Source: Ignavibacteria bacterium
GTDB lineage: Bacteria > Bacteroidota > Ignavibacteria > Kapaibacteriales > UBA4661
Direction of reading: 5' to 3'
NCBI GenBank assembly: GCA_013298775.1
Contig: JAAFIV010000028.1
Span: 1 to 63,471 of the forward strand
Length of the DNA stretch: 63,471 nucleotides
Shown: positions 1 to 63,471 of the stretch, piece by piece
How the letters are laid out: every line of letters begins with the position of its first letter
Numbering within the stretch: position 1 is the first letter of the stretch
The notes under the pieces: generated by a model
What the model saw: only the letters and a program-made list of their open reading frames with translations
The model's database searches: none
Told to the model about the DNA's origin: nothing
Made by a program: the position numbers and the translations under genes

Positions 1-150
1 GAAATGTTGCCTTATAAACAGCAGCATCGAAGCACCGCCAACAAACGGCTCTCTGTATTCTTCAAAGGGAGGAATGAAGCGGGACAGGAACGAGAGTGCC
101 TTTGCTTTTCCGCCCGGATAACGGAGTGGTGTAGTGATGATTGCTGGCAT
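1..150 (-). CDS. DNA adenine methyltransferase, D12 class (partial, cut by window edge)
   Basis: Reading leftward from an ATG at 150-148, the first 50 codons are open to the window edge. The encoded start contains PLRYPGGKAKAL at about residues 8-19 and EPFVGGASML at about 37-46. These are the N-terminal signature and the SAM-binding motif I (FxGG) of D12-class N6-adenine methyltransferases (Dam/DpnM type). The catalytic DPPY motif would lie outside the window. The start codon follows the stop codon of the HIT gene with no spacer (TAA then ATG), so the two are probably co-transcribed. It may be part of a restriction-modification system or an orphan methylase; the missing part would decide. 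Confidence 0.8.
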   Translation of the reverse strand, partial: MPAIITTPLRYPGGKAKALSFLSRFIPPFEEYREPFVGGASMLLFIRQHF

Positions 151-615
151 TTATGCTGTCTTCGTAATTTCTTGCAAAATACTTTTTCGCATTTCTTCAA
201 ATTCACCTTCGCGGTACACAGGCTGAACAACCTTCTTCGGCTCAATCGCACTGCCTTCAAATTGGTCGCCTTTGTAACGAGGAAAAAAGTGTACGTGCAA
301 GTGTGGAAGCGTGTTGCCGTGAATTTCGATGTTGAGTTTCACACACTTTGTCGCGGCGCAAACCGCTTTGGAAACCTTGTGCAAATCCCGCATAAATGCT
401 GCTGCCTCATTTTCCGTAAATTCATGCAATTCCACAACGTGCCGCTTTGCAACTAAACAAACGTAACCCCGCATTGTTGCTTGCCTCTCGAACATCGTCA
501 GCCATGAGGCTTCTAATTCGTGGATGATGTCTTGTGCGTAACCACGCCGACAAATCGGACAGGCTTCGCCACTCACAAGACCGCGCCATTTCTCGGTTTC
601 ATTCCAAAGGCTCAT
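151..615 (-). CDS. HIT family (histidine triad) protein
   Basis: A 154-residue protein of the HIT superfamily, whose members hydrolyse or transfer nucleoside phosphates (AMP-lysine or dinucleoside polyphosphate type substrates). The triad is H105-x-H107-x-H109 in PHLHVHFF, preceded by the conserved N-x-E-I-H-G-N stretch. A CPIC pair at residues 19-22 is typical of the zinc-containing branch of the family. The length is normal for a single-domain HIT protein. It starts at an ATG next to a T-rich leader, and its stop directly abuts the methylase start downstream. The exact substrate cannot be read from the sequence. Confidence 0.85.
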   Translation of the reverse strand: MSLWNETEKWRGLVSGEACPICRRGYAQDIIHELEASWLTMFERQATMRGYVCLVAKRHVVELHEFTENEAAAFMRDLHKVSKAVCAATKCVKLNIEIHGNTLPHLHVHFFPRYKGDQFEGSAIEPKKVVQPVYREGEFEEMRKSILQEITKTA

Positions 616-663
616 AATCTTTTTTTATGAATTATTCATCAACTCATCGTCAAAATACAACTT

Positions 664-694
664 TTGCGCTCGGCGTGGAAATTCCGTATTTTAG
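664..694 (+). promoter_or_regulatory. Bacteroidota-type promoter, near match
   Basis: TTG at 664-666, 20 bp spacer, TATTTTAG at 687-694. Compared with TTG-N19/20-TAnnTTTG the -7 box has an A in place of one T. It lies about 45 bp before the gene starting at 737. Confidence 0.4.
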
Positions 695-736
695 TCTATT
701 CCAATCTCACAAACGAAACACTATTTTTCAAGAACA

Positions 737-1411
737 ATGGCGAAAAAACCCGCTTCCCGCCCCTTTCATCGCTGGACGATTGATAACGTTCATGCGCTTG
801 GACAACTTCAAGTATTAGAACATCATCCTGAATTAGATGAATGGCTTCAATCAACAACGTCATTCGATGCCACAGAGAAGTCGTATTTGCTGCATCATAG
901 AGAAACTCTTCTCAAAAAAATCGTAACGTGGAATGAAGAGGACTTGAAAATGAAATTCATCGCTCACGTGCTTGCTGCGGCAGATATTGACACCAACGAC
1001 ATCGGTTATCGCACCTTTTTTGAAGCCACGTTAAAAGCTCCAGTCAATGGAGAAAACGTCGTTGCCAAAGCAGATATGGTCGTTGCACTAGGCATTGCCG
1101 AGCCTCGCCAACCATTTTTCTTTCTGCAAGAGTACAAACGTGAGCGCGGCGGCGATACCGACCCGCTTGCACAGGTCTTAGCGGCAATGCTCATGGCGCA
1201 AACACTGAACGACTACACGCATATTCTCTACGGCTGCTACATCATCGGCAGAAACTGGTTTTTTCTCGTCTTGGACGGCAACAAGTATGCGGTCAGCAAT
1301 GCCTACAACTCTAGCGCGGATGACCTTTTCCAGATTGTCGCCATCTTACGAGACCTGAAACCTAGAGTGGAAGCGGCGTTGAAATTACCGAAGAGGAACG
1401 TTACGAAATAA
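737..1411 (+). CDS. PD-(D/E)XK nuclease-like hypothetical protein
   Basis: A 224-residue protein. KADMVVAL at about 111-118 followed by FFFLQEYKRE at about 127-136 gives D113...E132-x-K134, the spacing of a PD-(D/E)XK nuclease-fold active site. Conserved-looking flanks (WNEEDLKMKFI at 65-75, LYGCYIIGR near 160) resemble a hypothetical family I know from Bacteroidota and cyanobacteria, but I cannot name its function. No signal peptide or membrane segment is seen. It is divergent from the HIT gene, and its last 11 bp overlap, tail to tail, the end of the PIN-like gene. It could be a defence or mobile-element nuclease or a nuclease-fold protein with another role. Confidence 0.6.
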   Translation: MAKKPASRPFHRWTIDNVHALGQLQVLEHHPELDEWLQSTTSFDATEKSYLLHHRETLLKKIVTWNEEDLKMKFIAHVLAAADIDTNDIGYRTFFEATLKAPVNGENVVAKADMVVALGIAEPRQPFFFLQEYKRERGGDTDPLAQVLAAMLMAQTLNDYTHILYGCYIIGRNWFFLVLDGNKYAVSNAYNSSADDLFQIVAILRDLKPRVEAALKLPKRNVTK

Positions 1412-1874
1412 TGCTTTTCACCTCTCCCGCCAGCACCAATGCTTGCAGTTCAAGGTCATCAGAAATACGAAATCCGGCGTTTTTCATTTGCTCAATCAAT
1501 GGCTTAACGCTTGAAATCAATCCTCGTGATTTTGCACTCACGATAATGCCGACCGTCCCTGTAACCCGCAAACCCAAGCGTATAGCCACTTTCCTCGCTT
1601 TATTGTCATCCAAAATAAGTGTGCATTGTTCGTATTCCATTGCCATCGCAATAGCACTTGCCTCCCCGCTATCAATCTGCATTTCAAGTAAGCGTACAGT
1701 TTTCACGTCTTGTAGTGGCTCAATAATAACCCAGTCAGGGAGCGGCTCTCCGAATTCTTCGGCGACTTTCGGTGTTGTGATTATTGTGCCGTATAGCCCT
1801 TGCAACAGCCCAAGTTCGCCAATACTTGACAATACTATCAAGCAACTTGTATCGCTAATGATAACGTTACGCAT
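1401..1874 (-). CDS. DUF3368-type PIN-like toxin
   Basis: A 157-residue protein with PIN-fold features: D8 in IISDTSCLIVL, E71 in SGEASAIAMA and D89/D90 in LILDDNKAR. This matches the acidic set used to bind metal in PIN ribonucleases, and the overall pattern fits DUF3368. These proteins are usually toxins paired with a small UPF0175 antitoxin. Here the partner lies directly upstream and overlaps by 8 bp, so translation is probably coupled. The RNA target is unknown. The 3' end overlaps the convergent nuclease-like gene by 11 bp. Confidence 0.75.
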   Translation of the reverse strand: MRNVIISDTSCLIVLSSIGELGLLQGLYGTIITTPKVAEEFGEPLPDWVIIEPLQDVKTVRLLEMQIDSGEASAIAMAMEYEQCTLILDDNKARKVAIRLGLRVTGTVGIIVSAKSRGLISSVKPLIEQMKNAGFRISDDLELQALVLAGEVKSIIS

Positions 1875-2094
1875 TTGCTACATCATTAGCAAGTTCGGAA
1901 GCAGGAAAATTAAAAACTGAAACATTGTACCTGCCCAAAAGCCCGATAAATACACGCTTGGGCAAACCAACAAGGTCAGCAGCCTGACCGAGAGAGAGTT
2001 TACCTTGCTCGTACAGTTTTGTTGCCAAAAGTATCGTTAATTCAATCTCTTCTATTTCGAGAGAATCAGGCAAGGTTAGAGTAAGAGTTTTCAT
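1867..2094 (-). CDS. UPF0175 family antitoxin
   Basis: A 75-residue protein beginning with a short beta-rich segment (MKTLTLTLPDSL) followed by a helix-turn-helix type region (GKLSLGQAADLVGLPKRVFIGLLGR, given here only for residues about 32-54). This is the arrangement of UPF0175 antitoxins, which bind the PIN-like partner and probably the operon promoter. It lies immediately upstream of, and overlaps, the DUF3368 gene. It starts about 30 bp after the aldehyde dehydrogenase stop on the same strand. Confidence 0.75.
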   Translation of the reverse strand: MKTLTLTLPDSLEIEEIELTILLATKLYEQGKLSLGQAADLVGLPKRVFIGLLGRYNVSVFNFPASELANDVANA

Positions 2095-2124
2095 CGTTCA
2101 GAAAGAAAAATTTTGGGGAAAGTT

Positions 2125-3552
2125 TCACTCGTAAATATACACCGTTTTCGCGTTCATAAACTCTTTCATGCCGAAGTACGAGAGTTCACGCCCGTAGCCG
2201 GACTTTTTGATGCCGCCAAACGGCACGTGCGGCATGGATTTCACCAAACCGTTCACATAGACCGCACCAGCGTTTACGCGCTCTGCAATGCGCTCGCCCC
2301 GCTCCACATCTCGTGTCCAGACCGATGCACCTAAGCCGTAGCGTGTTTGATTGGCAAGTCGAATCGCTTCATCGTCGTCTGAAACACGCACCACTGCTGC
2401 CACCGGACCAAACGTTTCCTCGTTGAAAGCGGGGGATTCCGTCGGAACATAAGCAAATAACGCGGGTTGAAAATTTGCACCTTTCGTCATTCCGCCGAGA
2501 AGCAGCTTCCCGCCTTGCTTTTCCGTCGTTTGTACTTGCTGGTACAGTTTTTCTGCTAAATCCTGCCGTGCCATCGGACCAGTGGTAGTCGAGCTTTCAA
2601 GTGGGTTTCCTTGTTTCAATGCCGAAATTTTTTGCTCCAAAAGCTGCACAAATTCATCATGCACGGCAGTATGCACCAAAAACCGCTTGGATGCGATGCA
2701 GGACTGCCCTGCATTTTGCATCCGTGATTGCACGGCAACGCCCGCAGCCCGCTCCACATCTGCATCTGCAAGCACAATGAGCGGGTCGCTGCCGCCCAAT
2801 TCCAAGACCGAGCGTTTGATGTGCTTCCCTGCCAGTGCCGCCACGCTTGACCCAGCAAACTCGCTTCCCGTCAGGGTTACGCCCTGCACAGCATCGTGAG
2901 CAATGATGCGCTCTACAACGTCAATATCAACAACAAGAGTTTGAAAAATCGTTGCGGGCAAATTCAACTCCTGAGCGGCTTTCGTAAAAACCTCTTCAAT
3001 CGCTAAGGCGCATCCCATCACGTTTGGTGCGTGTTTGAGCAGAGCAACATTTCCCGCCATCAGCGACGGCGCGGCAAAACGAAACACCTGCCAAAACGGG
3101 AAATTCCACGGCATAATGGCAAATATCACACCGAGCGGCTCAAAACGGACTTTCCCGCGCAGCATGTCTGCGGGCTTAGGAATAGAGCCACTTCCAACGA
3201 TTTCCTCACGGATGTAGTCTGCGCCGTATTCTGCGTAAAAATCACAACAAACCGCGCATTTCTCAACTTCTGCACGTGCTTCGGAGAGTATTTTTCCCAT
3301 TTCCATCGTGATAAGTCGCGCAAACTCTTCATTCTTTGCCCGAAGCAGCGTGGCTACTCGCTTCAGAAGGTCGGAGCGTATTTGCAATGACGTTGTGCGC
3401 CAATAATGAAACCCCTGTGAAGCAGATTCCAAGCGGTTTTCAAGCGTTTGTTCCGAAATAAGCGGATATTCCGCAATCACGCTTTGGTCGTAGGGGTGGC
3501 GGGATTGGAAGGTCTTGGTCATTGGTGCATTCGTCAATGGTTTATTAGTCAT
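2125..3552 (-). CDS. NAD(P)-dependent aldehyde dehydrogenase (succinate-semialdehyde dehydrogenase-like)
   Basis: A 475-residue aldehyde dehydrogenase. Visible landmarks are the oxyanion asparagine in MPWNFPFWQ (N150), the general base in LELGGSDP (E251) and the nucleophile in NAGQSCIASKR (C285). The Q-S-C-I-A-x-K-R context is like the YneI/Sad group of succinate-semialdehyde dehydrogenases, so oxidation of succinate semialdehyde to succinate is the best guess; substrate assignment remains inference. The start could instead be the ATG of codon 11 (3522), because the first ten residues look non-conserved. It follows the methyltransferase gene by 10 bp and is probably the third gene of a leftward operon. 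Confidence 0.9.
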   Translation of the reverse strand: MTNKPLTNAPMTKTFQSRHPYDQSVIAEYPLISEQTLENRLESASQGFHYWRTTSLQIRSDLLKRVATLLRAKNEEFARLITMEMGKILSEARAEVEKCAVCCDFYAEYGADYIREEIVGSGSIPKPADMLRGKVRFEPLGVIFAIMPWNFPFWQVFRFAAPSLMAGNVALLKHAPNVMGCALAIEEVFTKAAQELNLPATIFQTLVVDIDVVERIIAHDAVQGVTLTGSEFAGSSVAALAGKHIKRSVLELGGSDPLIVLADADVERAAGVAVQSRMQNAGQSCIASKRFLVHTAVHDEFVQLLEQKISALKQGNPLESSTTTGPMARQDLAEKLYQQVQTTEKQGGKLLLGGMTKGANFQPALFAYVPTESPAFNEETFGPVAAVVRVSDDDEAIRLANQTRYGLGASVWTRDVERGERIAERVNAGAVYVNGLVKSMPHVPFGGIKKSGYGRELSYFGMKEFMNAKTVYIYE

Positions 3553-3562
3553 TAGTCAGAAT

Positions 3563-4150
3563 CTAGGTATTGTGCGGCTTTTGAGCGAGATAATAGTAAT
3601 TTTCTCCTTCACCAAAACACTCGCTCAAAAGCGTCATTCCTTGCTCTGCGAGAGTTTTTTGATACTTTTCTGAACCAAGCGAATAGTAAGAAAATTCTAC
3701 ATCGTACATCGCTCCAGACCGCATTCCTGCTTCTTTCCCAGAGCTAAAAAGAAAATATCCGCCGCTTTTCAATACCGATGCAATTCGCTGAATCGCGCTT
3801 TGCTGTTCAGGTTCTGTTAAATGAAACATCACGCCCCATGCAATGGCGGCATCAAAGGTTTCAGCAAAAAAGTCAAACTCAAGAATTGATGCGCATTGCA
3901 CGGGAATAGTTGGAAAATTTTCGCTAAAAATTTTCACCATTTCACTTGAACTATCTACCGCATAAACCTTGAATTCATGCGGGTTTTGAACGATGCGCTC
4001 CGTTATCGGCTTTCCTGTGCCTGCGCCAAAATCAAGAATATGTGCGCCTTTGGGGAGGTTTACGAGCAATTCATCCAATTCTTTTAGCCCAATGCGGCTA
4101 TTTTCGCGCTCTTTGGCGTAGTGATTCGCAATGAGGGTATAGGGTGCCAT
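3563..4150 (-). CDS. Class I SAM-dependent methyltransferase
   Basis: A 195-residue Rossmann-fold methyltransferase. Motif I is ILDFGAGTGKP at about residues 38-48, the acidic motif II is in VYAVDSSSEMV, and motif IV lies in FDAAIAWGVMFHL, in the methyltransferase-11/25 style. The substrate cannot be deduced; small-molecule methylation is usual for this class. Its ATG overlaps the stop of the upstream DUF1761 gene (TAATG), a sign of coupled translation, and the aldehyde dehydrogenase follows after 10 bp. Confidence 0.85.
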   Translation of the reverse strand: MAPYTLIANHYAKERENSRIGLKELDELLVNLPKGAHILDFGAGTGKPITERIVQNPHEFKVYAVDSSSEMVKIFSENFPTIPVQCASILEFDFFAETFDAAIAWGVMFHLTEPEQQSAIQRIASVLKSGGYFLFSSGKEAGMRSGAMYDVEFSYYSLGSEKYQKTLAEQGMTLLSECFGEGENYYYLAQKPHNT

Positions 4151-4575
4151 TATTGAGCATCCTCATATTTCCGCCACGCGCCAAGCATTGCCCCACACAC
4201 AAGAGCATCTGCCAATACTCCGCCGCCATTTATCAAACTTAGCTCAATCGGACGCAGCGAAAAAAGGTCGGTTTGAGCAAGAGGAAAGAACGTGTAGCCA
4301 ACCCAAAGCAAGGCTGCAAGCAAGACCCCATCACGTAAATTGTCGATATTGAGTTTTGTAAAAACCCATGCCGTAACGTAGCACGCAGCAATTTCCCCTG
4401 CAATAGAAACAACGTAGGCAAAAACAGATGTGGCTTCAAAATCAATCGCTTGTTTTGCCAAAAGCTGCATCCACTTATTGCGCAAGAGACCATACCAGAC
4501 AAGATCCACGCCTTGCTGCAAAAGAATGACCACCCAAACGGCGATGTGATTGATGCGAAGTTTTTTGATATTCAT
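4150..4575 (-). CDS. DUF1761-like membrane protein
   Basis: A 141-residue protein with about four hydrophobic segments (residues roughly 8-28, 48-70, 80-100 and 114-132). The first contains LVWYGLLRNKWM, which resembles the WYxxxF.K.W pattern at the start of DUF1761 proteins. These are small integral membrane proteins of unknown function. It is the first gene of the leftward set with the methyltransferase and the aldehyde dehydrogenase. No signal peptide separate from the first membrane segment is seen. Confidence 0.6.
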   Translation of the reverse strand: MNIKKLRINHIAVWVVILLQQGVDLVWYGLLRNKWMQLLAKQAIDFEATSVFAYVVSIAGEIAACYVTAWVFTKLNIDNLRDGVLLAALLWVGYTFFPLAQTDLFSLRPIELSLINGGGVLADALVCGAMLGAWRKYEDAQ

Positions 4576-4685
4576 AATGGAACGGGGAAAAGAGATAAAA
4601 AAATAGTTGTATTCGTGTTGTAGTTTCTATCAATTTTTTGCCGCAGACGGCGTAAATACTCTTATCTGTGCCACAGCACACAAGA

Positions 4686-4745
4686 AAAATCTGTCACAAA
4701 ATCTGTCACAAAATCTATCACAAAATCTATCACAAAATCTATCAC
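4686..4745. repeat. Tandem repeat, 5 x 12 bp
   Basis: Five head-to-tail copies of AAAATCT(G/A)TCAC: two with G (4686-4709) and three with A (4710-4745). There are no spacers, so it is not CRISPR-like. The last four bases overlap the end of the sensor kinase gene, so its stop codon (4742-4744) lies within the last unit. Confidence 0.95.
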
Positions 4746-7459
4746 TCAAGCAATTCATTTCCAGAAATTTCAAGCGGTTTCAAATGGTGTAAATGCTTCG
4801 CCGTGCGAGTGGGAATGCGAAACTGAACAGCAGTTCCTTTTCCTTTTTCGGATTGTATCAGCATTTCGCCGCCGTGCATCTGGACGATGTATTTCATAAT
4901 CATTGTTCCCATGCCTGAACCGCCCTGGCTGCCAAACGTTGTGAATCCTTTGCGCATCATACTTTTCTGCACATCGGCACTCATTCCTTCGCCCGTATCT
5001 TGCACTTGAAAACACACCGTTCCCGTCTCGAACCACGCACGAATACTGATTACGCCATCACTTTCTGGCATTGCGCGGATACCGTTTTCGACGGCATTGC
5101 GTAATGCCCGCTCTAGCTTGAGTTGGTCGCATTCAAACAAAATATGCTGTGCATAGACCTCAAAACCAACATTTGCAAACAAGTTTTCATCGAATTCCTT
5201 ACGCACATTGGCGCAAATTTCTGCAGCGTCAGCGACGCGCTTCTCCAAGTCCTCACTTTTTCCAATCGTGATAATATCGCGCACACGTTTGATAATCAAA
5301 TTCACCTGATACAAAATCTTTTGCCCTTCATTGCTCATCGAGGAATGGGCGATTTTTTCAGCATTCAAGCGGATTGCAGCCAAGTTCGTTTGCAAATCGT
5401 GAGCAAGTTGCGCCCAGTTTCCAAGTTTTTTCTTGCCCAATTCTTCGGTAATATCTTTACCAATGAGCATAATGCCGCGCATCGCACCAAATCTGGTTTG
5501 GATGGGAATTGCTGTAAACAAGTAATCATGCGATTCTGTGGCATTTTCTTCCCCAAAATCACTCCGCTCATCGCTTTGAATGAGCTTTTGGAACGTAATC
5601 GGCTTTGTGGCTTGAATGCGTTGTTTCAAGGCTTCGCGGGCAAATGTGCTGAGAAGAAGCGCACCTGAATCCACACAATAATACTGAAACAATCGGCTGA
5701 GAGGAGCTTCCTGAGCCACGTTCAGCAACATGCGAGCAGACTCATTCAGTGATTGAAGTTTTCCTTCTTCATCCAAAATCACCATCGCATCCGCGCCCGG
5801 CGCACCGAACAAGGTTATGAGCAAACGACGCTGATACCGCACAATATACAACAGCAAAACAATAATCCCCAAAACAAGCAGTAATGCCCCATAGAGCCAC
5901 ATATCGCGAACAATATTTCGTAACCACCACAAGGGAACGTTTCGCTTGGAAAGAAGAATAGTTTCTCGCCCCGCAACGGCAGCATATATCAGGTTTTCAG
6001 CGGATTCATCGCCACCATCGGTTTGCTCACGGACATTGATTGTGCGAATGGCGACAATTGGTGAACTCATTTCATTGGCAAAGCTGCTATTGGAACTTGA
6101 ACTCATCGCGGATGATGATTGCCCACCATCAGGAAAGGTGCGGTTCGCGCCTAAAATCTTCATCTCGCCAAACTTCGCCGCAATGCGTCCATTGGCAATG
6201 GGTTCCGTTCCTGTTCCCATCACGTACACCGTGTTCAGAAATACGCACCAGAACTCATGTTGCGAGGTTTGTAGCGATTGCACCGCAAGCGGCAGAATAG
6301 CAGTTTCGGGAAATGTCCATAAAATTTCGCTCGAACTTGCGCCCTGAAAAGGCATGCGGACGACTTCCCACAGGTATTTTCCAGTGCTGGTATTTTGCGT
6401 AAGGGCAAAGGCAGAAATGCGGTCTATTTCTTCTACAAAGCTGATAAAAGCTGCATCGGTATTGATGCCCGTCGAAAGCATCGGTTTTTTGGGACGAAGA
6501 ATATACACCATCGTGCTTGCGCCTTGTGGCACGCAGACTGCCACGCTGTAATTGCTCACTCGGCGAAGTATTGTGCGGCGTTGGAGGTCTAAGGATTCTC
6601 GCCAAATTTCCTTGCCCTCAACCGAGAGCATTATCAATTCTTTTCGCACACCAGAAGTCTGTAAGAGCGCACAAACAGGGTCGTTTGGGGAATTGGTAAA
6701 GGTATTCATCGTGATACATTCTTCAGGGCGAAATTCTGTACATTCTCGAATAGTAAGTGCGTTTACTGTATATTTATTTACTATATGTTTATTTACTATC
6801 AGCGTATTTGCTACATTATTTTCAGAAGTATTTATGCTATCAAGACCGCCGCTACGACGACTACACCAGAAAAGCCGACCCGCACACAAACAGGCAAATG
6901 CAGTTCCCTTGCCAAAAGGAAGGATTCGTGCATCATCGCGGCGAAGTGCATCGGTAAAGAAGCTGCTTGTTGCTGAACTGGAAACGAGTATTGGTGCAAC
7001 ATTGAGCAGTATTAAACTCGGGGAAATTTCACCAACAAACAAGGAGTCGTGCCGCTCAAAAAGAAGAGCGCAGGTGGAATCAGTCCATGCCTCGCTCGCA
7101 AGTATGGACGCGCCTTCGAGCGTCGAGCGGCGAAGATTATCGCGTTCAAGCCCTGCGCCAACACTTGCCACAGCAGAAGCAAGCGTCCCGTAGGCACGTC
7201 GTTTGAACTCAAACACGAGTATTGGTGAGCGTTGTGAGGAATTATTTGTTTCAGCATTGGAAGAATTTCTTCGCACAATATGCACTTGTGTCCCAGCGAA
7301 TGTTTGCTCAGTTTGCAAACGATATTCAAAAAATGAGCGGTCTTGTGCGAGGGAAGTGTGCGGAGAAAAACACACCCAACAACAAGCCCACAAAGCAAGT
7401 AAACACAAGCCTTTCAGGGAATAACGACAATAACGAAACCAATCAAATATTGTTTGCAT
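4742..7459 (-). CDS. Sensor histidine kinase with large periplasmic domain
   Basis: A 905-residue membrane sensor kinase. The order is: N-terminal signal/membrane segment (about 14-38), a large extracytoplasmic region (about 40-510, possibly propeller-like but not certain), a transmembrane helix (about 517-540), a PAS-like domain (about 550-660), HisKA with the phospho-acceptor in LAHDLQTN (near 685) and HATPase_c with N box RNAVENGIRAM (near 788), DTGEGM (near 820) and GGSGMGTM (near 847). A response regulator is not adjacent. It begins 4 bp after the stop of the secreted duplicated-domain protein, so the two form an operon. Residues coded around 6761-6820 hold four degenerate 15-bp repeats (VNK-I-VNK pattern). 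Confidence 0.9.
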   Translation of the reverse strand: MQTIFDWFRYCRYSLKGLCLLALWACCWVCFSPHTSLAQDRSFFEYRLQTEQTFAGTQVHIVRRNSSNAETNNSSQRSPILVFEFKRRAYGTLASAVASVGAGLERDNLRRSTLEGASILASEAWTDSTCALLFERHDSLFVGEISPSLILLNVAPILVSSSATSSFFTDALRRDDARILPFGKGTAFACLCAGRLFWCSRRSGGLDSINTSENNVANTLIVNKHIVNKYTVNALTIRECTEFRPEECITMNTFTNSPNDPVCALLQTSGVRKELIMLSVEGKEIWRESLDLQRRTILRRVSNYSVAVCVPQGASTMVYILRPKKPMLSTGINTDAAFISFVEEIDRISAFALTQNTSTGKYLWEVVRMPFQGASSSEILWTFPETAILPLAVQSLQTSQHEFWCVFLNTVYVMGTGTEPIANGRIAAKFGEMKILGANRTFPDGGQSSSAMSSSSNSSFANEMSSPIVAIRTINVREQTDGGDESAENLIYAAVAGRETILLSKRNVPLWWLRNIVRDMWLYGALLLVLGIIVLLLYIVRYQRRLLITLFGAPGADAMVILDEEGKLQSLNESARMLLNVAQEAPLSRLFQYYCVDSGALLLSTFAREALKQRIQATKPITFQKLIQSDERSDFGEENATESHDYLFTAIPIQTRFGAMRGIMLIGKDITEELGKKKLGNWAQLAHDLQTNLAAIRLNAEKIAHSSMSNEGQKILYQVNLIIKRVRDIITIGKSEDLEKRVADAAEICANVRKEFDENLFANVGFEVYAQHILFECDQLKLERALRNAVENGIRAMPESDGVISIRAWFETGTVCFQVQDTGEGMSADVQKSMMRKGFTTFGSQGGSGMGTMIMKYIVQMHGGEMLIQSEKGKGTAVQFRIPTRTAKHLHHLKPLEISGNELLE

Positions 7460-7463
7460 GATG

Positions 7464-8216
7464 CTATTTTTTTCGGATATTTTCTACGCCAGTAGTGTTC
7501 ACTTTCGGCAATGCCCATACGCCTTGCCCGTAGTTGTCTTTCGCGAGGTCGTACATTATTACGCCAAAGGCTTCTGACATTCCCCAGCCAACATACAAAT
7601 AATTTCCCTCACGAATACCGACCCCGTTGTAGAAGATATTCCCAAAATTCCATCGCAGGTTGTACATTTCCGCATCGTTATTGCGTGTAATACTGATAGT
7701 TCCTTCGTATGCGGACTGCATTACTGGATTTTCACCAATCACATCGTATCGCCCTTCGATATACCGTTCATTATCAATTCCCGCCCGAACACGGCTTGCA
7801 ACCTCAATTCCCACCTTTCCATCTTGCCCTGTTGCCGTCCACGCGCCAATCAATTTATCCGATTCAATTTTATACACCACCACGCCAAAAGCAGCTTCCG
7901 GCGTTCCCCAGCCAACGCAGAGCTTCTTTCCTTGCATCAAGCCGATGCCAGAATACGTACCAGCACTCGTGCGCCAATCAAGAGAGTACGCAGATACACC
8001 GAGTGGATTGATAGCAACTGTTCCAAAATAGTTTTGTCCTGCGGTATTGCGAGCTTCCATAATTTGCCATTCACCAAGAATATGTGTTTGGGCAAGGCTC
8101 GGCGTAAAGCTCGCGCAAGCTAGCACGAGTGCGTAAAGAAATGCGTACAGAAGCATTGCACGTGATACGAAAAAATATGAGTATGAAGTTCGAGAAGAAG
8201 AAAAGAAAGAGCGCAT
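7464..8216 (-). CDS. Secreted protein with two copies of a ~80-residue beta-rich domain
   Basis: A 250-residue exported protein with a signal peptide ending near SLAQ (residue 43). After it come two related halves (about 47-128 and 154-235). Each carries the sequence order Y-x-L-x-W, Y-x-G-x-G, G-x-x-L-x-VGWG and G-V-x-x-Y-x-x-x-x-x-x-G-x-W; the VGWG motifs fall at 101-104 and 209-212. The pattern suggests a small beta-sandwich or lipocalin-like barrel, but I do not recognise a named family. It is the first gene of an operon with the large sensor kinase, so it may bind or present the signal that the kinase detects; that is inference. Confidence 0.75.
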   Translation of the reverse strand: MRSFFSSSRTSYSYFFVSRAMLLYAFLYALVLACASFTPSLAQTHILGEWQIMEARNTAGQNYFGTVAINPLGVSAYSLDWRTSAGTYSGIGLMQGKKLCVGWGTPEAAFGVVVYKIESDKLIGAWTATGQDGKVGIEVASRVRAGIDNERYIEGRYDVIGENPVMQSAYEGTISITRNNDAEMYNLRWNFGNIFYNGVGIREGNYLYVGWGMSEAFGVIMYDLAKDNYGQGVWALPKVNTTGVENIRKK

Positions 8217-8305
8217 AACGTATTCTACAAAAGTCCAATTGAAGAGAAAAATGATGAGTTTGAATGAGTATCCACGTAGTAAATGTCGTTACGTTAAGCG
8301 TTTTT

Positions 8306-8408
8306 CCCTCGCCCCAACCCCTCTCCCAGATGTAGAGGGGCAAGATGTAGAGCCAGTTTCTTACCCTCGCCCTCTGGGAGAGGGTCGCTCGCAGAGCGGG
8401 GTGAGGGC
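8306..8408. repeat. Dispersed repeat C, copy 1 (CCCTCTCCCAGAGGG type)
   Basis: Begins CCCTCGCCCCAACCCCTCTC and ends with GAGCGGGGTGAGGG, with an inner CCCTCTGGGAGAGGG palindrome. It is homologous, with the same internal order, to the copy at 45402-45500. It belongs by appearance to a very widespread class of bacterial intergenic inverted repeats. The rest of the 8217-8674 gap holds only the doubtful ORF at 8409-8603. Confidence 0.8.
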
Positions 8409-8603
8409 TTAACTCAATGACATTGATTTACGTAGTATCTTGCGATAATCGTGGAACCAAAGAAAATAAAGTTCTTCGCGCAAAATACGAATCCGATGAG
8501 GAAATTCCGCATTGGTTTTGTATTTTGTAGTGGAAAGAGCTGTGCGAATACGTTCCACACGCTCGGTTGTGCGAAAACGTGCGCAGTACCAACCACACCG
8601 CAT
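8409..8603 (-). CDS. Possible small protein, unrecognised
   Basis: A 64-codon open frame rich in Arg and aromatic residues (TTERVERIRTAL in the middle, EELYFLWFHDYRKIL near the end). Codon usage looks like that of the neighbours, and it lies between repeat C and the ADP-ribosylglycohydrolase gene. No family is recognised and there is no clear ribosome site. It may be a remnant of a longer gene or a chance frame. Confidence 0.25.
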   Translation of the reverse strand: MRCGWYCARFRTTERVERIRTALSTTKYKTNAEFPHRIRILREELYFLWFHDYRKILRKSMSLS

Positions 8604-8674
8604 TATTCCTGAGTCTATCCATATTCACAAATTTGCTCAACAGTTTTATTGATTTTTTCTAAGGGACAAACATT

Positions 8675-9634
8675 ATGGCAAAACGAAACGAGATGCAACG
8701 AGCCGAACCCAAGCAATCTCAGTACCAAGGCGCATTGCTCGGCTTGGCAGTCGGCGATGCCTTGGGTGCGCCGGTAAAATTTCGCACAAAAGGTGCCGAA
8801 GCACCCGTCAAAGATATGATTGAAGGCGGACCACTTCGTGTGCAGCTCGGCGAATGGACAGATGAAACCGCAACCGCACTCTGCCTTGCTGCCAGCCTCA
8901 TTGAGAATAATTCCTCCGACCCTCAAGACCAACTCGACCGATACTCGCGCTGGCGCAGAAACGGCTATCTAAGCGCGACAGGACAAGCAATTGACATCAG
9001 TTCGACGATGAAAACGGCGTTGGAAAAATTTGAAGCGACGGGCGAGCCGTACTGCGGCGGAACAGGAAAAGAATGGGCAGATAACGATGCTATAAGCCGC
9101 ATTGCTCCTGTGCCAATGCTCTGGCTAAATAGCCCGAAGGAAGCAATGGAAATGGCAATAGAATCTGCGAAAACAACGCACGGCGCGAAAGACGCATTGG
9201 ACGCAGCAGCGTATCTTACGGGTATTATGATTGGTGTTTTGCGAGGCGACCCAAAAGAAAAAATTCTCTCAGATTTTTATAGTCCATTTAGCGATGATTG
9301 GGATGAATACAGCTTTGGTGATGAGGTTGCAAAAATTGTCAATGGCTCATTTCGCAAAGATATTCCGCATAATATCGTTGGCGATGGTTTTGCTCCAGAC
9401 ACGCTCGAAGCTGCTCTCTGGGCATTTTATCGCAGCAATGATTTTGAAACCGGAGCAATTCTCGCTATCAATTTAGGTGGCGATTCCGATTCTACGGGTG
9501 CAGTGTATGGGCAGATTGCGGGCGCGTACTATGGCGTTCAAGCCATTCCCCTGCGCTGGCGTGAAAAGATTCTCAAACGCGACGTTATCGTTGCCATTGC
9601 CGATAAACTCTGGAATCTCGCCAAAGGGCGGTAA
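8675..9634 (+). CDS. ADP-ribosylglycohydrolase (DraG family)
   Basis: A 319-residue DraG/ADP-ribosyl-crystallin family enzyme, which removes ADP-ribose from protein, nucleic acid or small-molecule targets using two magnesium ions. Motifs seen are LGLAVGDALGAPV (about 22-34), WTDETATALCLA (about 61-72) and LGGDSDSTGAVYGQIAGA (about 267-284). The usual DDT metal motif is DET here, a conservative change of the second Asp to Glu. No partner ADP-ribosyltransferase is adjacent, so the substrate is open. It is transcribed alone, with a strong terminator 140 bp after its stop. Confidence 0.9.
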   Translation: MAKRNEMQRAEPKQSQYQGALLGLAVGDALGAPVKFRTKGAEAPVKDMIEGGPLRVQLGEWTDETATALCLAASLIENNSSDPQDQLDRYSRWRRNGYLSATGQAIDISSTMKTALEKFEATGEPYCGGTGKEWADNDAISRIAPVPMLWLNSPKEAMEMAIESAKTTHGAKDALDAAAYLTGIMIGVLRGDPKEKILSDFYSPFSDDWDEYSFGDEVAKIVNGSFRKDIPHNIVGDGFAPDTLEAALWAFYRSNDFETGAILAINLGGDSDSTGAVYGQIAGAYYGVQAIPLRWREKILKRDVIVAIADKLWNLAKGR

Positions 9635-9774
9635 TGCTTGCGCAGAGTGGTATGTGGGAGAAATGCGCAATTTTATGGAGAACATGAAATGTCATGGAGA
9701 GAAATTGCACAGAATTCTTGTATAGCTCTTGTATAGCCCATAGAATCTTTGTATATTGCATACTTACAACGCCA

Positions 9775-9817
9775 CAAAGCCATGTTCTTTCAAGAATAAT
9801 GGCTTTGTTTTTTTTTT
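9775..9817 (+). terminator. Rho-independent terminator
   Basis: CAAAGCCAT (9775-9783) pairs with ATGGCTTTG (9799-9807), and an inner TTCTT/AAGAA extension narrows the loop. Ten T residues follow (9808-9817). It serves the ADP-ribosylglycohydrolase transcript, or a short transcript from the 9635-9775 gap. Confidence 0.9.
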
Positions 9818-9904
9818 GCCGTTGAAGAACCCTGAACACAGCGTATATACTGGATTTCAGAAACTTGAAAAAACCTTTCACCTTATTGTTTTCATCATAG
9901 AATT

Positions 9905-10381
9905 ATGAGCGCACAACCCATATACTTGACCAAAGAGCGTCTAAATGAACTCGAAGCAGACCTGACCGAAATGACCACCAAAGGTCGTGCGGAAATTGCC
10001 CGCAAAATCGCCGAAGCACGCTCGCACGGCGACTTAAAAGAAAATGGCGATTACGATGCGGCAAAGGAAGAGCAAGGCTTGTTGGAGTTGAGAATCAACA
10101 AAATCCAAGCAACTCTTTCGCGCGCGCGCACCGTCGAGGCGGGGGATTATCCAAACGACAAAGTGTATATTCTCTCCAAAGTCAAACTCAAAAATAGAAA
10201 GACCAATAAGACGCTTGAATACTTGCTTGTGAGCGAGGAAGAGGCTGATTTTGAAAAAAATAAATTAGCAATAAACTCCCCCGTCGGACGCGCACTGTTG
10301 GGTAAAAGTATTGGCGAAGTGGCGCAAGTAAAAGTCCCCGCAGGAATGACGGAGTACGAGATTCTAGCTATTTCGCGGTAA
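9905..10381 (+). CDS. greA: Transcription elongation factor GreA
   Basis: A 158-residue Gre factor, which rescues backtracked RNA polymerase by stimulating transcript cleavage in the secondary channel. The N-terminal coiled coil (about 8-76) carries the acidic tip in HGDLKENGDYDAAKEEQ (about 41-57), where D43 and E46 would hold the catalytic metal. The C-terminal FKBP-like domain ends with INSPVGRALLGKSIGE and a V-P-x-G motif. Length is normal for GreA. The start is an ATG after an AT-rich leader without a Shine-Dalgarno sequence. Confidence 0.95.
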   Translation: MSAQPIYLTKERLNELEADLTEMTTKGRAEIARKIAEARSHGDLKENGDYDAAKEEQGLLELRINKIQATLSRARTVEAGDYPNDKVYILSKVKLKNRKTNKTLEYLLVSEEEADFEKNKLAINSPVGRALLGKSIGEVAQVKVPAGMTEYEILAISR

Positions 10382-10402
10382 GATGCACGAAAATTTCGAG
10401 CG

Positions 10403-10433
10403 TGTGAGGGTCTCGCTTCCTGTGAGGCTCTCG
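10403..10433. repeat. Dispersed hairpin B, copy 1
   Basis: GTGAGGGTCTCGC followed by TTCC and GTGAGGCTCTCGC. It is an imperfect palindrome shared with 25890-25921, 31290-31440 and 47234-47272. It sits between greA and the TraB/GumN gene. Confidence 0.8.
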
Positions 10434-10434
10434 C

Positions 10435-11499
10435 ATGCAGAAGAAGTGTCATACTTCAATTCTCACCCCGTCGCAGTTTCCTCACGAGCTTCCTTCCGCG
10501 CCTCCTTTCGGTAATCCTCAATTCTTGATAACTTCCTTGATAACTATGGTATTTTCTGCGTTGGTATCATTTTGTTCCGTGCTTGTTGTGTGCGCAATGT
10601 CTCTTGCTTTTTCCCCTTTTTCCATTGCACAAAACACCGATACAACACGAATAGACGCGCTTTTGTGGCAAATCTCTGGCAACGGTCTCGCCAAACCTTC
10701 GTATGTTTTTGGAACAATTCATCTTATTTGCAAGTCTGATGTCGTGATGCCGCGAGCAACGAAGCGGTGTTTAGCCTCAGCAAAGCAACTTGCTTTAGAA
10801 TTCGACCTTTCCAAAGCCGATGAAAGTGCGATGATGAATGCCCTTGATGCGGGAATACTCATGCGCGACGGCGCGACGCTCCGCCAGTTCTTGGATTCAA
10901 ACCAATATGCCCTTATTGACCGCTATTTCCGCGATTCCGTTGGTATGAGTCTTCCACTCATGGAACGCTTCAAACCAATGGCAATTTCCATGATGATAAT
11001 GCAAGCAAGCAATGACGGGGCTTGCGAGGAAACCTCCTACGAAGAAGAATTTATGCGTATTGCAAAACGGAAGCGCATTCCTGTTGTCGGCGTAGAAACA
11101 ATGCAAAAACAGCTTGAGTTATTCGACCGAATTCCGTACAAAGACCAAGCAATGATGCTCTTCAATGAAATACAATCCGCATACACTCCAGTTTCTGAGA
11201 GCAAACCATCGGCACTCGACCTTCGCTTTGTTACACAGCTTTACAAACAAGGAAAAATCAGCGAACTTCTTCAGGCAATGCGCGATGAAACCTTGCTTTC
11301 AACCCCAAACGGCATGAGCAATACAATGTTTGAAGAAATCATGCTCAATGAACGCAATCGTGCATGGATTCCCGTGATGGAAGGCATGATGCGCTCAAAA
11401 GTAACATTCTTTGCCGTTGGAGCAGCGCATTTAGCGGGCGAGCAAGGAGTGGTGCATCTCCTTCGCAAGCGAGGTTTTACGCTCTCTCCAATGAAATAG
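10435..11499 (+). CDS. TraB/GumN family protein
   Basis: A 354-residue exported protein of the TraB/GumN superfamily (Tiki-like metalloprotease fold; function in bacteria mostly unknown). The N-terminal landmark is LLWQISGNGLAKPSYVFGTIHL (given as positions about 80-101), with the conserved GTIH. A second landmark near the end is FAVGAAHLAGEQGVVHLLRKRG (about 325-346), with the conserved GAxHL. A signal peptide ends near SIAQ (about residue 67 from this start). The ATG at 10546 is an alternative start that would put the hydrophobic segment at the N terminus; the first 37 codons lie next to repeat B and may be untranslated. Confidence 0.85.
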   Translation: MQKKCHTSILTPSQFPHELPSAPPFGNPQFLITSLITMVFSALVSFCSVLVVCAMSLAFSPFSIAQNTDTTRIDALLWQISGNGLAKPSYVFGTIHLICKSDVVMPRATKRCLASAKQLALEFDLSKADESAMMNALDAGILMRDGATLRQFLDSNQYALIDRYFRDSVGMSLPLMERFKPMAISMMIMQASNDGACEETSYEEEFMRIAKRKRIPVVGVETMQKQLELFDRIPYKDQAMMLFNEIQSAYTPVSESKPSALDLRFVTQLYKQGKISELLQAMRDETLLSTPNGMSNTMFEEIMLNERNRAWIPVMEGMMRSKVTFFAVGAAHLAGEQGVVHLLRKRGFTLSPMK

Positions 11500-11548
11500 C
11501 TTCTTCCTTGCAGACTTCCACCCTGAGGAATATTTCTTGTGATTTCTT

Positions 11549-11579
11549 TTGCGCAAAAGCAGAAACTTCCCTAGATTTG
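11549..11579 (+). promoter_or_regulatory. Bacteroidota-type promoter
   Basis: TTG at 11549-11551, 20 bp spacer, TAGATTTG at 11572-11579, an exact match to TTG-N19/20-TAnnTTTG. The next gene downstream is ompA at 12072, with two mobile-type repeats in between. Otherwise the 11500-12071 gap holds no gene. Confidence 0.5.
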
Positions 11580-11699
11580 TGGCGTTCTCTGAATGAAATA
11601 CGTGGAGGCAATCAAGGATTGATGCCTTTTCCCTCACAGAATCCTTCAGAGAGAACGTATTGAAGCCATTTCTCGCAGTTCATGGCTTTAAGCAGTGTA

Positions 11700-11819
11700 G
11701 GAGTTTCGCAAATGGCGCAGACAGGAGTGTCTGCGTGACCACGTGATGCAGGTTTTACGAGCCTTCGGTAGCACAGACACTCTTGTCTGTACCACAAAGC
11801 AAGCATTTTGTGAAAGTTC
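11700..11819. mobile_element. MITE-like element A, copy 1 (TA-flanked)
   Basis: About 120 bp with related inverted ends (GGAGTTTCGCAAATG on the left; the right end reads GAACTTTCACAAAATG on the other strand). Two inner palindromes have the form GC(A/G)CAGACA-N-TGTCTG(C/T). A TA dinucleotide flanks each side (11698-11699 and 11820-11821). It is roughly 80% identical by eye to the copy at 29215-29333. Short reading frames in it are by-products of the palindromes and are not called as genes. Confidence 0.75.
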
Positions 11820-11863
11820 TACAATGCTATAATGATTGCTCATCATCTTTTAGCTCATTATCT

Positions 11864-12009
11864 GTAACTGGTCAGGTACTATCTCGTCGGGCGGCTGTTA
11901 TCACAAGTGCAATAGCCGTCCGGCGAGTGGTGTGCGAGCGACGCACCCGCCGTAAGGCAGCGTTTACGCACTCTTCAGCCGCCCGACGGGGATATACCTG
12001 ACTAGTTAC
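11864..12009. mobile_element. MITE with terminal inverted repeats and 8-bp target duplication (element D)
   Basis: The 146-bp element starts GTAACTGGTCAGGTA and ends with the inverted form (one mismatch in 15). The inverted repeat continues inward to 34 bp with 28 matches, including 13 perfect pairs CGTCGGGCGGCTG/CAGCCGCCCGACG (11885-11897 and 11976-11988). It is flanked at once on both sides by CATTATCT (11856-11863 and 12010-12017), a target-site duplication. There is no coding capacity. GTAA termini with an 8-bp duplication are features I know from IS66-family elements, so a full-length IS66-like partner may supply transposase. Confidence 0.85.
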
Positions 12010-12071
12010 CATTATCTTAATTTGCTCATAATCACTTTACTCATTTTTCTTGAACATTTTTCTGAAAAACT

Positions 12072-12740
12072 ATGGCTAGTTCTGAAAAAGCACCTAGTAT
12101 GCTCGTGCCACGTGTCATTTTCCCGCTCTTTATTGCGCTTGGCGTAAGTGCTGTCGCCTTTTTGGGCTTGCGCGATTGCGATTGCGACGTACCGCATACC
12201 GCTCATGCAGCAACGCCCAGCGAAGCAAAAACAGAGGAAGTGAAAGAATCTCCCTTTGGCGCAGCAGTAATGGCAAAACTTGGAAAATTCTTTTCGCGGA
12301 AACTCTCGACCGGCATTGAGCTGAACATCCCAGAAAATGGTATCGAAAACAAGCTCGTTACGTTCATTGAAGACAAAGAAAAAGCAGTTGATAAAACAAC
12401 ATGGTTTGATTTTGACCGCTTGCTTTTTGATACGGGTAAATCAACCCTCCAAGCCGCTTCGGAAGAGCAACTCAGCAATATTGCGGAAATTATGAAAGCA
12501 TACCCGCAAGTAGAATTGAAATTGGGTGGCTATACCGACAATCAAGGAAATGCAGCAACGAACAAAGCACTTTCTCAAAAACGCGCCGAAATGGTCATGG
12601 AAATGCTTGTCAAAAAGGGTATTGATGGAAAACGCCTTTCCGCAGAAGGTTTCGGACAAGAATTCCCTGTTGCAAGCAATGATACAGAAGAAGGTCGCCA
12701 ACAAAATCGCCGCGTTTCAGCGCGTGTAACGAAAAAGTAA
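12072..12740 (+). CDS. OmpA family protein
   Basis: A 222-residue envelope protein. An N-terminal hydrophobic segment (about 13-34) anchors or exports it. A linker follows, and then a C-terminal OmpA domain (about 108-222) with FDFDRLLFDTGKS at its start, GGYTDNQG near residue 155 and the NRRV motif at the end, which bind diaminopimelate in peptidoglycan. It therefore probably tethers the envelope to the cell wall. It starts at an ATG after an AT-rich leader, and the transcript ends at the terminator at 12810. Two repeat elements lie upstream between it and the nearest clear promoter. Confidence 0.9.
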   Translation: MASSEKAPSMLVPRVIFPLFIALGVSAVAFLGLRDCDCDVPHTAHAATPSEAKTEEVKESPFGAAVMAKLGKFFSRKLSTGIELNIPENGIENKLVTFIEDKEKAVDKTTWFDFDRLLFDTGKSTLQAASEEQLSNIAEIMKAYPQVELKLGGYTDNQGNAATNKALSQKRAEMVMEMLVKKGIDGKRLSAEGFGQEFPVASNDTEEGRQQNRRVSARVTKK

Positions 12741-12809
12741 GAACTTGATAGAAATTTTCCATTCTCATTGTCCATCCACATTGTGCATGACCATTGTGAA
12801 TGATAATGC

Positions 12810-12850
12810 AAAACCCACAGAATGAAGTTCATTTTGTGGGTTTTCTTCTT
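12810..12850 (+). terminator. Rho-independent terminator
   Basis: AAAACCCACA (12810-12819) pairs with TGTGGGTTTT (12835-12844), with inner GAATGA/TTCATT pairing. TTTTCTTCTT follows. It ends the ompA transcript. Confidence 0.85.
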
Positions 12851-12898
12851 CATCGCGTCCTTGTAAATTCCTTTTCTTGCTTCACTTATTTTTTGACC

Positions 12899-13516
12899 AT
12901 GAACAATACCACAACTCACCACACAAGCAGACGGGCAGCGCAATTCTTTTTCTCTTTTATTCTTGTTGTTTATACACTTTCTTTTTCTGCTTGTCAAAAA
13001 TCAGAACGAGAAGCAGCAAAAAGAAATGTAACGTTGCCTATTATCAAGGCTGCTCCTGCCTTTGCGGGACGCAGTGCAGAAAGCATAGTTGTAGAAAGCA
13101 AGAGTTTACAGGGGTCGGTCTGGATAGCATATTTTTTCTTTAGTTCATGCGGTGGTCCCTGTCCGACCTTGAACCAGCGTATTTCCGAGCTTCAAAGTGA
13201 AATCGGCAATGAAAAGCTCCAATTTGTTGGCTTTTCCGTAGATCCAGAAACGGACACGCCGAAAATACTTGCACAATATGGCAAACGCTATAATGCAAAT
13301 CCGAAACGATGGAAAATGCTCCAAATGTCGGAAGATTCCCTGAAAACGGTTGCCGTGCAAGGCTTTATGCTCGGCAGCCCCGAAGAGCCTTCCTTACACA
13401 GCACGCGTTTCGCATTAGTGGATAAGGCGGGTCAGATACGCGGTTTCTACGATGGTATGGACGACGAAGCATTAAAAAAGCTCCGCTTAGGAATTGCGGA
13501 GTTGTTAGCAGAATAA
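12899..13516 (+). CDS. SCO1/SenC family lipoprotein
   Basis: A 205-residue thioredoxin-fold protein of the SCO1/SenC/PrrC family, which delivers copper to, or reduces, the CuA site of cytochrome oxidase in the periplasm. A lipobox LSFSAC gives a lipidated Cys32. The copper ligands are C84 and C88 in SSCGGPC and H167 in SLHSTRF. The redox-sensor branch of the family has the same ligands. The ATG at 12899 is chosen because it gives a short basic N region before the signal; an earlier in-frame ATG at 12800 would run through the terminator hairpin. No oxidase genes are adjacent. Confidence 0.9.
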   Translation: MNNTTTHHTSRRAAQFFFSFILVVYTLSFSACQKSEREAAKRNVTLPIIKAAPAFAGRSAESIVVESKSLQGSVWIAYFFFSSCGGPCPTLNQRISELQSEIGNEKLQFVGFSVDPETDTPKILAQYGKRYNANPKRWKMLQMSEDSLKTVAVQGFMLGSPEEPSLHSTRFALVDKAGQIRGFYDGMDDEALKKLRLGIAELLAE

Positions 13517-13560
13517 TCAGTATTGAAATTAAACGAGACTATTTTCCAGAGAGGATTTGT

Positions 13561-14337
13561 ATGGATAGGCAAGACATGAACATACGAAGTATCGGCATTG
13601 TCGGTTTTGGTAGATTTGGTGCGCTTTTGGGACGTTCTTTACGCGAAGACTTTCAGGTACGCGCCTACGACTCCATGCTTACACCGGAACATATCACCTC
13701 AAAAGGCATAGAAGCCGCACCACTCCATGAAGTAGCTCAAACAGATTGCATTTTTATTTGCGTTCCGATTGTCAATTTTGAAACAACCGTCAAACGGCTA
13801 GAACCCTTGATTGTCTCTGGAACGGCAGTGCTTGATGTTTGTTCTGTCAAAAAAATGCCGTCCGATGTTATGTACGAGCATTTATCGAAAAAATCCGTCA
13901 TTTTACCGACGCACCCCATGTTCGGACCTGTTTCCGCGCAATTTGGTTGGGATAATTTACCATTTGTTTTGTGTCCATCAGCAACACCAAGCCCAGAAGA
14001 ACAAGCATTGACGAGCTTTTGGAGTAATTACATCCAGCAACGCCAACGCGCTCGTGTCGTGATAATGACACCAGAAGAGCATGACCGCATAACGGCATAT
14101 AACCTTTGCCTTACGCAACTCTTGGGTCGTGTGCTAGGAAATATCGGTATAAAAAGCTCGCCAATTGATGCACAGAGTTTTAAGTATTTAATGCAAATGA
14201 AGGAAATTTCGTATAGCGACTCAATGGAATTGTTGATTGGCATGCACCGATACAATCCATTTGCAGCAGAGATGCGTACTCATCTTCGAGAGGAATTTGA
14301 GGCAGTGGAAGAACTGCTTTCAAAAAAAACTGACTAA
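13561..14337 (+). CDS. Prephenate dehydrogenase family protein
   Basis: A 258-residue TyrA-type dehydrogenase, which oxidatively decarboxylates prephenate (or arogenate) in tyrosine synthesis. It has an N-terminal Rossmann motif GIVGFGRFGALLG (about 12-24), a conserved DVCSVK segment (about 92-97) and the active-site THPMFGP (about 117-123). The C-terminal helical domain is present in full. A GAGAGG stretch sits upstream of the ATG, one of few Shine-Dalgarno-like sites in this window. The other window genes of aromatic synthesis, aroK and trpE, are far away, so the pathway is scattered. Confidence 0.88.
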   Translation: MDRQDMNIRSIGIVGFGRFGALLGRSLREDFQVRAYDSMLTPEHITSKGIEAAPLHEVAQTDCIFICVPIVNFETTVKRLEPLIVSGTAVLDVCSVKKMPSDVMYEHLSKKSVILPTHPMFGPVSAQFGWDNLPFVLCPSATPSPEEQALTSFWSNYIQQRQRARVVIMTPEEHDRITAYNLCLTQLLGRVLGNIGIKSSPIDAQSFKYLMQMKEISYSDSMELLIGMHRYNPFAAEMRTHLREEFEAVEELLSKKTD

Positions 14338-14409
14338 CCGTGAAATTGATTTATTAGTGTTAATTATACACTATTTATGCCCTCAAAAAATTACTTATAG
14401 CCAAATATT

Positions 14410-16866
14410 TTGACCAATTCCCACCGCACATATCATCTCTTTTTTCATTCCCACCGCGCTTTTCTTTGGCGAATGCTTGTTGCGTGGGGCTTGAGTGGTA
14501 TTTTCTTTGTGGGAATGGCAGAAAGGCTCGCAGGGCAAGATTCAACAAAGCAGGACTTGACAAAGCAGGACTTGGCAAAGCAAGCTGCACCAACGACTCT
14601 CATGCCACGACTTGGGGCATGGGTAAATGTGACGCTTTCTCGACATGCAGTAGATTTTTCAGAATTCCGCACCACGCCTCTATTTTCTCCTCGCAACACA
14701 CAGTTTCCTGGTCCAACAAATCTTCGTTTTCTCTCTGGAAATGCTCTTAGTGCTGGCGGTGTTTTTGAACTTCCTTTTTCAACGCAGTTTGGTCTTTCAG
14801 TACGCCTGTCTTACACGCAGCATCACGCCTTGCTTCAAACAGAAGAAGCGGTTCTACTCGGCGATGTGAACGGAACAAGTTCGGAAAACATCATTGAACA
14901 TCGCATCAATGCTCGCCTTGCAACGCTTGGTACGGAAATATATGGCTATGCTGCTCCATTCAGTAATGGCTTCCGCATCATTGGCGGGATTGCGGCTGGA
15001 TATATTCTTTCGCGTGCTTACTCGCAAGGAGAAGCCTTTCAGCAACCTACACGTGGCGGTTTTACTCCAAACGGCGACCAGACGTTCAATGCTCAAACGG
15101 GAGAAATTCCCGATGTACAGCCAGTTCAGCTTTGGCTCACAGGTGGTGTATCATACACACTATCATTTCCCTTTGGAGCAACAACACTAGAAATTACGCC
15201 CGAACTTGCCTATTCCCATGCCCTTTCAAGCATACTTCAATCATCATCTGTACCAAGTGGAACTTCCTTATGGAATGCGCATTATTTTCGCGGTGGTGTT
15301 AAAATTACACTTCCAATTTTCTCAGAGCAACAAGCTCAAAAGCCAGATACAGTTCGCCAGAACTTGCTCACGAAAGATTCTCTTGCACGCTTGGCACGGG
15401 AACAAGATTCAATAAACACAGCACGTTTGATTGATTCAACACGAAGAACCTCGACCGTTCTCACGGCTCCCTTTAGAACAAATGCTCCCAAAGTGAGTGT
15501 TTACGCCCAGCAAGCACTCACAAAAGCGCAAAACCTTGTGAATACTCGGCAAATAGACATGAAGCCCGTGAGTATTGTTCGCTTTGCCAAGCGCGTACAA
15601 GGGCGCGACGTGAGTGATGAAGAAGAGAATGAAAAACTGGTACTGCCCGTCCAAGAACTTCTCGTGCGTGATGAATTGCCGCTTTTACCCTTTGTTTTTT
15701 TCGATGGAGAAAGTAGTACCAAATTACCAGAACGCTACGCAGCACTTCCTCCAAACAGCGCAGCGTTGTTTTCACCTGACGCATTAAAAGCCTCATCGGT
15801 GCTGGCTTCGGGCAGGCACGCTTATTATCATTTGCTCAATATTCTTGGCTGGAGAATGCGCAAATTACCGAATGCGCGGCTGAATATTCTTGGTTGCACC
15901 GATGGTTTTACCAGCGAAAAAAATCGCCCTCGTTTAGGAGAAGTACGTGCAAATACCATTGCCGACTACCTCAAAAGTGTTTGGGAAATAGATTCTTCTC
16001 GCCTTTTTATCTCCGAGCTTCGTGGCAATACAGTGTCCCCAAGAGCCTCACGTCCACTGGCAGAAGCCGACAAACAAGCAGAAAATCGTAGGGTAGAGCT
16101 ATCATCCGATACCACCGCTCTTTTCGCACCGCTCTTACTTACTGATACTATTTCCCATGCGCTTACTCCAGTGATGCGATTTTACCTTATTGTCCCATCA
16201 ACACTACGAATAAAATCATGGAAAATCCGTATTCGTCAGGAACGGCAGACAATCAAGGAATTTAGAGGTAATGGAAAACCTCCTCTTGCCATTGACTGGC
16301 GTGTGGATGCGAAAGAAATGGAAAAAATGCGCGAAGGTAATCGTGAAAACAATCGTGAAAGTAATCGTGAAAATTCTTTAGCAAACACGAACGACATTGC
16401 CCCCCTAGAATGCAGCTTTGAAGTTCTGGAGCAAGACGGAGCAGGAATATCATCACCGGTTCAAAAGATTGTTGCAGAAGAGCGACGTTTCCGCGTGAAC
16501 GCAAACGAGCGTGTTGAAAATATGCTTGTTGAACGTCAAAGTTTGATTTTGTTTGACGGCGTTAAAAGCACACTAACCCAAACACATCTGGAAACACTCA
16601 AAGGTGTGAATGCTCGCATGACGGCTAGCTCAAGAGTGCTGTTTGAAGGTTTTATGGATAAGTCAGGAGACGAAGAGTTTAACGAGCGTCTTTCTTTAGC
16701 CCGTGCGCAGGCAGCAGCACAGGCTCTTCGCTTTAATGTTCGCGGTGCGCAAGTGGAGATTAAGGGGTATGGTGCAAACAAGGTATTATTTGATTCTCGA
16801 ATCCCCGAAGGTCGCATTTATTCTCGCACGGTGCGTATTACCCAAGAAACTCCCATACAAGAGTAA
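14410..16866 (+). CDS. Outer membrane protein with two OmpA-like C-terminal domains
   Basis: An 818-residue exported protein. A signal segment (about 20-42) is followed by a beta-barrel-like region (about 55-310), a charged linker, a first OmpA-type domain (about 435-575, with GCTDGFTSEKNRPR and a final ENRRVEL) and a second, weaker one (about 710-815, with LFEGFMDKSGDEEFNERLS). It probably links the outer membrane to peptidoglycan. The start is a TTG at 14410 (the first possible in the frame); an ATG at 14473 would lose the basic N region. Two in-frame micro-repeats are seen: 15 bp x 2.7 at 14545-14589 and 12 bp x 3 at 16339-16374. Confidence 0.75.
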   Translation: MTNSHRTYHLFFHSHRAFLWRMLVAWGLSGIFFVGMAERLAGQDSTKQDLTKQDLAKQAAPTTLMPRLGAWVNVTLSRHAVDFSEFRTTPLFSPRNTQFPGPTNLRFLSGNALSAGGVFELPFSTQFGLSVRLSYTQHHALLQTEEAVLLGDVNGTSSENIIEHRINARLATLGTEIYGYAAPFSNGFRIIGGIAAGYILSRAYSQGEAFQQPTRGGFTPNGDQTFNAQTGEIPDVQPVQLWLTGGVSYTLSFPFGATTLEITPELAYSHALSSILQSSSVPSGTSLWNAHYFRGGVKITLPIFSEQQAQKPDTVRQNLLTKDSLARLAREQDSINTARLIDSTRRTSTVLTAPFRTNAPKVSVYAQQALTKAQNLVNTRQIDMKPVSIVRFAKRVQGRDVSDEEENEKLVLPVQELLVRDELPLLPFVFFDGESSTKLPERYAALPPNSAALFSPDALKASSVLASGRHAYYHLLNILGWRMRKLPNARLNILGCTDGFTSEKNRPRLGEVRANTIADYLKSVWEIDSSRLFISELRGNTVSPRASRPLAEADKQAENRRVELSSDTTALFAPLLLTDTISHALTPVMRFYLIVPSTLRIKSWKIRIRQERQTIKEFRGNGKPPLAIDWRVDAKEMEKMREGNRENNRESNRENSLANTNDIAPLECSFEVLEQDGAGISSPVQKIVAEERRFRVNANERVENMLVERQSLILFDGVKSTLTQTHLETLKGVNARMTASSRVLFEGFMDKSGDEEFNERLSLARAQAAAQALRFNVRGAQVEIKGYGANKVLFDSRIPEGRIYSRTVRITQETPIQE

Positions 16867-16962
16867 TTCCATAGATAGAATCATCCTCCTTCCTGTCATT
16901 TCACCCTCCAATTTTTCGCTCCCAGCGAAAGGGCATTTCTGCTAAATCAGTTAGAATTGTAC

Positions 16963-16981
16963 GAAAACCTAGATTTTATCA
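16963..16981. repeat. 19-bp exact repeat, copy 1
   Basis: GAAAACCTAGATTTTATCA occurs here and, identical, at 38722-38740. Both are intergenic, and nothing else around them is shared. Confidence 0.8.
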
Positions 16982-17016
16982 AAGGTTGAGACATGTTGAA
17001 TTAACATTTTTCCTGC

Positions 17017-17046
17017 TTGCATTTCTAAAAAACTACCGTATATTTG
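17017..17046 (+). promoter_or_regulatory. Bacteroidota-type promoter for susC
   Basis: TTG at 17017-17019, 19 bp spacer, TATATTTG at 17039-17046, an exact consensus match. It leaves a leader of about 360 nt before the susC ATG. The 16867-17416 gap has no gene; a hairpin CGCAC/GTGCG (17249-17253 with 17286-17290) lies in the leader. Confidence 0.6.
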
Positions 17047-17416
17047 CCCTCGCCAACAATAAAATCACGCTAACCTCGTTGGTACGAAGAGTTAAAGATT
17101 TTGTTCCAATTGGTACGTTCTTTTTGCTTTTCGATTTGATAATATCTACGTAATCTTCCCATAACACAGGAGATTACAAGATTTTATCAAACATTTCAAA
17201 AAGCTCTGTTCTTTTAGGTTTAATCTTCCAGGTTTACCTTCTCGTGGTCGCACCGCCGCCTTCACCAAACCATTTTGCGGTTTTTGTGCGTATGGCTTTA
17301 TTTTTCTTGCTCTCAATCTTGTCCCCAATCCATAGTTCGTTTTGAGAATTAACTTCGAGAATTTTTTTCTCCCTCAAAGCGACAATTTCATTCTTTCACA
17401 CTTCATGGAGTTTTGT

Positions 17417-20400
17417 ATGAACTATTTGGTTCTTCTTCGTGAGAATATGCACTCTGCGGGCAAATCCTTCGCCCACATTGCTGCATCATTCGCTGTTGTG
17501 TGTGCGCTTGTGCTTGGTACGTCGCTGGACGTATTCGCGCAACAGCGTACAGGTAAAATCACCGATGCCGCAAGCGGTAAAGCACTTGCGGGCGTTCGTA
17601 TTTTGGTAAAAGGCTCGAATGCGGGCGCGTTTACCAAAGCTGACGGTACCTTTGCGGTCAATGCGCCTGATGGTGCAGTTCTTGTTGTTGCAACAACAGG
17701 CTACAAGAAAAAAGAAGTCAAAGTTGAGGGTAGCGAGCTTGCTATCAAACTCAGCGAAGACGTAATGCAGCTTGAGGAACTTGTCGTCACAGCTGTTGGT
17801 ATTAAGCAAGAGAAAAAAGCGATTTCGTATGCGACACAAGAAGTCAAAGGCGAAGTTCTTCAACAAAGCCGTCAGGCAAACATTGTAAATGCCTTGTCGG
17901 GTAATGTCGCAGGTGTTCAAGTGAATAGTTCATCTGGTGTTCCGGGTTCATCATCGTTCATTCGTATTCGCGGTGTAAGCTCTATCACTGGTAATAACCA
18001 ACCTCTCTTCGTGGTGGATGGTATTCCAACAAATAATGATGCGGGTTCGTTTGCAGTCACCAGCAATAATACTGGTGGAACAGACTTCTCAAACCGCGCA
18101 TTGGATATCAACCCTGATGACATTGAATCTATCAACGTCTTAAAAGGCGCAGCGGCAACTACCTTGTATGGTCTTCAAGCTGCGGCTGGTGCTATCGTAA
18201 TTACTACCAAACGTGGTCGTGAAGGAAGCGCGACAAATATTAGCTATTCCTACAATTTATCGTATGATGATGTAAATAAACTGCCTGCACTGCAAACCCA
18301 GTTTGCACAAGGCTTAAACGGTATTTACAACGGTCCAGAAACAGGTCGCTCTCAGTCATGGGGTCCAAATATTGATACACTTGTTTGGAACGGTGATAAA
18401 ACCTATCCTTGGGACCCGAATGGTGCGATTGTTGGTCGTTCCGCAGCTCCCTCAGGTGCTGCACCTGTTCGCCGCTATAATCCTTTCACCTTCTTTACAA
18501 CGGGTATCACCCAACAACACAATTTAAACATTGCCGGCGGTAGCAACGTTGCAACTTATTTTGCTTCTTTATCGCATTTGGATTCTCGTGGCGTTGTACC
18601 GAACTCATCTCAACTTCGTACTACACTTCGCTTGAACGCAGATTACAAAATGTTTGAGGACTTTACCGTTGGCGGGAATATTCAATATGCGCGTTCATCT
18701 GGCAATCGTATTGAGCGTGGCTCAAACGTTTCAGGTGTAACATTAGGTCTTTTCCGTACTCCCCCAACCTTCGATAACTCGGGTGGCGTTGCTAACCCTG
18801 TTACAAATAAAGATTCCTACATTTTCCCAGCAACGGCAAGTTTTGGCGGTGTAAGCTACGGTGGTCGCCAACGTACCTATCGCGGTACGGGTATTTATGA
18901 CAATCCATATTGGGTAGTAAATAACAACCCACTTACCGATAACGTTGATCGCTTGATTGCTTCGGTTGAATTGAAATATAACAAAGCAGATTGGTTCTTG
19001 AAAGACGCTCTTGGCGATTTGGGAATCCTCTTGCGTGCTGGTAACGACTGGACAAGCACGAAACAAGACCAATATTTCGCAATCAGTTCAGCAAGCTATG
19101 CTACTGGTCGCGTAACTGCATATGAAGACCGTACCAACATCACCAACGTTGATTTACAATTAACCTTGAACAAACAAATTGGTGAAGATCTTCGTATCAA
19201 TTTCCTTGCAGCCGGCAACTTGTTCCAACGCCTAGATAACTATCTTTACGTGATTGGTAATGGCGTGGTAATCCCTGAATTCTATCACCTTTCAAATACC
19301 CAAAGCCAAACTGTTACGCAGTACGATGGTCGTCTTCGCCGTGCTTCGGTGTATGGTCGTCTTGGTTTCGACTACAAAGGTGCTATTTATTTGAATGGTA
19401 ACTTGCGTAATGACATTTCAACAACATTGCCAGTACAGAACAACTCGTTCCTCTATGGCAGCGTTGATGCTGGTATCATTCTCACTGAGCTTTTCGGTTT
19501 GACCGATAGCGAAGTGCTTTCCTACGCAAAAATTCGCGGTTCATACGCAACAGTAGGTAGCGATGCTGCAATCTACTCCTTAACAACGCCATGGTTCCGC
19601 CCCGCAGCTGCGAGCGCATTTTCAGACGGTTGGACAGGCAACGTTGGTATCAGTTTCCCATTCCGTGGTCAGAATAGCTTTTTGCTTGGTGGCACCATCG
19701 GCAGCCCAGACCTTCGTCCAGAAAGCCGTCGTGAGATAGAAGTTGGCGCGGAAGTAAAACTTTTCCGTGGAGCTATTGGTTTGGATGTGTCGTACTACCA
19801 AACAACAAATATTGACCAAATCTTGAGTGTACCGATTGCACGGAGCACTGGTTTTAACTTCCGTAACGTGAACATCGGTGAAATGGAAAATAGTGGTCTT
19901 GAAGTATTGCTCACTGGCACACCTGTTCGCGCAGAAAAGCCAGAAGATTTTCAATTTGATTTTACGGTGAACTTCTCTACCTTCTACAATCGCGTGAAAA
20001 AACTTGCTGAAGGCGTGCCGAACGTATTTGTCGGTGGCTTCACTGGCGGCTCTGTTCGTGCGGTAGAAGGTTTGCCTTACGGTTCAATCTTTGGTTTGCC
20101 GTGGCTTCGCGATAGCACCAGACCAGGTAATCCTCTTGTGATTGACCGCTTTGGTCGTCCGCAACCAGGTGGTGCAGAAATTGCATTCGGTTCGGCAATT
20201 CCGAACTGGCAGCTTGGTTTCCGTCCGCAAATCAGCTTTGCAGGCATTACCATTTCTGCATTGTTGGATATTCGTAATGGTGGCAAACTTTGGAACGGTA
20301 CACGCGCCGCTTTGAACTTCTTCGGTACATCCGCAGAATCTCAAAACCGTGATAATTTGAATGGCACTATCGGCGGAGTAAACTTTGTCAATAATGTCGC

Positions 20401-20797
20401 ACAAGGTGTAACAGCAGCGGGAGAACCGAACACAGTTGTTATTGGTACTGGTTTGATTGGAGCAAACGCCTCTCGCGGACAAGCCTTCTACGGTGCTTCA
20501 GGCTTCTATAACAACTTCAATGGCAGCTTAATTGAGCCAGTTATTGAGGACGCAGGCTGGGTTCGTTTGCGTGAAGTAACAGTTAGCTACCGTTTCCCGA
20601 AAGCAGTTACCGATGCTTTAACGATTACTCGTAGCATTGAGATTTTTGCTTCTGGTCGCAACTTGTGGCTCTCCACGCCTTATTCCGGTATTGACCCAGA
20701 AACAAGCCTTACAGGTTCGTCTAACGCTCAGGGCTTGGATTACTTCAACTTCCCGAATACTCGCACTTTGACCTTTGGTATTAAACTTGGCTTTTAA
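17417..20797 (+). CDS. SusC/RagA family TonB-linked outer membrane protein
   Basis: A 1126-residue outer membrane transporter that works with the SusD-like lipoprotein to import oligomers in a TonB-dependent way. A signal peptide ends near DVFA (residue 41). Next come a carboxypeptidase regulatory-like domain (about 43-125), the SusC plug (about 130-250, with FIRIRGVSSITGNNQPLFVV as signature and DGIP) and the barrel to the C-terminal Phe (GIKLGF). The ATG at 17417 has GGAG a few bases upstream and a proper signal; a TTG at 17342 would add 25 odd residues. No glycoside hydrolase or sigma/anti-sigma pair is next to it, so the cargo is unknown and may be peptide rather than glycan. Confidence 0.93.
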   Translation: MNYLVLLRENMHSAGKSFAHIAASFAVVCALVLGTSLDVFAQQRTGKITDAASGKALAGVRILVKGSNAGAFTKADGTFAVNAPDGAVLVVATTGYKKKEVKVEGSELAIKLSEDVMQLEELVVTAVGIKQEKKAISYATQEVKGEVLQQSRQANIVNALSGNVAGVQVNSSSGVPGSSSFIRIRGVSSITGNNQPLFVVDGIPTNNDAGSFAVTSNNTGGTDFSNRALDINPDDIESINVLKGAAATTLYGLQAAAGAIVITTKRGREGSATNISYSYNLSYDDVNKLPALQTQFAQGLNGIYNGPETGRSQSWGPNIDTLVWNGDKTYPWDPNGAIVGRSAAPSGAAPVRRYNPFTFFTTGITQQHNLNIAGGSNVATYFASLSHLDSRGVVPNSSQLRTTLRLNADYKMFEDFTVGGNIQYARSSGNRIERGSNVSGVTLGLFRTPPTFDNSGGVANPVTNKDSYIFPATASFGGVSYGGRQRTYRGTGIYDNPYWVVNNNPLTDNVDRLIASVELKYNKADWFLKDALGDLGILLRAGNDWTSTKQDQYFAISSASYATGRVTAYEDRTNITNVDLQLTLNKQIGEDLRINFLAAGNLFQRLDNYLYVIGNGVVIPEFYHLSNTQSQTVTQYDGRLRRASVYGRLGFDYKGAIYLNGNLRNDISTTLPVQNNSFLYGSVDAGIILTELFGLTDSEVLSYAKIRGSYATVGSDAAIYSLTTPWFRPAAASAFSDGWTGNVGISFPFRGQNSFLLGGTIGSPDLRPESRREIEVGAEVKLFRGAIGLDVSYYQTTNIDQILSVPIARSTGFNFRNVNIGEMENSGLEVLLTGTPVRAEKPEDFQFDFTVNFSTFYNRVKKLAEGVPNVFVGGFTGGSVRAVEGLPYGSIFGLPWLRDSTRPGNPLVIDRFGRPQPGGAEIAFGSAIPNWQLGFRPQISFAGITISALLDIRNGGKLWNGTRAALNFFGTSAESQNRDNLNGTIGGVNFVNNVAQGVTAAGEPNTVVIGTGLIGANASRGQAFYGASGFYNNFNGSLIEPVIEDAGWVRLREVTVSYRFPKAVTDALTITRSIEIFASGRNLWLSTPYSGIDPETSLTGSSNAQGLDYFNFPNTRTLTFGIKLGF

Positions 20798-20886
20798 GAA
20801 AAAATGAGTTATATCAATTTTCTTGAATCCCTTCTTTAATTCCATTGTTTAACTAAACAGTATTCTTTTCATACTAATTTTTTTGA

Positions 20887-22263
20887 ATGACAACTATGAA
20901 AAAATTTATGAGTCTGGGAGTAATCTGCGCTTTCGTACTTGCTTTTACAAGTGCGTGCGGTTGGATTGACCCCAAAATTAATATCGACCCAAACAACCCT
21001 GCGGATGTTAATCCGCGTAATGCTATCACCGCTATTGAAGGTGCAGCTGCCTATACCATCGGCGGTGACCAATACCGGTATGCTAGTTTATTTTCTCAAC
21101 AAAACTTAGGCTTCGACCGCCAGCATTTGGGTATTTATCAATATACCTTTGCTGAAGGCGATGTTTCAACCTTGTGGCAAAACTACTACTCAGGTCATTT
21201 GCGTGAACTGAGCCTGGTCATCACAAAAGCAACTGACCTTGGCTCTCCCCACATTCGTGGTTGGGCGCGTATTATGATGGCGCAATCACTTGGTAATGCA
21301 ACAGACGTGTTTGGGGACATTCCACTCGCACAGGCGTTGCAAGGTGGAGCGAATTTCCAACCAAAATATGATTCGCAGGAAAGCGTTTATGCTCGTGTAC
21401 AACAGTTGCTTGATAGCGCAATCCTTGATTTGAACGCCACAACAAGCGCACTTTCACCGCTTGGTGAGGATTTGATTTACGGTGGTGCAAATACACCTGC
21501 TCTCCGCCAACGCTGGATTCGTGCAGCATGGTCATTGAAAGCTCGTTATGCAATCCACCTCACAAAACGGAATCGTATGCAAGCTGCTACTCAAGCCTTA
21601 GATTTTGCTACGAGAGGTATCCAGTCTAGCGCGGATGATATGCAGCTGATTTTTGGTGCAACCGACGACCAATCAAATCCTTTGTATCAATTCGACCAAC
21701 AACGGAATGACATTCGCGTTAATACTAGCTTTATTCGCCTCATGAATCGTTTGGCAGACCCGCGTCGTCCATTATTGGCTCGCACTCGTGCGAATGATTC
21801 TACCCAACTCGGTGCGTTTTATGCTTCTCCAGCTTCCCCGGTACTCTTTATCGGTGCAGCGGAAACGAAATTCATCGAAGCCGAAGCAAATCTTATCTTA
21901 GGCAGAGGTGATGCAGCTAAAACCGCGTTTACCGCAGGCATTCGTCAGAGTCTTACTTTCTTTGGAGTTGCGGCGGCGGCTGATGCTTATGTTGCACAAG
22001 CAAGTGTGGTTCCAGCTGGCGACTTGACTTTGGAACGCCTTATTGAGCAGAAGTACATTGCAATCTACCCAAGCAGTGAAGCATGGACAGATTGGCGCAG
22101 AACGGGCTTCCCGACCCTTACGCCCATCAATGGCAATGCTATTCCGCGTCGCTTCCCATATCCTCAAACTGAGCGCGATTTCAACCGCACAAACTGGCAG
22201 GCTGCTGGCGGTTCTTCGCTTCGCGACTTCCTCTTTACCCGCGTTTGGTGGGATGCCCAATAA
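20887..22263 (+). CDS. SusD/RagB family nutrient-binding lipoprotein
   Basis: A 458-residue surface lipoprotein that captures ligand over the SusC barrel. The lipobox is AFTSACG (Cys about 24). Tetratricopeptide-like helices follow (RGWARIMMAQSLGNATDVFGD is the typical helix-turn, residues about 124-144). The C-terminal part includes YIAIYPSSEAWTDWRRTGFP, like the SusD-like_2 group. It follows susC by 89 bp with no terminator between, so they share a transcript that ends at the terminator at 22313. An ATG at 20896 is an equally good start. Confidence 0.9.
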   Translation: MTTMKKFMSLGVICAFVLAFTSACGWIDPKINIDPNNPADVNPRNAITAIEGAAAYTIGGDQYRYASLFSQQNLGFDRQHLGIYQYTFAEGDVSTLWQNYYSGHLRELSLVITKATDLGSPHIRGWARIMMAQSLGNATDVFGDIPLAQALQGGANFQPKYDSQESVYARVQQLLDSAILDLNATTSALSPLGEDLIYGGANTPALRQRWIRAAWSLKARYAIHLTKRNRMQAATQALDFATRGIQSSADDMQLIFGATDDQSNPLYQFDQQRNDIRVNTSFIRLMNRLADPRRPLLARTRANDSTQLGAFYASPASPVLFIGAAETKFIEAEANLILGRGDAAKTAFTAGIRQSLTFFGVAAAADAYVAQASVVPAGDLTLERLIEQKYIAIYPSSEAWTDWRRTGFPTLTPINGNAIPRRFPYPQTERDFNRTNWQAAGGSSLRDFLFTRVWWDAQ

Positions 22264-22312
22264 TTCAGGATAGCAAAGTTTGACAATAACCATTGTCATT
22301 GGTAATGTATAT

Positions 22313-22348
22313 CGCCCGAAAGTCTCACAACTTTCGGGCGTTTTTTTT
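22313..22348 (+). terminator. Rho-independent terminator after susCD
   Basis: CGCCCGAAAGT (22313-22323) and ACTTTCGGGCG (22330-22340) pair perfectly over 11 bp around a 6-nt loop. Eight T residues follow. Confidence 0.95.
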
Positions 22349-22368
22349 CACTTCTCTTTGCAAAAGAA

Positions 22369-22941
22369 ATGCGTATCACTGGAGGTACATTCGGCGGGAG
22401 AAACCTGCCATCAAGCGGCTTTGCGGGTATTCGCCCCACAACCGACCGCGCACGGGAAACAATATTCAACATTCTTCAGAATCATATTAGCTTGGAAGGC
22501 GCACAGGTACTGGATTTGTGTGCAGGAACAGGTGCGCTGGGTTTTGAGGCAATGAGCAGGGGAGCCTCGTCGGTGGTGCTGGTGGAAAAGCATCGCGGCA
22601 ATGCAGAACTCCTCCGCAAAAGCGCACAAATGCTTGGTGTGGATGCAGAAACGCGCATCGTGTGTGCAGATTGCGTCAAAGCAATTTCTCTTTTAGAACA
22701 GCCGGAAACACAGGAAAAGTATCATCTGCAAGCACGAAACCTTATTTTCTGCGACCCGCCCTACGCTGCAAAGCTCATCAATCCTGTCTTTCAAGCCTTA
22801 GCGGGGTCGCCCTTTGTTCATGCCGAAGCAGTGTTTGTTGCCGAGCATGACACCCGTGAAGTGGTCATCATTCCTCGCTTGTGGGAAAAATTTGCCGAGC
22901 GGCATTTTGGGGAAACGCAGGTGGAGTTTTTTCGGCGATAG
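22369..22941 (+). CDS. rsmD: 16S rRNA (guanine966-N2)-methyltransferase RsmD
   Basis: A 190-residue methyltransferase that modifies G966 of 16S rRNA. It opens with MRITGGTFGGRNL and RPTTDRARETIFNIL (about 22-36), both family signatures. SAM motif I is VLDLCAGTGALGFEAMSRG (about 48-66), and the catalytic DPPY is at about 129-132. Length is normal. It begins 20 bp after the susCD terminator and is convergent with the DUF4230 gene. Confidence 0.93.
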   Translation: MRITGGTFGGRNLPSSGFAGIRPTTDRARETIFNILQNHISLEGAQVLDLCAGTGALGFEAMSRGASSVVLVEKHRGNAELLRKSAQMLGVDAETRIVCADCVKAISLLEQPETQEKYHLQARNLIFCDPPYAAKLINPVFQALAGSPFVHAEAVFVAEHDTREVVIIPRLWEKFAERHFGETQVEFFRR

Positions 22942-22988
22942 GTACGAAAGAACCGATGTTTGGAGGAACGTACAGCAACACGCAAGAA

Positions 22989-23675
22989 TCACTTTCGCGA
23001 AGTCATCACGATAAACTGTGCTTCGGGCGCGTTTTTATCTTTCAAAATATTTTGAATTTGCTGCTGAAGCATTGCCATCGCTTTGGTGCGTATTCCTGCT
23101 TGCTCTGCCGATGTGCGAGCCTCTTGTTGCATTGCATTCACAGCATTGGTGCGGTCTTCGAGGGTGATTTTATTCCACCAGCCGCTTTCGTCCGTTACCA
23201 CGCTGTAATTTTTCATTTCTAAGGAAAGGATTTTTGCCTCTGGAAGCCTCATCGTTACTCGCTTTTTGGCAGAGGTATTGGGTGCTACCTGCACATCATC
23301 AATGTTCAGCACAAATTCTTCTTTCAAGTCGAAACCAGCTTTCACAATAAACTCTCCCCGCAACACCAGTGTTTTCGCGCTTCCTAGAAAGGTGTGCTGC
23401 CATTTGTATTCGCGAAAAATATTTTCCTGTACGCTGGCGAGTTCTAAAATTGGCAATGTTTGTTCAATCACCGTCAAGCCGTTTACGCTTACCGATGGCG
23501 TAAAACCGAGCCGTTGCTTAAATGCGTCTGCCGTGCGCTTGGCAATTGAGCGAGCGTCGTTATTGTCACTGGAGAAAAAAAGCAGCACCCCTGCACCAAC
23601 CAAGAGTAAAACGACTCCACCAATCAAGGGAACAACGGGACGCATGAGGATATCAAGTTTGGAGCGGCGAGGCAT
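22989..23675 (-). CDS. DUF4230 domain membrane-anchored protein
   Basis: A 228-residue protein with a basic start (MPRRSK), one transmembrane helix (about 13-35) and a DUF4230-type extracytoplasmic domain. Recognisable parts are VIEQTLPILELASVQENI in the middle, LRGEFIVKAGFDL and, near the end, ARTSAEQAGIRTKAMAMLQQ. The function of DUF4230 is not known. The ATG at 23675 is chosen because the in-frame extension upstream (to 23747) looks non-coding. It is convergent with rsmD. Confidence 0.75.
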   Translation of the reverse strand: MPRRSKLDILMRPVVPLIGGVVLLLVGAGVLLFFSSDNNDARSIAKRTADAFKQRLGFTPSVSVNGLTVIEQTLPILELASVQENIFREYKWQHTFLGSAKTLVLRGEFIVKAGFDLKEEFVLNIDDVQVAPNTSAKKRVTMRLPEAKILSLEMKNYSVVTDESGWWNKITLEDRTNAVNAMQQEARTSAEQAGIRTKAMAMLQQQIQNILKDKNAPEAQFIVMTSRK

Positions 23676-23786
23676 AGCATTTTTCCGGAAGAAAGGATGA
23701 AATATGACGTATGAAGCAAATAACGCAAAAGCCTTATAAATACACACTACAAGGCTTATTTTGTTTTGCTTGAAGGAAAGAATTTC

Positions 23787-24917
23787 TCAATAAAACACAA
23801 TCGTATTTGGATTCAAACCTACCTCAAAGGAGCGTAGATTCTTGTTTTGAACATGAAACACTACTATTTCGCCAGAAGCCTGATAGGATTCCACACTTCC
23901 CACCCACACCTCACCATTACTGGGGTGTACGGCAAGTGCGTACCAAACCTTTTTTGAATTGTTGGTAAACAGCGTCTGAAGTTGTGCATTCGGCTGACTA
24001 AGGCGTACCAATTCTACTCCTTTTGCCGATAAGCAAAACAAAGAATCATTGCGCAAGCACGGTGCAAATGGCTCTTTGGTGCGCCAACGGCGTAATTCCT
24101 TGAGACTCATGGCATCGTATTCCACAATGCCGCCGAGAGAATCTTTTGCTGAATACAAATGTCTGTATACCGCATATAATCTCGTTTTGTTGGCGGACAG
24201 AATCACATTGCACACATTTGGTACATTTCCCAAAAGCGCGAACTCTCGCCCTGATAAACGCTCTATGACGGAGACTGTACCTGCTTTTGCTTCTTTTGCA
24301 CGATAGTCTCCAAAACCGGAATTGGCAACAAAGACATACCTATCGCTTACAGCAATGCCTTCGGGTGAAGGACCAACAAGGATTGGTGCGCCTTTGAGGG
24401 TGAAATTTTTTGGATTGAATTCGTGAATACTATCATCGTTCAATAGCGACACAAAAGCAGTTGAATCGTTTAAAATGCTGATTTGGCGCGGTTCTTGGAG
24501 TTTTCCTTCAAAACGAATGCGCCCAATCCATACTCCAGTCGAAGCGCGAAAAATTTCAATCGTGCGTGAAGTCGAAACGGCAATGTAGAGCGTATCGCCG
24601 CGTAAAACCATGTTATTTGCAGTATCGCCCAAACGAAGGTTCGGATTGAGTATTGGGACAATATCATTCACCACTGCCGCAGAAGCCGCATCGTATCTGG
24701 AAAGTGTCGCATTGTCATTTCGCTGCAATCCCTCACATAAAATGTACGCGCCACTTATACTTGCTATACTTGGCGTAGTAACTGGGTTCGTGGACGGAGC
24801 GGTGAGAGGTTTTTCGCAACACGTAAGCATAATACAGCCCAAAACAATACAGGCATACATCAGCACATGCCGTGAAAGCCTGATAGAATCTTGCCTTGAA
24901 CGTTGTTGTGTATCCAT
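23787..24917 (-). CDS. Surface lipoprotein with YncE-like beta-propeller
   Basis: A 376-residue lipoprotein. The signal ends in the lipobox LTCC (Cys33/34), and the rest is a series of propeller blades (for example NMVLRGDTLYIAVSTSRTI, PEGIAVSDRYVFVANSGFG, YALAVHPSNGEVWVGSVES). Such YncE/DUF5074-type proteins in Bacteroidota are often near a TonB receptor and a second secreted protein with a GFDLDA motif. Exactly such a protein is encoded directly upstream, with a 1-nt stop/start overlap (TAATG). No metal or cofactor specificity can be read here. Confidence 0.8.
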   Translation of the reverse strand: MDTQQRSRQDSIRLSRHVLMYACIVLGCIMLTCCEKPLTAPSTNPVTTPSIASISGAYILCEGLQRNDNATLSRYDAASAAVVNDIVPILNPNLRLGDTANNMVLRGDTLYIAVSTSRTIEIFRASTGVWIGRIRFEGKLQEPRQISILNDSTAFVSLLNDDSIHEFNPKNFTLKGAPILVGPSPEGIAVSDRYVFVANSGFGDYRAKEAKAGTVSVIERLSGREFALLGNVPNVCNVILSANKTRLYAVYRHLYSAKDSLGGIVEYDAMSLKELRRWRTKEPFAPCLRNDSLFCLSAKGVELVRLSQPNAQLQTLFTNNSKKVWYALAVHPSNGEVWVGSVESYQASGEIVVFHVQNKNLRSFEVGLNPNTIVFY

Positions 24918-25840
24918 TAGAGCAAAAGAATCTTTGTGAAAAAATACTGCCCTTCTGAGCGCAACACGAGGAAATACGCGCCTCGCGCCAGATGCGAGAC
25001 TGAAAGCGCGGTAAAGGTTTCTGGCATAAAGCCCAGCATCGGTGCGCCTTGTGCATTAAACAAGCTCCCAGACCAGTGTTTATGCGATTGTCCAGATAAT
25101 CCTTGTGGAATTTCTATCGTCACAATATCGCTGCTCGTTGTGACGATAATTTCTGGTGTGGTTTGCCTTTCGACCGATGTGCGTGCTTGGACTGGCAAAA
25201 GCGAAAAACCTACAAGCGCGTCCAAATCAAAGCCCGTGATAGTTGGGTCGTAAAAAGGATGCTTGGGATTATTCAGCACCATTGCAGAAATATCCGTGAT
25301 TTTCACAAAACGAATCGAATCCATACCAATTGTCGCCAAATCGAAGCTATCTCCGCCCGAAACACGTGGATTGAAGGGGTTTTCATTGCCATTGGTTGGT
25401 GTTTTGCCTGCGCACCCTTGTAAACTGAGTGAATCAAAAGGAAACGCTACAAAGCGCACCCCGTCTTGGCTCACAGCTATTTTGGCTGGCTCGGCAAATA
25501 CTTTTCCATCGAAGCGGAGAAAGGCGTTTTCAAAGACCGAAAAATCTGCACCAGTGCGATTTACCAACACCGTATTTTTCCAGCCAAGCACGATTTCACC
25601 GCCCATTCCGAGCGAACACACTTGAGCGGGATTGCTGGAAGGACGGTCGGCGCGTGCGCTGGTGTCGGGCAGCCCGAGTACGTTTGTGGGAAAATTCATC
25701 CTTCCGAAATCTTGCCCCATGCCCCATTTTACCGAGAAAACGGTATCTGCGCCTGCGCCGCGTGTTTGTGCTGCGACGACTTGAAAAGCGAGTATTTGCG
25801 CAGCAAGCAGGAAAATACATCGTATCAAAAACTGTTTCAT
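24917..25840 (-). CDS. Secreted protein with GFDLDA motif and T9SS sorting tail
   Basis: A 307-residue secreted protein. A signal peptide ends near VVAAQ (residue 24). The body contains GMGGEIVLGWKNTV, GADFSVFENAF, VSQDGVRFVAF, GGDSFDLATIG and TGFDLDALVGF, a pattern I know from uncharacterised Bacteroidota surface proteins found beside YncE-like lipoproteins. The last 70 residues form a T9SS-type sorting region ending GAYFLVLRSEGQYFFTKILL. It is co-transcribed with the downstream propeller lipoprotein. The role is probably capture of a ligand at the cell surface, but the ligand is unknown. Confidence 0.8.
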   Translation of the reverse strand: MKQFLIRCIFLLAAQILAFQVVAAQTRGAGADTVFSVKWGMGQDFGRMNFPTNVLGLPDTSARADRPSSNPAQVCSLGMGGEIVLGWKNTVLVNRTGADFSVFENAFLRFDGKVFAEPAKIAVSQDGVRFVAFPFDSLSLQGCAGKTPTNGNENPFNPRVSGGDSFDLATIGMDSIRFVKITDISAMVLNNPKHPFYDPTITGFDLDALVGFSLLPVQARTSVERQTTPEIIVTTSSDIVTIEIPQGLSGQSHKHWSGSLFNAQGAPMLGFMPETFTALSVSHLARGAYFLVLRSEGQYFFTKILLL

Positions 25841-25889
25841 TGAGCTGAAAATTGCTGGTAAAATTTATTGTCGAACTGCGTTGCCCAAA

Positions 25890-25958
25890 GCGAGACCCTC
25901 ACTAGGAAGTGAGAGCCTCGCAAGAGAACAATCTCGCAAGAGAACAATCTCGCAAGAC
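25890..25958. repeat. Dispersed hairpin B, copy 2, plus short tandem repeat
   Basis: GCGAGACCCTCAC-TAGGAAGT-GAGAGCCTCGC at 25890-25921 is an imperfect palindrome of family B. It runs directly into 2.4 copies of a 16-bp unit CAAGAGAACAATCTCG (25921-25958), just before the adhesin stop codon. Confidence 0.85.
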
Positions 25959-25964
25959 GCTTCA

Positions 25965-28900
25965 TTACTTGACGACCGTCATTTGTCGGACAATTTTCTC
26001 GCCATTTGCTTCCATCACGTAGAAGTACACACCAGATTCTAAGCGGCTTGTGTTCACTTGTACATCGTGAGTGCCTTTGGGCAACATTGCCTGAAGTGGC
26101 GTATCTATCAGCGTTCCAAGCGTATTGAAGATAGAAATTTTCACAAGCGACGACTCGGTAAGACCAAGCGTAAAGCTCGTAAGACTTGTACTCGGATTCG
26201 GGAAGTTTTGCTCCATGAAATAGCTGCGTGGCGCGGAATTTGTCGTCAGGCGAATCACCACCTCACAACGCCCAGTATCCAAGCGCAGAAGCGGCTTCCC
26301 TTCGCCCGAAAGCGGCAGTACATCTTGCACGCAGAAGGCGTTTATCACAAGGGAATCGCGGTATGGCTGCTGCACGAGCGGCGAGAAACAGAGCGTGAGC
26401 TGGCGCGTTGCACCATTCGGCGGAACAATAAACGGAAACTGCGATTCTGGCAAGGAGAACCACAAGTTTCGGCGCGGCGTGAGGCGTTCAATCACAAACG
26501 GCTTTGTACCAACGTTGCGATAGGTCAGCGTTTGGCATTCCAAGCGCGTGATTTCAACTGCTCCAAACACGCCTGATTGCTGGGCTGGAGGCGTTGGAGG
26601 AACAAGTTCGAGCGTGAAACCTTGCACCGTATCGCGAATGACACGCTCGTTTCCTGCGGAATCAATCACTTGAATCGCGTAAATGGCATCACGTCTGGGG
26701 TTCACGATATTTAGTCGAGCGCGAACATCTTGTGAATTATTGCTCGTAATGGGGTCAATTTGCAAAGAACAATTGATAAGCTGCCCCAATACTTGCACCG
26801 CTCGCACACCAGAAGGAAATGGCTCGGAGTCCGTGATACGCAAGGAAACAAGCCGTGCGCAGTTATCCACAGTAGAAGCAATCGTTGGCGGAGTTGTATC
26901 AACACCAACATCCACCACCAAGCGAAGAATGGTGCGGGTGAGACAGTTTGTGGTGATTGAATATTCCCCCACAACAGAACCTTGCTGCGTGGCTTCTACT
27001 CGCAGTGTCAGCGTATCACGTTCATTGGGTCGCAACACAAGCGGTAGCGCACGCAAGCTCGGAATAATGCGGGCATTGGCGGTATTTGTGAGTATTGTCA
27101 GTCGTTGATTTGTGATTGTTTGCGTTGTTGCTCCATAATTTTCAATCACAAAACGAAATACTCGACTACGCCCAACGTCAAGCGTGATGCGGCGTTCTTG
27201 CACTTGCGCATTTGCTCCAATGCCCTGCAATGCCACCGTCGCGCCCGTAATGAAAAACGTCCGGCGTGCCACAAAGCCCGCAGAATCTCGCGCCACGAGC
27301 GTAAATGAACCATCGGAAAGAGTATTTTGCAAAGCGGCGGAAAAGCGCACACTATCGGCAAAAGGGCGGAACGATGCGATGTTCACGCTTACATTTTGCA
27401 CATTTTCCACTTGCACCGAAGCAATACGCGAATCCGTTGCCAGCGTATCGAAGACTATACCACGCACGCTAAAGCAAGAATCGCGAGTAATAATTGAGGG
27501 TTCATCGCGGTCGGGCGCAATGACACGCAATTTTCCACCGCCCACATATCCATACGAATTCAGCACGCCATAGCCATACACATATATCCCGAAGGCAGAA
27601 TCGGCGCGGGCTGTGTGCGTTCCAGCACTTGTGGGAATATTTACATAGGAAAAGGTAGAGCTTGGAATTGCCGTAAAACGATTGCGCCCAATAACGGTTT
27701 CATCGAAGCGGACATTATCCAGAGTTGCATTTGGCGCGACAATGGTAACATAATGAAATTCAAATACTTGACCGCCCGTTACGGCTGGAAGCGTTGGGTC
27801 GGTGGCGGACACATTCACAACGCGGTAGCTGTTATCATATTGCTCGACTGTTGGAATGACGAGCATAAAGGGGTCGCCGCGAAAGTCGTTGCCATCACGC
27901 GGGCTGGAGGTTTTTTTGTATTGCGCAACAAGAATTTGGTCGGTTGCGGTAATACGTCCAGGATTGATAAGATTTTCCTCGAAATACTCTCCCGCCGCCA
28001 GCGTCCGGACAAATTGACCATTGAAGAAAACCCGCGTGGAATCATATGCGGCAAGCACTCGGAATTTGTCGTTGCCGTCAATCTCGCCTTGTGCGCGTAT
28101 GAAGGGCGTGATAAATGCGCTTTTGCCCCATGTTTCCAAGCTCGGAAGCTGCTCGACAAGGTGGTCGCGGGTGCGGAAGGGATTACCACGCTCTTCGACG
28201 GGAATGGTGGCTCGCTGATGTCCAGCAAAAACGGCAATCGGTTTATTTGCTCGAACACGGCTTCCTGTCAGGTCTCCAAAGCCTAGACGCGAGCGAGGGT
28301 CAGCTTGAACGAGATAGCTATCGCCGAGATTCATCCGCACTACTTGTGGCGCGGTTGATTGTGCTAATAAAGTCGGCGCACTTGGTTCTATGCGGACTTC
28401 CGTGCCATTTTCCGTTGCAACAATAGCAAACTGCGACGGCGTACTAATGTCGTTTGGATTGCTTGCACTAAACGCCATGCCCGTTGCATCGCTTTTGTAG
28501 GAAAGAATCACGTATTCTTGCCCCAGCGAGGTGCTTGGCAAGGCGAGAAAGGCATCGCTGGTGTACAAGGCTTGATTTAAGCCATATACCGTAACCTCGT
28601 CATTCGCCGTAACGCGAAAATACTGGCGTGCAATGCGCTCAGATTGAGCATTCGTCAGGTCAATGAGTGCGCCATTACTACGTCCGCCAGAGAAAAAGCC
28701 CTGCAATTCAAAATCTTGAAAATTGATGCGAAAAATGAATACTTCATTAGGATTGGTAATGCGAAAGGGGCGCGTATTTTCTATGCCATTACGATTGCGA
28801 AAGGCAATTTGCCCGCTTGTAGGAACATCACTCGTGATGTAAATGGAGAGCGAATCGGTAAGACTTGAGCGACCAGAAAGGTCATGCACATTGGGCATAA

Positions 28901-29081
28901 ACGTCATAAAAAAATCGCGCCCGCGACTAGTGCGATTCTGAGGATTGACGGGCTGTGCGAGCATATCACCACAGAAGAGCATCAGAACAACAAACAGCAT
29001 AAACGAGGCGCGTAAAAGGCGGCGAGCGGCGATAGATTCTCGTGTTCTGGGTCGTATGCTACAAAAAAAGAATGTACTCAT
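25965..29081 (-). CDS. IgGFc-binding-domain surface protein with T9SS sorting tail
   Basis: A 1038-residue secreted protein. A signal peptide ends near DMLAQ (about 43). The first half resembles the IgGFc-binding N-terminal domain (RGRDFFMTFMPNV, VTVYGLNQALYTSDAFLALP, GQEYVILSYKS, PIAVFAGHQRATIP, VEQLPSLETWGKSAFITP). The second half holds Ig-like/DUF1573-type beta domains. A T9SS type A sorting domain ends it (FPNPSTSLTSF ... ESGVYFYVMEANGEKIVRQM). It is probably anchored on the cell surface and may bind other cells or glycoproteins. The ATG at 29081 is preferred to a TTG at 29129. Confidence 0.8.
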   Translation of the reverse strand: MSTFFFCSIRPRTRESIAARRLLRASFMLFVVLMLFCGDMLAQPVNPQNRTSRGRDFFMTFMPNVHDLSGRSSLTDSLSIYITSDVPTSGQIAFRNRNGIENTRPFRITNPNEVFIFRINFQDFELQGFFSGGRSNGALIDLTNAQSERIARQYFRVTANDEVTVYGLNQALYTSDAFLALPSTSLGQEYVILSYKSDATGMAFSASNPNDISTPSQFAIVATENGTEVRIEPSAPTLLAQSTAPQVVRMNLGDSYLVQADPRSRLGFGDLTGSRVRANKPIAVFAGHQRATIPVEERGNPFRTRDHLVEQLPSLETWGKSAFITPFIRAQGEIDGNDKFRVLAAYDSTRVFFNGQFVRTLAAGEYFEENLINPGRITATDQILVAQYKKTSSPRDGNDFRGDPFMLVIPTVEQYDNSYRVVNVSATDPTLPAVTGGQVFEFHYVTIVAPNATLDNVRFDETVIGRNRFTAIPSSTFSYVNIPTSAGTHTARADSAFGIYVYGYGVLNSYGYVGGGKLRVIAPDRDEPSIITRDSCFSVRGIVFDTLATDSRIASVQVENVQNVSVNIASFRPFADSVRFSAALQNTLSDGSFTLVARDSAGFVARRTFFITGATVALQGIGANAQVQERRITLDVGRSRVFRFVIENYGATTQTITNQRLTILTNTANARIIPSLRALPLVLRPNERDTLTLRVEATQQGSVVGEYSITTNCLTRTILRLVVDVGVDTTPPTIASTVDNCARLVSLRITDSEPFPSGVRAVQVLGQLINCSLQIDPITSNNSQDVRARLNIVNPRRDAIYAIQVIDSAGNERVIRDTVQGFTLELVPPTPPAQQSGVFGAVEITRLECQTLTYRNVGTKPFVIERLTPRRNLWFSLPESQFPFIVPPNGATRQLTLCFSPLVQQPYRDSLVINAFCVQDVLPLSGEGKPLLRLDTGRCEVVIRLTTNSAPRSYFMEQNFPNPSTSLTSFTLGLTESSLVKISIFNTLGTLIDTPLQAMLPKGTHDVQVNTSRLESGVYFYVMEANGEKIVRQMTVVK

Positions 29082-29214
29082 GAGGGTTTGAAAGTGGTGA
29101 TTCAGAAGCCTAGTGCAGAGGGAAAACAAGGGAGAGGTCGTGGTTGATGAGAGCTTGCTTGAACAGGTAAATTATCAAAAAAAGTTGGTGAAAAAAAACG
29201 AGAATTTACACATA

Positions 29215-29333
29215 GGAGCTTCGCAAAGGGCGCAGACAAGAGTGTCTGCGCTACCACGCGATGCGGATTTACGTATCTTCGGTAGCACAGACACTCCTGT
29301 CTGTGCCACAAAACGAGCATTTTGCTAAAGTCC
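29215..29333. mobile_element. MITE-like element A, copy 2 (TA-flanked)
   Basis: It has the same layout as the copy at 11700: left end GGAGCTTCGCAAAGG, inner palindromes GCGCAGACAAGAGTGTCTGCGC and (21 bp later) its CACAGACACTCCTGTCTGTG relative, right end on the other strand GGACTTTAGCAAAATGCTCG. TA flanks it at 29213-29214 and 29334-29335. It lies between aroK and the adhesin gene. Confidence 0.8.
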
Positions 29334-29374
29334 TAACACAGAACATTGCCACAAAAGGATGTACACAAAAGAGC

Positions 29375-29956
29375 CTACGGACGAAGTATTGCGCTGCAAC
29401 ATTCTTGAATGCTCATGGTGCTAGTATTGATGCGGCGTGTGGCGTATTGCTCGTAGATTGGCAAACGGCGGGTGTAATTAGCAATGAGGTCGGAACGCAT
29501 ATCTGAAGCGGCATTCAAGAGTGGTCGCTGTGTGGCGTTGGTGGCTTGTGATTCGGGTGCAGCCAGAAGACGCGAAAGAACGTCATCTACGTCAGCATGA
29601 ATCCACACAATTTCGCCAAGCTCGCTCAAAAGCCGCATGTTTTCTGGATTTTCTACAACACCACCGCCACAATCTATGACGAATGGAGCATCAAGATTAT
29701 TGTGCAAAGTAGGATGAATTTTCTCCCACACGTCGCGTATTTCCTCGTGTTCATGGCGACGAAATTCTGCCCACCCGTGTTCGTGGACAAAATCGGCAAT
29801 ACTCATGCCAAGCCGCTTTGTTACTTGCTCATCGGTGGAGATGCGCTCTGCACCTCGCTGTGCAGCGCATTCGAGGGAAATCGTCGTTTTACCTGTGCCG
29901 CGAAAGCCGATAAAAACGAGATTGCGGGGTGATTGGTATGAAAGAGATGGTCCCAT
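29375..29956 (-). CDS. aroK: Shikimate kinase
   Basis: A 193-residue P-loop kinase that phosphorylates shikimate in aromatic amino acid synthesis. The Walker A is GFRGTGKTT (about 17-25). A conserved ISTDEQV (about 41-47) contains the substrate Asp, FVIDCGGGVV (near 91-100) is the shikimate-binding GGG, and RPLL lies in the lid. The ATG at 29956 starts 11 bp after the rlmI stop, which fits an rlmI-aroK operon; the frame also extends upstream into rlmI, but that part is not kinase-like. Confidence 0.88.
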   Translation of the reverse strand: MGPSLSYQSPRNLVFIGFRGTGKTTISLECAAQRGAERISTDEQVTKRLGMSIADFVHEHGWAEFRRHEHEEIRDVWEKIHPTLHNNLDAPFVIDCGGGVVENPENMRLLSELGEIVWIHADVDDVLSRLLAAPESQATNATQRPLLNAASDMRSDLIANYTRRLPIYEQYATRRINTSTMSIQECCSAILRP

Positions 29957-29967
29957 TGCGGAGGAAT

Positions 29968-31203
29968 TTATTGCAGAATCTCGAAGATAAAAAATTTCAA
30001 ATACTTGGTTTCGGGCATACTCGCGAGAATCGGATGGCATGGCGACTGCATCCCGCGAAAAATCAGGCGCAGTTGCCGACGCTCACGCAAGGCTTCTTCT
30101 TGGATAATTTCCCAAAGGACATCTTCCGAAACGTGATGAGAACAGCTTCCTGTGGCAAGCAAGCCACCTTTCGGCAAGAGCTTGAGCGCAGCACGATTGA
30201 TTTTTGCATACCCGCGTTTTGCTTGCGGAATGGCATTTTTCGCTTTGGCAAAGGCTGGCGGGTCAAGAATGATGCAGTCCCAGCGTTTTTCGGGTGGAAG
30301 TTGGAAGGCGGCATCGCGCTCTCCAGCAAGGTTGTGAAGATAATCGAACACGTCCGATGTTTCAAAGCGTGCGCGGTCGTCCATACCATTCAAACTCGTG
30401 TTGATGCGGCATCGGCGAATGGCAGCATCGGAAGAATCCAAACCCAAGACCTCTTTCGCGCCGCCCGAAGCCGCATGCAGCGCGAAACCGCCTTGATTGG
30501 TAAAACAGTCCAGAACCCGCATTCCACCACAGAGTTCCTTGATTTTCTGCCGATTCAGCTTTTGGTCGAGGAAATATCCCGTTTTCTGCCCTTCCATGAG
30601 CGACAAGGAAAAAAGAATACCCTGTTCACGCATGAGAATTTCCGCAGGAATCTCGCCCCACACCACGCTTTCACGCGCCTCTAAGCCTTCGTGCTTGCGC
30701 AAGGCGGAATTATTTTTCTCAATAATTCCTTTCGTATTCGGAAACACCTCGCACAGAGCCGAGCAAATATCCTGAATGCGAGCATCCATGCCGTATGCAA
30801 GTGTTTGTAGTACGAAATAATCTGCGGCATTGTCGGGCGTGGTATATTTGTCAATCACAAGTCCGGGCAGCAGGTCGGATTCGCCAAACACAAGACGATA
30901 ACTGGTTTCTGAGGGAAAAAGCCGTGTGCGAAGGTTCTGCGCTGTGCGAAAGCGTTCAGCGAAAAAATTCACCGAAAGCTCGTCAATACTGGTGTTGAGC
31001 AAACGCACCGCGATTTGGCTCTTGGGATTTACCATGCCTGTTCCATAGCTACGACCGCTTGCATCCTCCACCGTTACGAGGTTTCCAGCGTCCATTGCTA
31101 AAAATTCTTTTTGCTGTGCTTGGTCAATTTCATTCGCAAATACCCACGCATGCCCCATGCGGAGGCGTTCATTGGTGCGGTTTTTGAGCCTGATAGTGTG
31201 CAT
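29968..31203 (-). CDS. rlmI: Class I rRNA cytosine methyltransferase, RlmI-like
   Basis: A 411-residue protein. An N-terminal PUA domain (about 1-75, RLKNRTNERLRMGHAWVFAN) is followed by a middle domain and a SAM methyltransferase domain with VLDCFTNQGGFALHAA (motif I), VLGLDSS, and the catalytic ILDPPAFAK plus GSCSHHV segments. The family methylates C1962 of 23S rRNA. The ATG at 31203 is chosen over a TTG three codons earlier. It is the upstream gene of a pair with aroK. Confidence 0.88.
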   Translation of the reverse strand: MHTIRLKNRTNERLRMGHAWVFANEIDQAQQKEFLAMDAGNLVTVEDASGRSYGTGMVNPKSQIAVRLLNTSIDELSVNFFAERFRTAQNLRTRLFPSETSYRLVFGESDLLPGLVIDKYTTPDNAADYFVLQTLAYGMDARIQDICSALCEVFPNTKGIIEKNNSALRKHEGLEARESVVWGEIPAEILMREQGILFSLSLMEGQKTGYFLDQKLNRQKIKELCGGMRVLDCFTNQGGFALHAASGGAKEVLGLDSSDAAIRRCRINTSLNGMDDRARFETSDVFDYLHNLAGERDAAFQLPPEKRWDCIILDPPAFAKAKNAIPQAKRGYAKINRAALKLLPKGGLLATGSCSHHVSEDVLWEIIQEEALRERRQLRLIFRGMQSPCHPILASMPETKYLKFFIFEILQ

Positions 31204-31225
31204 GATGTTCAAAATAGATGAGACC

Positions 31226-31305
31226 GAAATTGCGTGAGGCTGGAATCACGTGAGGCTGGAATTACGTGAGGGTGAAATTACGTGAGGGTGAAATTACGTG
31301 AGGGT
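31226..31305. repeat. Tandem repeat, 5 x 16 bp
   Basis: Five adjacent 16-bp units of the form GAAATTACGTGAGGGT, diverging at the left end and identical in the last two (31274-31305). The last unit leads into a family B hairpin. There are no spacers. Confidence 0.92.
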
Positions 31306-31440
31306 CTCAATTCCTATTGAGGCTCTCACTTCGTCGCCGTGTGTTGCCACAAGTGAGACCCTCACTAGGAAGTGGAGGCTCTCACTTCGTCGCCGTGTGT
31401 TGCCACAAGTGAGACCCTCACTAGGAAGTGAGAGTCTCAC
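31306..31440. repeat. Hairpin B array with exact 56-bp duplication
   Basis: Family B arms occur several times. A 56-bp unit beginning GAGGCTCTCACTTCGTCGCC is repeated head to tail at 31319-31374 and 31375-31430. GAGACCCTCACTAGGAAGTG forms the other arm. The array fills the gap between the S41 protease and rlmI genes. Confidence 0.9.
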
Positions 31441-31451
31441 CTATTTTAATT

Positions 31452-33059
31452 TTACTGCTTTGCCAATTTTTTCACTTCAGGAAAAAGCTGTAACGCCTTC
31501 TGCACTTGTTTATCGTTGGTGATACTGACTGCAATTTGCTCATTGATATTCCACAGACCCCGCGCCAATTGAGCTTTGATATAGGTTTTGATAATGCGTT
31601 CATCGGTAGCATATTGCGCATCATTCCAAACAATGCCACGCTTTTCGGCAAGCGCACGAAGTCCCGCAATGGCATCGCTGCCAACCGCATAGTTACTGAG
31701 GAAACGCCCAAATTCCCCTTGAAATGTGCTGCGTACACTCTCGCCTTTTTGCGCTAAGTAACTATCGCAAAACTCGCGTAAAACCTTGCTTGCAAGCTCT
31801 ATTGTGAGCTTGGTAACGGTATCAGTTTTGACGACGTAATCTGGCACAATTCCGCCACCGCCATACACGGTGCGCCCTGAAAGCGTCTTAAATGCTGGGC
31901 GCGAGGAATCACCTTTTTCTTTGTGCGCAATGTTATCGCCCTCTGCTTCGTCTTTGCGACCTTCCAAGCGGCGATATTTTGCAAAATCTTTCGAGTACGG
32001 ACGCTGGATGGAACGTCCTGACGGCGTGTAATAGCGCGAAATGGTGAGGCGATACGACGAGCCATCCGACAAATCATACGGACGCTGCACTAAACCTTTA
32101 CCGAAGGATGTTTCGCCAACAATCAAACCTCTGTCCAAATCCTGCACCGCGCCAGCAACAATCTCGCTTGCAGACGCAGAACCCGCATCCAGCATGACGA
32201 TAAGCGGGATGTCTTCAAACTCGCCACCGCCCGTGCCGATATACTCATCGTTAAACTGCGTTTGCCGCCCTTTCGTATAGACAATACGCTGTCCTTCGGG
32301 AATAAAGGCATCGGCAAGCTCAAAGGCTTGGTCGAGCAGACCGCCTGGGTTGCCGCGCAAATCCAGAACCATGCGTTTCATGCCCTCCGAGCGAAGTTTC
32401 CGTGCGGCTTTCACGAATTCATCAAACATCGTTGCACGAAATTGATTAACCGCAATGTAGCCAATATCAGTGTTTGGAATCACAAACGACGCGCTCACAC
32501 TATAAATCGGAATTTTATCACGAACAATGGTAAAGTCGAGCAAATCCCGCATATTTCCTCGCTTAATCCCTACATCTACTTTTGTATTTTTCGGACCTTT
32601 CAGCGCACGAATAACACTCGTATCAGCAAATCCGACTGCATTTTTTCCGTCAATTTTGACAATTTTATCGCCTGCTCGAATGCCCAGTTTCTCGCTCGGA
32701 CCACCAATTATCGGGGTTACAATCGTGATGGTATCGTTGATAATTTCAAACTGTACACCAATTCCTTCAAAACTGCCACGAAAATCCTCATCTTCACGCT
32801 GCTTCTGCACGACGGGAATATAGACGGAATGCGGGTCTAAGTCGTTCAGCAAGCCTTTGATAGCAGATTCTGTGAGCTTGTCGGTGTTGATGGTATCAAC
32901 GTAGTTTTTCTGGGCATTAGCAAGAATTTCCTCGAATTTTTCCGCATTCTTACTCACACCTCCGCCACCGGAAAACGGCTGTTCAGACCTCTTGGAAAGC
33001 CAGTATCCAGCCAAAAATCCAAAGAGAACACCAATGGCAATAAGGAGAATTTTTTTCAT
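31452..33059 (-). CDS. S41 family C-terminal processing peptidase
   Basis: A 535-residue Ctp/Tsp protease. A membrane anchor or signal (about 3-22, MKKILLIAIGVLFGFLAG) is followed by an N-terminal helical part, a PDZ domain (about 85-170, with KLGIRAGDKIVKIDG) and the S41 core with LDLRGNPGGLLDQA. The nucleophile Ser lies in LDAGSASASEIVAGA (near 293) and the catalytic Lys in GETSFGKGLVQ (near 320). It trims periplasmic or envelope proteins at the C terminus. The ATG at 33059 gives a normal signal; the longer upstream frame runs through a repeat and is not protein-like. Confidence 0.92.
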   Translation of the reverse strand: MKKILLIAIGVLFGFLAGYWLSKRSEQPFSGGGGVSKNAEKFEEILANAQKNYVDTINTDKLTESAIKGLLNDLDPHSVYIPVVQKQREDEDFRGSFEGIGVQFEIINDTITIVTPIIGGPSEKLGIRAGDKIVKIDGKNAVGFADTSVIRALKGPKNTKVDVGIKRGNMRDLLDFTIVRDKIPIYSVSASFVIPNTDIGYIAVNQFRATMFDEFVKAARKLRSEGMKRMVLDLRGNPGGLLDQAFELADAFIPEGQRIVYTKGRQTQFNDEYIGTGGGEFEDIPLIVMLDAGSASASEIVAGAVQDLDRGLIVGETSFGKGLVQRPYDLSDGSSYRLTISRYYTPSGRSIQRPYSKDFAKYRRLEGRKDEAEGDNIAHKEKGDSSRPAFKTLSGRTVYGGGGIVPDYVVKTDTVTKLTIELASKVLREFCDSYLAQKGESVRSTFQGEFGRFLSNYAVGSDAIAGLRALAEKRGIVWNDAQYATDERIIKTYIKAQLARGLWNINEQIAVSITNDKQVQKALQLFPEVKKLAKQ

Positions 33060-33129
33060 AGAATGCGTGTAAAAAAGAGTGGGAATGCTTGTTGAATTTG
33101 GTAAAAATGGTAGGATTCTGAAAGCAATA

Positions 33130-33212
33130 GTGGCACAGAAACTCTTATTTGTGAGTTTTGGTGCGGGCTTCAGGTGAAAAACACAAATAAGGATGTCCGT
33201 GCTACTACTGTG
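33130..33212. repeat. Element A relative (degenerate)
   Basis: AGTGGCACAGAAACTCTTAT ... AAATAAGGATGTCCGTGCTACT is a decayed two-palindrome unit that aligns with the better copy at 49018-49110. It fills much of the gap upstream of the S41 gene. Confidence 0.6.
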
Positions 33213-33269
33213 TTCTTCTCCGTGTGCTGCGCTATTTTGCGAATGCAATCCAACAGGAAGCACGTAATT

Positions 33270-33809
33270 TTAATTATTTTCAGCGTCAAGTTCCGCGTAA
33301 TTCTGCGTTGCTGTTGAACGAGAACGTGCTGTTTCCAAGCCTCTAAGTTTGAAGGCGGCATGGAGTGTACCTAAACTCGTTTTGAAGCGGTCGGATGTAG
33401 CTTTGTAGCCATTGCTCATGTAGTAGCGGTGCATTTTTTCAATCTTTTTATCGGAAAACGCCATCACGCGGCGATTGTGCTGGCGAATGCTTGGGAGCTT
33501 GTATTTAGAGAATTGCGAGCGAATAACAGAAATACGAATATTGAAATGCTCTGACGTTTTCTTTAAACTTTGAGAATGTTTGTAGAATGCGTGCATTCTT
33601 AGCACATCGAAGTGCGATAAATCATGTGTTTTTCGCGGTCGTATTGCTAAGTTATTGCGCTGAAACGCCTCATAAATACTGCTAATCGAAAAGCCGTACT
33701 TTGCTGATAAATCCCGCAAACTTGCCCCTTCGTCGTAATCATTGTACAAGCGTGTGAGAATATCACTGGTAATTTTTGTGGCAACAGAGCCACCAGAATA
33801 TTTGCTCAT
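33270..33809 (-). CDS. Protein made of three helix-turn-helix repeats
   Basis: A 179-residue, basic protein. Three similar segments of about 50 residues follow one another (about 8-60, 61-110, 111-165), each with a helix of the form L-R-M-H-x-F/Y-Y, an S-L-K/R-x-x-S-x-x-F/Y helix and a second helix ending in a basic stretch. Examples are GASLRDLSAKYGFSISSIYE, SQSLKKTSEHFNIRISVIRS and GYKATSDRFKTSLGTLHAAF. This is the look of resolvase/transposase-type HTH domains but with no catalytic part. It may be a DNA-binding regulator or a domesticated fragment. The ATG at 33809 is used; upstream in-frame sequence is unlike protein. It follows the HD gene on the same strand. Confidence 0.65.
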   Translation of the reverse strand: MSKYSGGSVATKITSDILTRLYNDYDEGASLRDLSAKYGFSISSIYEAFQRNNLAIRPRKTHDLSHFDVLRMHAFYKHSQSLKKTSEHFNIRISVIRSQFSKYKLPSIRQHNRRVMAFSDKKIEKMHRYYMSNGYKATSDRFKTSLGTLHAAFKLRGLETARSRSTATQNYAELDAENN

Positions 33810-33997
33810 TTGTTTGTAAACAAAAAAGTTGAAACAACAGTGAAACCTAAAAAGCGTGAATACATACAACCAAACATCCCTGAACAACACGTGTATATGC
33901 GCTCTCCAAGCCCTATGATGATGAAGGCAGACGCATTTTTTTTGGGAGTATCGTTCCCAAACTTTACTCCATTTCCATTCCGTTTTTACCGCAAAAA

Positions 33998-34639
33998 TCA
34001 CCCTAAAAACTTGTTCCGCTCTTTTTTGAGTTCGCGGCTGATGTACTGCAAACGCTTGTTGTTTGGGCGTTTTTCGGCGAGAGGTAAATAGCGTTCGGTG
34101 GTATTGGTGATGTACAAAATCGGATTGCGTTTCAAATTAAATTCCAAGCAACGGAAGTTATCCAAGCGAGCCGTGAGACGGATGAGTAAACAATCTTCAC
34201 TTTCATTGCGGAGTTTTTCAACGTGCGCAAGGTCGGTTTCATCGGGCTTCTGGCGTTGTTGGGAAAGGTCTTTGGTGAGCGTTTCCACAACATACGCCAC
34301 ATATTGACCAAAATTGTATTCCAACACTTCTTTGGTAATGGTGGTGGAATCTTCCAAAACGTCGTGAAGGAGCGCAGAACAGAGAATATCGGAATCGGTG
34401 CATTCGAGTTCATCAATCAAAATCTTGCACACCCGCGTAGAATGGTAAAAGTAGGGCGTTCCGTCGTTGCGGGATTGTTTCTCATGCACGTTTTCGGCAA
34501 GTTCGTAGGCACTCATTACTTTATGCACATCTAGCACATCTACTTTCTCACGCAGACGTGCTTCCAGCTCATCTTTGCTGAGATGTGTGCGATTGTATGG
34601 AACGGCGTTTGGGTCAAGATTGAAGTATGGTTGAGGCAT
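33998..34639 (-). CDS. HD-domain hydrolase, RelA/SpoT-like
   Basis: A 213-residue single-domain protein resembling the HD hydrolase part of Rel/SpoT and small alarmone hydrolases, which split (p)ppGpp. Visible are YFYHSTRV (H66), CSALLHDVLEDST (H92, D93, E96, D97) and IRLTARLDNFR (about 153-163). In Rel the last motif is ADRxHNMR and its Asp binds manganese; here that position is Ala157, and an Asp (D160) stands three residues later. Activity is therefore uncertain. It has its own exact-match promoter about 90 bp upstream, and the triple-HTH gene lies downstream. Confidence 0.7.
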   Translation of the reverse strand: MPQPYFNLDPNAVPYNRTHLSKDELEARLREKVDVLDVHKVMSAYELAENVHEKQSRNDGTPYFYHSTRVCKILIDELECTDSDILCSALLHDVLEDSTTITKEVLEYNFGQYVAYVVETLTKDLSQQRQKPDETDLAHVEKLRNESEDCLLIRLTARLDNFRCLEFNLKRNPILYITNTTERYLPLAEKRPNNKRLQYISRELKKERNKFLG

Positions 34640-34729
34640 ATTCAGTATGAGGAAAAACGATGGAGAAAACCAGCCTATGTTTTTTGAAATGTGCTTGAAA
34701 ATATCATAACATAATCATGATAATTCCCT

Positions 34730-34760
34730 CAAAGATACGCTCTTTATGGCGTTTTCGCAA
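34730..34760 (-). promoter_or_regulatory. Bacteroidota-type promoter for the HD gene
   Basis: On the minus strand: TTG (34760-34758), 20 bp spacer, TATCTTTG (34737-34730). It matches TTG-N19/20-TAnnTTTG exactly and lies about 90 bp before the HD-domain start. Confidence 0.6.
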
Positions 34761-34825
34761 GTGTTTATCGTCGGTTGCTTATTGTTCTCTTCGGACGTGC
34801 GCCATTGAAGATTCCAAAAATAAAA

Positions 34826-34880
34826 AGAGTTCACCAAGCAAGCAAAGATGTGGTAAAACTGTGCCTACACGATGAACTCT
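34826..34880 (-). terminator. Possible terminator after the DUF4249 gene
   Basis: AGAGTTCA (34826-34833) and TGAACTCT (34873-34880) pair across a long loop, and on the minus strand a T-rich stretch follows. The long loop makes it uncertain. Confidence 0.4.
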
Positions 34881-34904
34881 GAGAAAAAATTTACACAATG
34901 ATTT

Positions 34905-35945
34905 CTACGGACGCAGCACCACCGTACTTATCGTTGATTGCCCAATAAACAAGCCCAAACCATTGCCCGTCACATTCCAATACGGGTTACGACCAACATT
35001 ACCGAGTGGATTGAACTGCACACCTTCAAACAAGCGAGCAGAAGTCTCCAGAAACGGCTTAATTGCTGCATCGCGGGCTTCAAGTTCAACAATAATCGTT
35101 GTCGTTTGTGGGCTAAAAAGCAATATTTTCGGCATTCTTGCTTGAATATCAAACTCTGCAATGAACATCCGTCCCTGCTGGTCCACTTGCAGCTGAAAAC
35201 CCGCTTGAACACTTTGTTTCCCGTCGTCTGCCGTGCGTGGCAAGGGCGGTTGAAACCAATTTACTGACGTAAACCGCGTTTGTGATGCGTTATCCACTAG
35301 TGTTTGCTGACGGACGCTGTATAGTTCTTGTGCCTTTGTCGCAATAGGAATGAAGGGAAATGCCGCGAGATTCGTATCATAGCGTACGAAGTTTCCAGGT
35401 CCAGTTTGACGGAGAACAGGCGTTTTGCGCCAAACAAGCGGCGGCACATTTTCCGCGCGAGGTGGCTCTGGCACAAAAGTTTGCGCTTTTGCTGTCAAGC
35501 CTTTCCATTGCACTGTGAGCGCGTAGGTTTTTCCAGCTTGGGGAATAAGTTCAGGAGCTTCGTAGCTAGTCGGACCTGGAACAAGCCGTCCGCTTGTGAG
35601 TAGGCGGACGCTATCCACAACACTTTGCAAACGCAGACGGGTTTCACGCCCATCCACCGTGATACGCACATCTGCATCGCGGATGCCGATTTTATCGAGC
35701 GAAAATGTGTCTGTCGGCGAAAGGCTGCGCGTGATTTGGACATTCCGAAGCGGTTGTCCCGCAATAATTGCTGCATTGACCATGATTTTTTCTTCTTTCG
35801 GCAAATCCACATCCGAAAGCGGGACGTTTATTTCGCAACTTTGCAAAACAAGAAACAAGAGGCAAGCTACACCAAGCACAACACTCGCTGTACGCAAGTG
35901 TGGGCGGGGTTTTGAGAAATTTTTCTGTACATTCATATTGTTCAA
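34905..35945 (-). CDS. DUF4249 family lipoprotein
   Basis: A 346-residue lipoprotein of the DUF4249 type. The lipobox is LVLQSC (Cys37). The N-terminal beta domain has PKEEKIMVNAAIIAGQPLRNVQITRS (described here as residues about 49-74), followed by DADVRITVDG, and long beta stretches follow. DUF4249 genes in Bacteroidota usually accompany a TonB-dependent receptor with a carboxypeptidase-like N-terminal domain. That receptor is the next gene upstream (63 bp away) on the same strand, so they form a two-gene uptake unit. The ligand is unknown. Confidence 0.82.
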   Translation of the reverse strand: MNNMNVQKNFSKPRPHLRTASVVLGVACLLFLVLQSCEINVPLSDVDLPKEEKIMVNAAIIAGQPLRNVQITRSLSPTDTFSLDKIGIRDADVRITVDGRETRLRLQSVVDSVRLLTSGRLVPGPTSYEAPELIPQAGKTYALTVQWKGLTAKAQTFVPEPPRAENVPPLVWRKTPVLRQTGPGNFVRYDTNLAAFPFIPIATKAQELYSVRQQTLVDNASQTRFTSVNWFQPPLPRTADDGKQSVQAGFQLQVDQQGRMFIAEFDIQARMPKILLFSPQTTTIIVELEARDAAIKPFLETSARLFEGVQFNPLGNVGRNPYWNVTGNGLGLFIGQSTISTVVLRP

Positions 35946-36008
35946 AAATAAAATGAAAAATGTTGAAGCAGGGACGTTGCCAAGCTGCGCAGACGCAGAC
36001 TTGCGCGG

Positions 36009-38426
36009 CTAAAATTTGAACCCAATTCCTAGCGTCGGAACAATGCCAAAGAGCGCGTAATCTGTTACTTTGGGCGCAGAAACAAGGTCGCTCGCGGGCG
36101 GCGCACCAGAACCAAAATTTGGACGTAAGTTTTGGTATTGCACAATGCGTGCAATAGGGTTCCATCGGCTGTACACATTATAAATGCTAATATCGAAGGT
36201 AAACGGCAAATTAAACCATGAAAAATGGTGCTTGAGGTTCACATCCAAGCGGTGTGTGGGCGGCAAGGTAGAGCCGTTGCGCTCGGTGAAATCTGAGTAG
36301 CGATTAGTAAAACCTCCGCCAAAACCTCCGCTAGTAGCAGAGGGCAATCCAGGAGTACCTGTGAAGAGAAACTGCCCCGAAGGCATGGTAAATGCTTGCC
36401 CCGTTGCATACACCCACGCTGCACCTACTTCCCAACCTTCGCTAATGCGGTACGTTGCCACGACCGAGAGGTCATGCCGCCTGTCGTAGCGCGGGTAGAA
36501 CGGGCGACCATCGTTCAAGTCCGCAAAGGTGCGCCGCGTCCAGGAAAGCGTGTAGCCAATCCAACCCGTGAGCGCACCCAAGCGTTTGTTGATGAACACT
36601 TCTACGCCATACGCCTCGCCATCGCCGCGTGTAAGCTGGTTTTCGGCGGGTGTGAGGAAAGTGAAATTTGCATCGTCCTTGAATTCATAGAGATTTCTCA
36701 GCGACTTGTAATAACCTTCCACGCTCACAAAATACTCTTTTCCCAAAAAGCTATTTTCAACGCCAAGCGTGTATTGGACGGAGTTTCCGGGTAAAATTTT
36801 GTCCGTCGAAGGAAACCACGAATCTGTTGGCAAGGCAATTCCGTTGTTGATAACCAAGTGCAAAAATTGATTCGCCACCGCCACACCGCCTTTGATGGAA
36901 AGCTCTTCAATCGGCGCATAGGCAAAGGAAATGCGCGGCTCTGGCAGCAAACGATTTCCCAGCAAAAAGTACGATGCTCGAAAGCCGATATTTGCTGTGA
37001 GCTCTGGCGAAATTTCCCATTCGTCTTGCACGTAGGCGGCGGCTTCGAGCGCGTCGATAGTGTTGGATTTCAAATTCAGGAAATCAAGAAACTGTCGGAG
37101 TTGTGCATTGTTCGACTCCAACGCAATCTTAAATTGGTGGAAGGTCGCATCAAATCCCGCTTTCACGGTATGCCCTTTTGCTGGATGCCATTGCACATCG
37201 CCGCGCAGCGTAAAGTCGCGGATTTGCGATTGCGTCAGGAAGCCTGTTGTATCGCGGTCTGTTGCGGAATAAATGCGTGTTCCGAAGCGGTAATCGGTGT
37301 AGATAGCAGAAAAATTAGAAAACAAATCATCCGAAAAAATATGCGCCCAACGTAGGTTTGCCGTCGCATTGCCCCAATTTATCCCAATATCTGTGTTATT
37401 GTTCTGTTGCGGAAAGAGCGCACCTTCGTCGCTGCCAAAATATCCACTCGCGTAAATGCGGTCGTTGTCGGAGAGGCGCACATTTACTTTGGCGTTCAGG
37501 TCGTAGAAATTGTAGGTTGCGGGCGGCTTTCCATTTGTCGCGGCACTGACGAGCAAATCCAAGTATGTACGCCGCCCGGAGAGCATAAAGGTAACATTTT
37601 CCGTTATCGGACCTTCCAAGGTCAAGCGCGAGGCAATCAAACCAAGATTAGCAACGCCAGAGAGTTTTTCTTTTGTGCCTTCTTTCATGGTTAAATCTAT
37701 CACGCTGGACAATCGCCCGCCATATTCTGCTGGAAACGAACCTTTCATCACACGCACATCGCGGAGAGCGTCGTTGTTGAAGGTGCTAAAAAAACCCAGT
37801 AAATGCGAGGGATTATAGACAATCACGCCATCCAAGAGCGTTAAATTCTGGTCTGGCGAACCTCCGCGCACGTACAAGCCGCTTGAAAGCTCGCTCCCAC
37901 CTTTGATACCAGGCATAAGTTGCAGAACGCGGAACACATCTGCCTCGCCAAGCAATGTCGGTAATTTGCGAATCATATCCGATTTTACTTCAACCGTGCT
38001 AATCGTCCGCACGGATGTCGCTTCGCGTTCAGCCTGCACCGTTACTTCTTCCGAGCGTGAACTTTGTACTTCGAGCGCAATATTCTCACGCAATCCGCCG
38101 CCCTGAACCGTGATGCGTTTGCCATACAAACGATAGCCAATACCGCGTACAATGAGGAAATACGAGCCATCGGGGATATTTGGCAATGAATAAAATCCAA
38201 ATTTATTTGTCCGCGCCCCTCGAACAATAGACGCAGAGCGGCTTGCAGCACTATCGGTCGCTAGAATAACATTGATGCCGATAATAGCTTCGCCCGAAGC
38301 CGCTTCGCTAACAATCCCAGAAACAGCATGATTGCTTGCGTCTGAGCTACCTGTACTTTGTGCTGATGCGGCAAAAGGCAGTAGCAACACCGCAGCAAAA
38401 AGCATAAATCCAAAAAAATGCTTCAT
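36009..38426 (-). CDS. TonB-dependent receptor with carboxypeptidase-like N-terminal domain
   Basis: An 805-residue outer membrane receptor. A signal peptide ends near AASAQ (23). A carboxypeptidase regulatory-like domain follows (about 35-120, with GFYSLPNIPDGSYFLIVRGI). The plug has LPTLLGEADVFRVLQLMPGI and GLYVRGGSPDQNLTLLDGV, typical of the group paired with DUF4249. The barrel ends at the C-terminal Phe (GIGFKF). The ATG at 38426 gives a proper signal; an earlier in-frame codon at 38459 adds 11 residues. No cobalamin or heme riboswitch is seen upstream. Confidence 0.9.
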   Translation of the reverse strand: MKHFFGFMLFAAVLLLPFAASAQSTGSSDASNHAVSGIVSEAASGEAIIGINVILATDSAASRSASIVRGARTNKFGFYSLPNIPDGSYFLIVRGIGYRLYGKRITVQGGGLRENIALEVQSSRSEEVTVQAEREATSVRTISTVEVKSDMIRKLPTLLGEADVFRVLQLMPGIKGGSELSSGLYVRGGSPDQNLTLLDGVIVYNPSHLLGFFSTFNNDALRDVRVMKGSFPAEYGGRLSSVIDLTMKEGTKEKLSGVANLGLIASRLTLEGPITENVTFMLSGRRTYLDLLVSAATNGKPPATYNFYDLNAKVNVRLSDNDRIYASGYFGSDEGALFPQQNNNTDIGINWGNATANLRWAHIFSDDLFSNFSAIYTDYRFGTRIYSATDRDTTGFLTQSQIRDFTLRGDVQWHPAKGHTVKAGFDATFHQFKIALESNNAQLRQFLDFLNLKSNTIDALEAAAYVQDEWEISPELTANIGFRASYFLLGNRLLPEPRISFAYAPIEELSIKGGVAVANQFLHLVINNGIALPTDSWFPSTDKILPGNSVQYTLGVENSFLGKEYFVSVEGYYKSLRNLYEFKDDANFTFLTPAENQLTRGDGEAYGVEVFINKRLGALTGWIGYTLSWTRRTFADLNDGRPFYPRYDRRHDLSVVATYRISEGWEVGAAWVYATGQAFTMPSGQFLFTGTPGLPSATSGGFGGGFTNRYSDFTERNGSTLPPTHRLDVNLKHHFSWFNLPFTFDISIYNVYSRWNPIARIVQYQNLRPNFGSGAPPASDLVSAPKVTDYALFGIVPTLGIGFKF

Positions 38427-38820
38427 AAAAACTGAAAAATATGATAAATGTGAGCGCACGACAAAATACGCAAGAATCCGAATACTGTATTGTCGTACAC
38501 GAACAGAGAAGCAAGACGCAGGGCGGCTTGCAGGGTTAATTACAAAAAATATCGACTCTAGGAATTGAGCGGATGTGTGAAAATGTCTTTTTCACAGAAG
38601 CCACAGGGAGAAAGTAAAGTTACGAAAAAAAGTTACACTTCATGAAGAAAAACAGGAAGATTTCGACGAATAGGATTTTTGAAAGACAATGTTCTGGACT
38701 TTCATACCTCGTATTTTCTTTGAAAACCTAGATTTTATCAGCCACAGAGAACACAGAGTTCACAGAGAAGGAATATCGAAAATGACACTTTGTGCGCTCT
38801 GTGGCAGAAAAACAGTTACA
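38427..38820. other. Intergenic gap with small repeats
   Basis: No gene is seen. The gap contains the second copy of the 19-bp repeat (38722-38740) and, directly after it, a CACAGAGAACACAGAG-type repeat (38743-38771). Sequences of the second kind are common intergenic repeats in many bacterial genomes. No clear promoter match was found on the minus strand upstream of the TonB receptor. Confidence 0.7.
38722..38740. repeat. 19-bp exact repeat, copy 2
   Basis: Identical to GAAAACCTAGATTTTATCA at 16963-16981, and followed here by the CACAGAG repeat. Confidence 0.8.
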
Positions 38821-40206
38821 CTATTTTCCCCCGCGAATAAGTATCATTGCGGTTTGCCGAGCGTCCAAGTAGCGAACGCCTTCGGTATCATTGACAAAGA
38901 ACGCATCCTCTTCAAGCATGATACGAAGCGGCTTATCGCCCCATTCGGGGATGGGCGTTTCGGCGTTTAGTTCGATAGAATACGCTGTTTGAGCTTGCAT
39001 GGGATATTCGCCTGTTCCCGGCACACCATTTTGCATATCCCACATGCCAATCGCGGGACCAGCAGCGTGTCCGTGTGCGCCTATGGGATGCGTGTACACC
39101 GTAGCTTTTATGCCCTCTTTAGCAGTTTGTGCGAGCGTCGCTTTGAGCATTGCATCGCCCGTTGTGCCAGTTTTGAATTGTTGCAACAAAATATCCTGCG
39201 TTCTATTTGCATTGCGAAAGGCTTTTTTAATGCCTTCTGGCACATCGTTTTCTCCCGCTTTCAGCATGTATGCGTGTTGCTGGACATCCGAATTCAAGCC
39301 AAGATAAGAAATACCAATATCTACGTGCAAAACATCACCGTCTTGAATCAGCTCCGAACCAGGTTTGGCGGAGCTTGGCGCGGTGGTATTTGCAATCGGG
39401 TCGGGGCGTTGAATAGACACGGACGGATGAAACCACGTTTGCAAACCAAGCGCATTGATGCGCTCGCGGAACCACCATTCCATCTGCTCTGTCGTTGTGC
39501 GACCAGGTTTTACCACGCTTGCCGTAAAACCTTCTTGAATAATGGCGTGAGTAATGGCGCACAACTGCGGAAAATACGCCATTTCTTCAGGCAAACGACG
39601 CTCCAGCCAGCCCACGCAGAGCTTTTCTCCGCTCACACAGCGCGAGCGCAAGGAATCCGCCAGCGAGCGCGTAAATGCTTGATATTCAGTTTCTGTAATG
39701 CCGTCGGCATGAGCAAAATTCTCCGAGCGGTTTATTGCAATGCGTTTAGGTGATTTCTCGCGGATAATTTCTGCCAAACGCGTGTATTGGTCGGGTTGCT
39801 TAGCGGGATTCCACGCGCTGCGGAAAAATTTTCCTGCCGTACCAACATCGTATCGTGCAACTGCCAATCGCTCGACCGTTGTGCCATTATCGAAGAAGAC
39901 AAGAATGGTCCGTCGCCGCGCAGAGAGCCATGTTGCGGGGAGCATGGTTTTTAGTACGGGGTCTTCGTGGTATTCTCTGCCAATCAGCACCCACATATCA
40001 ATTCCTTCGCGCCGCATAAGTTCTGGTGCGAGGCGTGTGAGACGGAGCGCGAGAATAGAATCTTGCAACGAAGCGCGTTCTTGCAAAGAAAGAATGCGTG
40101 GCATCGGTACTTTTTTTGATGGCTGCTGTGCCTTCAAAGACTCACCAATGCTTGCTTGCAGAAAAAATACCAGCAAGAAAAGGAAAGAGAAATGTGTTAT
40201 ACGCAT
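38821..40206 (-). CDS. M24 family metallopeptidase (Xaa-Pro aminopeptidase-like), exported
   Basis: A 461-residue exported pita-bread-fold peptidase. A signal peptide ends near SLKAQ (about 27). The N-terminal creatinase-like domain is followed by the M24 core. The metal ligands seen are two Asp in HVDIGISYLGLNSDVQQ, a His in THPIGAHGHAAGP, and Glu in SIELNAETPIP and LEEDAFF. The enzyme would remove N-terminal residues before proline in the periplasm, but the family also includes dipeptidases. The ATG at 40206 is used because it begins the signal peptide. It is transcribed alone. Confidence 0.88.
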   Translation of the reverse strand: MRITHFSFLFLLVFFLQASIGESLKAQQPSKKVPMPRILSLQERASLQDSILALRLTRLAPELMRREGIDMWVLIGREYHEDPVLKTMLPATWLSARRRTILVFFDNGTTVERLAVARYDVGTAGKFFRSAWNPAKQPDQYTRLAEIIREKSPKRIAINRSENFAHADGITETEYQAFTRSLADSLRSRCVSGEKLCVGWLERRLPEEMAYFPQLCAITHAIIQEGFTASVVKPGRTTTEQMEWWFRERINALGLQTWFHPSVSIQRPDPIANTTAPSSAKPGSELIQDGDVLHVDIGISYLGLNSDVQQHAYMLKAGENDVPEGIKKAFRNANRTQDILLQQFKTGTTGDAMLKATLAQTAKEGIKATVYTHPIGAHGHAAGPAIGMWDMQNGVPGTGEYPMQAQTAYSIELNAETPIPEWGDKPLRIMLEEDAFFVNDTEGVRYLDARQTAMILIRGGK

Positions 40207-40309
40207 GGTGGTATGCAAAATGGTGGAAAATTTTGAAGAATAGTGCTGCAAGCAAAGGCTTTTCTATACTAAAAATGGGTAAAAATTGCATACGGTAAAC
40301 TCGCCCAAC

Positions 40310-40344
40310 GGCAGCGTTTCCGCACTCCTCAGCCGCCGGACGAG
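40310..40344. repeat. Fragment related to MITE D
   Basis: GGCAGCGTTTCCGCACTCCT and the following CAGCCGCCGGACGAG match, with few differences, the right half of the MITE at 11864-12009 (11957-11990). A weaker left arm starts at 40300. No target duplication is visible, so it is a decayed or deleted copy. Confidence 0.7.
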
Positions 40345-40407
40345 AAGAGCGTTTTACCCTTGTTGAGTATACATTTCAGATTTCATTCCTCAGATTTCAT
40401 CCTTCCC

Positions 40408-41226
40408 CTAGCCTGCTGCCGCGACGGATTGGAGAAAACGACGCGTTTTATCTGCCAAACTGCGGTCAAGGTGAAATTGGTAGTAGAGTGCAAAAAAGTC
40501 GTCAAGCTGGCTTATTTGCTGGGCTGTGAGATGGTGCTGCCCAAGGGTCTCAAGCGTAGCCGCATACAGCGTTTGCAAGGCGTGGAGCGTTGCCGGACGC
40601 ATTCGGAAGCCAGTATTGATGCGGGCATAGACCTCATTAAACGGTGCGCCGTCGGCAAGAGAAACGAGATATTCCTGTGTGGAAATTTCTTGCAAAAAAT
40701 GTTGTTGCGCCTCAGATTCGGGGCGGTATTGTGCCAGCACGGTTTCGCCAGAAGCAGGACAAATACAAGGGTTCAAGCCAAAACCTAAAATTGCCGCATA
40801 GCGAATTTGAAACCACACCAACAGCGACGGCTCTGCGCCATCTTCAACGGTATTCAGCGCAACAAGGCATGATTTCAAGAGTTGATACACTTCGCTATTC
40901 TGCTCTTCGTGTGTTTGTGAGGCATAGATAATTTCACACATCGCCAAGCCAGCCGTCATGCGGTCGAAGGACTCAGAGATATTCCGAAGCCGCACGGATG
41001 CTTCTGCGCCAGAGAGTGTGTGAAGGTCTTTGTTTTGCTTTTTGTAAAACGTCAGCGAACTGCACGCCATCGGCTCAAGGGCTGTCCCATACTTGTTTTT
41101 CGCACTTCTTGCACCATTGGCAATCAAGGAACACCGCCCAAATTCTTCTGTGTAGGCGGTCAGAAGTTTCGCAGAATCGCGGTACTTCATGGATTTCAAA
41201 ATAATTGCTTCGGTGGTGATAATCAT
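40408..41226 (-). CDS. recO: DNA repair protein RecO
   Basis: A 272-residue RecO, which helps RecR load RecA on single-stranded DNA during RecF-pathway repair. The N-terminal OB fold begins with TEAIILKSMKYRDSAKLLTAYTEEFG (positions about 5-30; typical motif T-x-x-I-V-L). A basic loop GARSAKNKYG follows and the C-terminal helical domain is complete. A single C-x-C pair (CICPASG) is left of the zinc site seen in some RecO proteins. It overlaps the end of the ppx-type gene by 4 bp and shares its promoter at 43082. Confidence 0.88.
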   Translation of the reverse strand: MIITTEAIILKSMKYRDSAKLLTAYTEEFGRCSLIANGARSAKNKYGTALEPMACSSLTFYKKQNKDLHTLSGAEASVRLRNISESFDRMTAGLAMCEIIYASQTHEEQNSEVYQLLKSCLVALNTVEDGAEPSLLVWFQIRYAAILGFGLNPCICPASGETVLAQYRPESEAQQHFLQEISTQEYLVSLADGAPFNEVYARINTGFRMRPATLHALQTLYAATLETLGQHHLTAQQISQLDDFFALYYQFHLDRSLADKTRRFLQSVAAAG

Positions 41227-42986
41227 ATTTGTAATTGTTTATCGCTCTCTGAGGCTGGGTTTGGCAACACTTCCAAGACAATTTTCTTTTCTAATACTTC
41301 TTCTAAAAGCCCCACTCGCCGTGTCGCGCTCCACAACTCAATATCTGGTGTGTCTTCACAAACGCGGCAGCTCAATTTGATGCGGAGCGTATGCCCCTGA
41401 AGTTCAAGCGCAATCGTATTGATGAGGCGTTGGCGGCGGCGGTCTAATCCTTCGGCAATACGCAAAATTCCAGCAAGAATACTCACTAAAAAACGCTTTT
41501 CTGGCGGCACGCGCTCAAAATTTTCATGCTTTGCCTTTGGATGACTTTTTCGGTGATACCGAGCAATATTTGCAATCAATTCCTCCTCATCATTGGTAAA
41601 ACCCAGTAACGGCGTGTTGCGAATGATGTAGTAACTGTGCTTGTGGTGCTGGTCGGCGGAAATGTGATACCCCACATCATGTAGCAACGATGCGGCTTCC
41701 AAGAGTTCTCGCTCGGATTCCCCTAAAAAGTGCATTTCTGCCACACGAAGCGCGTCGAAGAGCTGAATTGCGAGAAAGCGCACGTGTTCGGCGTGGTTTA
41801 AGTCCACTTGGCAGGTGTCGCACAAATTCTGCACACTTTTGTAGCGCAACTGGCTCAAATGATGGTATCGCTCAATATTAAACTGCTTTTGGTAATGGTC
41901 GAACAAAATTCCTTCACGCAGAGCATGGTCTGAAATCGTGATTTCTTGTATGCCAAGCCGCGTAATTGCTTGCTCCAAGATAAGCACTCCGCCCACGATA
42001 ATATCTGCTCGTTTCGGGTCCATGCCCGGAAGTTCTGCGCGTTTTTTCGAGGTTTTTTCTTTCAAAATGAGTTCAATCGCTTCAAGTGCTTCGGCTTTGG
42101 TAATACGAACACCATTCAAGGATTCATCGGGGTTGTAGCGATTTTTCTTTGCAAGTGCTACCGAAGCGAGTGTTTGAGCGGTTCCAGAGCTTATCACCAC
42201 GCGCTCAAAACCGCACACTTGAATAGAACGAAACACCAACGCCCATTCGCCACGAATAAACTCGCGGCATTCTTTCAATGCTTTCGGGGTAACTTTATCA
42301 TCGCCAAAGAAACGTCGTGTAAGCCTGATTGCACCGAGCTTTGCGCTGTGTCCGTAAAGCATTTCTCCGCGATACCCAACAATCGTTTCGGTGCTGCCAC
42401 CGCCCACATCAATCACGAGTGTTTTGCTATTCAGAATGGGCAGTGCTTGGAGTACACCTAAATAAATCAGTCGTGCTTCTTCATTGCCAGAAATCACCTC
42501 AATCGCAACGCCCGTTTCCTCCTGCACACGGCGTACAAACTCGTCTCGGTTCAGTGCCTCTCGCATTGCGCTTGTACCAATGGCACGAATAGGTGCATTG
42601 GCGGCTTCTGCCATCATGGAAAAACGTTTCATCGCCTCTATACCACGCTTCATTGCTTCATCGGAGAGGTATTTCATATCGCTGACGGATTCACCCAAAC
42701 GCACATTTTCCTTTGCGCGGCTGTGAATCGTGAATACGCCTTCCTCGTTTACGCTTGCTACAATTGCGTGAAAGGAATTTGTTCCTACGTCAATTGCAGT
42801 AATCAAGCCAAGTTCATCGCTTTTGTCCTTTGGAAATGCCTTTGCCGAGACATGTTCAAATGCGCTTGCTCCATTTTTATCTGCTTGTTTTATTTTACCA
42901 CTTTTTTGCTCAGAAACGTGTGGCGTGGTTTCTGAAACAATGCTTGGAATCTTCTGTGTAGGCGATGTTGTCGCACTTTTGCTCAT
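41223..42986 (-). CDS. Ppx/GppA phosphatase (exopolyphosphatase/pppGpp phosphatase)
   Basis: A 587-residue Ppx/GppA protein. The ASKHA-fold part starts with ITAIDVGTNSFHAIVASV (about 60-77) and contains VIDVGGGSTETIVG, both phosphate-binding motifs. A C-terminal HD-type helical domain has LLHDVGYHISADQHHKHSYY. The family removes phosphate from polyphosphate or converts pppGpp to ppGpp; which one is not evident. An N-terminal tail of about 55 residues rich in Ser, Thr and Lys is unusual. The ATG at 42986 is used. It is first in an operon with recO. Confidence 0.9.
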   Translation of the reverse strand: MSKSATTSPTQKIPSIVSETTPHVSEQKSGKIKQADKNGASAFEHVSAKAFPKDKSDELGLITAIDVGTNSFHAIVASVNEEGVFTIHSRAKENVRLGESVSDMKYLSDEAMKRGIEAMKRFSMMAEAANAPIRAIGTSAMREALNRDEFVRRVQEETGVAIEVISGNEEARLIYLGVLQALPILNSKTLVIDVGGGSTETIVGYRGEMLYGHSAKLGAIRLTRRFFGDDKVTPKALKECREFIRGEWALVFRSIQVCGFERVVISSGTAQTLASVALAKKNRYNPDESLNGVRITKAEALEAIELILKEKTSKKRAELPGMDPKRADIIVGGVLILEQAITRLGIQEITISDHALREGILFDHYQKQFNIERYHHLSQLRYKSVQNLCDTCQVDLNHAEHVRFLAIQLFDALRVAEMHFLGESERELLEAASLLHDVGYHISADQHHKHSYYIIRNTPLLGFTNDEEELIANIARYHRKSHPKAKHENFERVPPEKRFLVSILAGILRIAEGLDRRRQRLINTIALELQGHTLRIKLSCRVCEDTPDIELWSATRRVGLLEEVLEKKIVLEVLPNPASESDKQLQI

Positions 42987-43081
42987 AGACAAATCCGACG
43001 AAAATATCGTGATAAAATGAAGGGAAAATCTGAAAAGAATATTGGTAGCATTGCTCAGACAACGTACCAAAACGTCATCGG

Positions 43082-43111
43082 CAAAACTACGAAAGACCGC
43101 CTAAGAAACAA
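43082..43111 (-). promoter_or_regulatory. Bacteroidota-type promoter for ppx-recO
   Basis: On the minus strand: TTG (43111-43109), 19 bp spacer, TAGTTTTG (43089-43082). Exact consensus match, about 95 bp before the ppx start. Confidence 0.6.
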
Positions 43112-43326
43112 ATTGAAGTTTCGATAAAAGTGGTTCTTTGCGTTTTGGGAAAAATCTATGGTCGTGATATTTTCGCATACTGCAAAGCAGTAATAATGAA
43201 AAATGTGAGCAAAGAACGCAGATTCGACGACTCAAGAGGATGGTGTGGATGAAAAAAAATCCTCCAAATCCTAATAGTCTGGGCTTCATCAGCGTTCAAA
43301 ATAATCGTTGCCGAATATTAAGAATT

Positions 43327-43674
43327 ATGCACCACGCACAACGTACACAAAGCGCGTACAAGGAACTTTTCCAAGTTATGAAACATCGCTCAAAATATCG
43401 AAATAAAATCCATCCAGCACTATCTCACGCCGAAGTAGAGCAGATTTTAAGCGATATGCAAGGCTTTTGGGTGAAGCGCGATGACACTGCGCATAATTCT
43501 TCACGTAATGTCTCAAGTAATGCCTCAAGCCAAGCATTTGTCGGCAAAAATGAGCAAGGCGAAATTGTCTATATTGAATTCGGGATTGGTGCTGGCGACC
43601 ACTACGCTGCAACAGTCGTGCGCAAGGCTTCAGAGGAGGAACGGGCATTTTACACAACGGGCATTCTGCCCTGA
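43327..43674 (+). CDS. Hypothetical protein
   Basis: A 115-residue protein, not recognised. It has a basic first half (KHRSKYRNKIHPALSHAEVE), a central Ser/Asn run (coded by a 15-bp duplication near 43498-43530) and a beta-rich end (GEIVYIEFGIGAGDHYAATV). No signal peptide or membrane segment is seen. The ATG at 43327 is a guess; the frame is open to 43240, and 43378 is possible too. Confidence 0.45.
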   Translation: MHHAQRTQSAYKELFQVMKHRSKYRNKIHPALSHAEVEQILSDMQGFWVKRDDTAHNSSRNVSSNASSQAFVGKNEQGEIVYIEFGIGAGDHYAATVVRKASEEERAFYTTGILP

Positions 43675-43721
43675 TTTCACGACCTTTGGGGGCATTGTTT
43701 GAGCAAAACCAACGAAAAATC

Positions 43722-43752
43722 TTGCATTTCGGAGTGCAAACAACTAATTTCG
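43722..43752 (+). promoter_or_regulatory. Bacteroidota-type promoter, near match, for icd
   Basis: TTG at 43722-43724, 20 bp spacer, TAATTTCG at 43745-43752 (one C in place of T). It leaves a leader of about 170 nt before icd. Confidence 0.45.
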
Positions 43753-43928
43753 CTGTCTTTGGAACTACGTTTCAACACGTATTGTTTTGATGAAATAAAA
43801 ATCACAAGAGCCGCGTGAATCCTTTGTATTCAACTGTATTCAACAACGTTTCCACGTGTTTTTACCATGATAGATTTCCTCATTTGAATTTTTCTACACA
43901 TTTCTTTTCACACAATTTCTTTCGAGCT

Positions 43929-45161
43929 ATGAATAAAATTAAAGTCGCAAACCCCGTCGTAGAGCTTGATGGCGACGAAATGACCCGCATTATTTGGAAA
44001 TTTATCAAAGATAAACTTATCACGCCATATTTGGATGTGGATATTAAATACTTCGATTTGGGAATCGAACACCGCGACGCAACCAGCGACCAAGTAACGG
44101 TGGATGCGGCAAACGCAATCAAGCAGTACGGAGTTGGCGTAAAATGTGCGACGATTACGCCCGATGAAGCACGTGTGCAAGAATTTAAGCTCAAGCAAAT
44201 GTGGAAATCGCCCAATGGTACAATTCGCAATATCCTTGATGGAACCGTGTTCCGCGAGCCGATTGTCTGCAAAAATATCCCGCGCCTTGTGCCGAACTGG
44301 ACACAGCCAATTTGTATCGGTCGTCATGCCTTCGGTGACCAATATCGTGCGACGGATTTTGTGACCAAAGGCAAAGGAAAATTGACGATTACCTACACGC
44401 CAGAAGATGGCTCTGCGCCTATCTCGCATGAGGTTTTCAATTTCAAAGGCGATGGCGTTGCGCTCGCGATGTACAACACGGAAGAATCTATTCGTGGCTT
44501 TGCATATTCGTGTTTTAATCTTGCATTGCAAAAGAAATGGTCGCTGTATTTTTCCAGCAAAAACACGATTTTGAAGAAGTACGACGGGCGTTTCAAAGAT
44601 ATTTTCCAAGAAATTTATGAGAAAGAATTTCAAGCAAAATTCAAGGATTTGGGCATCGTGTATGAGCATCGCTTGATTGACGACATGGTGGCTTCTGCCT
44701 TGAAAATGAGCGGTGGCTTTATTTGGGCATGTAAAAATTACGATGGCGATGTGCAAAGCGACATCGTTGCACAAGGCTTTGGTTCGCTCGGTTTAATGAC
44801 CTCTGCGCTCATTACGCCCGATGGAAAAGTGATGGAAGCCGAAGCTGCACACGGCACCGTTACACGGCACTTCCGCGAGCATCAAAAAGGGAATCGCACT
44901 TCCACAAACCCGATTGCTTCTATCTTTGCATGGACGCAAGCACTCGCTTTTCGTGGTCAATTAGACAATAACAAAGAACTGATTTCCTTTGCAAAAACAC
45001 TCGAAACCGTCTGCGTAGAAACGGTAGAAAGCGGCAAGATGACTAAGGATTTGGCAGTGTGTATTCATGGCAATAAAGTTCAACATGGCGAGCATTACTT
45101 GTACACCGAAGATTTCCTCGATGCGCTGGATTCGGCGGTGCGTGTGAAATTGAGTGCATAG
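43929..45161 (+). CDS. icd: NADP-dependent isocitrate dehydrogenase
   Basis: A 410-residue isocitrate dehydrogenase of the type shared with eukaryotic NADP-IDH (not the E. coli type). It catalyses oxidative decarboxylation of isocitrate to 2-oxoglutarate in the TCA cycle. Landmarks are [18 protein letters not shown] at the start, the substrate loop KSPNGTIRN (about 94-102), [14 protein letters not shown] and the late [17 protein letters not shown]. It is a single-gene transcript with a leader and ends at the hairpin at 45266. The ATG at 43929 matches the known start of the family; the frame upstream is not conserved-looking. Confidence 0.95.
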
Positions 45162-45203
45162 TTTTTGGGTACGCGGCAAAATTTCTGAACAATAGGAAAA
45201 ATC

Positions 45204-45251
45204 AGGCTTCGGTAGCACAAACGCTTTTGTCTGTGCATTTGTCTGTGCATT
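45204..45251. repeat. Element A fragment
   Basis: CTTCGGTAGCACAAACGCTT followed by TTGTCTGTGCATTTGTCTGTGCATTG, one palindrome arm with an 11-bp duplication of the end. It is a partial copy of the element at 11700 and 29215. Confidence 0.6.
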
Positions 45252-45265
45252 GAGAAGATTCCAAT

Positions 45266-45308
45266 CAACGCCACGTCGCTTTTCAAGAAGTGCGTGGCGT
45301 TGTTGTTT
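45266..45308 (+). terminator. Terminator after icd
   Basis: CAACGCCACG (45266-45275) pairs with CGTGGCGTTG (45293-45302), followed by TTGTTT. The T run is imperfect. Confidence 0.65.
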
Positions 45309-53384: not shown

Positions 53385-55613
53385 ATGAAATTTAGCCTTT
53401 CTCAAATTCCTTTGAAGCCTCGAACTGCCTATCTGACCATTCTTTTCGGGTTGATTTTTGCTATTGCTGCAAGTGCGCTTTTTTCACTGTATGTTGTTTC
53501 GCAAGGTTTGCCGTCGTTGGAAGAGTTGGAAAATCCGCGTCCAGAGCTTGCTACACGCGTTCTTTCTGCCGATGGCGAGGTAATTGACCAATTCTATCTC
53601 AAACGCCGTACCTACATGCCTTTCGATAGCATTCCCAAGCCGTTTATTCAAGGCTTAATTGCCACCGAAGACCGTGAGTTTTACAACCACTGGGGAGTTC
53701 ATGCGGTGCGTATTGTCAAAGCGACGGTGAAAATTTTCTTGCGGGGGCGTGTGCGCGAAGGAGCTTCAACACTTACCCAACAATTAGCCCGCAATTTGTA
53801 CGTGAATATCGGTTCGGAGCGGTCTCTGACGCGGAAAATTCGTGAAGCAATTACTGCTGTGCAGATTGAACGCACCTACACAAAAAATGAAATTTTAGAA
53901 TTGTACATCAACACCGTGTATTTCGGACGTGGCGCACACGGCTTGCAAGTGGCGGCGGAGGTATATTTCAACAAAACACCAAATCAACTTAGCGTCGAAG
54001 AATGTGCTTTTTTGGTTGGGATTTTACAGCGTCCGAGCCTTCACGAATACTTGAAAAACTACCAAGCCTCGCTCAATCGGCGCAATGTGGTTCTGTACTC
54101 AATGGCTGAAGAAGACTACATTTCCGAGGGGCAATACGAAGTCTATAAAAAAACACCCATTGTTTTGGAAGTACCGCAAGAATTCACGCAAGACGGCACC
54201 ATTGCACCACATTTCGTAGAAATGGTGCGCCAAGAATTGCTCAAAACGGATAACAAAGCACTCGCCAGCCTGCGCCGATACGACCTTTTCCGCGATGGAT
54301 TGGTTATTTACACAACACTGAATGCCCGCATGCAACGCTATGCAAATCAGGCGGTAGAAGACCATTTGAAGAGCTTTCAGAAGGATTTTTCGCGGGCGTG
54401 GAAATGGGATACCGAAAAAACCTTGCTGAATGACATTCTCGAAAAAACGATAAAAAGCCGCCCTGACTACATTAGCGGTAATGATGCAGAGAAAAAGGCG
54501 ATTTTATCAGGCTTGAAGCGCAATCAAGCGTATGTGGATTCGGTAAAGCTCGAAGCAACGCGCATACAGGTTGGCTTTGCTTCGATTGAGGCTGGAACGG
54601 GCGAAATTCGGTCGTTAGTTGGTTCGTCTATTTTTGGAAAACAATCGCGTTATACGCTGAATCGCGTTACGCAAATCCACCGCCAACCAGGTTCTTCGTT
54701 TAAGCCCTTCGTGTATGCAGCCGCCTTAGATGCTGGTCTTACGCCATACTCGTCCGTAGAAAGTGGCTGGCTTTCGCACAAACTCCCAACGGGCAAAACG
54801 TGGGAAGTACAGGGCAGTAGTTCGGGCGGTCCGATGTCCTTAGCAACAGCATTAAAATTTTCGATAAATACCGTTGCAGCCCGCCTCATTACTGAATATG
54901 TTTCGCCCAATGCGGTGATAAAACTTGCAAAACGCTGTGGGATAAAATCTGAACTCATGGCAGTTCCTTCGCTCGCACTTGGTTCGGGGGAAGTTACGCC
55001 AATGGAGATGATTTCTGCGTTCACCGTTTTTCCAAACGAAGGCATGTCGGTTGAACCCTACGCCATTGCTCGCATTGAAGACCGTTTTGGTAATGTTTTG
55101 TACGACCACAGCAAACTTGGTCTTTCTATTTCCGATGCAATGAATCCTCGCGTTGCCAAAACAATGACAGGAATGATGCGCAATGTTGTCAATAGCGGCA
55201 CGGCTTCTCGTGTGCGTGGCTGGTTTCCCTACGAAGCTGCTGGCAAAACAGGTACCACCAACGACTTTGCCGATGCGTGGTTTGTCGGCTTCACGCCACA
55301 GCTCGTTGCGGGAGTTTGGACAGGTTTCGACGACCAACGCGTGAAGTTTACGGGCTGGTACGGTCAGGGTGGCAGTGCGGCATCGCCTATCTGGGCGCGA
55401 TTTATGCAAAAAGTCTATAAAGACCCAATTTTGCAATACGATTCCCGCCGACGCTTCAAGGGCGTAGAAAACATTGGGGCAGGCGGAGGAAGCTCCTCCT
55501 CAGAAGGGACGATAAATAACGGAAGCACAGAAGGCGTACCTGAAAATACCTTGCCAAGCGATGCGGCTCCTTCAGATTCGAGTAAAAGTCCTGTTCCTCT
55601 TCGGTTGAGGTAA
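53385..55613 (+). CDS. Penicillin-binding protein 1A (bifunctional transglycosylase/transpeptidase)
   Basis: A 742-residue class A PBP that polymerises and crosslinks peptidoglycan. One transmembrane helix lies at the N terminus (about 15-40). The GT51 domain (about 75-245) has ATEDREFYNHWG (catalytic Glu) and EGASTLTQQLARN. The transpeptidase (about 395-690) has PGSSFKPF (active Ser in SSFK), SIN in KFSINTVA and KTGTT. The tail (about 700-742) is low-complexity Gly/Ser/Pro. The ATG follows GAAG and an AT-rich leader. It is the only cell-wall synthesis gene here. Confidence 0.95.
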   Translation: MKFSLSQIPLKPRTAYLTILFGLIFAIAASALFSLYVVSQGLPSLEELENPRPELATRVLSADGEVIDQFYLKRRTYMPFDSIPKPFIQGLIATEDREFYNHWGVHAVRIVKATVKIFLRGRVREGASTLTQQLARNLYVNIGSERSLTRKIREAITAVQIERTYTKNEILELYINTVYFGRGAHGLQVAAEVYFNKTPNQLSVEECAFLVGILQRPSLHEYLKNYQASLNRRNVVLYSMAEEDYISEGQYEVYKKTPIVLEVPQEFTQDGTIAPHFVEMVRQELLKTDNKALASLRRYDLFRDGLVIYTTLNARMQRYANQAVEDHLKSFQKDFSRAWKWDTEKTLLNDILEKTIKSRPDYISGNDAEKKAILSGLKRNQAYVDSVKLEATRIQVGFASIEAGTGEIRSLVGSSIFGKQSRYTLNRVTQIHRQPGSSFKPFVYAAALDAGLTPYSSVESGWLSHKLPTGKTWEVQGSSSGGPMSLATALKFSINTVAARLITEYVSPNAVIKLAKRCGIKSELMAVPSLALGSGEVTPMEMISAFTVFPNEGMSVEPYAIARIEDRFGNVLYDHSKLGLSISDAMNPRVAKTMTGMMRNVVNSGTASRVRGWFPYEAAGKTGTTNDFADAWFVGFTPQLVAGVWTGFDDQRVKFTGWYGQGGSAASPIWARFMQKVYKDPILQYDSRRRFKGVENIGAGGGSSSSEGTINNGSTEGVPENTLPSDAAPSDSSKSPVPLRLR

Positions 55614-55699
55614 GCTATTATTCAACAAAAAGTTAGACTGACAATTTCTTTGAGGGAGAGTTTTTTTGAGATATTTTGAAAAAATATTGCAAAAAAATC

Positions 55700-55730
55700 T
55701 TGACATTCGCACAAAAAGACATTAAATTTG
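55700..55730 (+). promoter_or_regulatory. Bacteroidota-type promoter for the tRNAs
   Basis: TTG at 55700-55702, 20 bp spacer, TAAATTTG at 55723-55730, an exact consensus match 23 bp before tRNA-Ala. Confidence 0.75.
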
Positions 55731-55752
55731 TAATCTCAATTTGATTCTAGTC

Positions 55753-55825
<73 letters not shown>

Positions 55826-55868
55826 CGTCAGAAACAATACGAGAATTTTTTCGAGAACATACATTATT

Positions 55869-55942
55869 GGGATCGTAGCTCAGCTGGTTAGAGCGCCTGC
55901 CTGTCACGCAGGAGGTCGCGAGTTCAAGTCTCGTCGGTCCCG
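55869..55942 (+). tRNA. tRNA-Asp (anticodon GTC)
   Basis: A complete 74-nt cloverleaf: acceptor GGGATCG/CGGTCCC, D arm GCTC...GAGC, anticodon stem CCTGC/GCAGG with loop CTGTCAC (GTC), T loop TTCAAGT, discriminator G as expected for Asp. CCA is not encoded. It is co-transcribed with tRNA-Ala. Confidence 0.96.
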
Positions 55943-55951
55943 CTAAAGAAA

Positions 55952-55985
55952 AGCCCTTGCAGTCCGCATGACTACAAGGGTTTTT
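55952..55985 (+). terminator. Terminator of the tRNA operon
   Basis: CCCTTG (55954-55959) pairs with CAAGGG (55975-55980), with inner AGTC/GACT pairing, followed by five T residues. Confidence 0.8.
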
Positions 55986-56051
55986 GCTTTTATTTCTGTT
56001 CAGTCTGGTACAATTCACCTCGCTTCTTTGTGATACGATGATTCCAGCATT

Positions 56052-57662
56052 ATGTCCTCATTACCGCTTCATACCTCGCTTTCCGCCGCTTTGAGTGTGC
56101 AACTTCTCGAAGAAGTGCAGGCGGGTATTCTCTTATTGAATATCCAGTTCACCACGCAAGACGCTCTGCCGAGCGCACGGTTTCCTATAGCCTTTGCAAA
56201 TCGTACTGCCGCACAAATACTGGATTGCGGTGATAGCACCGCCCTTCTTGGACACGATATTCGTTCCTTGCCAACTCTCTTGCATGCCGAAGAACTTCAC
56301 GACACCTTGCAACTTGCCATTGCACAAACACTCACGGTGAAACTCCAGCGCGGCGAGGAAATACGTGCCGTTGCGCAGGTGCATATTACTCCTATTGCGG
56401 ATAATTCCTTGCGCCCGACGCATATTCTTTGCTCCTTTTCCGATATTACCGACCTTGTTCAGACCAACGATGCGCTACTCCATGAAAAAGAACAATTAGA
56501 AAAAAACATTGCGACGCGGACAAAAGATTTGCAAGAATTTATTGATGAAATTCGCAATGAGCTTCGCGAGCGGCGCATTTTGGAGGCAGAATTGCGTATG
56601 GCGGAACAACGGTATCGCTCGCTTGCACGAAATTTTCCTAATGGTGCCGTTATTCTGCTTGATAGTAGCGGTCATTGCTTGCTTTGTGAAGGAGAATTAG
56701 CAGAAATTATTTCGCTCACAGTGGAAGAAAACGGGAAAGTGCGATTAGATAAAACCCTTGAAGAGCGCATCAAAACAGAGCTTCAAGAGGCATTTCTTGG
56801 AAAACAGTTTTCTTTCGAGCTACAACTCGGCTCCGACCCATTTTCTGTGGATATTGTTCCCGTAGAAATTGAGCAAGGAAAAATTGATGCCGTGATGATG
56901 GTGCTGCAAAATATTCAGGATTTCAAAGCACGGCAAGAATTGGAACAAGAGCGCGAAATGACGGCACTGAAATACCGTTTTGTTACGATTGCCTCGCATG
57001 AACTTCGCACGCCACTTGCAGGAATGATGCTCTCTTCGGGCATTTTGCGCCGGTATTGGAACACCACAAGCGATGAGGATAAACTTGACTCCATTCGTGA
57101 TATTATCACGGGTTTGGATAGAATGTCGAAGCTCGTGGATGATATTCTGTTTGTTGGGAAATCCGAAGCGGGAAAACTCCCCTTCAACCCTGTCACAATG
57201 GACATTGTTGCGCTCTGCGTTCAGTATTTGGATGAATGCGAAAAAGGAGTTGGTCTTCGGCATCGCACAATTCGTGAGTTTCCGCAAGCACCCGTGCCTA
57301 TTTTCGGCGATGTCAAGCTCTTGCAGCTTATTGTGAACAATCTTCTCACCAATGCCTATAAATACTCTCCAGAAGGCTCGGAAGTCCGTGTTTCCTTGTT
57401 TGTAGAACATTCTTCACCGAAGATGAGTACACAACATATCATTTTTAGAGTTACCGATAATGGTATTGGCATTCCAGCAGAAGATATTCCGAATCTTTTC
57501 AAGAGCTTTACTCGCGCTTCCAATGTTGGCGAAATACAAGGTACAGGGCTGGGTTTAGCTATGGTAGAACGCGCTGTGGAGCAGCATAATGGTAAAATTT
57601 CTGTTCGCAGTATTCTTGGAGAAGGGACAGCCTTTGAAGTCCTTATACCGCGCCAGTTGTAG
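56052..57662 (+). CDS. Cytoplasmic PAS-domain sensor histidine kinase
   Basis: A 536-residue kinase without membrane segments. It has a PAS-like N-terminal domain (about 15-130), a coiled coil (about 140-190), a second PAS-like part (about 190-295), HisKA with the phospho-acceptor in ASHELRTPL (near 316) and HATPase_c with NNLLTNAYKYSPEG (N box, near 430), DNGIGIP and GTGLGLAMV. It is likely to sense an intracellular signal. A response regulator is not adjacent. It follows the tRNA terminator by about 65 bp. Confidence 0.92.
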   Translation: MSSLPLHTSLSAALSVQLLEEVQAGILLLNIQFTTQDALPSARFPIAFANRTAAQILDCGDSTALLGHDIRSLPTLLHAEELHDTLQLAIAQTLTVKLQRGEEIRAVAQVHITPIADNSLRPTHILCSFSDITDLVQTNDALLHEKEQLEKNIATRTKDLQEFIDEIRNELRERRILEAELRMAEQRYRSLARNFPNGAVILLDSSGHCLLCEGELAEIISLTVEENGKVRLDKTLEERIKTELQEAFLGKQFSFELQLGSDPFSVDIVPVEIEQGKIDAVMMVLQNIQDFKARQELEQEREMTALKYRFVTIASHELRTPLAGMMLSSGILRRYWNTTSDEDKLDSIRDIITGLDRMSKLVDDILFVGKSEAGKLPFNPVTMDIVALCVQYLDECEKGVGLRHRTIREFPQAPVPIFGDVKLLQLIVNNLLTNAYKYSPEGSEVRVSLFVEHSSPKMSTQHIIFRVTDNGIGIPAEDIPNLFKSFTRASNVGEIQGTGLGLAMVERAVEQHNGKISVRSILGEGTAFEVLIPRQL

Positions 57663-57754
57663 GAGGTATCATTTGGATAGCCCTGTTTTTTGCCATGAAC
57701 TGTATGAGAATTTTTCACTCATAATTTCCAACCTTAGTTCCTTCTGCGTCATCA

Positions 57755-58645
57755 ATGATACCTCTTCAAACCTTCCATTCACCGCGCTTTGGCACGGAAT
57801 TCTATGAATGCGGCGCGGAAAACCGCGCTCGTGGAGCAATGACAATCGTATTGCTGCATGGTTTATTTGAAAATTGTACTGTGTGGAATGGCGTTCAAAG
57901 CATGACAAATACTCGTGTTTCGAGCAATTCAACAAGTATGGTCGAGATATTGGCAAAGGATTTTCACCTTGTTGCGTGTAATTTGATTGGTCATACCGCT
58001 TCACAGCCATTGCCCAATTCACCAAGCAATGAAGCCCATTCGGGCGTAACCTTGCGGATGATGGCGGAGGAAGTCATTGCGCTTGTGGAGCAGTTGCAGA
58101 TTGAAAAGGCAGTGTTTATCGGACATTCAATGGGCGGGGCAGTTGCAATGCAGATTCTACACCATTTTCCAGAAAAAGTACAGGGAATATGCCTCTTCCA
58201 AGCCACTCCTTTCGCCGATGCTCCAAGCGCACAAGAGGCACGAAACGCGACCATTGCACGGATTCGGAGCGGTGAAGGAGCAGAAGTTGCGGCAGCCTTA
58301 CTGTCAAAAATTTTACCCGAAAGCTCGCAACGCGGACGCGAAAAAGAAACTGCTTTCCTCCGCGCAATGCTGGCAGAGTGTCCTCCAAGCGGCATGATTG
58401 CTGGACATGAAGCAATGCGCGACCGCGAAGACACACAAGAAATTTTGAAAAATGCCCCCTGCCCTATGTTTATTTTGCTTGGGAAAAATGACACAATCAT
58501 CAGTATTGAAGCGATGTTGCCGCTTTTGAATCGTGCTGCTGCTACGCAATGGTGTGTGCTGGAAAACGTTGCCCACGCTGGAATGCTGGAAGCTCCACAA
58601 GAATGCGCGGCTCAAATACAAGCATTTACGCACTTGTGCAGATGA
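57755..58645 (+). CDS. Alpha/beta hydrolase
   Basis: A 296-residue alpha/beta hydrolase. The oxyanion HG motif is in VLLHGLFEN (about 32-40), the nucleophile elbow is GHSMGG (Ser near 125), the acid is in LLGKNDTII (near 248) and the His in VAHAGMLE (near 278). No signal peptide is seen. The substrate cannot be told; esterase, lactonase and haloalkane-type relatives all fit. It is 92 bp after the histidine kinase. Confidence 0.88.
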   Translation: MIPLQTFHSPRFGTEFYECGAENRARGAMTIVLLHGLFENCTVWNGVQSMTNTRVSSNSTSMVEILAKDFHLVACNLIGHTASQPLPNSPSNEAHSGVTLRMMAEEVIALVEQLQIEKAVFIGHSMGGAVAMQILHHFPEKVQGICLFQATPFADAPSAQEARNATIARIRSGEGAEVAAALLSKILPESSQRGREKETAFLRAMLAECPPSGMIAGHEAMRDREDTQEILKNAPCPMFILLGKNDTIISIEAMLPLLNRAAATQWCVLENVAHAGMLEAPQECAAQIQAFTHLCR

Positions 58646-58650
58646 TATGC

Positions 58651-58681
58651 TTGAAAAATTCCTGTTCTTCATGTATTTTTC
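58651..58681 (+). promoter_or_regulatory. Bacteroidota-type promoter, near match, for the subtilase
   Basis: TTG at 58651-58653, 20 bp spacer, TATTTTTC at 58674-58681 (final G replaced by C). It is about 90 bp before the S8 peptidase start. Confidence 0.4.
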
Positions 58682-58769
58682 AGGTGTTTTTTTTCTGGTA
58701 TTCTTTTCTGGTTCTTGACGCAAGTATCAGCCACGTCCACATTCCACGTTCCACATTCCCCAATTCACC

Positions 58770-60884
58770 ATGAAACGCCCCATGTCTTGTTCCAATGCTG
58801 CGTATAACCTCATTTGTGCCTTCACAATCCTGTGTGGTTGTGGAATAATGTGTCCACGCTCTTTGCTCTCGCAGACCGCACCAATGCTACCTTCTACGCT
58901 TCAAAGTACCTCAGCAACCTTTATCCGTATTTTTTTGCGCGATAAAGGTCCAGAATCGCTGCGTCCAGGTGGCTTTCAAGTGGGTTCGCCTTTGTACGAG
59001 CAAACACGCGCTTTGCACACCGAGCGAGCATTACAGCGGCGTGCAAAGGTATTGCCAGAAAACGCATTGCTTTCGATTCAAGACGCGCCCGTATTTGAGC
59101 CATATCTGGACACACTTCGCAAGCGCGGTGCAGTGATAGCCTTGCGTTTGCGCTGGCGCAATGCCGTAGTAGTAACAGGCGCAAATTTGAGTTTTGAGGA
59201 ATTACGCCGTTTACCGTTTGTGGAAAGGGTACAATCGGCGCGAGAACGCTTAAAACCTACATCTGTGCAAGAGAATACCCAAATTCAAACGACCAATTGT
59301 CCAACACCAAATTACGGCAATGCCGCACGGCAACTCGCCTTGAGCGGCATTCCTCCTTTGCATGCGGTTGGATTGACGGGACAAGGCGTGGTGATTGGCG
59401 TTATGGACACTGGTTTTCGTTGGAAAGAACAAACATCGCTGAAAGGCGCGTCAATACTTGGCGAATATGATGTTATTCGTCAAGATACCACTTCCACTGC
59501 CAATCGCAGCGACGACCGCCGCGACCAAGATTCGCACGGAACACAGGTATTATCGGTCATTGCGGCGTATGACCCGCCAAACCTGATTGGCGCAGCTTTT
59601 GGAGCGCAGTTCTACCTTGCCAAAACGGAAGACACACGCTATGAGCGCAATCTCGAGCAGGATAATTACGCTGCGGGCTTGGAATGGTTGGAGTCGCGGG
59701 GTGTGGACATTATGACAGCTTCGCTCGGTTATGCGCAATTTGACAGTACCGACGAAAGTATGCCGTATTCCGAGATGAACGGTAAAACCTCGCTTGTAGC
59801 ACGCTCGGTGAATGATGCGGCGCGGCGCGGTGTGCTGTGTTTTATTCCGGCGGGCAATGATAGCACGAAAGGTCGCACCCTCAGTACGCCCGCCGATGCT
59901 GATAGTGCCTTGGTTGTGGGGGCAATTTTAGCAGATTCTCTCGGTGCAGCAAAATTTTCTTCCAGTGGTCCCACCGCCGACGGGCGCGTAAAACCTGACC
60001 TCATGGCACAAGGACAGCGCGTGATTTCTGCTTCGCCCATTGGTCAAGAATACCAAGCAGCAAGCGGAACTTCCCTTTCTACGCCAATTCTCGCGGGTGG
60101 AGCGGCACTCTTATTGTCTGCCTTCCCCACAATGAAACCATGGGAAATCCGTGATGCGCTGATAAAAACTGCTTCGCAAGCGACGAAACCCGATAACGTG
60201 ATGGGCTATGGCATTGCCAACGTCGAAGATGCACTGACACGGGCAACGGCTCAATACGGCGTGGTTGCTTCGCCGGAGCTGCTTTCTTATCCGCTCTTGG
60301 AAGCGCAGCGCGTTGGAGTTGCTCTCAAAAATCCGAGTGCGAGTTTGGATGTAACATTGTTTGTGAAATTTGCTCAAAGCCAAGATTTTACGCGCTTTCC
60401 AATCGGCGATGGCACGCGCTTTGCCACGATTCCCTTTGTACAATTTCAACGAAATCCTGCAAATCTATCGGTAGCTGCGGAGGCATTTGCAGAAGTGCGT
60501 GTGAATGGTGCGCCACATCTCCGCATTCCACGCATGGGAACATTACCTCTTGTGCCGCGTCAAACCTCGCTTCCGTGCGGCTTGAGCTTGAATCGTTTAC
60601 CAGTGGAATTGCCAGAAAAAGTGCAGGAAGGCTTGTTTCCCAATCCTGTTTCCCGTGCTACACGGGTGGTGAATCTTCTTGTGAGCGCGCAAGAACCCAG
60701 TACAGAAGCGGAGTGTAAAATTTTTAATAGTTTTGGACAATTTCTTCTTTCCGAAAAACTTAGCGTGAATACTGGTGTGAATGCGATTCCACTTGACCTT
60801 TCTTCGCTGGCTTCAGGGGTATATTTTGCTCGTTTTCGCTACAATGGACGTGTGAGCATGTATAAGTTTATGATTGTACCGTAA
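58770..60884 (+). CDS. S8 family serine peptidase (subtilase) with T9SS sorting tail
   Basis: A 704-residue secreted subtilase. An N-terminal signal segment (about 12-35) is followed by a prodomain (about 50-160) and the catalytic domain: Asp in GVMDTGF (near 213), His in DSHGTQV (near 255), Asn in PAGNDS and Ser in SGTSLSTP (near 434). After a beta-rich part the C terminus is a T9SS type A sorting domain (FPNPVSRAT ... ASGVYFARFRYNG). It is a secreted or surface-bound protease. It is transcribed alone. Confidence 0.92.
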   Translation: MKRPMSCSNAAYNLICAFTILCGCGIMCPRSLLSQTAPMLPSTLQSTSATFIRIFLRDKGPESLRPGGFQVGSPLYEQTRALHTERALQRRAKVLPENALLSIQDAPVFEPYLDTLRKRGAVIALRLRWRNAVVVTGANLSFEELRRLPFVERVQSARERLKPTSVQENTQIQTTNCPTPNYGNAARQLALSGIPPLHAVGLTGQGVVIGVMDTGFRWKEQTSLKGASILGEYDVIRQDTTSTANRSDDRRDQDSHGTQVLSVIAAYDPPNLIGAAFGAQFYLAKTEDTRYERNLEQDNYAAGLEWLESRGVDIMTASLGYAQFDSTDESMPYSEMNGKTSLVARSVNDAARRGVLCFIPAGNDSTKGRTLSTPADADSALVVGAILADSLGAAKFSSSGPTADGRVKPDLMAQGQRVISASPIGQEYQAASGTSLSTPILAGGAALLLSAFPTMKPWEIRDALIKTASQATKPDNVMGYGIANVEDALTRATAQYGVVASPELLSYPLLEAQRVGVALKNPSASLDVTLFVKFAQSQDFTRFPIGDGTRFATIPFVQFQRNPANLSVAAEAFAEVRVNGAPHLRIPRMGTLPLVPRQTSLPCGLSLNRLPVELPEKVQEGLFPNPVSRATRVVNLLVSAQEPSTEAECKIFNSFGQFLLSEKLSVNTGVNAIPLDLSSLASGVYFARFRYNGRVSMYKFMIVP

Positions 60885-60938
60885 ATAGTCTTTGAACAGA
60901 ATATCAAGCCATCCATTGCCTCCATAAAGTTTATATCA

Positions 60939-61769
60939 ATGCGCACAGATACTATTCTTCATCAAATGTTTGTTCAAATGCCTTCCATGCTTTTCGTGCT
61001 TATTGGGCGCGATGCGGAAGAAGGTCAGCATTATACCTTTTCGTCGGTGGAGGTAAAAGAAACGACGTTTCGTTTGGATGGAGTGCTTGTACCTGACACG
61101 GAAGACAAAATACTGTATTTCGTTGAAGTTCAATTTCAGCAGGACGCCCGCTTCTACTCCCGTTTATTTGCGGAACTTTTCGTATATTTATGACGGAATG
61201 AAACTGACCACGATTGGCAAGCGGTTGTTGTGTATGCAAATACGGGCTTGGACACGGGCATTCCAAAGCAATACCGTGAACTGGAAGGGCGTGTGCATCG
61301 AATATATCTGGACGCACTATCGGAAACACAAAAAACGCAGCATCCGATAGATTTACTGGAATTATTGATATTGCCCAGAAATACAGAGATTATCGCTCCA
61401 AAAGCGCGGTCAGTCTTGGAGCGAGCAGCAAAGGTGCAAAGTCCAGTACAGCAGCAAGAAACGATAAAATTGGTACTACAAATATTGACACAAAAATTTT
61501 CCAACCTCACCTATACGGAGGCGCAAATGTTACTTGATTTGAATCTACCGAGCTTTGAAGAAACGCAATTCTACAAAGATATTATACAGCGTGGTTTACA
61601 ACAAGGTTTACAACAAGGCGTAGAACAAGGCGTACAAGGAGAGCGCAAGAAAGCTCTTCGTGCAATAGAACGAATGTTGCATAAGGGAATGGATGATGAA
61701 ACGATAATGAGTATCATGGATATTTCGCCCGAAGAATTGGCTTCTATCAAGCAGAATATCGTGCTGTAA
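60939..61769 (+). pseudogene. DUF2887-type PD-(D/E)XK nuclease gene interrupted by in-frame TGA
   Basis: Two parts in the same frame (60939-61190 and 61194-61769) together make one 276-codon gene of the DUF2887/Rpn-like PD-(D/E)XK family. The active site is in the first part: RLDGVLVP (D47) and YFVEVQFQ (E63-x-Q65). The second part continues the family pattern (RNETDHDWQAVVVYAN, RRIYLDA-type segment) and ends with the GLQQ-GLQQ-GVEQ repeats and a short helical hairpin typical of such proteins. A TGA at 61191-61193 divides them. A one-base change from CGA (Arg) would explain it. It could be a recent pseudogene, a sequencing error, or read through at a low level. Confidence 0.8.
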
Positions 61770-61783
61770 GAAGAATCAGAAAA

Positions 61784-61835
61784 CAAAACGGCGACCGTAG
61801 TGCCATCAGACACATACGGTCGCCGTTTTGTTTTT
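61784..61835. terminator. Bidirectional rho-independent terminator
   Basis: CAAAACGGCGACCGTA (61784-61799) and TACGGTCGCCGTTTTG (61815-61830) pair perfectly over 16 bp. T runs follow on both strands (TTTTT on plus; TTTTCTG on minus). It serves the converging DUF2887 and transporter genes. Confidence 0.95.
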
Positions 61836-61910
61836 GCATTTTCAATTTTACCCAAAACTCATTGCATTAAAATCCTCTTCTACAAGCCTGATATAATCTT
61901 GCTTTTAGCA

Positions 61911-63302
61911 CTATTGCCATTGAAAGAGGCATGGCGGAATAAGCAAAAGGAGTGCGAGCGCGGTGAGAATAAGCATGAGCGGCAGAACCCATTTTGCCCA
62001 TGTCTGCCAAGGAATATTTGCCAAAGACAGCACCCCGACAGTGATTGCCGAAGTTGGGATAACGATATTGCTGAATTCACCAAATTGAAAGGCAAGAATG
62101 GCAGTTTGACGTGTAACGCCCGTTAAATCTGCAAGGGGAGCCATGATGGGCATGGTAAGTGCGGCTTGACCAGTGCCAGAATGAATGAAAAAATTTATCA
62201 CGGATTGAATCAGAAACATCTTCTGAGCAGCAAATATCGGGCTTGCAGACTCCACAAACGGCGCAAGTGCGTAGAGCATTGTGTCAATGATATGCGCATC
62301 TTTTGCCACAACCATCGTTGCACGGGCAAGCGCGATAATAAGTGCCGTTGAAACAAGGTCTTTTGCGCCATGCAAGAATGCGGCAACAAAATCATCTGCC
62401 TTCAGGCGAGCAACCACGCCAACGACAATACCCATGACGAGAAATAATGCCGCAATTTCCTCAATGTACCACTGATAGCGAATTACGCCGAAAATCATGA
62501 TGCACAGCGAGGCAAGGAATATCCACAGCACGAGTTTATGCGTAGTGGTCATGCCAGAGAAATTCTCGAAGTCGCCAAAGTCAAGATTTTTACGTCGTTT
62601 TTCATCATCCTTAAAAACAGGACTTAGCTCTGGGCGAGCTTTGATGCGCTTTGCGTACCACATCACAAAAGCAATCGCGGGAATGTTTGCTATGCTCCAG
62701 ACAAGCAAGCGATATTCAATGCCAGAATAGGGTGGCAAGCCCGCAATTCCTTGTGCTATTGCCACATTGAAAGGATTGAGAAATGCACCAGCAAATCCAA
62801 TTTGTACACCAATAAACGGAATCGCAACGCCGACAAGCGAGTCGTAGCCAAGCGCGAGCGCGAGCGGTACAAAAATAAGCACGAAGGGAATTGCTTCTTC
62901 ATTCATGCCAAAGGTTGCTCCGCCAATGCTGAAGAGCAGCATAAAAAGCGGAATGAGCGCAGAGCGCACAAATGCTGACTTCGCATGCGCTTTGGCAATA
63001 GATTTTATGAGCGCATCAATCGCTTCGGTTTTTTGCAACACGGAAAATGCTCCGCCGACAATCAGCACAAACCCAATTATGAGCGATGCTCCCACAAACC
63101 CCTTGATTGGTGCGGTCATGAGCGCACCAAAGCCTTGCGGATTGTTTGTGATAAAGTGAAACGAGCCGGGAACAATGACAGTACGCCCATTCAGCTGCGA
63201 CGTTGTGTACTCACCTCCTGGAACAATCCACGTCAGCCCAGTAATGATAGCGAGGAGTGAGAAAATGAGAATGAAGGTATTGGGGAGTTTTAACTTTTTC
63301 AT
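61911..63302 (-). CDS. YfcC family transporter
   Basis: A 463-residue inner membrane protein with about 11-12 hydrophobic helices. The start MKKLKLPNTFILIFSLLAI followed by TWIVPGGEY, and later GMNEEAIPFVLIFVPLALALGYD, FAGAFLNPFNVAIAQ and HSGTGQAALTMPIMAPL, match the YfcC/DcuC-like group of the ion transporter superfamily. Substrates proposed for relatives are basic amino acids or dicarboxylates; the sequence does not decide. It is transcribed alone and ends at the bidirectional terminator. Confidence 0.88.
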   Translation of the reverse strand: MKKLKLPNTFILIFSLLAIITGLTWIVPGGEYTTSQLNGRTVIVPGSFHFITNNPQGFGALMTAPIKGFVGASLIIGFVLIVGGAFSVLQKTEAIDALIKSIAKAHAKSAFVRSALIPLFMLLFSIGGATFGMNEEAIPFVLIFVPLALALGYDSLVGVAIPFIGVQIGFAGAFLNPFNVAIAQGIAGLPPYSGIEYRLLVWSIANIPAIAFVMWYAKRIKARPELSPVFKDDEKRRKNLDFGDFENFSGMTTTHKLVLWIFLASLCIMIFGVIRYQWYIEEIAALFLVMGIVVGVVARLKADDFVAAFLHGAKDLVSTALIIALARATMVVAKDAHIIDTMLYALAPFVESASPIFAAQKMFLIQSVINFFIHSGTGQAALTMPIMAPLADLTGVTRQTAILAFQFGEFSNIVIPTSAITVGVLSLANIPWQTWAKWVLPLMLILTALALLLLIPPCLFQWQ

Positions 63303-63329
63303 AATGTGGTTGTGAAAGTATTACTTGTA

Positions 63330-63374
63330 GGGCTTTCGCAAATGGCGCAGACAGGAGTGTTACGCGCTGTGGAG
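63330..63374. repeat. Element A end fragment
   Basis: GGGCTTTCGCAAATGGCGCA after TA (63328-63329), then one truncated palindrome (CAGACAGGAGTGT-TACGCG). Only the left end is preserved. The remaining bases to 63471 hold no gene. Confidence 0.7.
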
Positions 63375-63471
63375 TAGATACCTTATTGTTCTTTGACAGT
63401 GGAAGTTTTAGTAGTTTAGCAGAAAAGAGAATCACATCAATTTTTCATCTTTTCTTTGTCTTGTTATGGGA

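Follow-up and report, generated by a model that had tools for sequence, protein, structure and literature searches.

MITEs with ends like those of an IS are already well known. One of them, MITEPsy1, is a transposase-less element whose ends match an IS and which was mobilised in vivo (PMC3189936); it is 100 nt long, with 18-nt repeats and a 4-nt duplication, and its family is given as "IS5?". Tn3-derived TIMEs have conserved ends with differing cores and are recognised by their ends irrespective of the core, and they have 38-bp Tn3-type ends, 5-bp duplications and resolvase or composite cores (PMC4133298). In the ISBst12 group of the IS66 family, ISDge4 has the ends GTAACTGCTCAGCA and GTGACTACTCAGCA, one ORF and an 8-bp direct repeat; its mode is called copy-and-paste, and the report states that active transposition of this group is reported there for the first time (PMC12898284). 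REP/BIME repeats of the GTAG and CGTC superfamilies are described as short hairpin repeats, often dimers, some of them with different loops (PMC3733652). The element analyzed here resembles MITEPsy1 in having no transposase and IS-like ends, and the TIMEs in combining conserved ends with differing cores, but its ends are 14-bp and of IS66 type, its duplications are 8 bp long and its cores are hairpins. Short hairpin repeats, often paired, are also what it has in common with REP/BIME repeats, whereas here transposon tips, flanked by target duplications, surround the hairpin pairs. No report of IS66-ended MITEs in this lineage, or of a hairpin module with two end types, was found in the open-licence literature.

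The element lies in a 63,471-nucleotide stretch of contig JAAFIV010000028.1 (the window) from an Ignavibacteria bacterium of the order Kapaibacteriales, the genome assembly of which (GCA_013298775.1) comprises 5.19 Mb in 95 contigs. It occupies positions 11864 to 12009 on the plus strand, has no coding capacity and belongs to F1, the largest of the interior clusters described below. The left terminal inverted repeat (TIR), GTAACTGGTCAGGTA (11864 to 11878, plus strand), is an IS66/ISBst12-type tip as judged from its letters, from tip counts in the genome and from comparison with the congener G001. The right TIR, GTAACTAGTCAGGTA (11995 to 12009, minus strand), is the complement of GTAACTGGTCAGGTA with one mismatch, and an inverted-repeat search extends the arms to 34 nt with 82% identity (28 of 34). 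The 8-bp target duplication CATTATCT stands at 11856 to 11863 on the left and at 12010 to 12017 on the right. The interior consists of hairpin A (CTCGTCGGGCGGCTG ... CCGTCCGGCGAG, 11883 to 11927, delimited by eye) in its left half and hairpin B (11944 to 11990, minus strand) in its right half. As RNA, the plus strand folds at -85 kcal/mol, compared with a shuffle mean of -49 (z = -9.3), and in this whole-element fold the long outer arms pair in place of hairpin A. The sequence-only reading had described a complete 146-bp MITE with 15-bp ends, one mismatch between them, 28/34 arms and CATTATCT on both sides, and letters and coordinates agree with this description. Its completeness as a MITE is borne out by the TIRs, a size below about 300 bp and dispersed multiple copies carrying target duplications. 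The TIR starts with GTAA and the duplication is 8 bp long, as in IS66/ISBst12 elements; neither a TnpC transposase of its own nor any other gene lies within the 146 bp, in agreement with the earlier reading, and the element is therefore classed as a derivative rather than as an IS66 element.

Other palindromic repeats occur in the window. A second repeat (TAGGA.TTTCGCAAA ..., with the inner palindrome GCACAGACACTC) at 11698 to 11825 ends 38 bp to the left of the MITE and has at least eight further copies in the genome, with identities of 87% to 91% among the best 38 candidates; its unit is visible in L286 to L288. Palindromes built on GGCACAGACA...TGTCTGTGCC are located at 29229 to 29307, 49020 to 49108 and 52098 to 52219, and the same repeat is nested, by eye, in two tip-capped elements (L132 and L159). 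CCCTCTCCC...GGGAGAGGG palindromes stand at 8319 to 8384 and 45413 to 45478, and this repeat is also found within an F1-like element (L043).

The search of the genome and its relatives that had been proposed on the basis of the sequence revealed a large family. With the 146 bp as the query, many matches were found in the element's own genome, with identities of up to 97% among the best 40 of 226 candidates. The tip GTAACTGGTCAGGTA occurs there 211 times with two or fewer mismatches, versus 10 times for the reversed pattern, and the exact 14-mer 108 times, versus once for its control; the abundance of the element is far beyond chance. Among 40 other genomes searched, the exact 14-mer is present in 5 (G002, 62; G005, 54; G004, 7; G007, 4; G009, 2) and absent from the remaining 35. 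G002 corresponds to JAAFHM (Ignavibacteria bacterium bin51) and G005 to RDXM (Candidatus Kapaibacterium sp. PH2015_12D_48_15), both belonging to the same genus as the window. In a genome collection from which the own genome is perhaps excluded, an exact tip pair spaced by 114 to 144 bases was found in nine stretches of two assemblies, both of this genus. No match to plasmid records was obtained by megablast with window positions 10000 to 14500, and viral contigs contained no exact tip pair with 100 to 130 bases between. When 20 stretches with seemingly unpaired tips, and then more, were opened, most proved to have a partner about 80 to 190 bp away; several single tips reach a contig end (e.g., L068, L142 and L144), and those in L075, L076, L077, L145, L161 and L163 were left without a partner. 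A tip-capped element apparently stands at the same site in G004 (L058 and L285) and G002 (L061), where the flanking bases agree by eye, so that this insertion would predate the split of the two species.

In total, 114 distinct elements with a tip (three or fewer mismatches) at each end were gathered, 76 from the own genome and 38 from five relatives, after one double pairing had been removed and identical sequences merged; a few pairings are doubtful, among them F14, which lacks a duplication, and one of 311 bp in L100. The 8-bp duplication seen at the window element extends to the family, being perfect in 67 of the 112 elements with both flanks readable. Seven or eight positions agree in 86 of these 112, and such agreement is missing in the other 26. 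The 67 identical 8-mers display a symmetric A+T-rich preference, position 2 favouring A and position 7 favouring T. Of 70 own-genome insertions with sufficiently long flanks, 23 have their insertion point in a stretch of 150 or more codons without a stop, compared with 229 of 267 random flank points, which indicates that insertions mostly avoid genes.

The window site is unoccupied in the sister species G005, the one relative whose match spans both sides of the site: both sides match with 82% to 86% identity and no tip is present, yet the two do not form a clean before-and-after pair. Homology restarts a few bases to the right of the duplication, the left intergenic DNA is different and CATTATCT is not present at the orthologous site of G005; this divergence is the reason why the locus did not yield the empty site with one clean CATTATCT that the sequence-only reading had called for. 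Two-sided empty sites exist for other copies. A family-wide search with the joined flanks of 12 other insertions, 9 of them in the own genome and 3 in G005, gave at least six places, six of which were aligned and checked flank by flank. None of the six aligned sister places contains a tip with three or fewer mismatches, and three are two-sided empty sites, namely, that of the own-genome element L006 in G005 and those of the G005 elements L130 and L140 in the own genome. In these three, flank identity is 75% to 88% and 43 or fewer bases lie between the flank matches; the L006 site retains seven of the eight bases of a single target. The alignments of L019, L022 and L025 are good on one side only and display no junction, and these were not counted. 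The insertion in the window had been called fairly recent; its absence from G005 agrees with this, but the nearest own-genome copies already differ by 3%, and recency holds in a relative sense only.

The identity of the ends was approached through transposase genes. The own genome contains no match to PF03050 (IS66 transposase), and the mobilising enzyme is therefore inferred from relatives. The transposase family searches of the own genome covered PF03050 and PF01609; the latter matches at three places, none with a tip at three or fewer mismatches, and no transposase was recognised by eye in the reading frames of L128, L133 and L145. IS66 genes were matched in 6 of 41 genomes of the order, with long open frames only outside the genus, and among the 13 IS66 loci of the order a tip with one mismatch occurs at a single place, in the congener G001. 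There, the stop codon of a broken IS66 gene (PF03050, E = 5.6e-11; a 90-aa fragment below the NCBIfam cut-off) touches GTAACTAGTCAGGT, in the position and orientation expected of an element end. GTAACTAGTCAGGT differs from the consensus tip by one mismatch (13/14 bases) and agrees at every position with bases 1 to 14 of the right tip of the window element; only one end of the G001 element is visible, because the gene is broken and cut by the contig end. Contigs of the window species, G001 and G007 frequently end within repeats. A second congener, G007, has an IS66 gene that terminates at the tip GTACCTGGGTCAGGTGTGTT. In G134, which belongs to the same phylum, a 1,630-bp element with a single IS66 gene of 474 codons has the ends GTAACTATTCAGGT and GTAACTATTCAGGC in inverted order, and in G072 an IS66 gene lies between GTAACTGGTTAGCC ends. 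In each case the gene extends into the right tip and scores above the NCBIfam IS66 cut-off, and the tips at both ends are related, not identical, to that in the window. The flanks of the G134 element agree at four of eight positions, without an 8-bp duplication; at G072 the duplication is unreadable because the left end coincides with the start of the locus. Across the IS66 loci, the tip with three or fewer mismatches is no commoner than in controls (17 versus 16 and 16), while with two or fewer mismatches it gives six rows at four places versus 0 and 0; the G007 place among these four is a tip beside an IS256-type gene.

ISDge4 provides the described counterpart: its tip GTAACTGCTCAGCA (PMC12898284) agrees with the window tip at 11 of 14 positions and the direct repeat is likewise 8 bp long. 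The relatives' elements also carry a single transposase gene, as in the ISBst12 group, whereas the window element has no gene and no gene copy was found in its own assembly. Weighed against the contrary points above, the tips on relatives' IS66 genes and those of ISDge4 lead us to take the ends as very probably those of ISBst12-group IS66 elements. The suggestion that the element is a non-autonomous IS66 derivative thus gains support from IS66 genes of relatives that extend into a tip of this kind and from ISDge4. An IS66-like element sharing the ends, which the sequence-only reading had proposed to look for, was recovered in part: one end in G001 with 13 of 14 bases and related tips in G134 and G072, but none in the own genome.

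The ends might instead derive from another DDE transposase making 8- to 9-bp duplications, most plausibly IS256 (Mutator-type), which we consider improbable. This explanation draws on G007, where some 90 bp separate the tip GTACCTGGTCAGGT from a PF00872 (Transposase_mut) gene, and on the fact that the own-genome searches were confined to the two Pfam families named above. However, the PF00872 gene is flanked on both sides by an inverted repeat of its own, starting GAGATTGTCC (by eye) and located inside the tip; its far side bears no tip, and the tip at which the G007 IS66 gene terminates is very similar. For this single case (contig C98 of G007), the GAGATTGTCC repeats led to rejection of IS256 as the source of the ends, and the IS256-type gene is best read as a probable insertion into an IS66-type remnant. 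At this locus (L345), the IS256-type gene with its GAGATTGTCC repeats begins 19 bp inside the IS66-like tip, and the bases past its other side look transposase-like by eye.

The IS66-type tips enclose a variety of interiors. These were grouped by a 50% coverage rule, as single linkage had joined unrelated types via nested repeats, and the 114 elements fell into 14 clusters (F1, 56; F2, 18; F3, 12; F4, 10; F5, 5; F6, 4; F7, 2; and seven singletons). F1, which includes the window element, is over-represented because many loci were found using an F1 sequence. The singletons F8, F11, F12 and F13 look, by eye, like pieces of F1, F2 or F3 or like versions of these with nested inserts, leaving ten interior types, nine of them in the own genome, from which F4 is missing. 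Since F7 and F9 are partly alike, F1 and F3 have hairpin B in common and some merging was by eye, "about nine" interiors in the own genome is a judgement. The same ends therefore cap interiors with little or nothing else in common. Folded with their tips removed (up to eight members per type, three types having one member), the interiors form much more stable folds than dinucleotide shuffles in nine of the ten types, with median z values from -5.4 to -9.7; the AT-rich F4 interior hardly folds (z = -2.0). Comparison of the 14 clusters, each represented by one member, with nine IS66 loci gave no match at E < 0.01, and several of the best matches were the tip itself. F4, with its 202-bp interior, is a candidate internal-deletion remnant of an autonomous element, but it has no internal match to the nine loci at this threshold. 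At contig ends of G001 (e.g., L213 to L223), many matches to the F4 element were observed, with the tip GTAACTGTTTAGGT where it could be read, which suggests that it multiplied to high copy number in a burst, with an altered tip.

By eye, F1 has similar bases between tip and hairpin on its two sides and F2 and F6 do not, so that one copying event across the hairpin does not explain all types. A tipless hairpin copy resembling F5 (84% over about 115 bp) is present in L163; tipless copies of F2, F6 and F7 were not seen among the loci examined, most of which had been fetched by their tips. In the window, a hairpin like the F9 interior (90% over 50 bp) stands at 43248 to 43297 with no tip within 330 bp.

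Hairpin B also occurs under a second type of end. When relatives were searched with the right half of the window element, some of the matching hairpins had no IS66-type tips, and several of these stood between TATACTGA...TCAGTATA-like ends. One such 107-bp element (L276, positions 274 to 380) was used to search ten genomes of the family; among at most the best 40 candidates for each, it is matched at 106 or more of 107 positions in at least seven places of G004 (including the source of the query), at least six of G002, at least one of G007 and at least one of the own genome. The own-genome match lies in the window at 40265 to 40371 (minus strand); it is a TATACTGA-type element of full length that carries this hairpin module and has 76% identity over positions 1 to 107 of the L276 element and the ends TATACT...AGTATA. 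Positions 28 to 74 of the L276 element are 85% identical to 11944 to 11990 of the MITE, so one hairpin module is found within two kinds of ends. A scan for TATACTGAGAA pairs with two mismatches in the fetched loci yielded 6, versus 2 for the reversed control; this count is weak by itself, and the evidence is therefore the search with the L276 element. Read from their ends, the TATACTGA-ended elements would make a 2-bp TA duplication, and a transposase of IS630/Tc1 type is predicted for them. It is an even call whether the small mobile elements of the genus are modular, that is, whether ends and hairpin interiors are inherited separately and hairpins spread by borrowing active ends and their transposase.

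Its position and fold could also mark the element as a functional regulatory RNA or terminator kept to control the neighbouring gene, which seems very unlikely. The fold energy and z value given above and the mostly intergenic location of the family copies are in keeping with such a role. The neighbour, which is not part of the element, begins with its start codon 62 bp to the right (12072 to 12740, plus strand). The sequence-only reading had called it ompA, but no more than OmpA-like can be said: 40 NCBIfam models match the gene, and the best 25 of the 40 are all below the curated cut-offs. Against regulation, the locus (L001) has no Rfam match up to E = 1, a consensus scan of 11500 to 12100, which may not suit this phylum, detected no terminator-like or sigma-70-like site, and the orthologous stretch of G005 has no tip although the OmpA-like gene is kept.

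REP/BIME palindromes are not known to make target duplications as they spread. A REP/BIME-like palindrome moved without a DDE transposase, next to incidental 8-bp repeats, would fit an interior of two hairpins of REP-like size and the occurrence of hairpin B without IS66-type tips in several relatives, but most copies are bordered by 8-bp duplications exactly at tips common to unrelated interiors, by which this least likely of the explanations is strongly disfavoured.

We therefore return to transposition by an IS66-type enzyme: the window element is very probably a MITE whose movement in trans depends on a transposase of the single-gene ISBst12 group. The transposase would bind the 14-bp tips and excise or copy the element, the choice between a cut-and-paste and a copy mode being conjectural. 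The element would then be joined to a target that is AT-rich, for the most part intergenic and cut with strand breaks 8 bp apart, and repair of the staggered cut would create the 8-bp duplication. A single-gene IS66 transposase may move in trans whatever stands between the tips, the window element carrying nothing else. The tips are apparently all that the enzyme requires, and for this reason hairpin repeats of unrelated sequence have probably come between them repeatedly, becoming cargo more than once; the present interior comprises two hairpins with related stems, one of which is also found in the TATACTGA-ended element. The search for an IS66 transposase gene in the own assembly was negative, which makes it probable that the family is now stranded.

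If so, this family would be an example from nature of a bacterial transposase for which about 14 bp of terminal sequence seem to suffice, the sequences enclosed being many and unrelated, and it would document MITEs for the little-studied ISBst12 group. It may also point to a route by which palindromic repeats without a known mobiliser spread, namely, by sitting between the ends of different transposons. If the modular reading is true, hairpin repeats in this genus would spread via whichever ends, and hence whichever transposase, is active.
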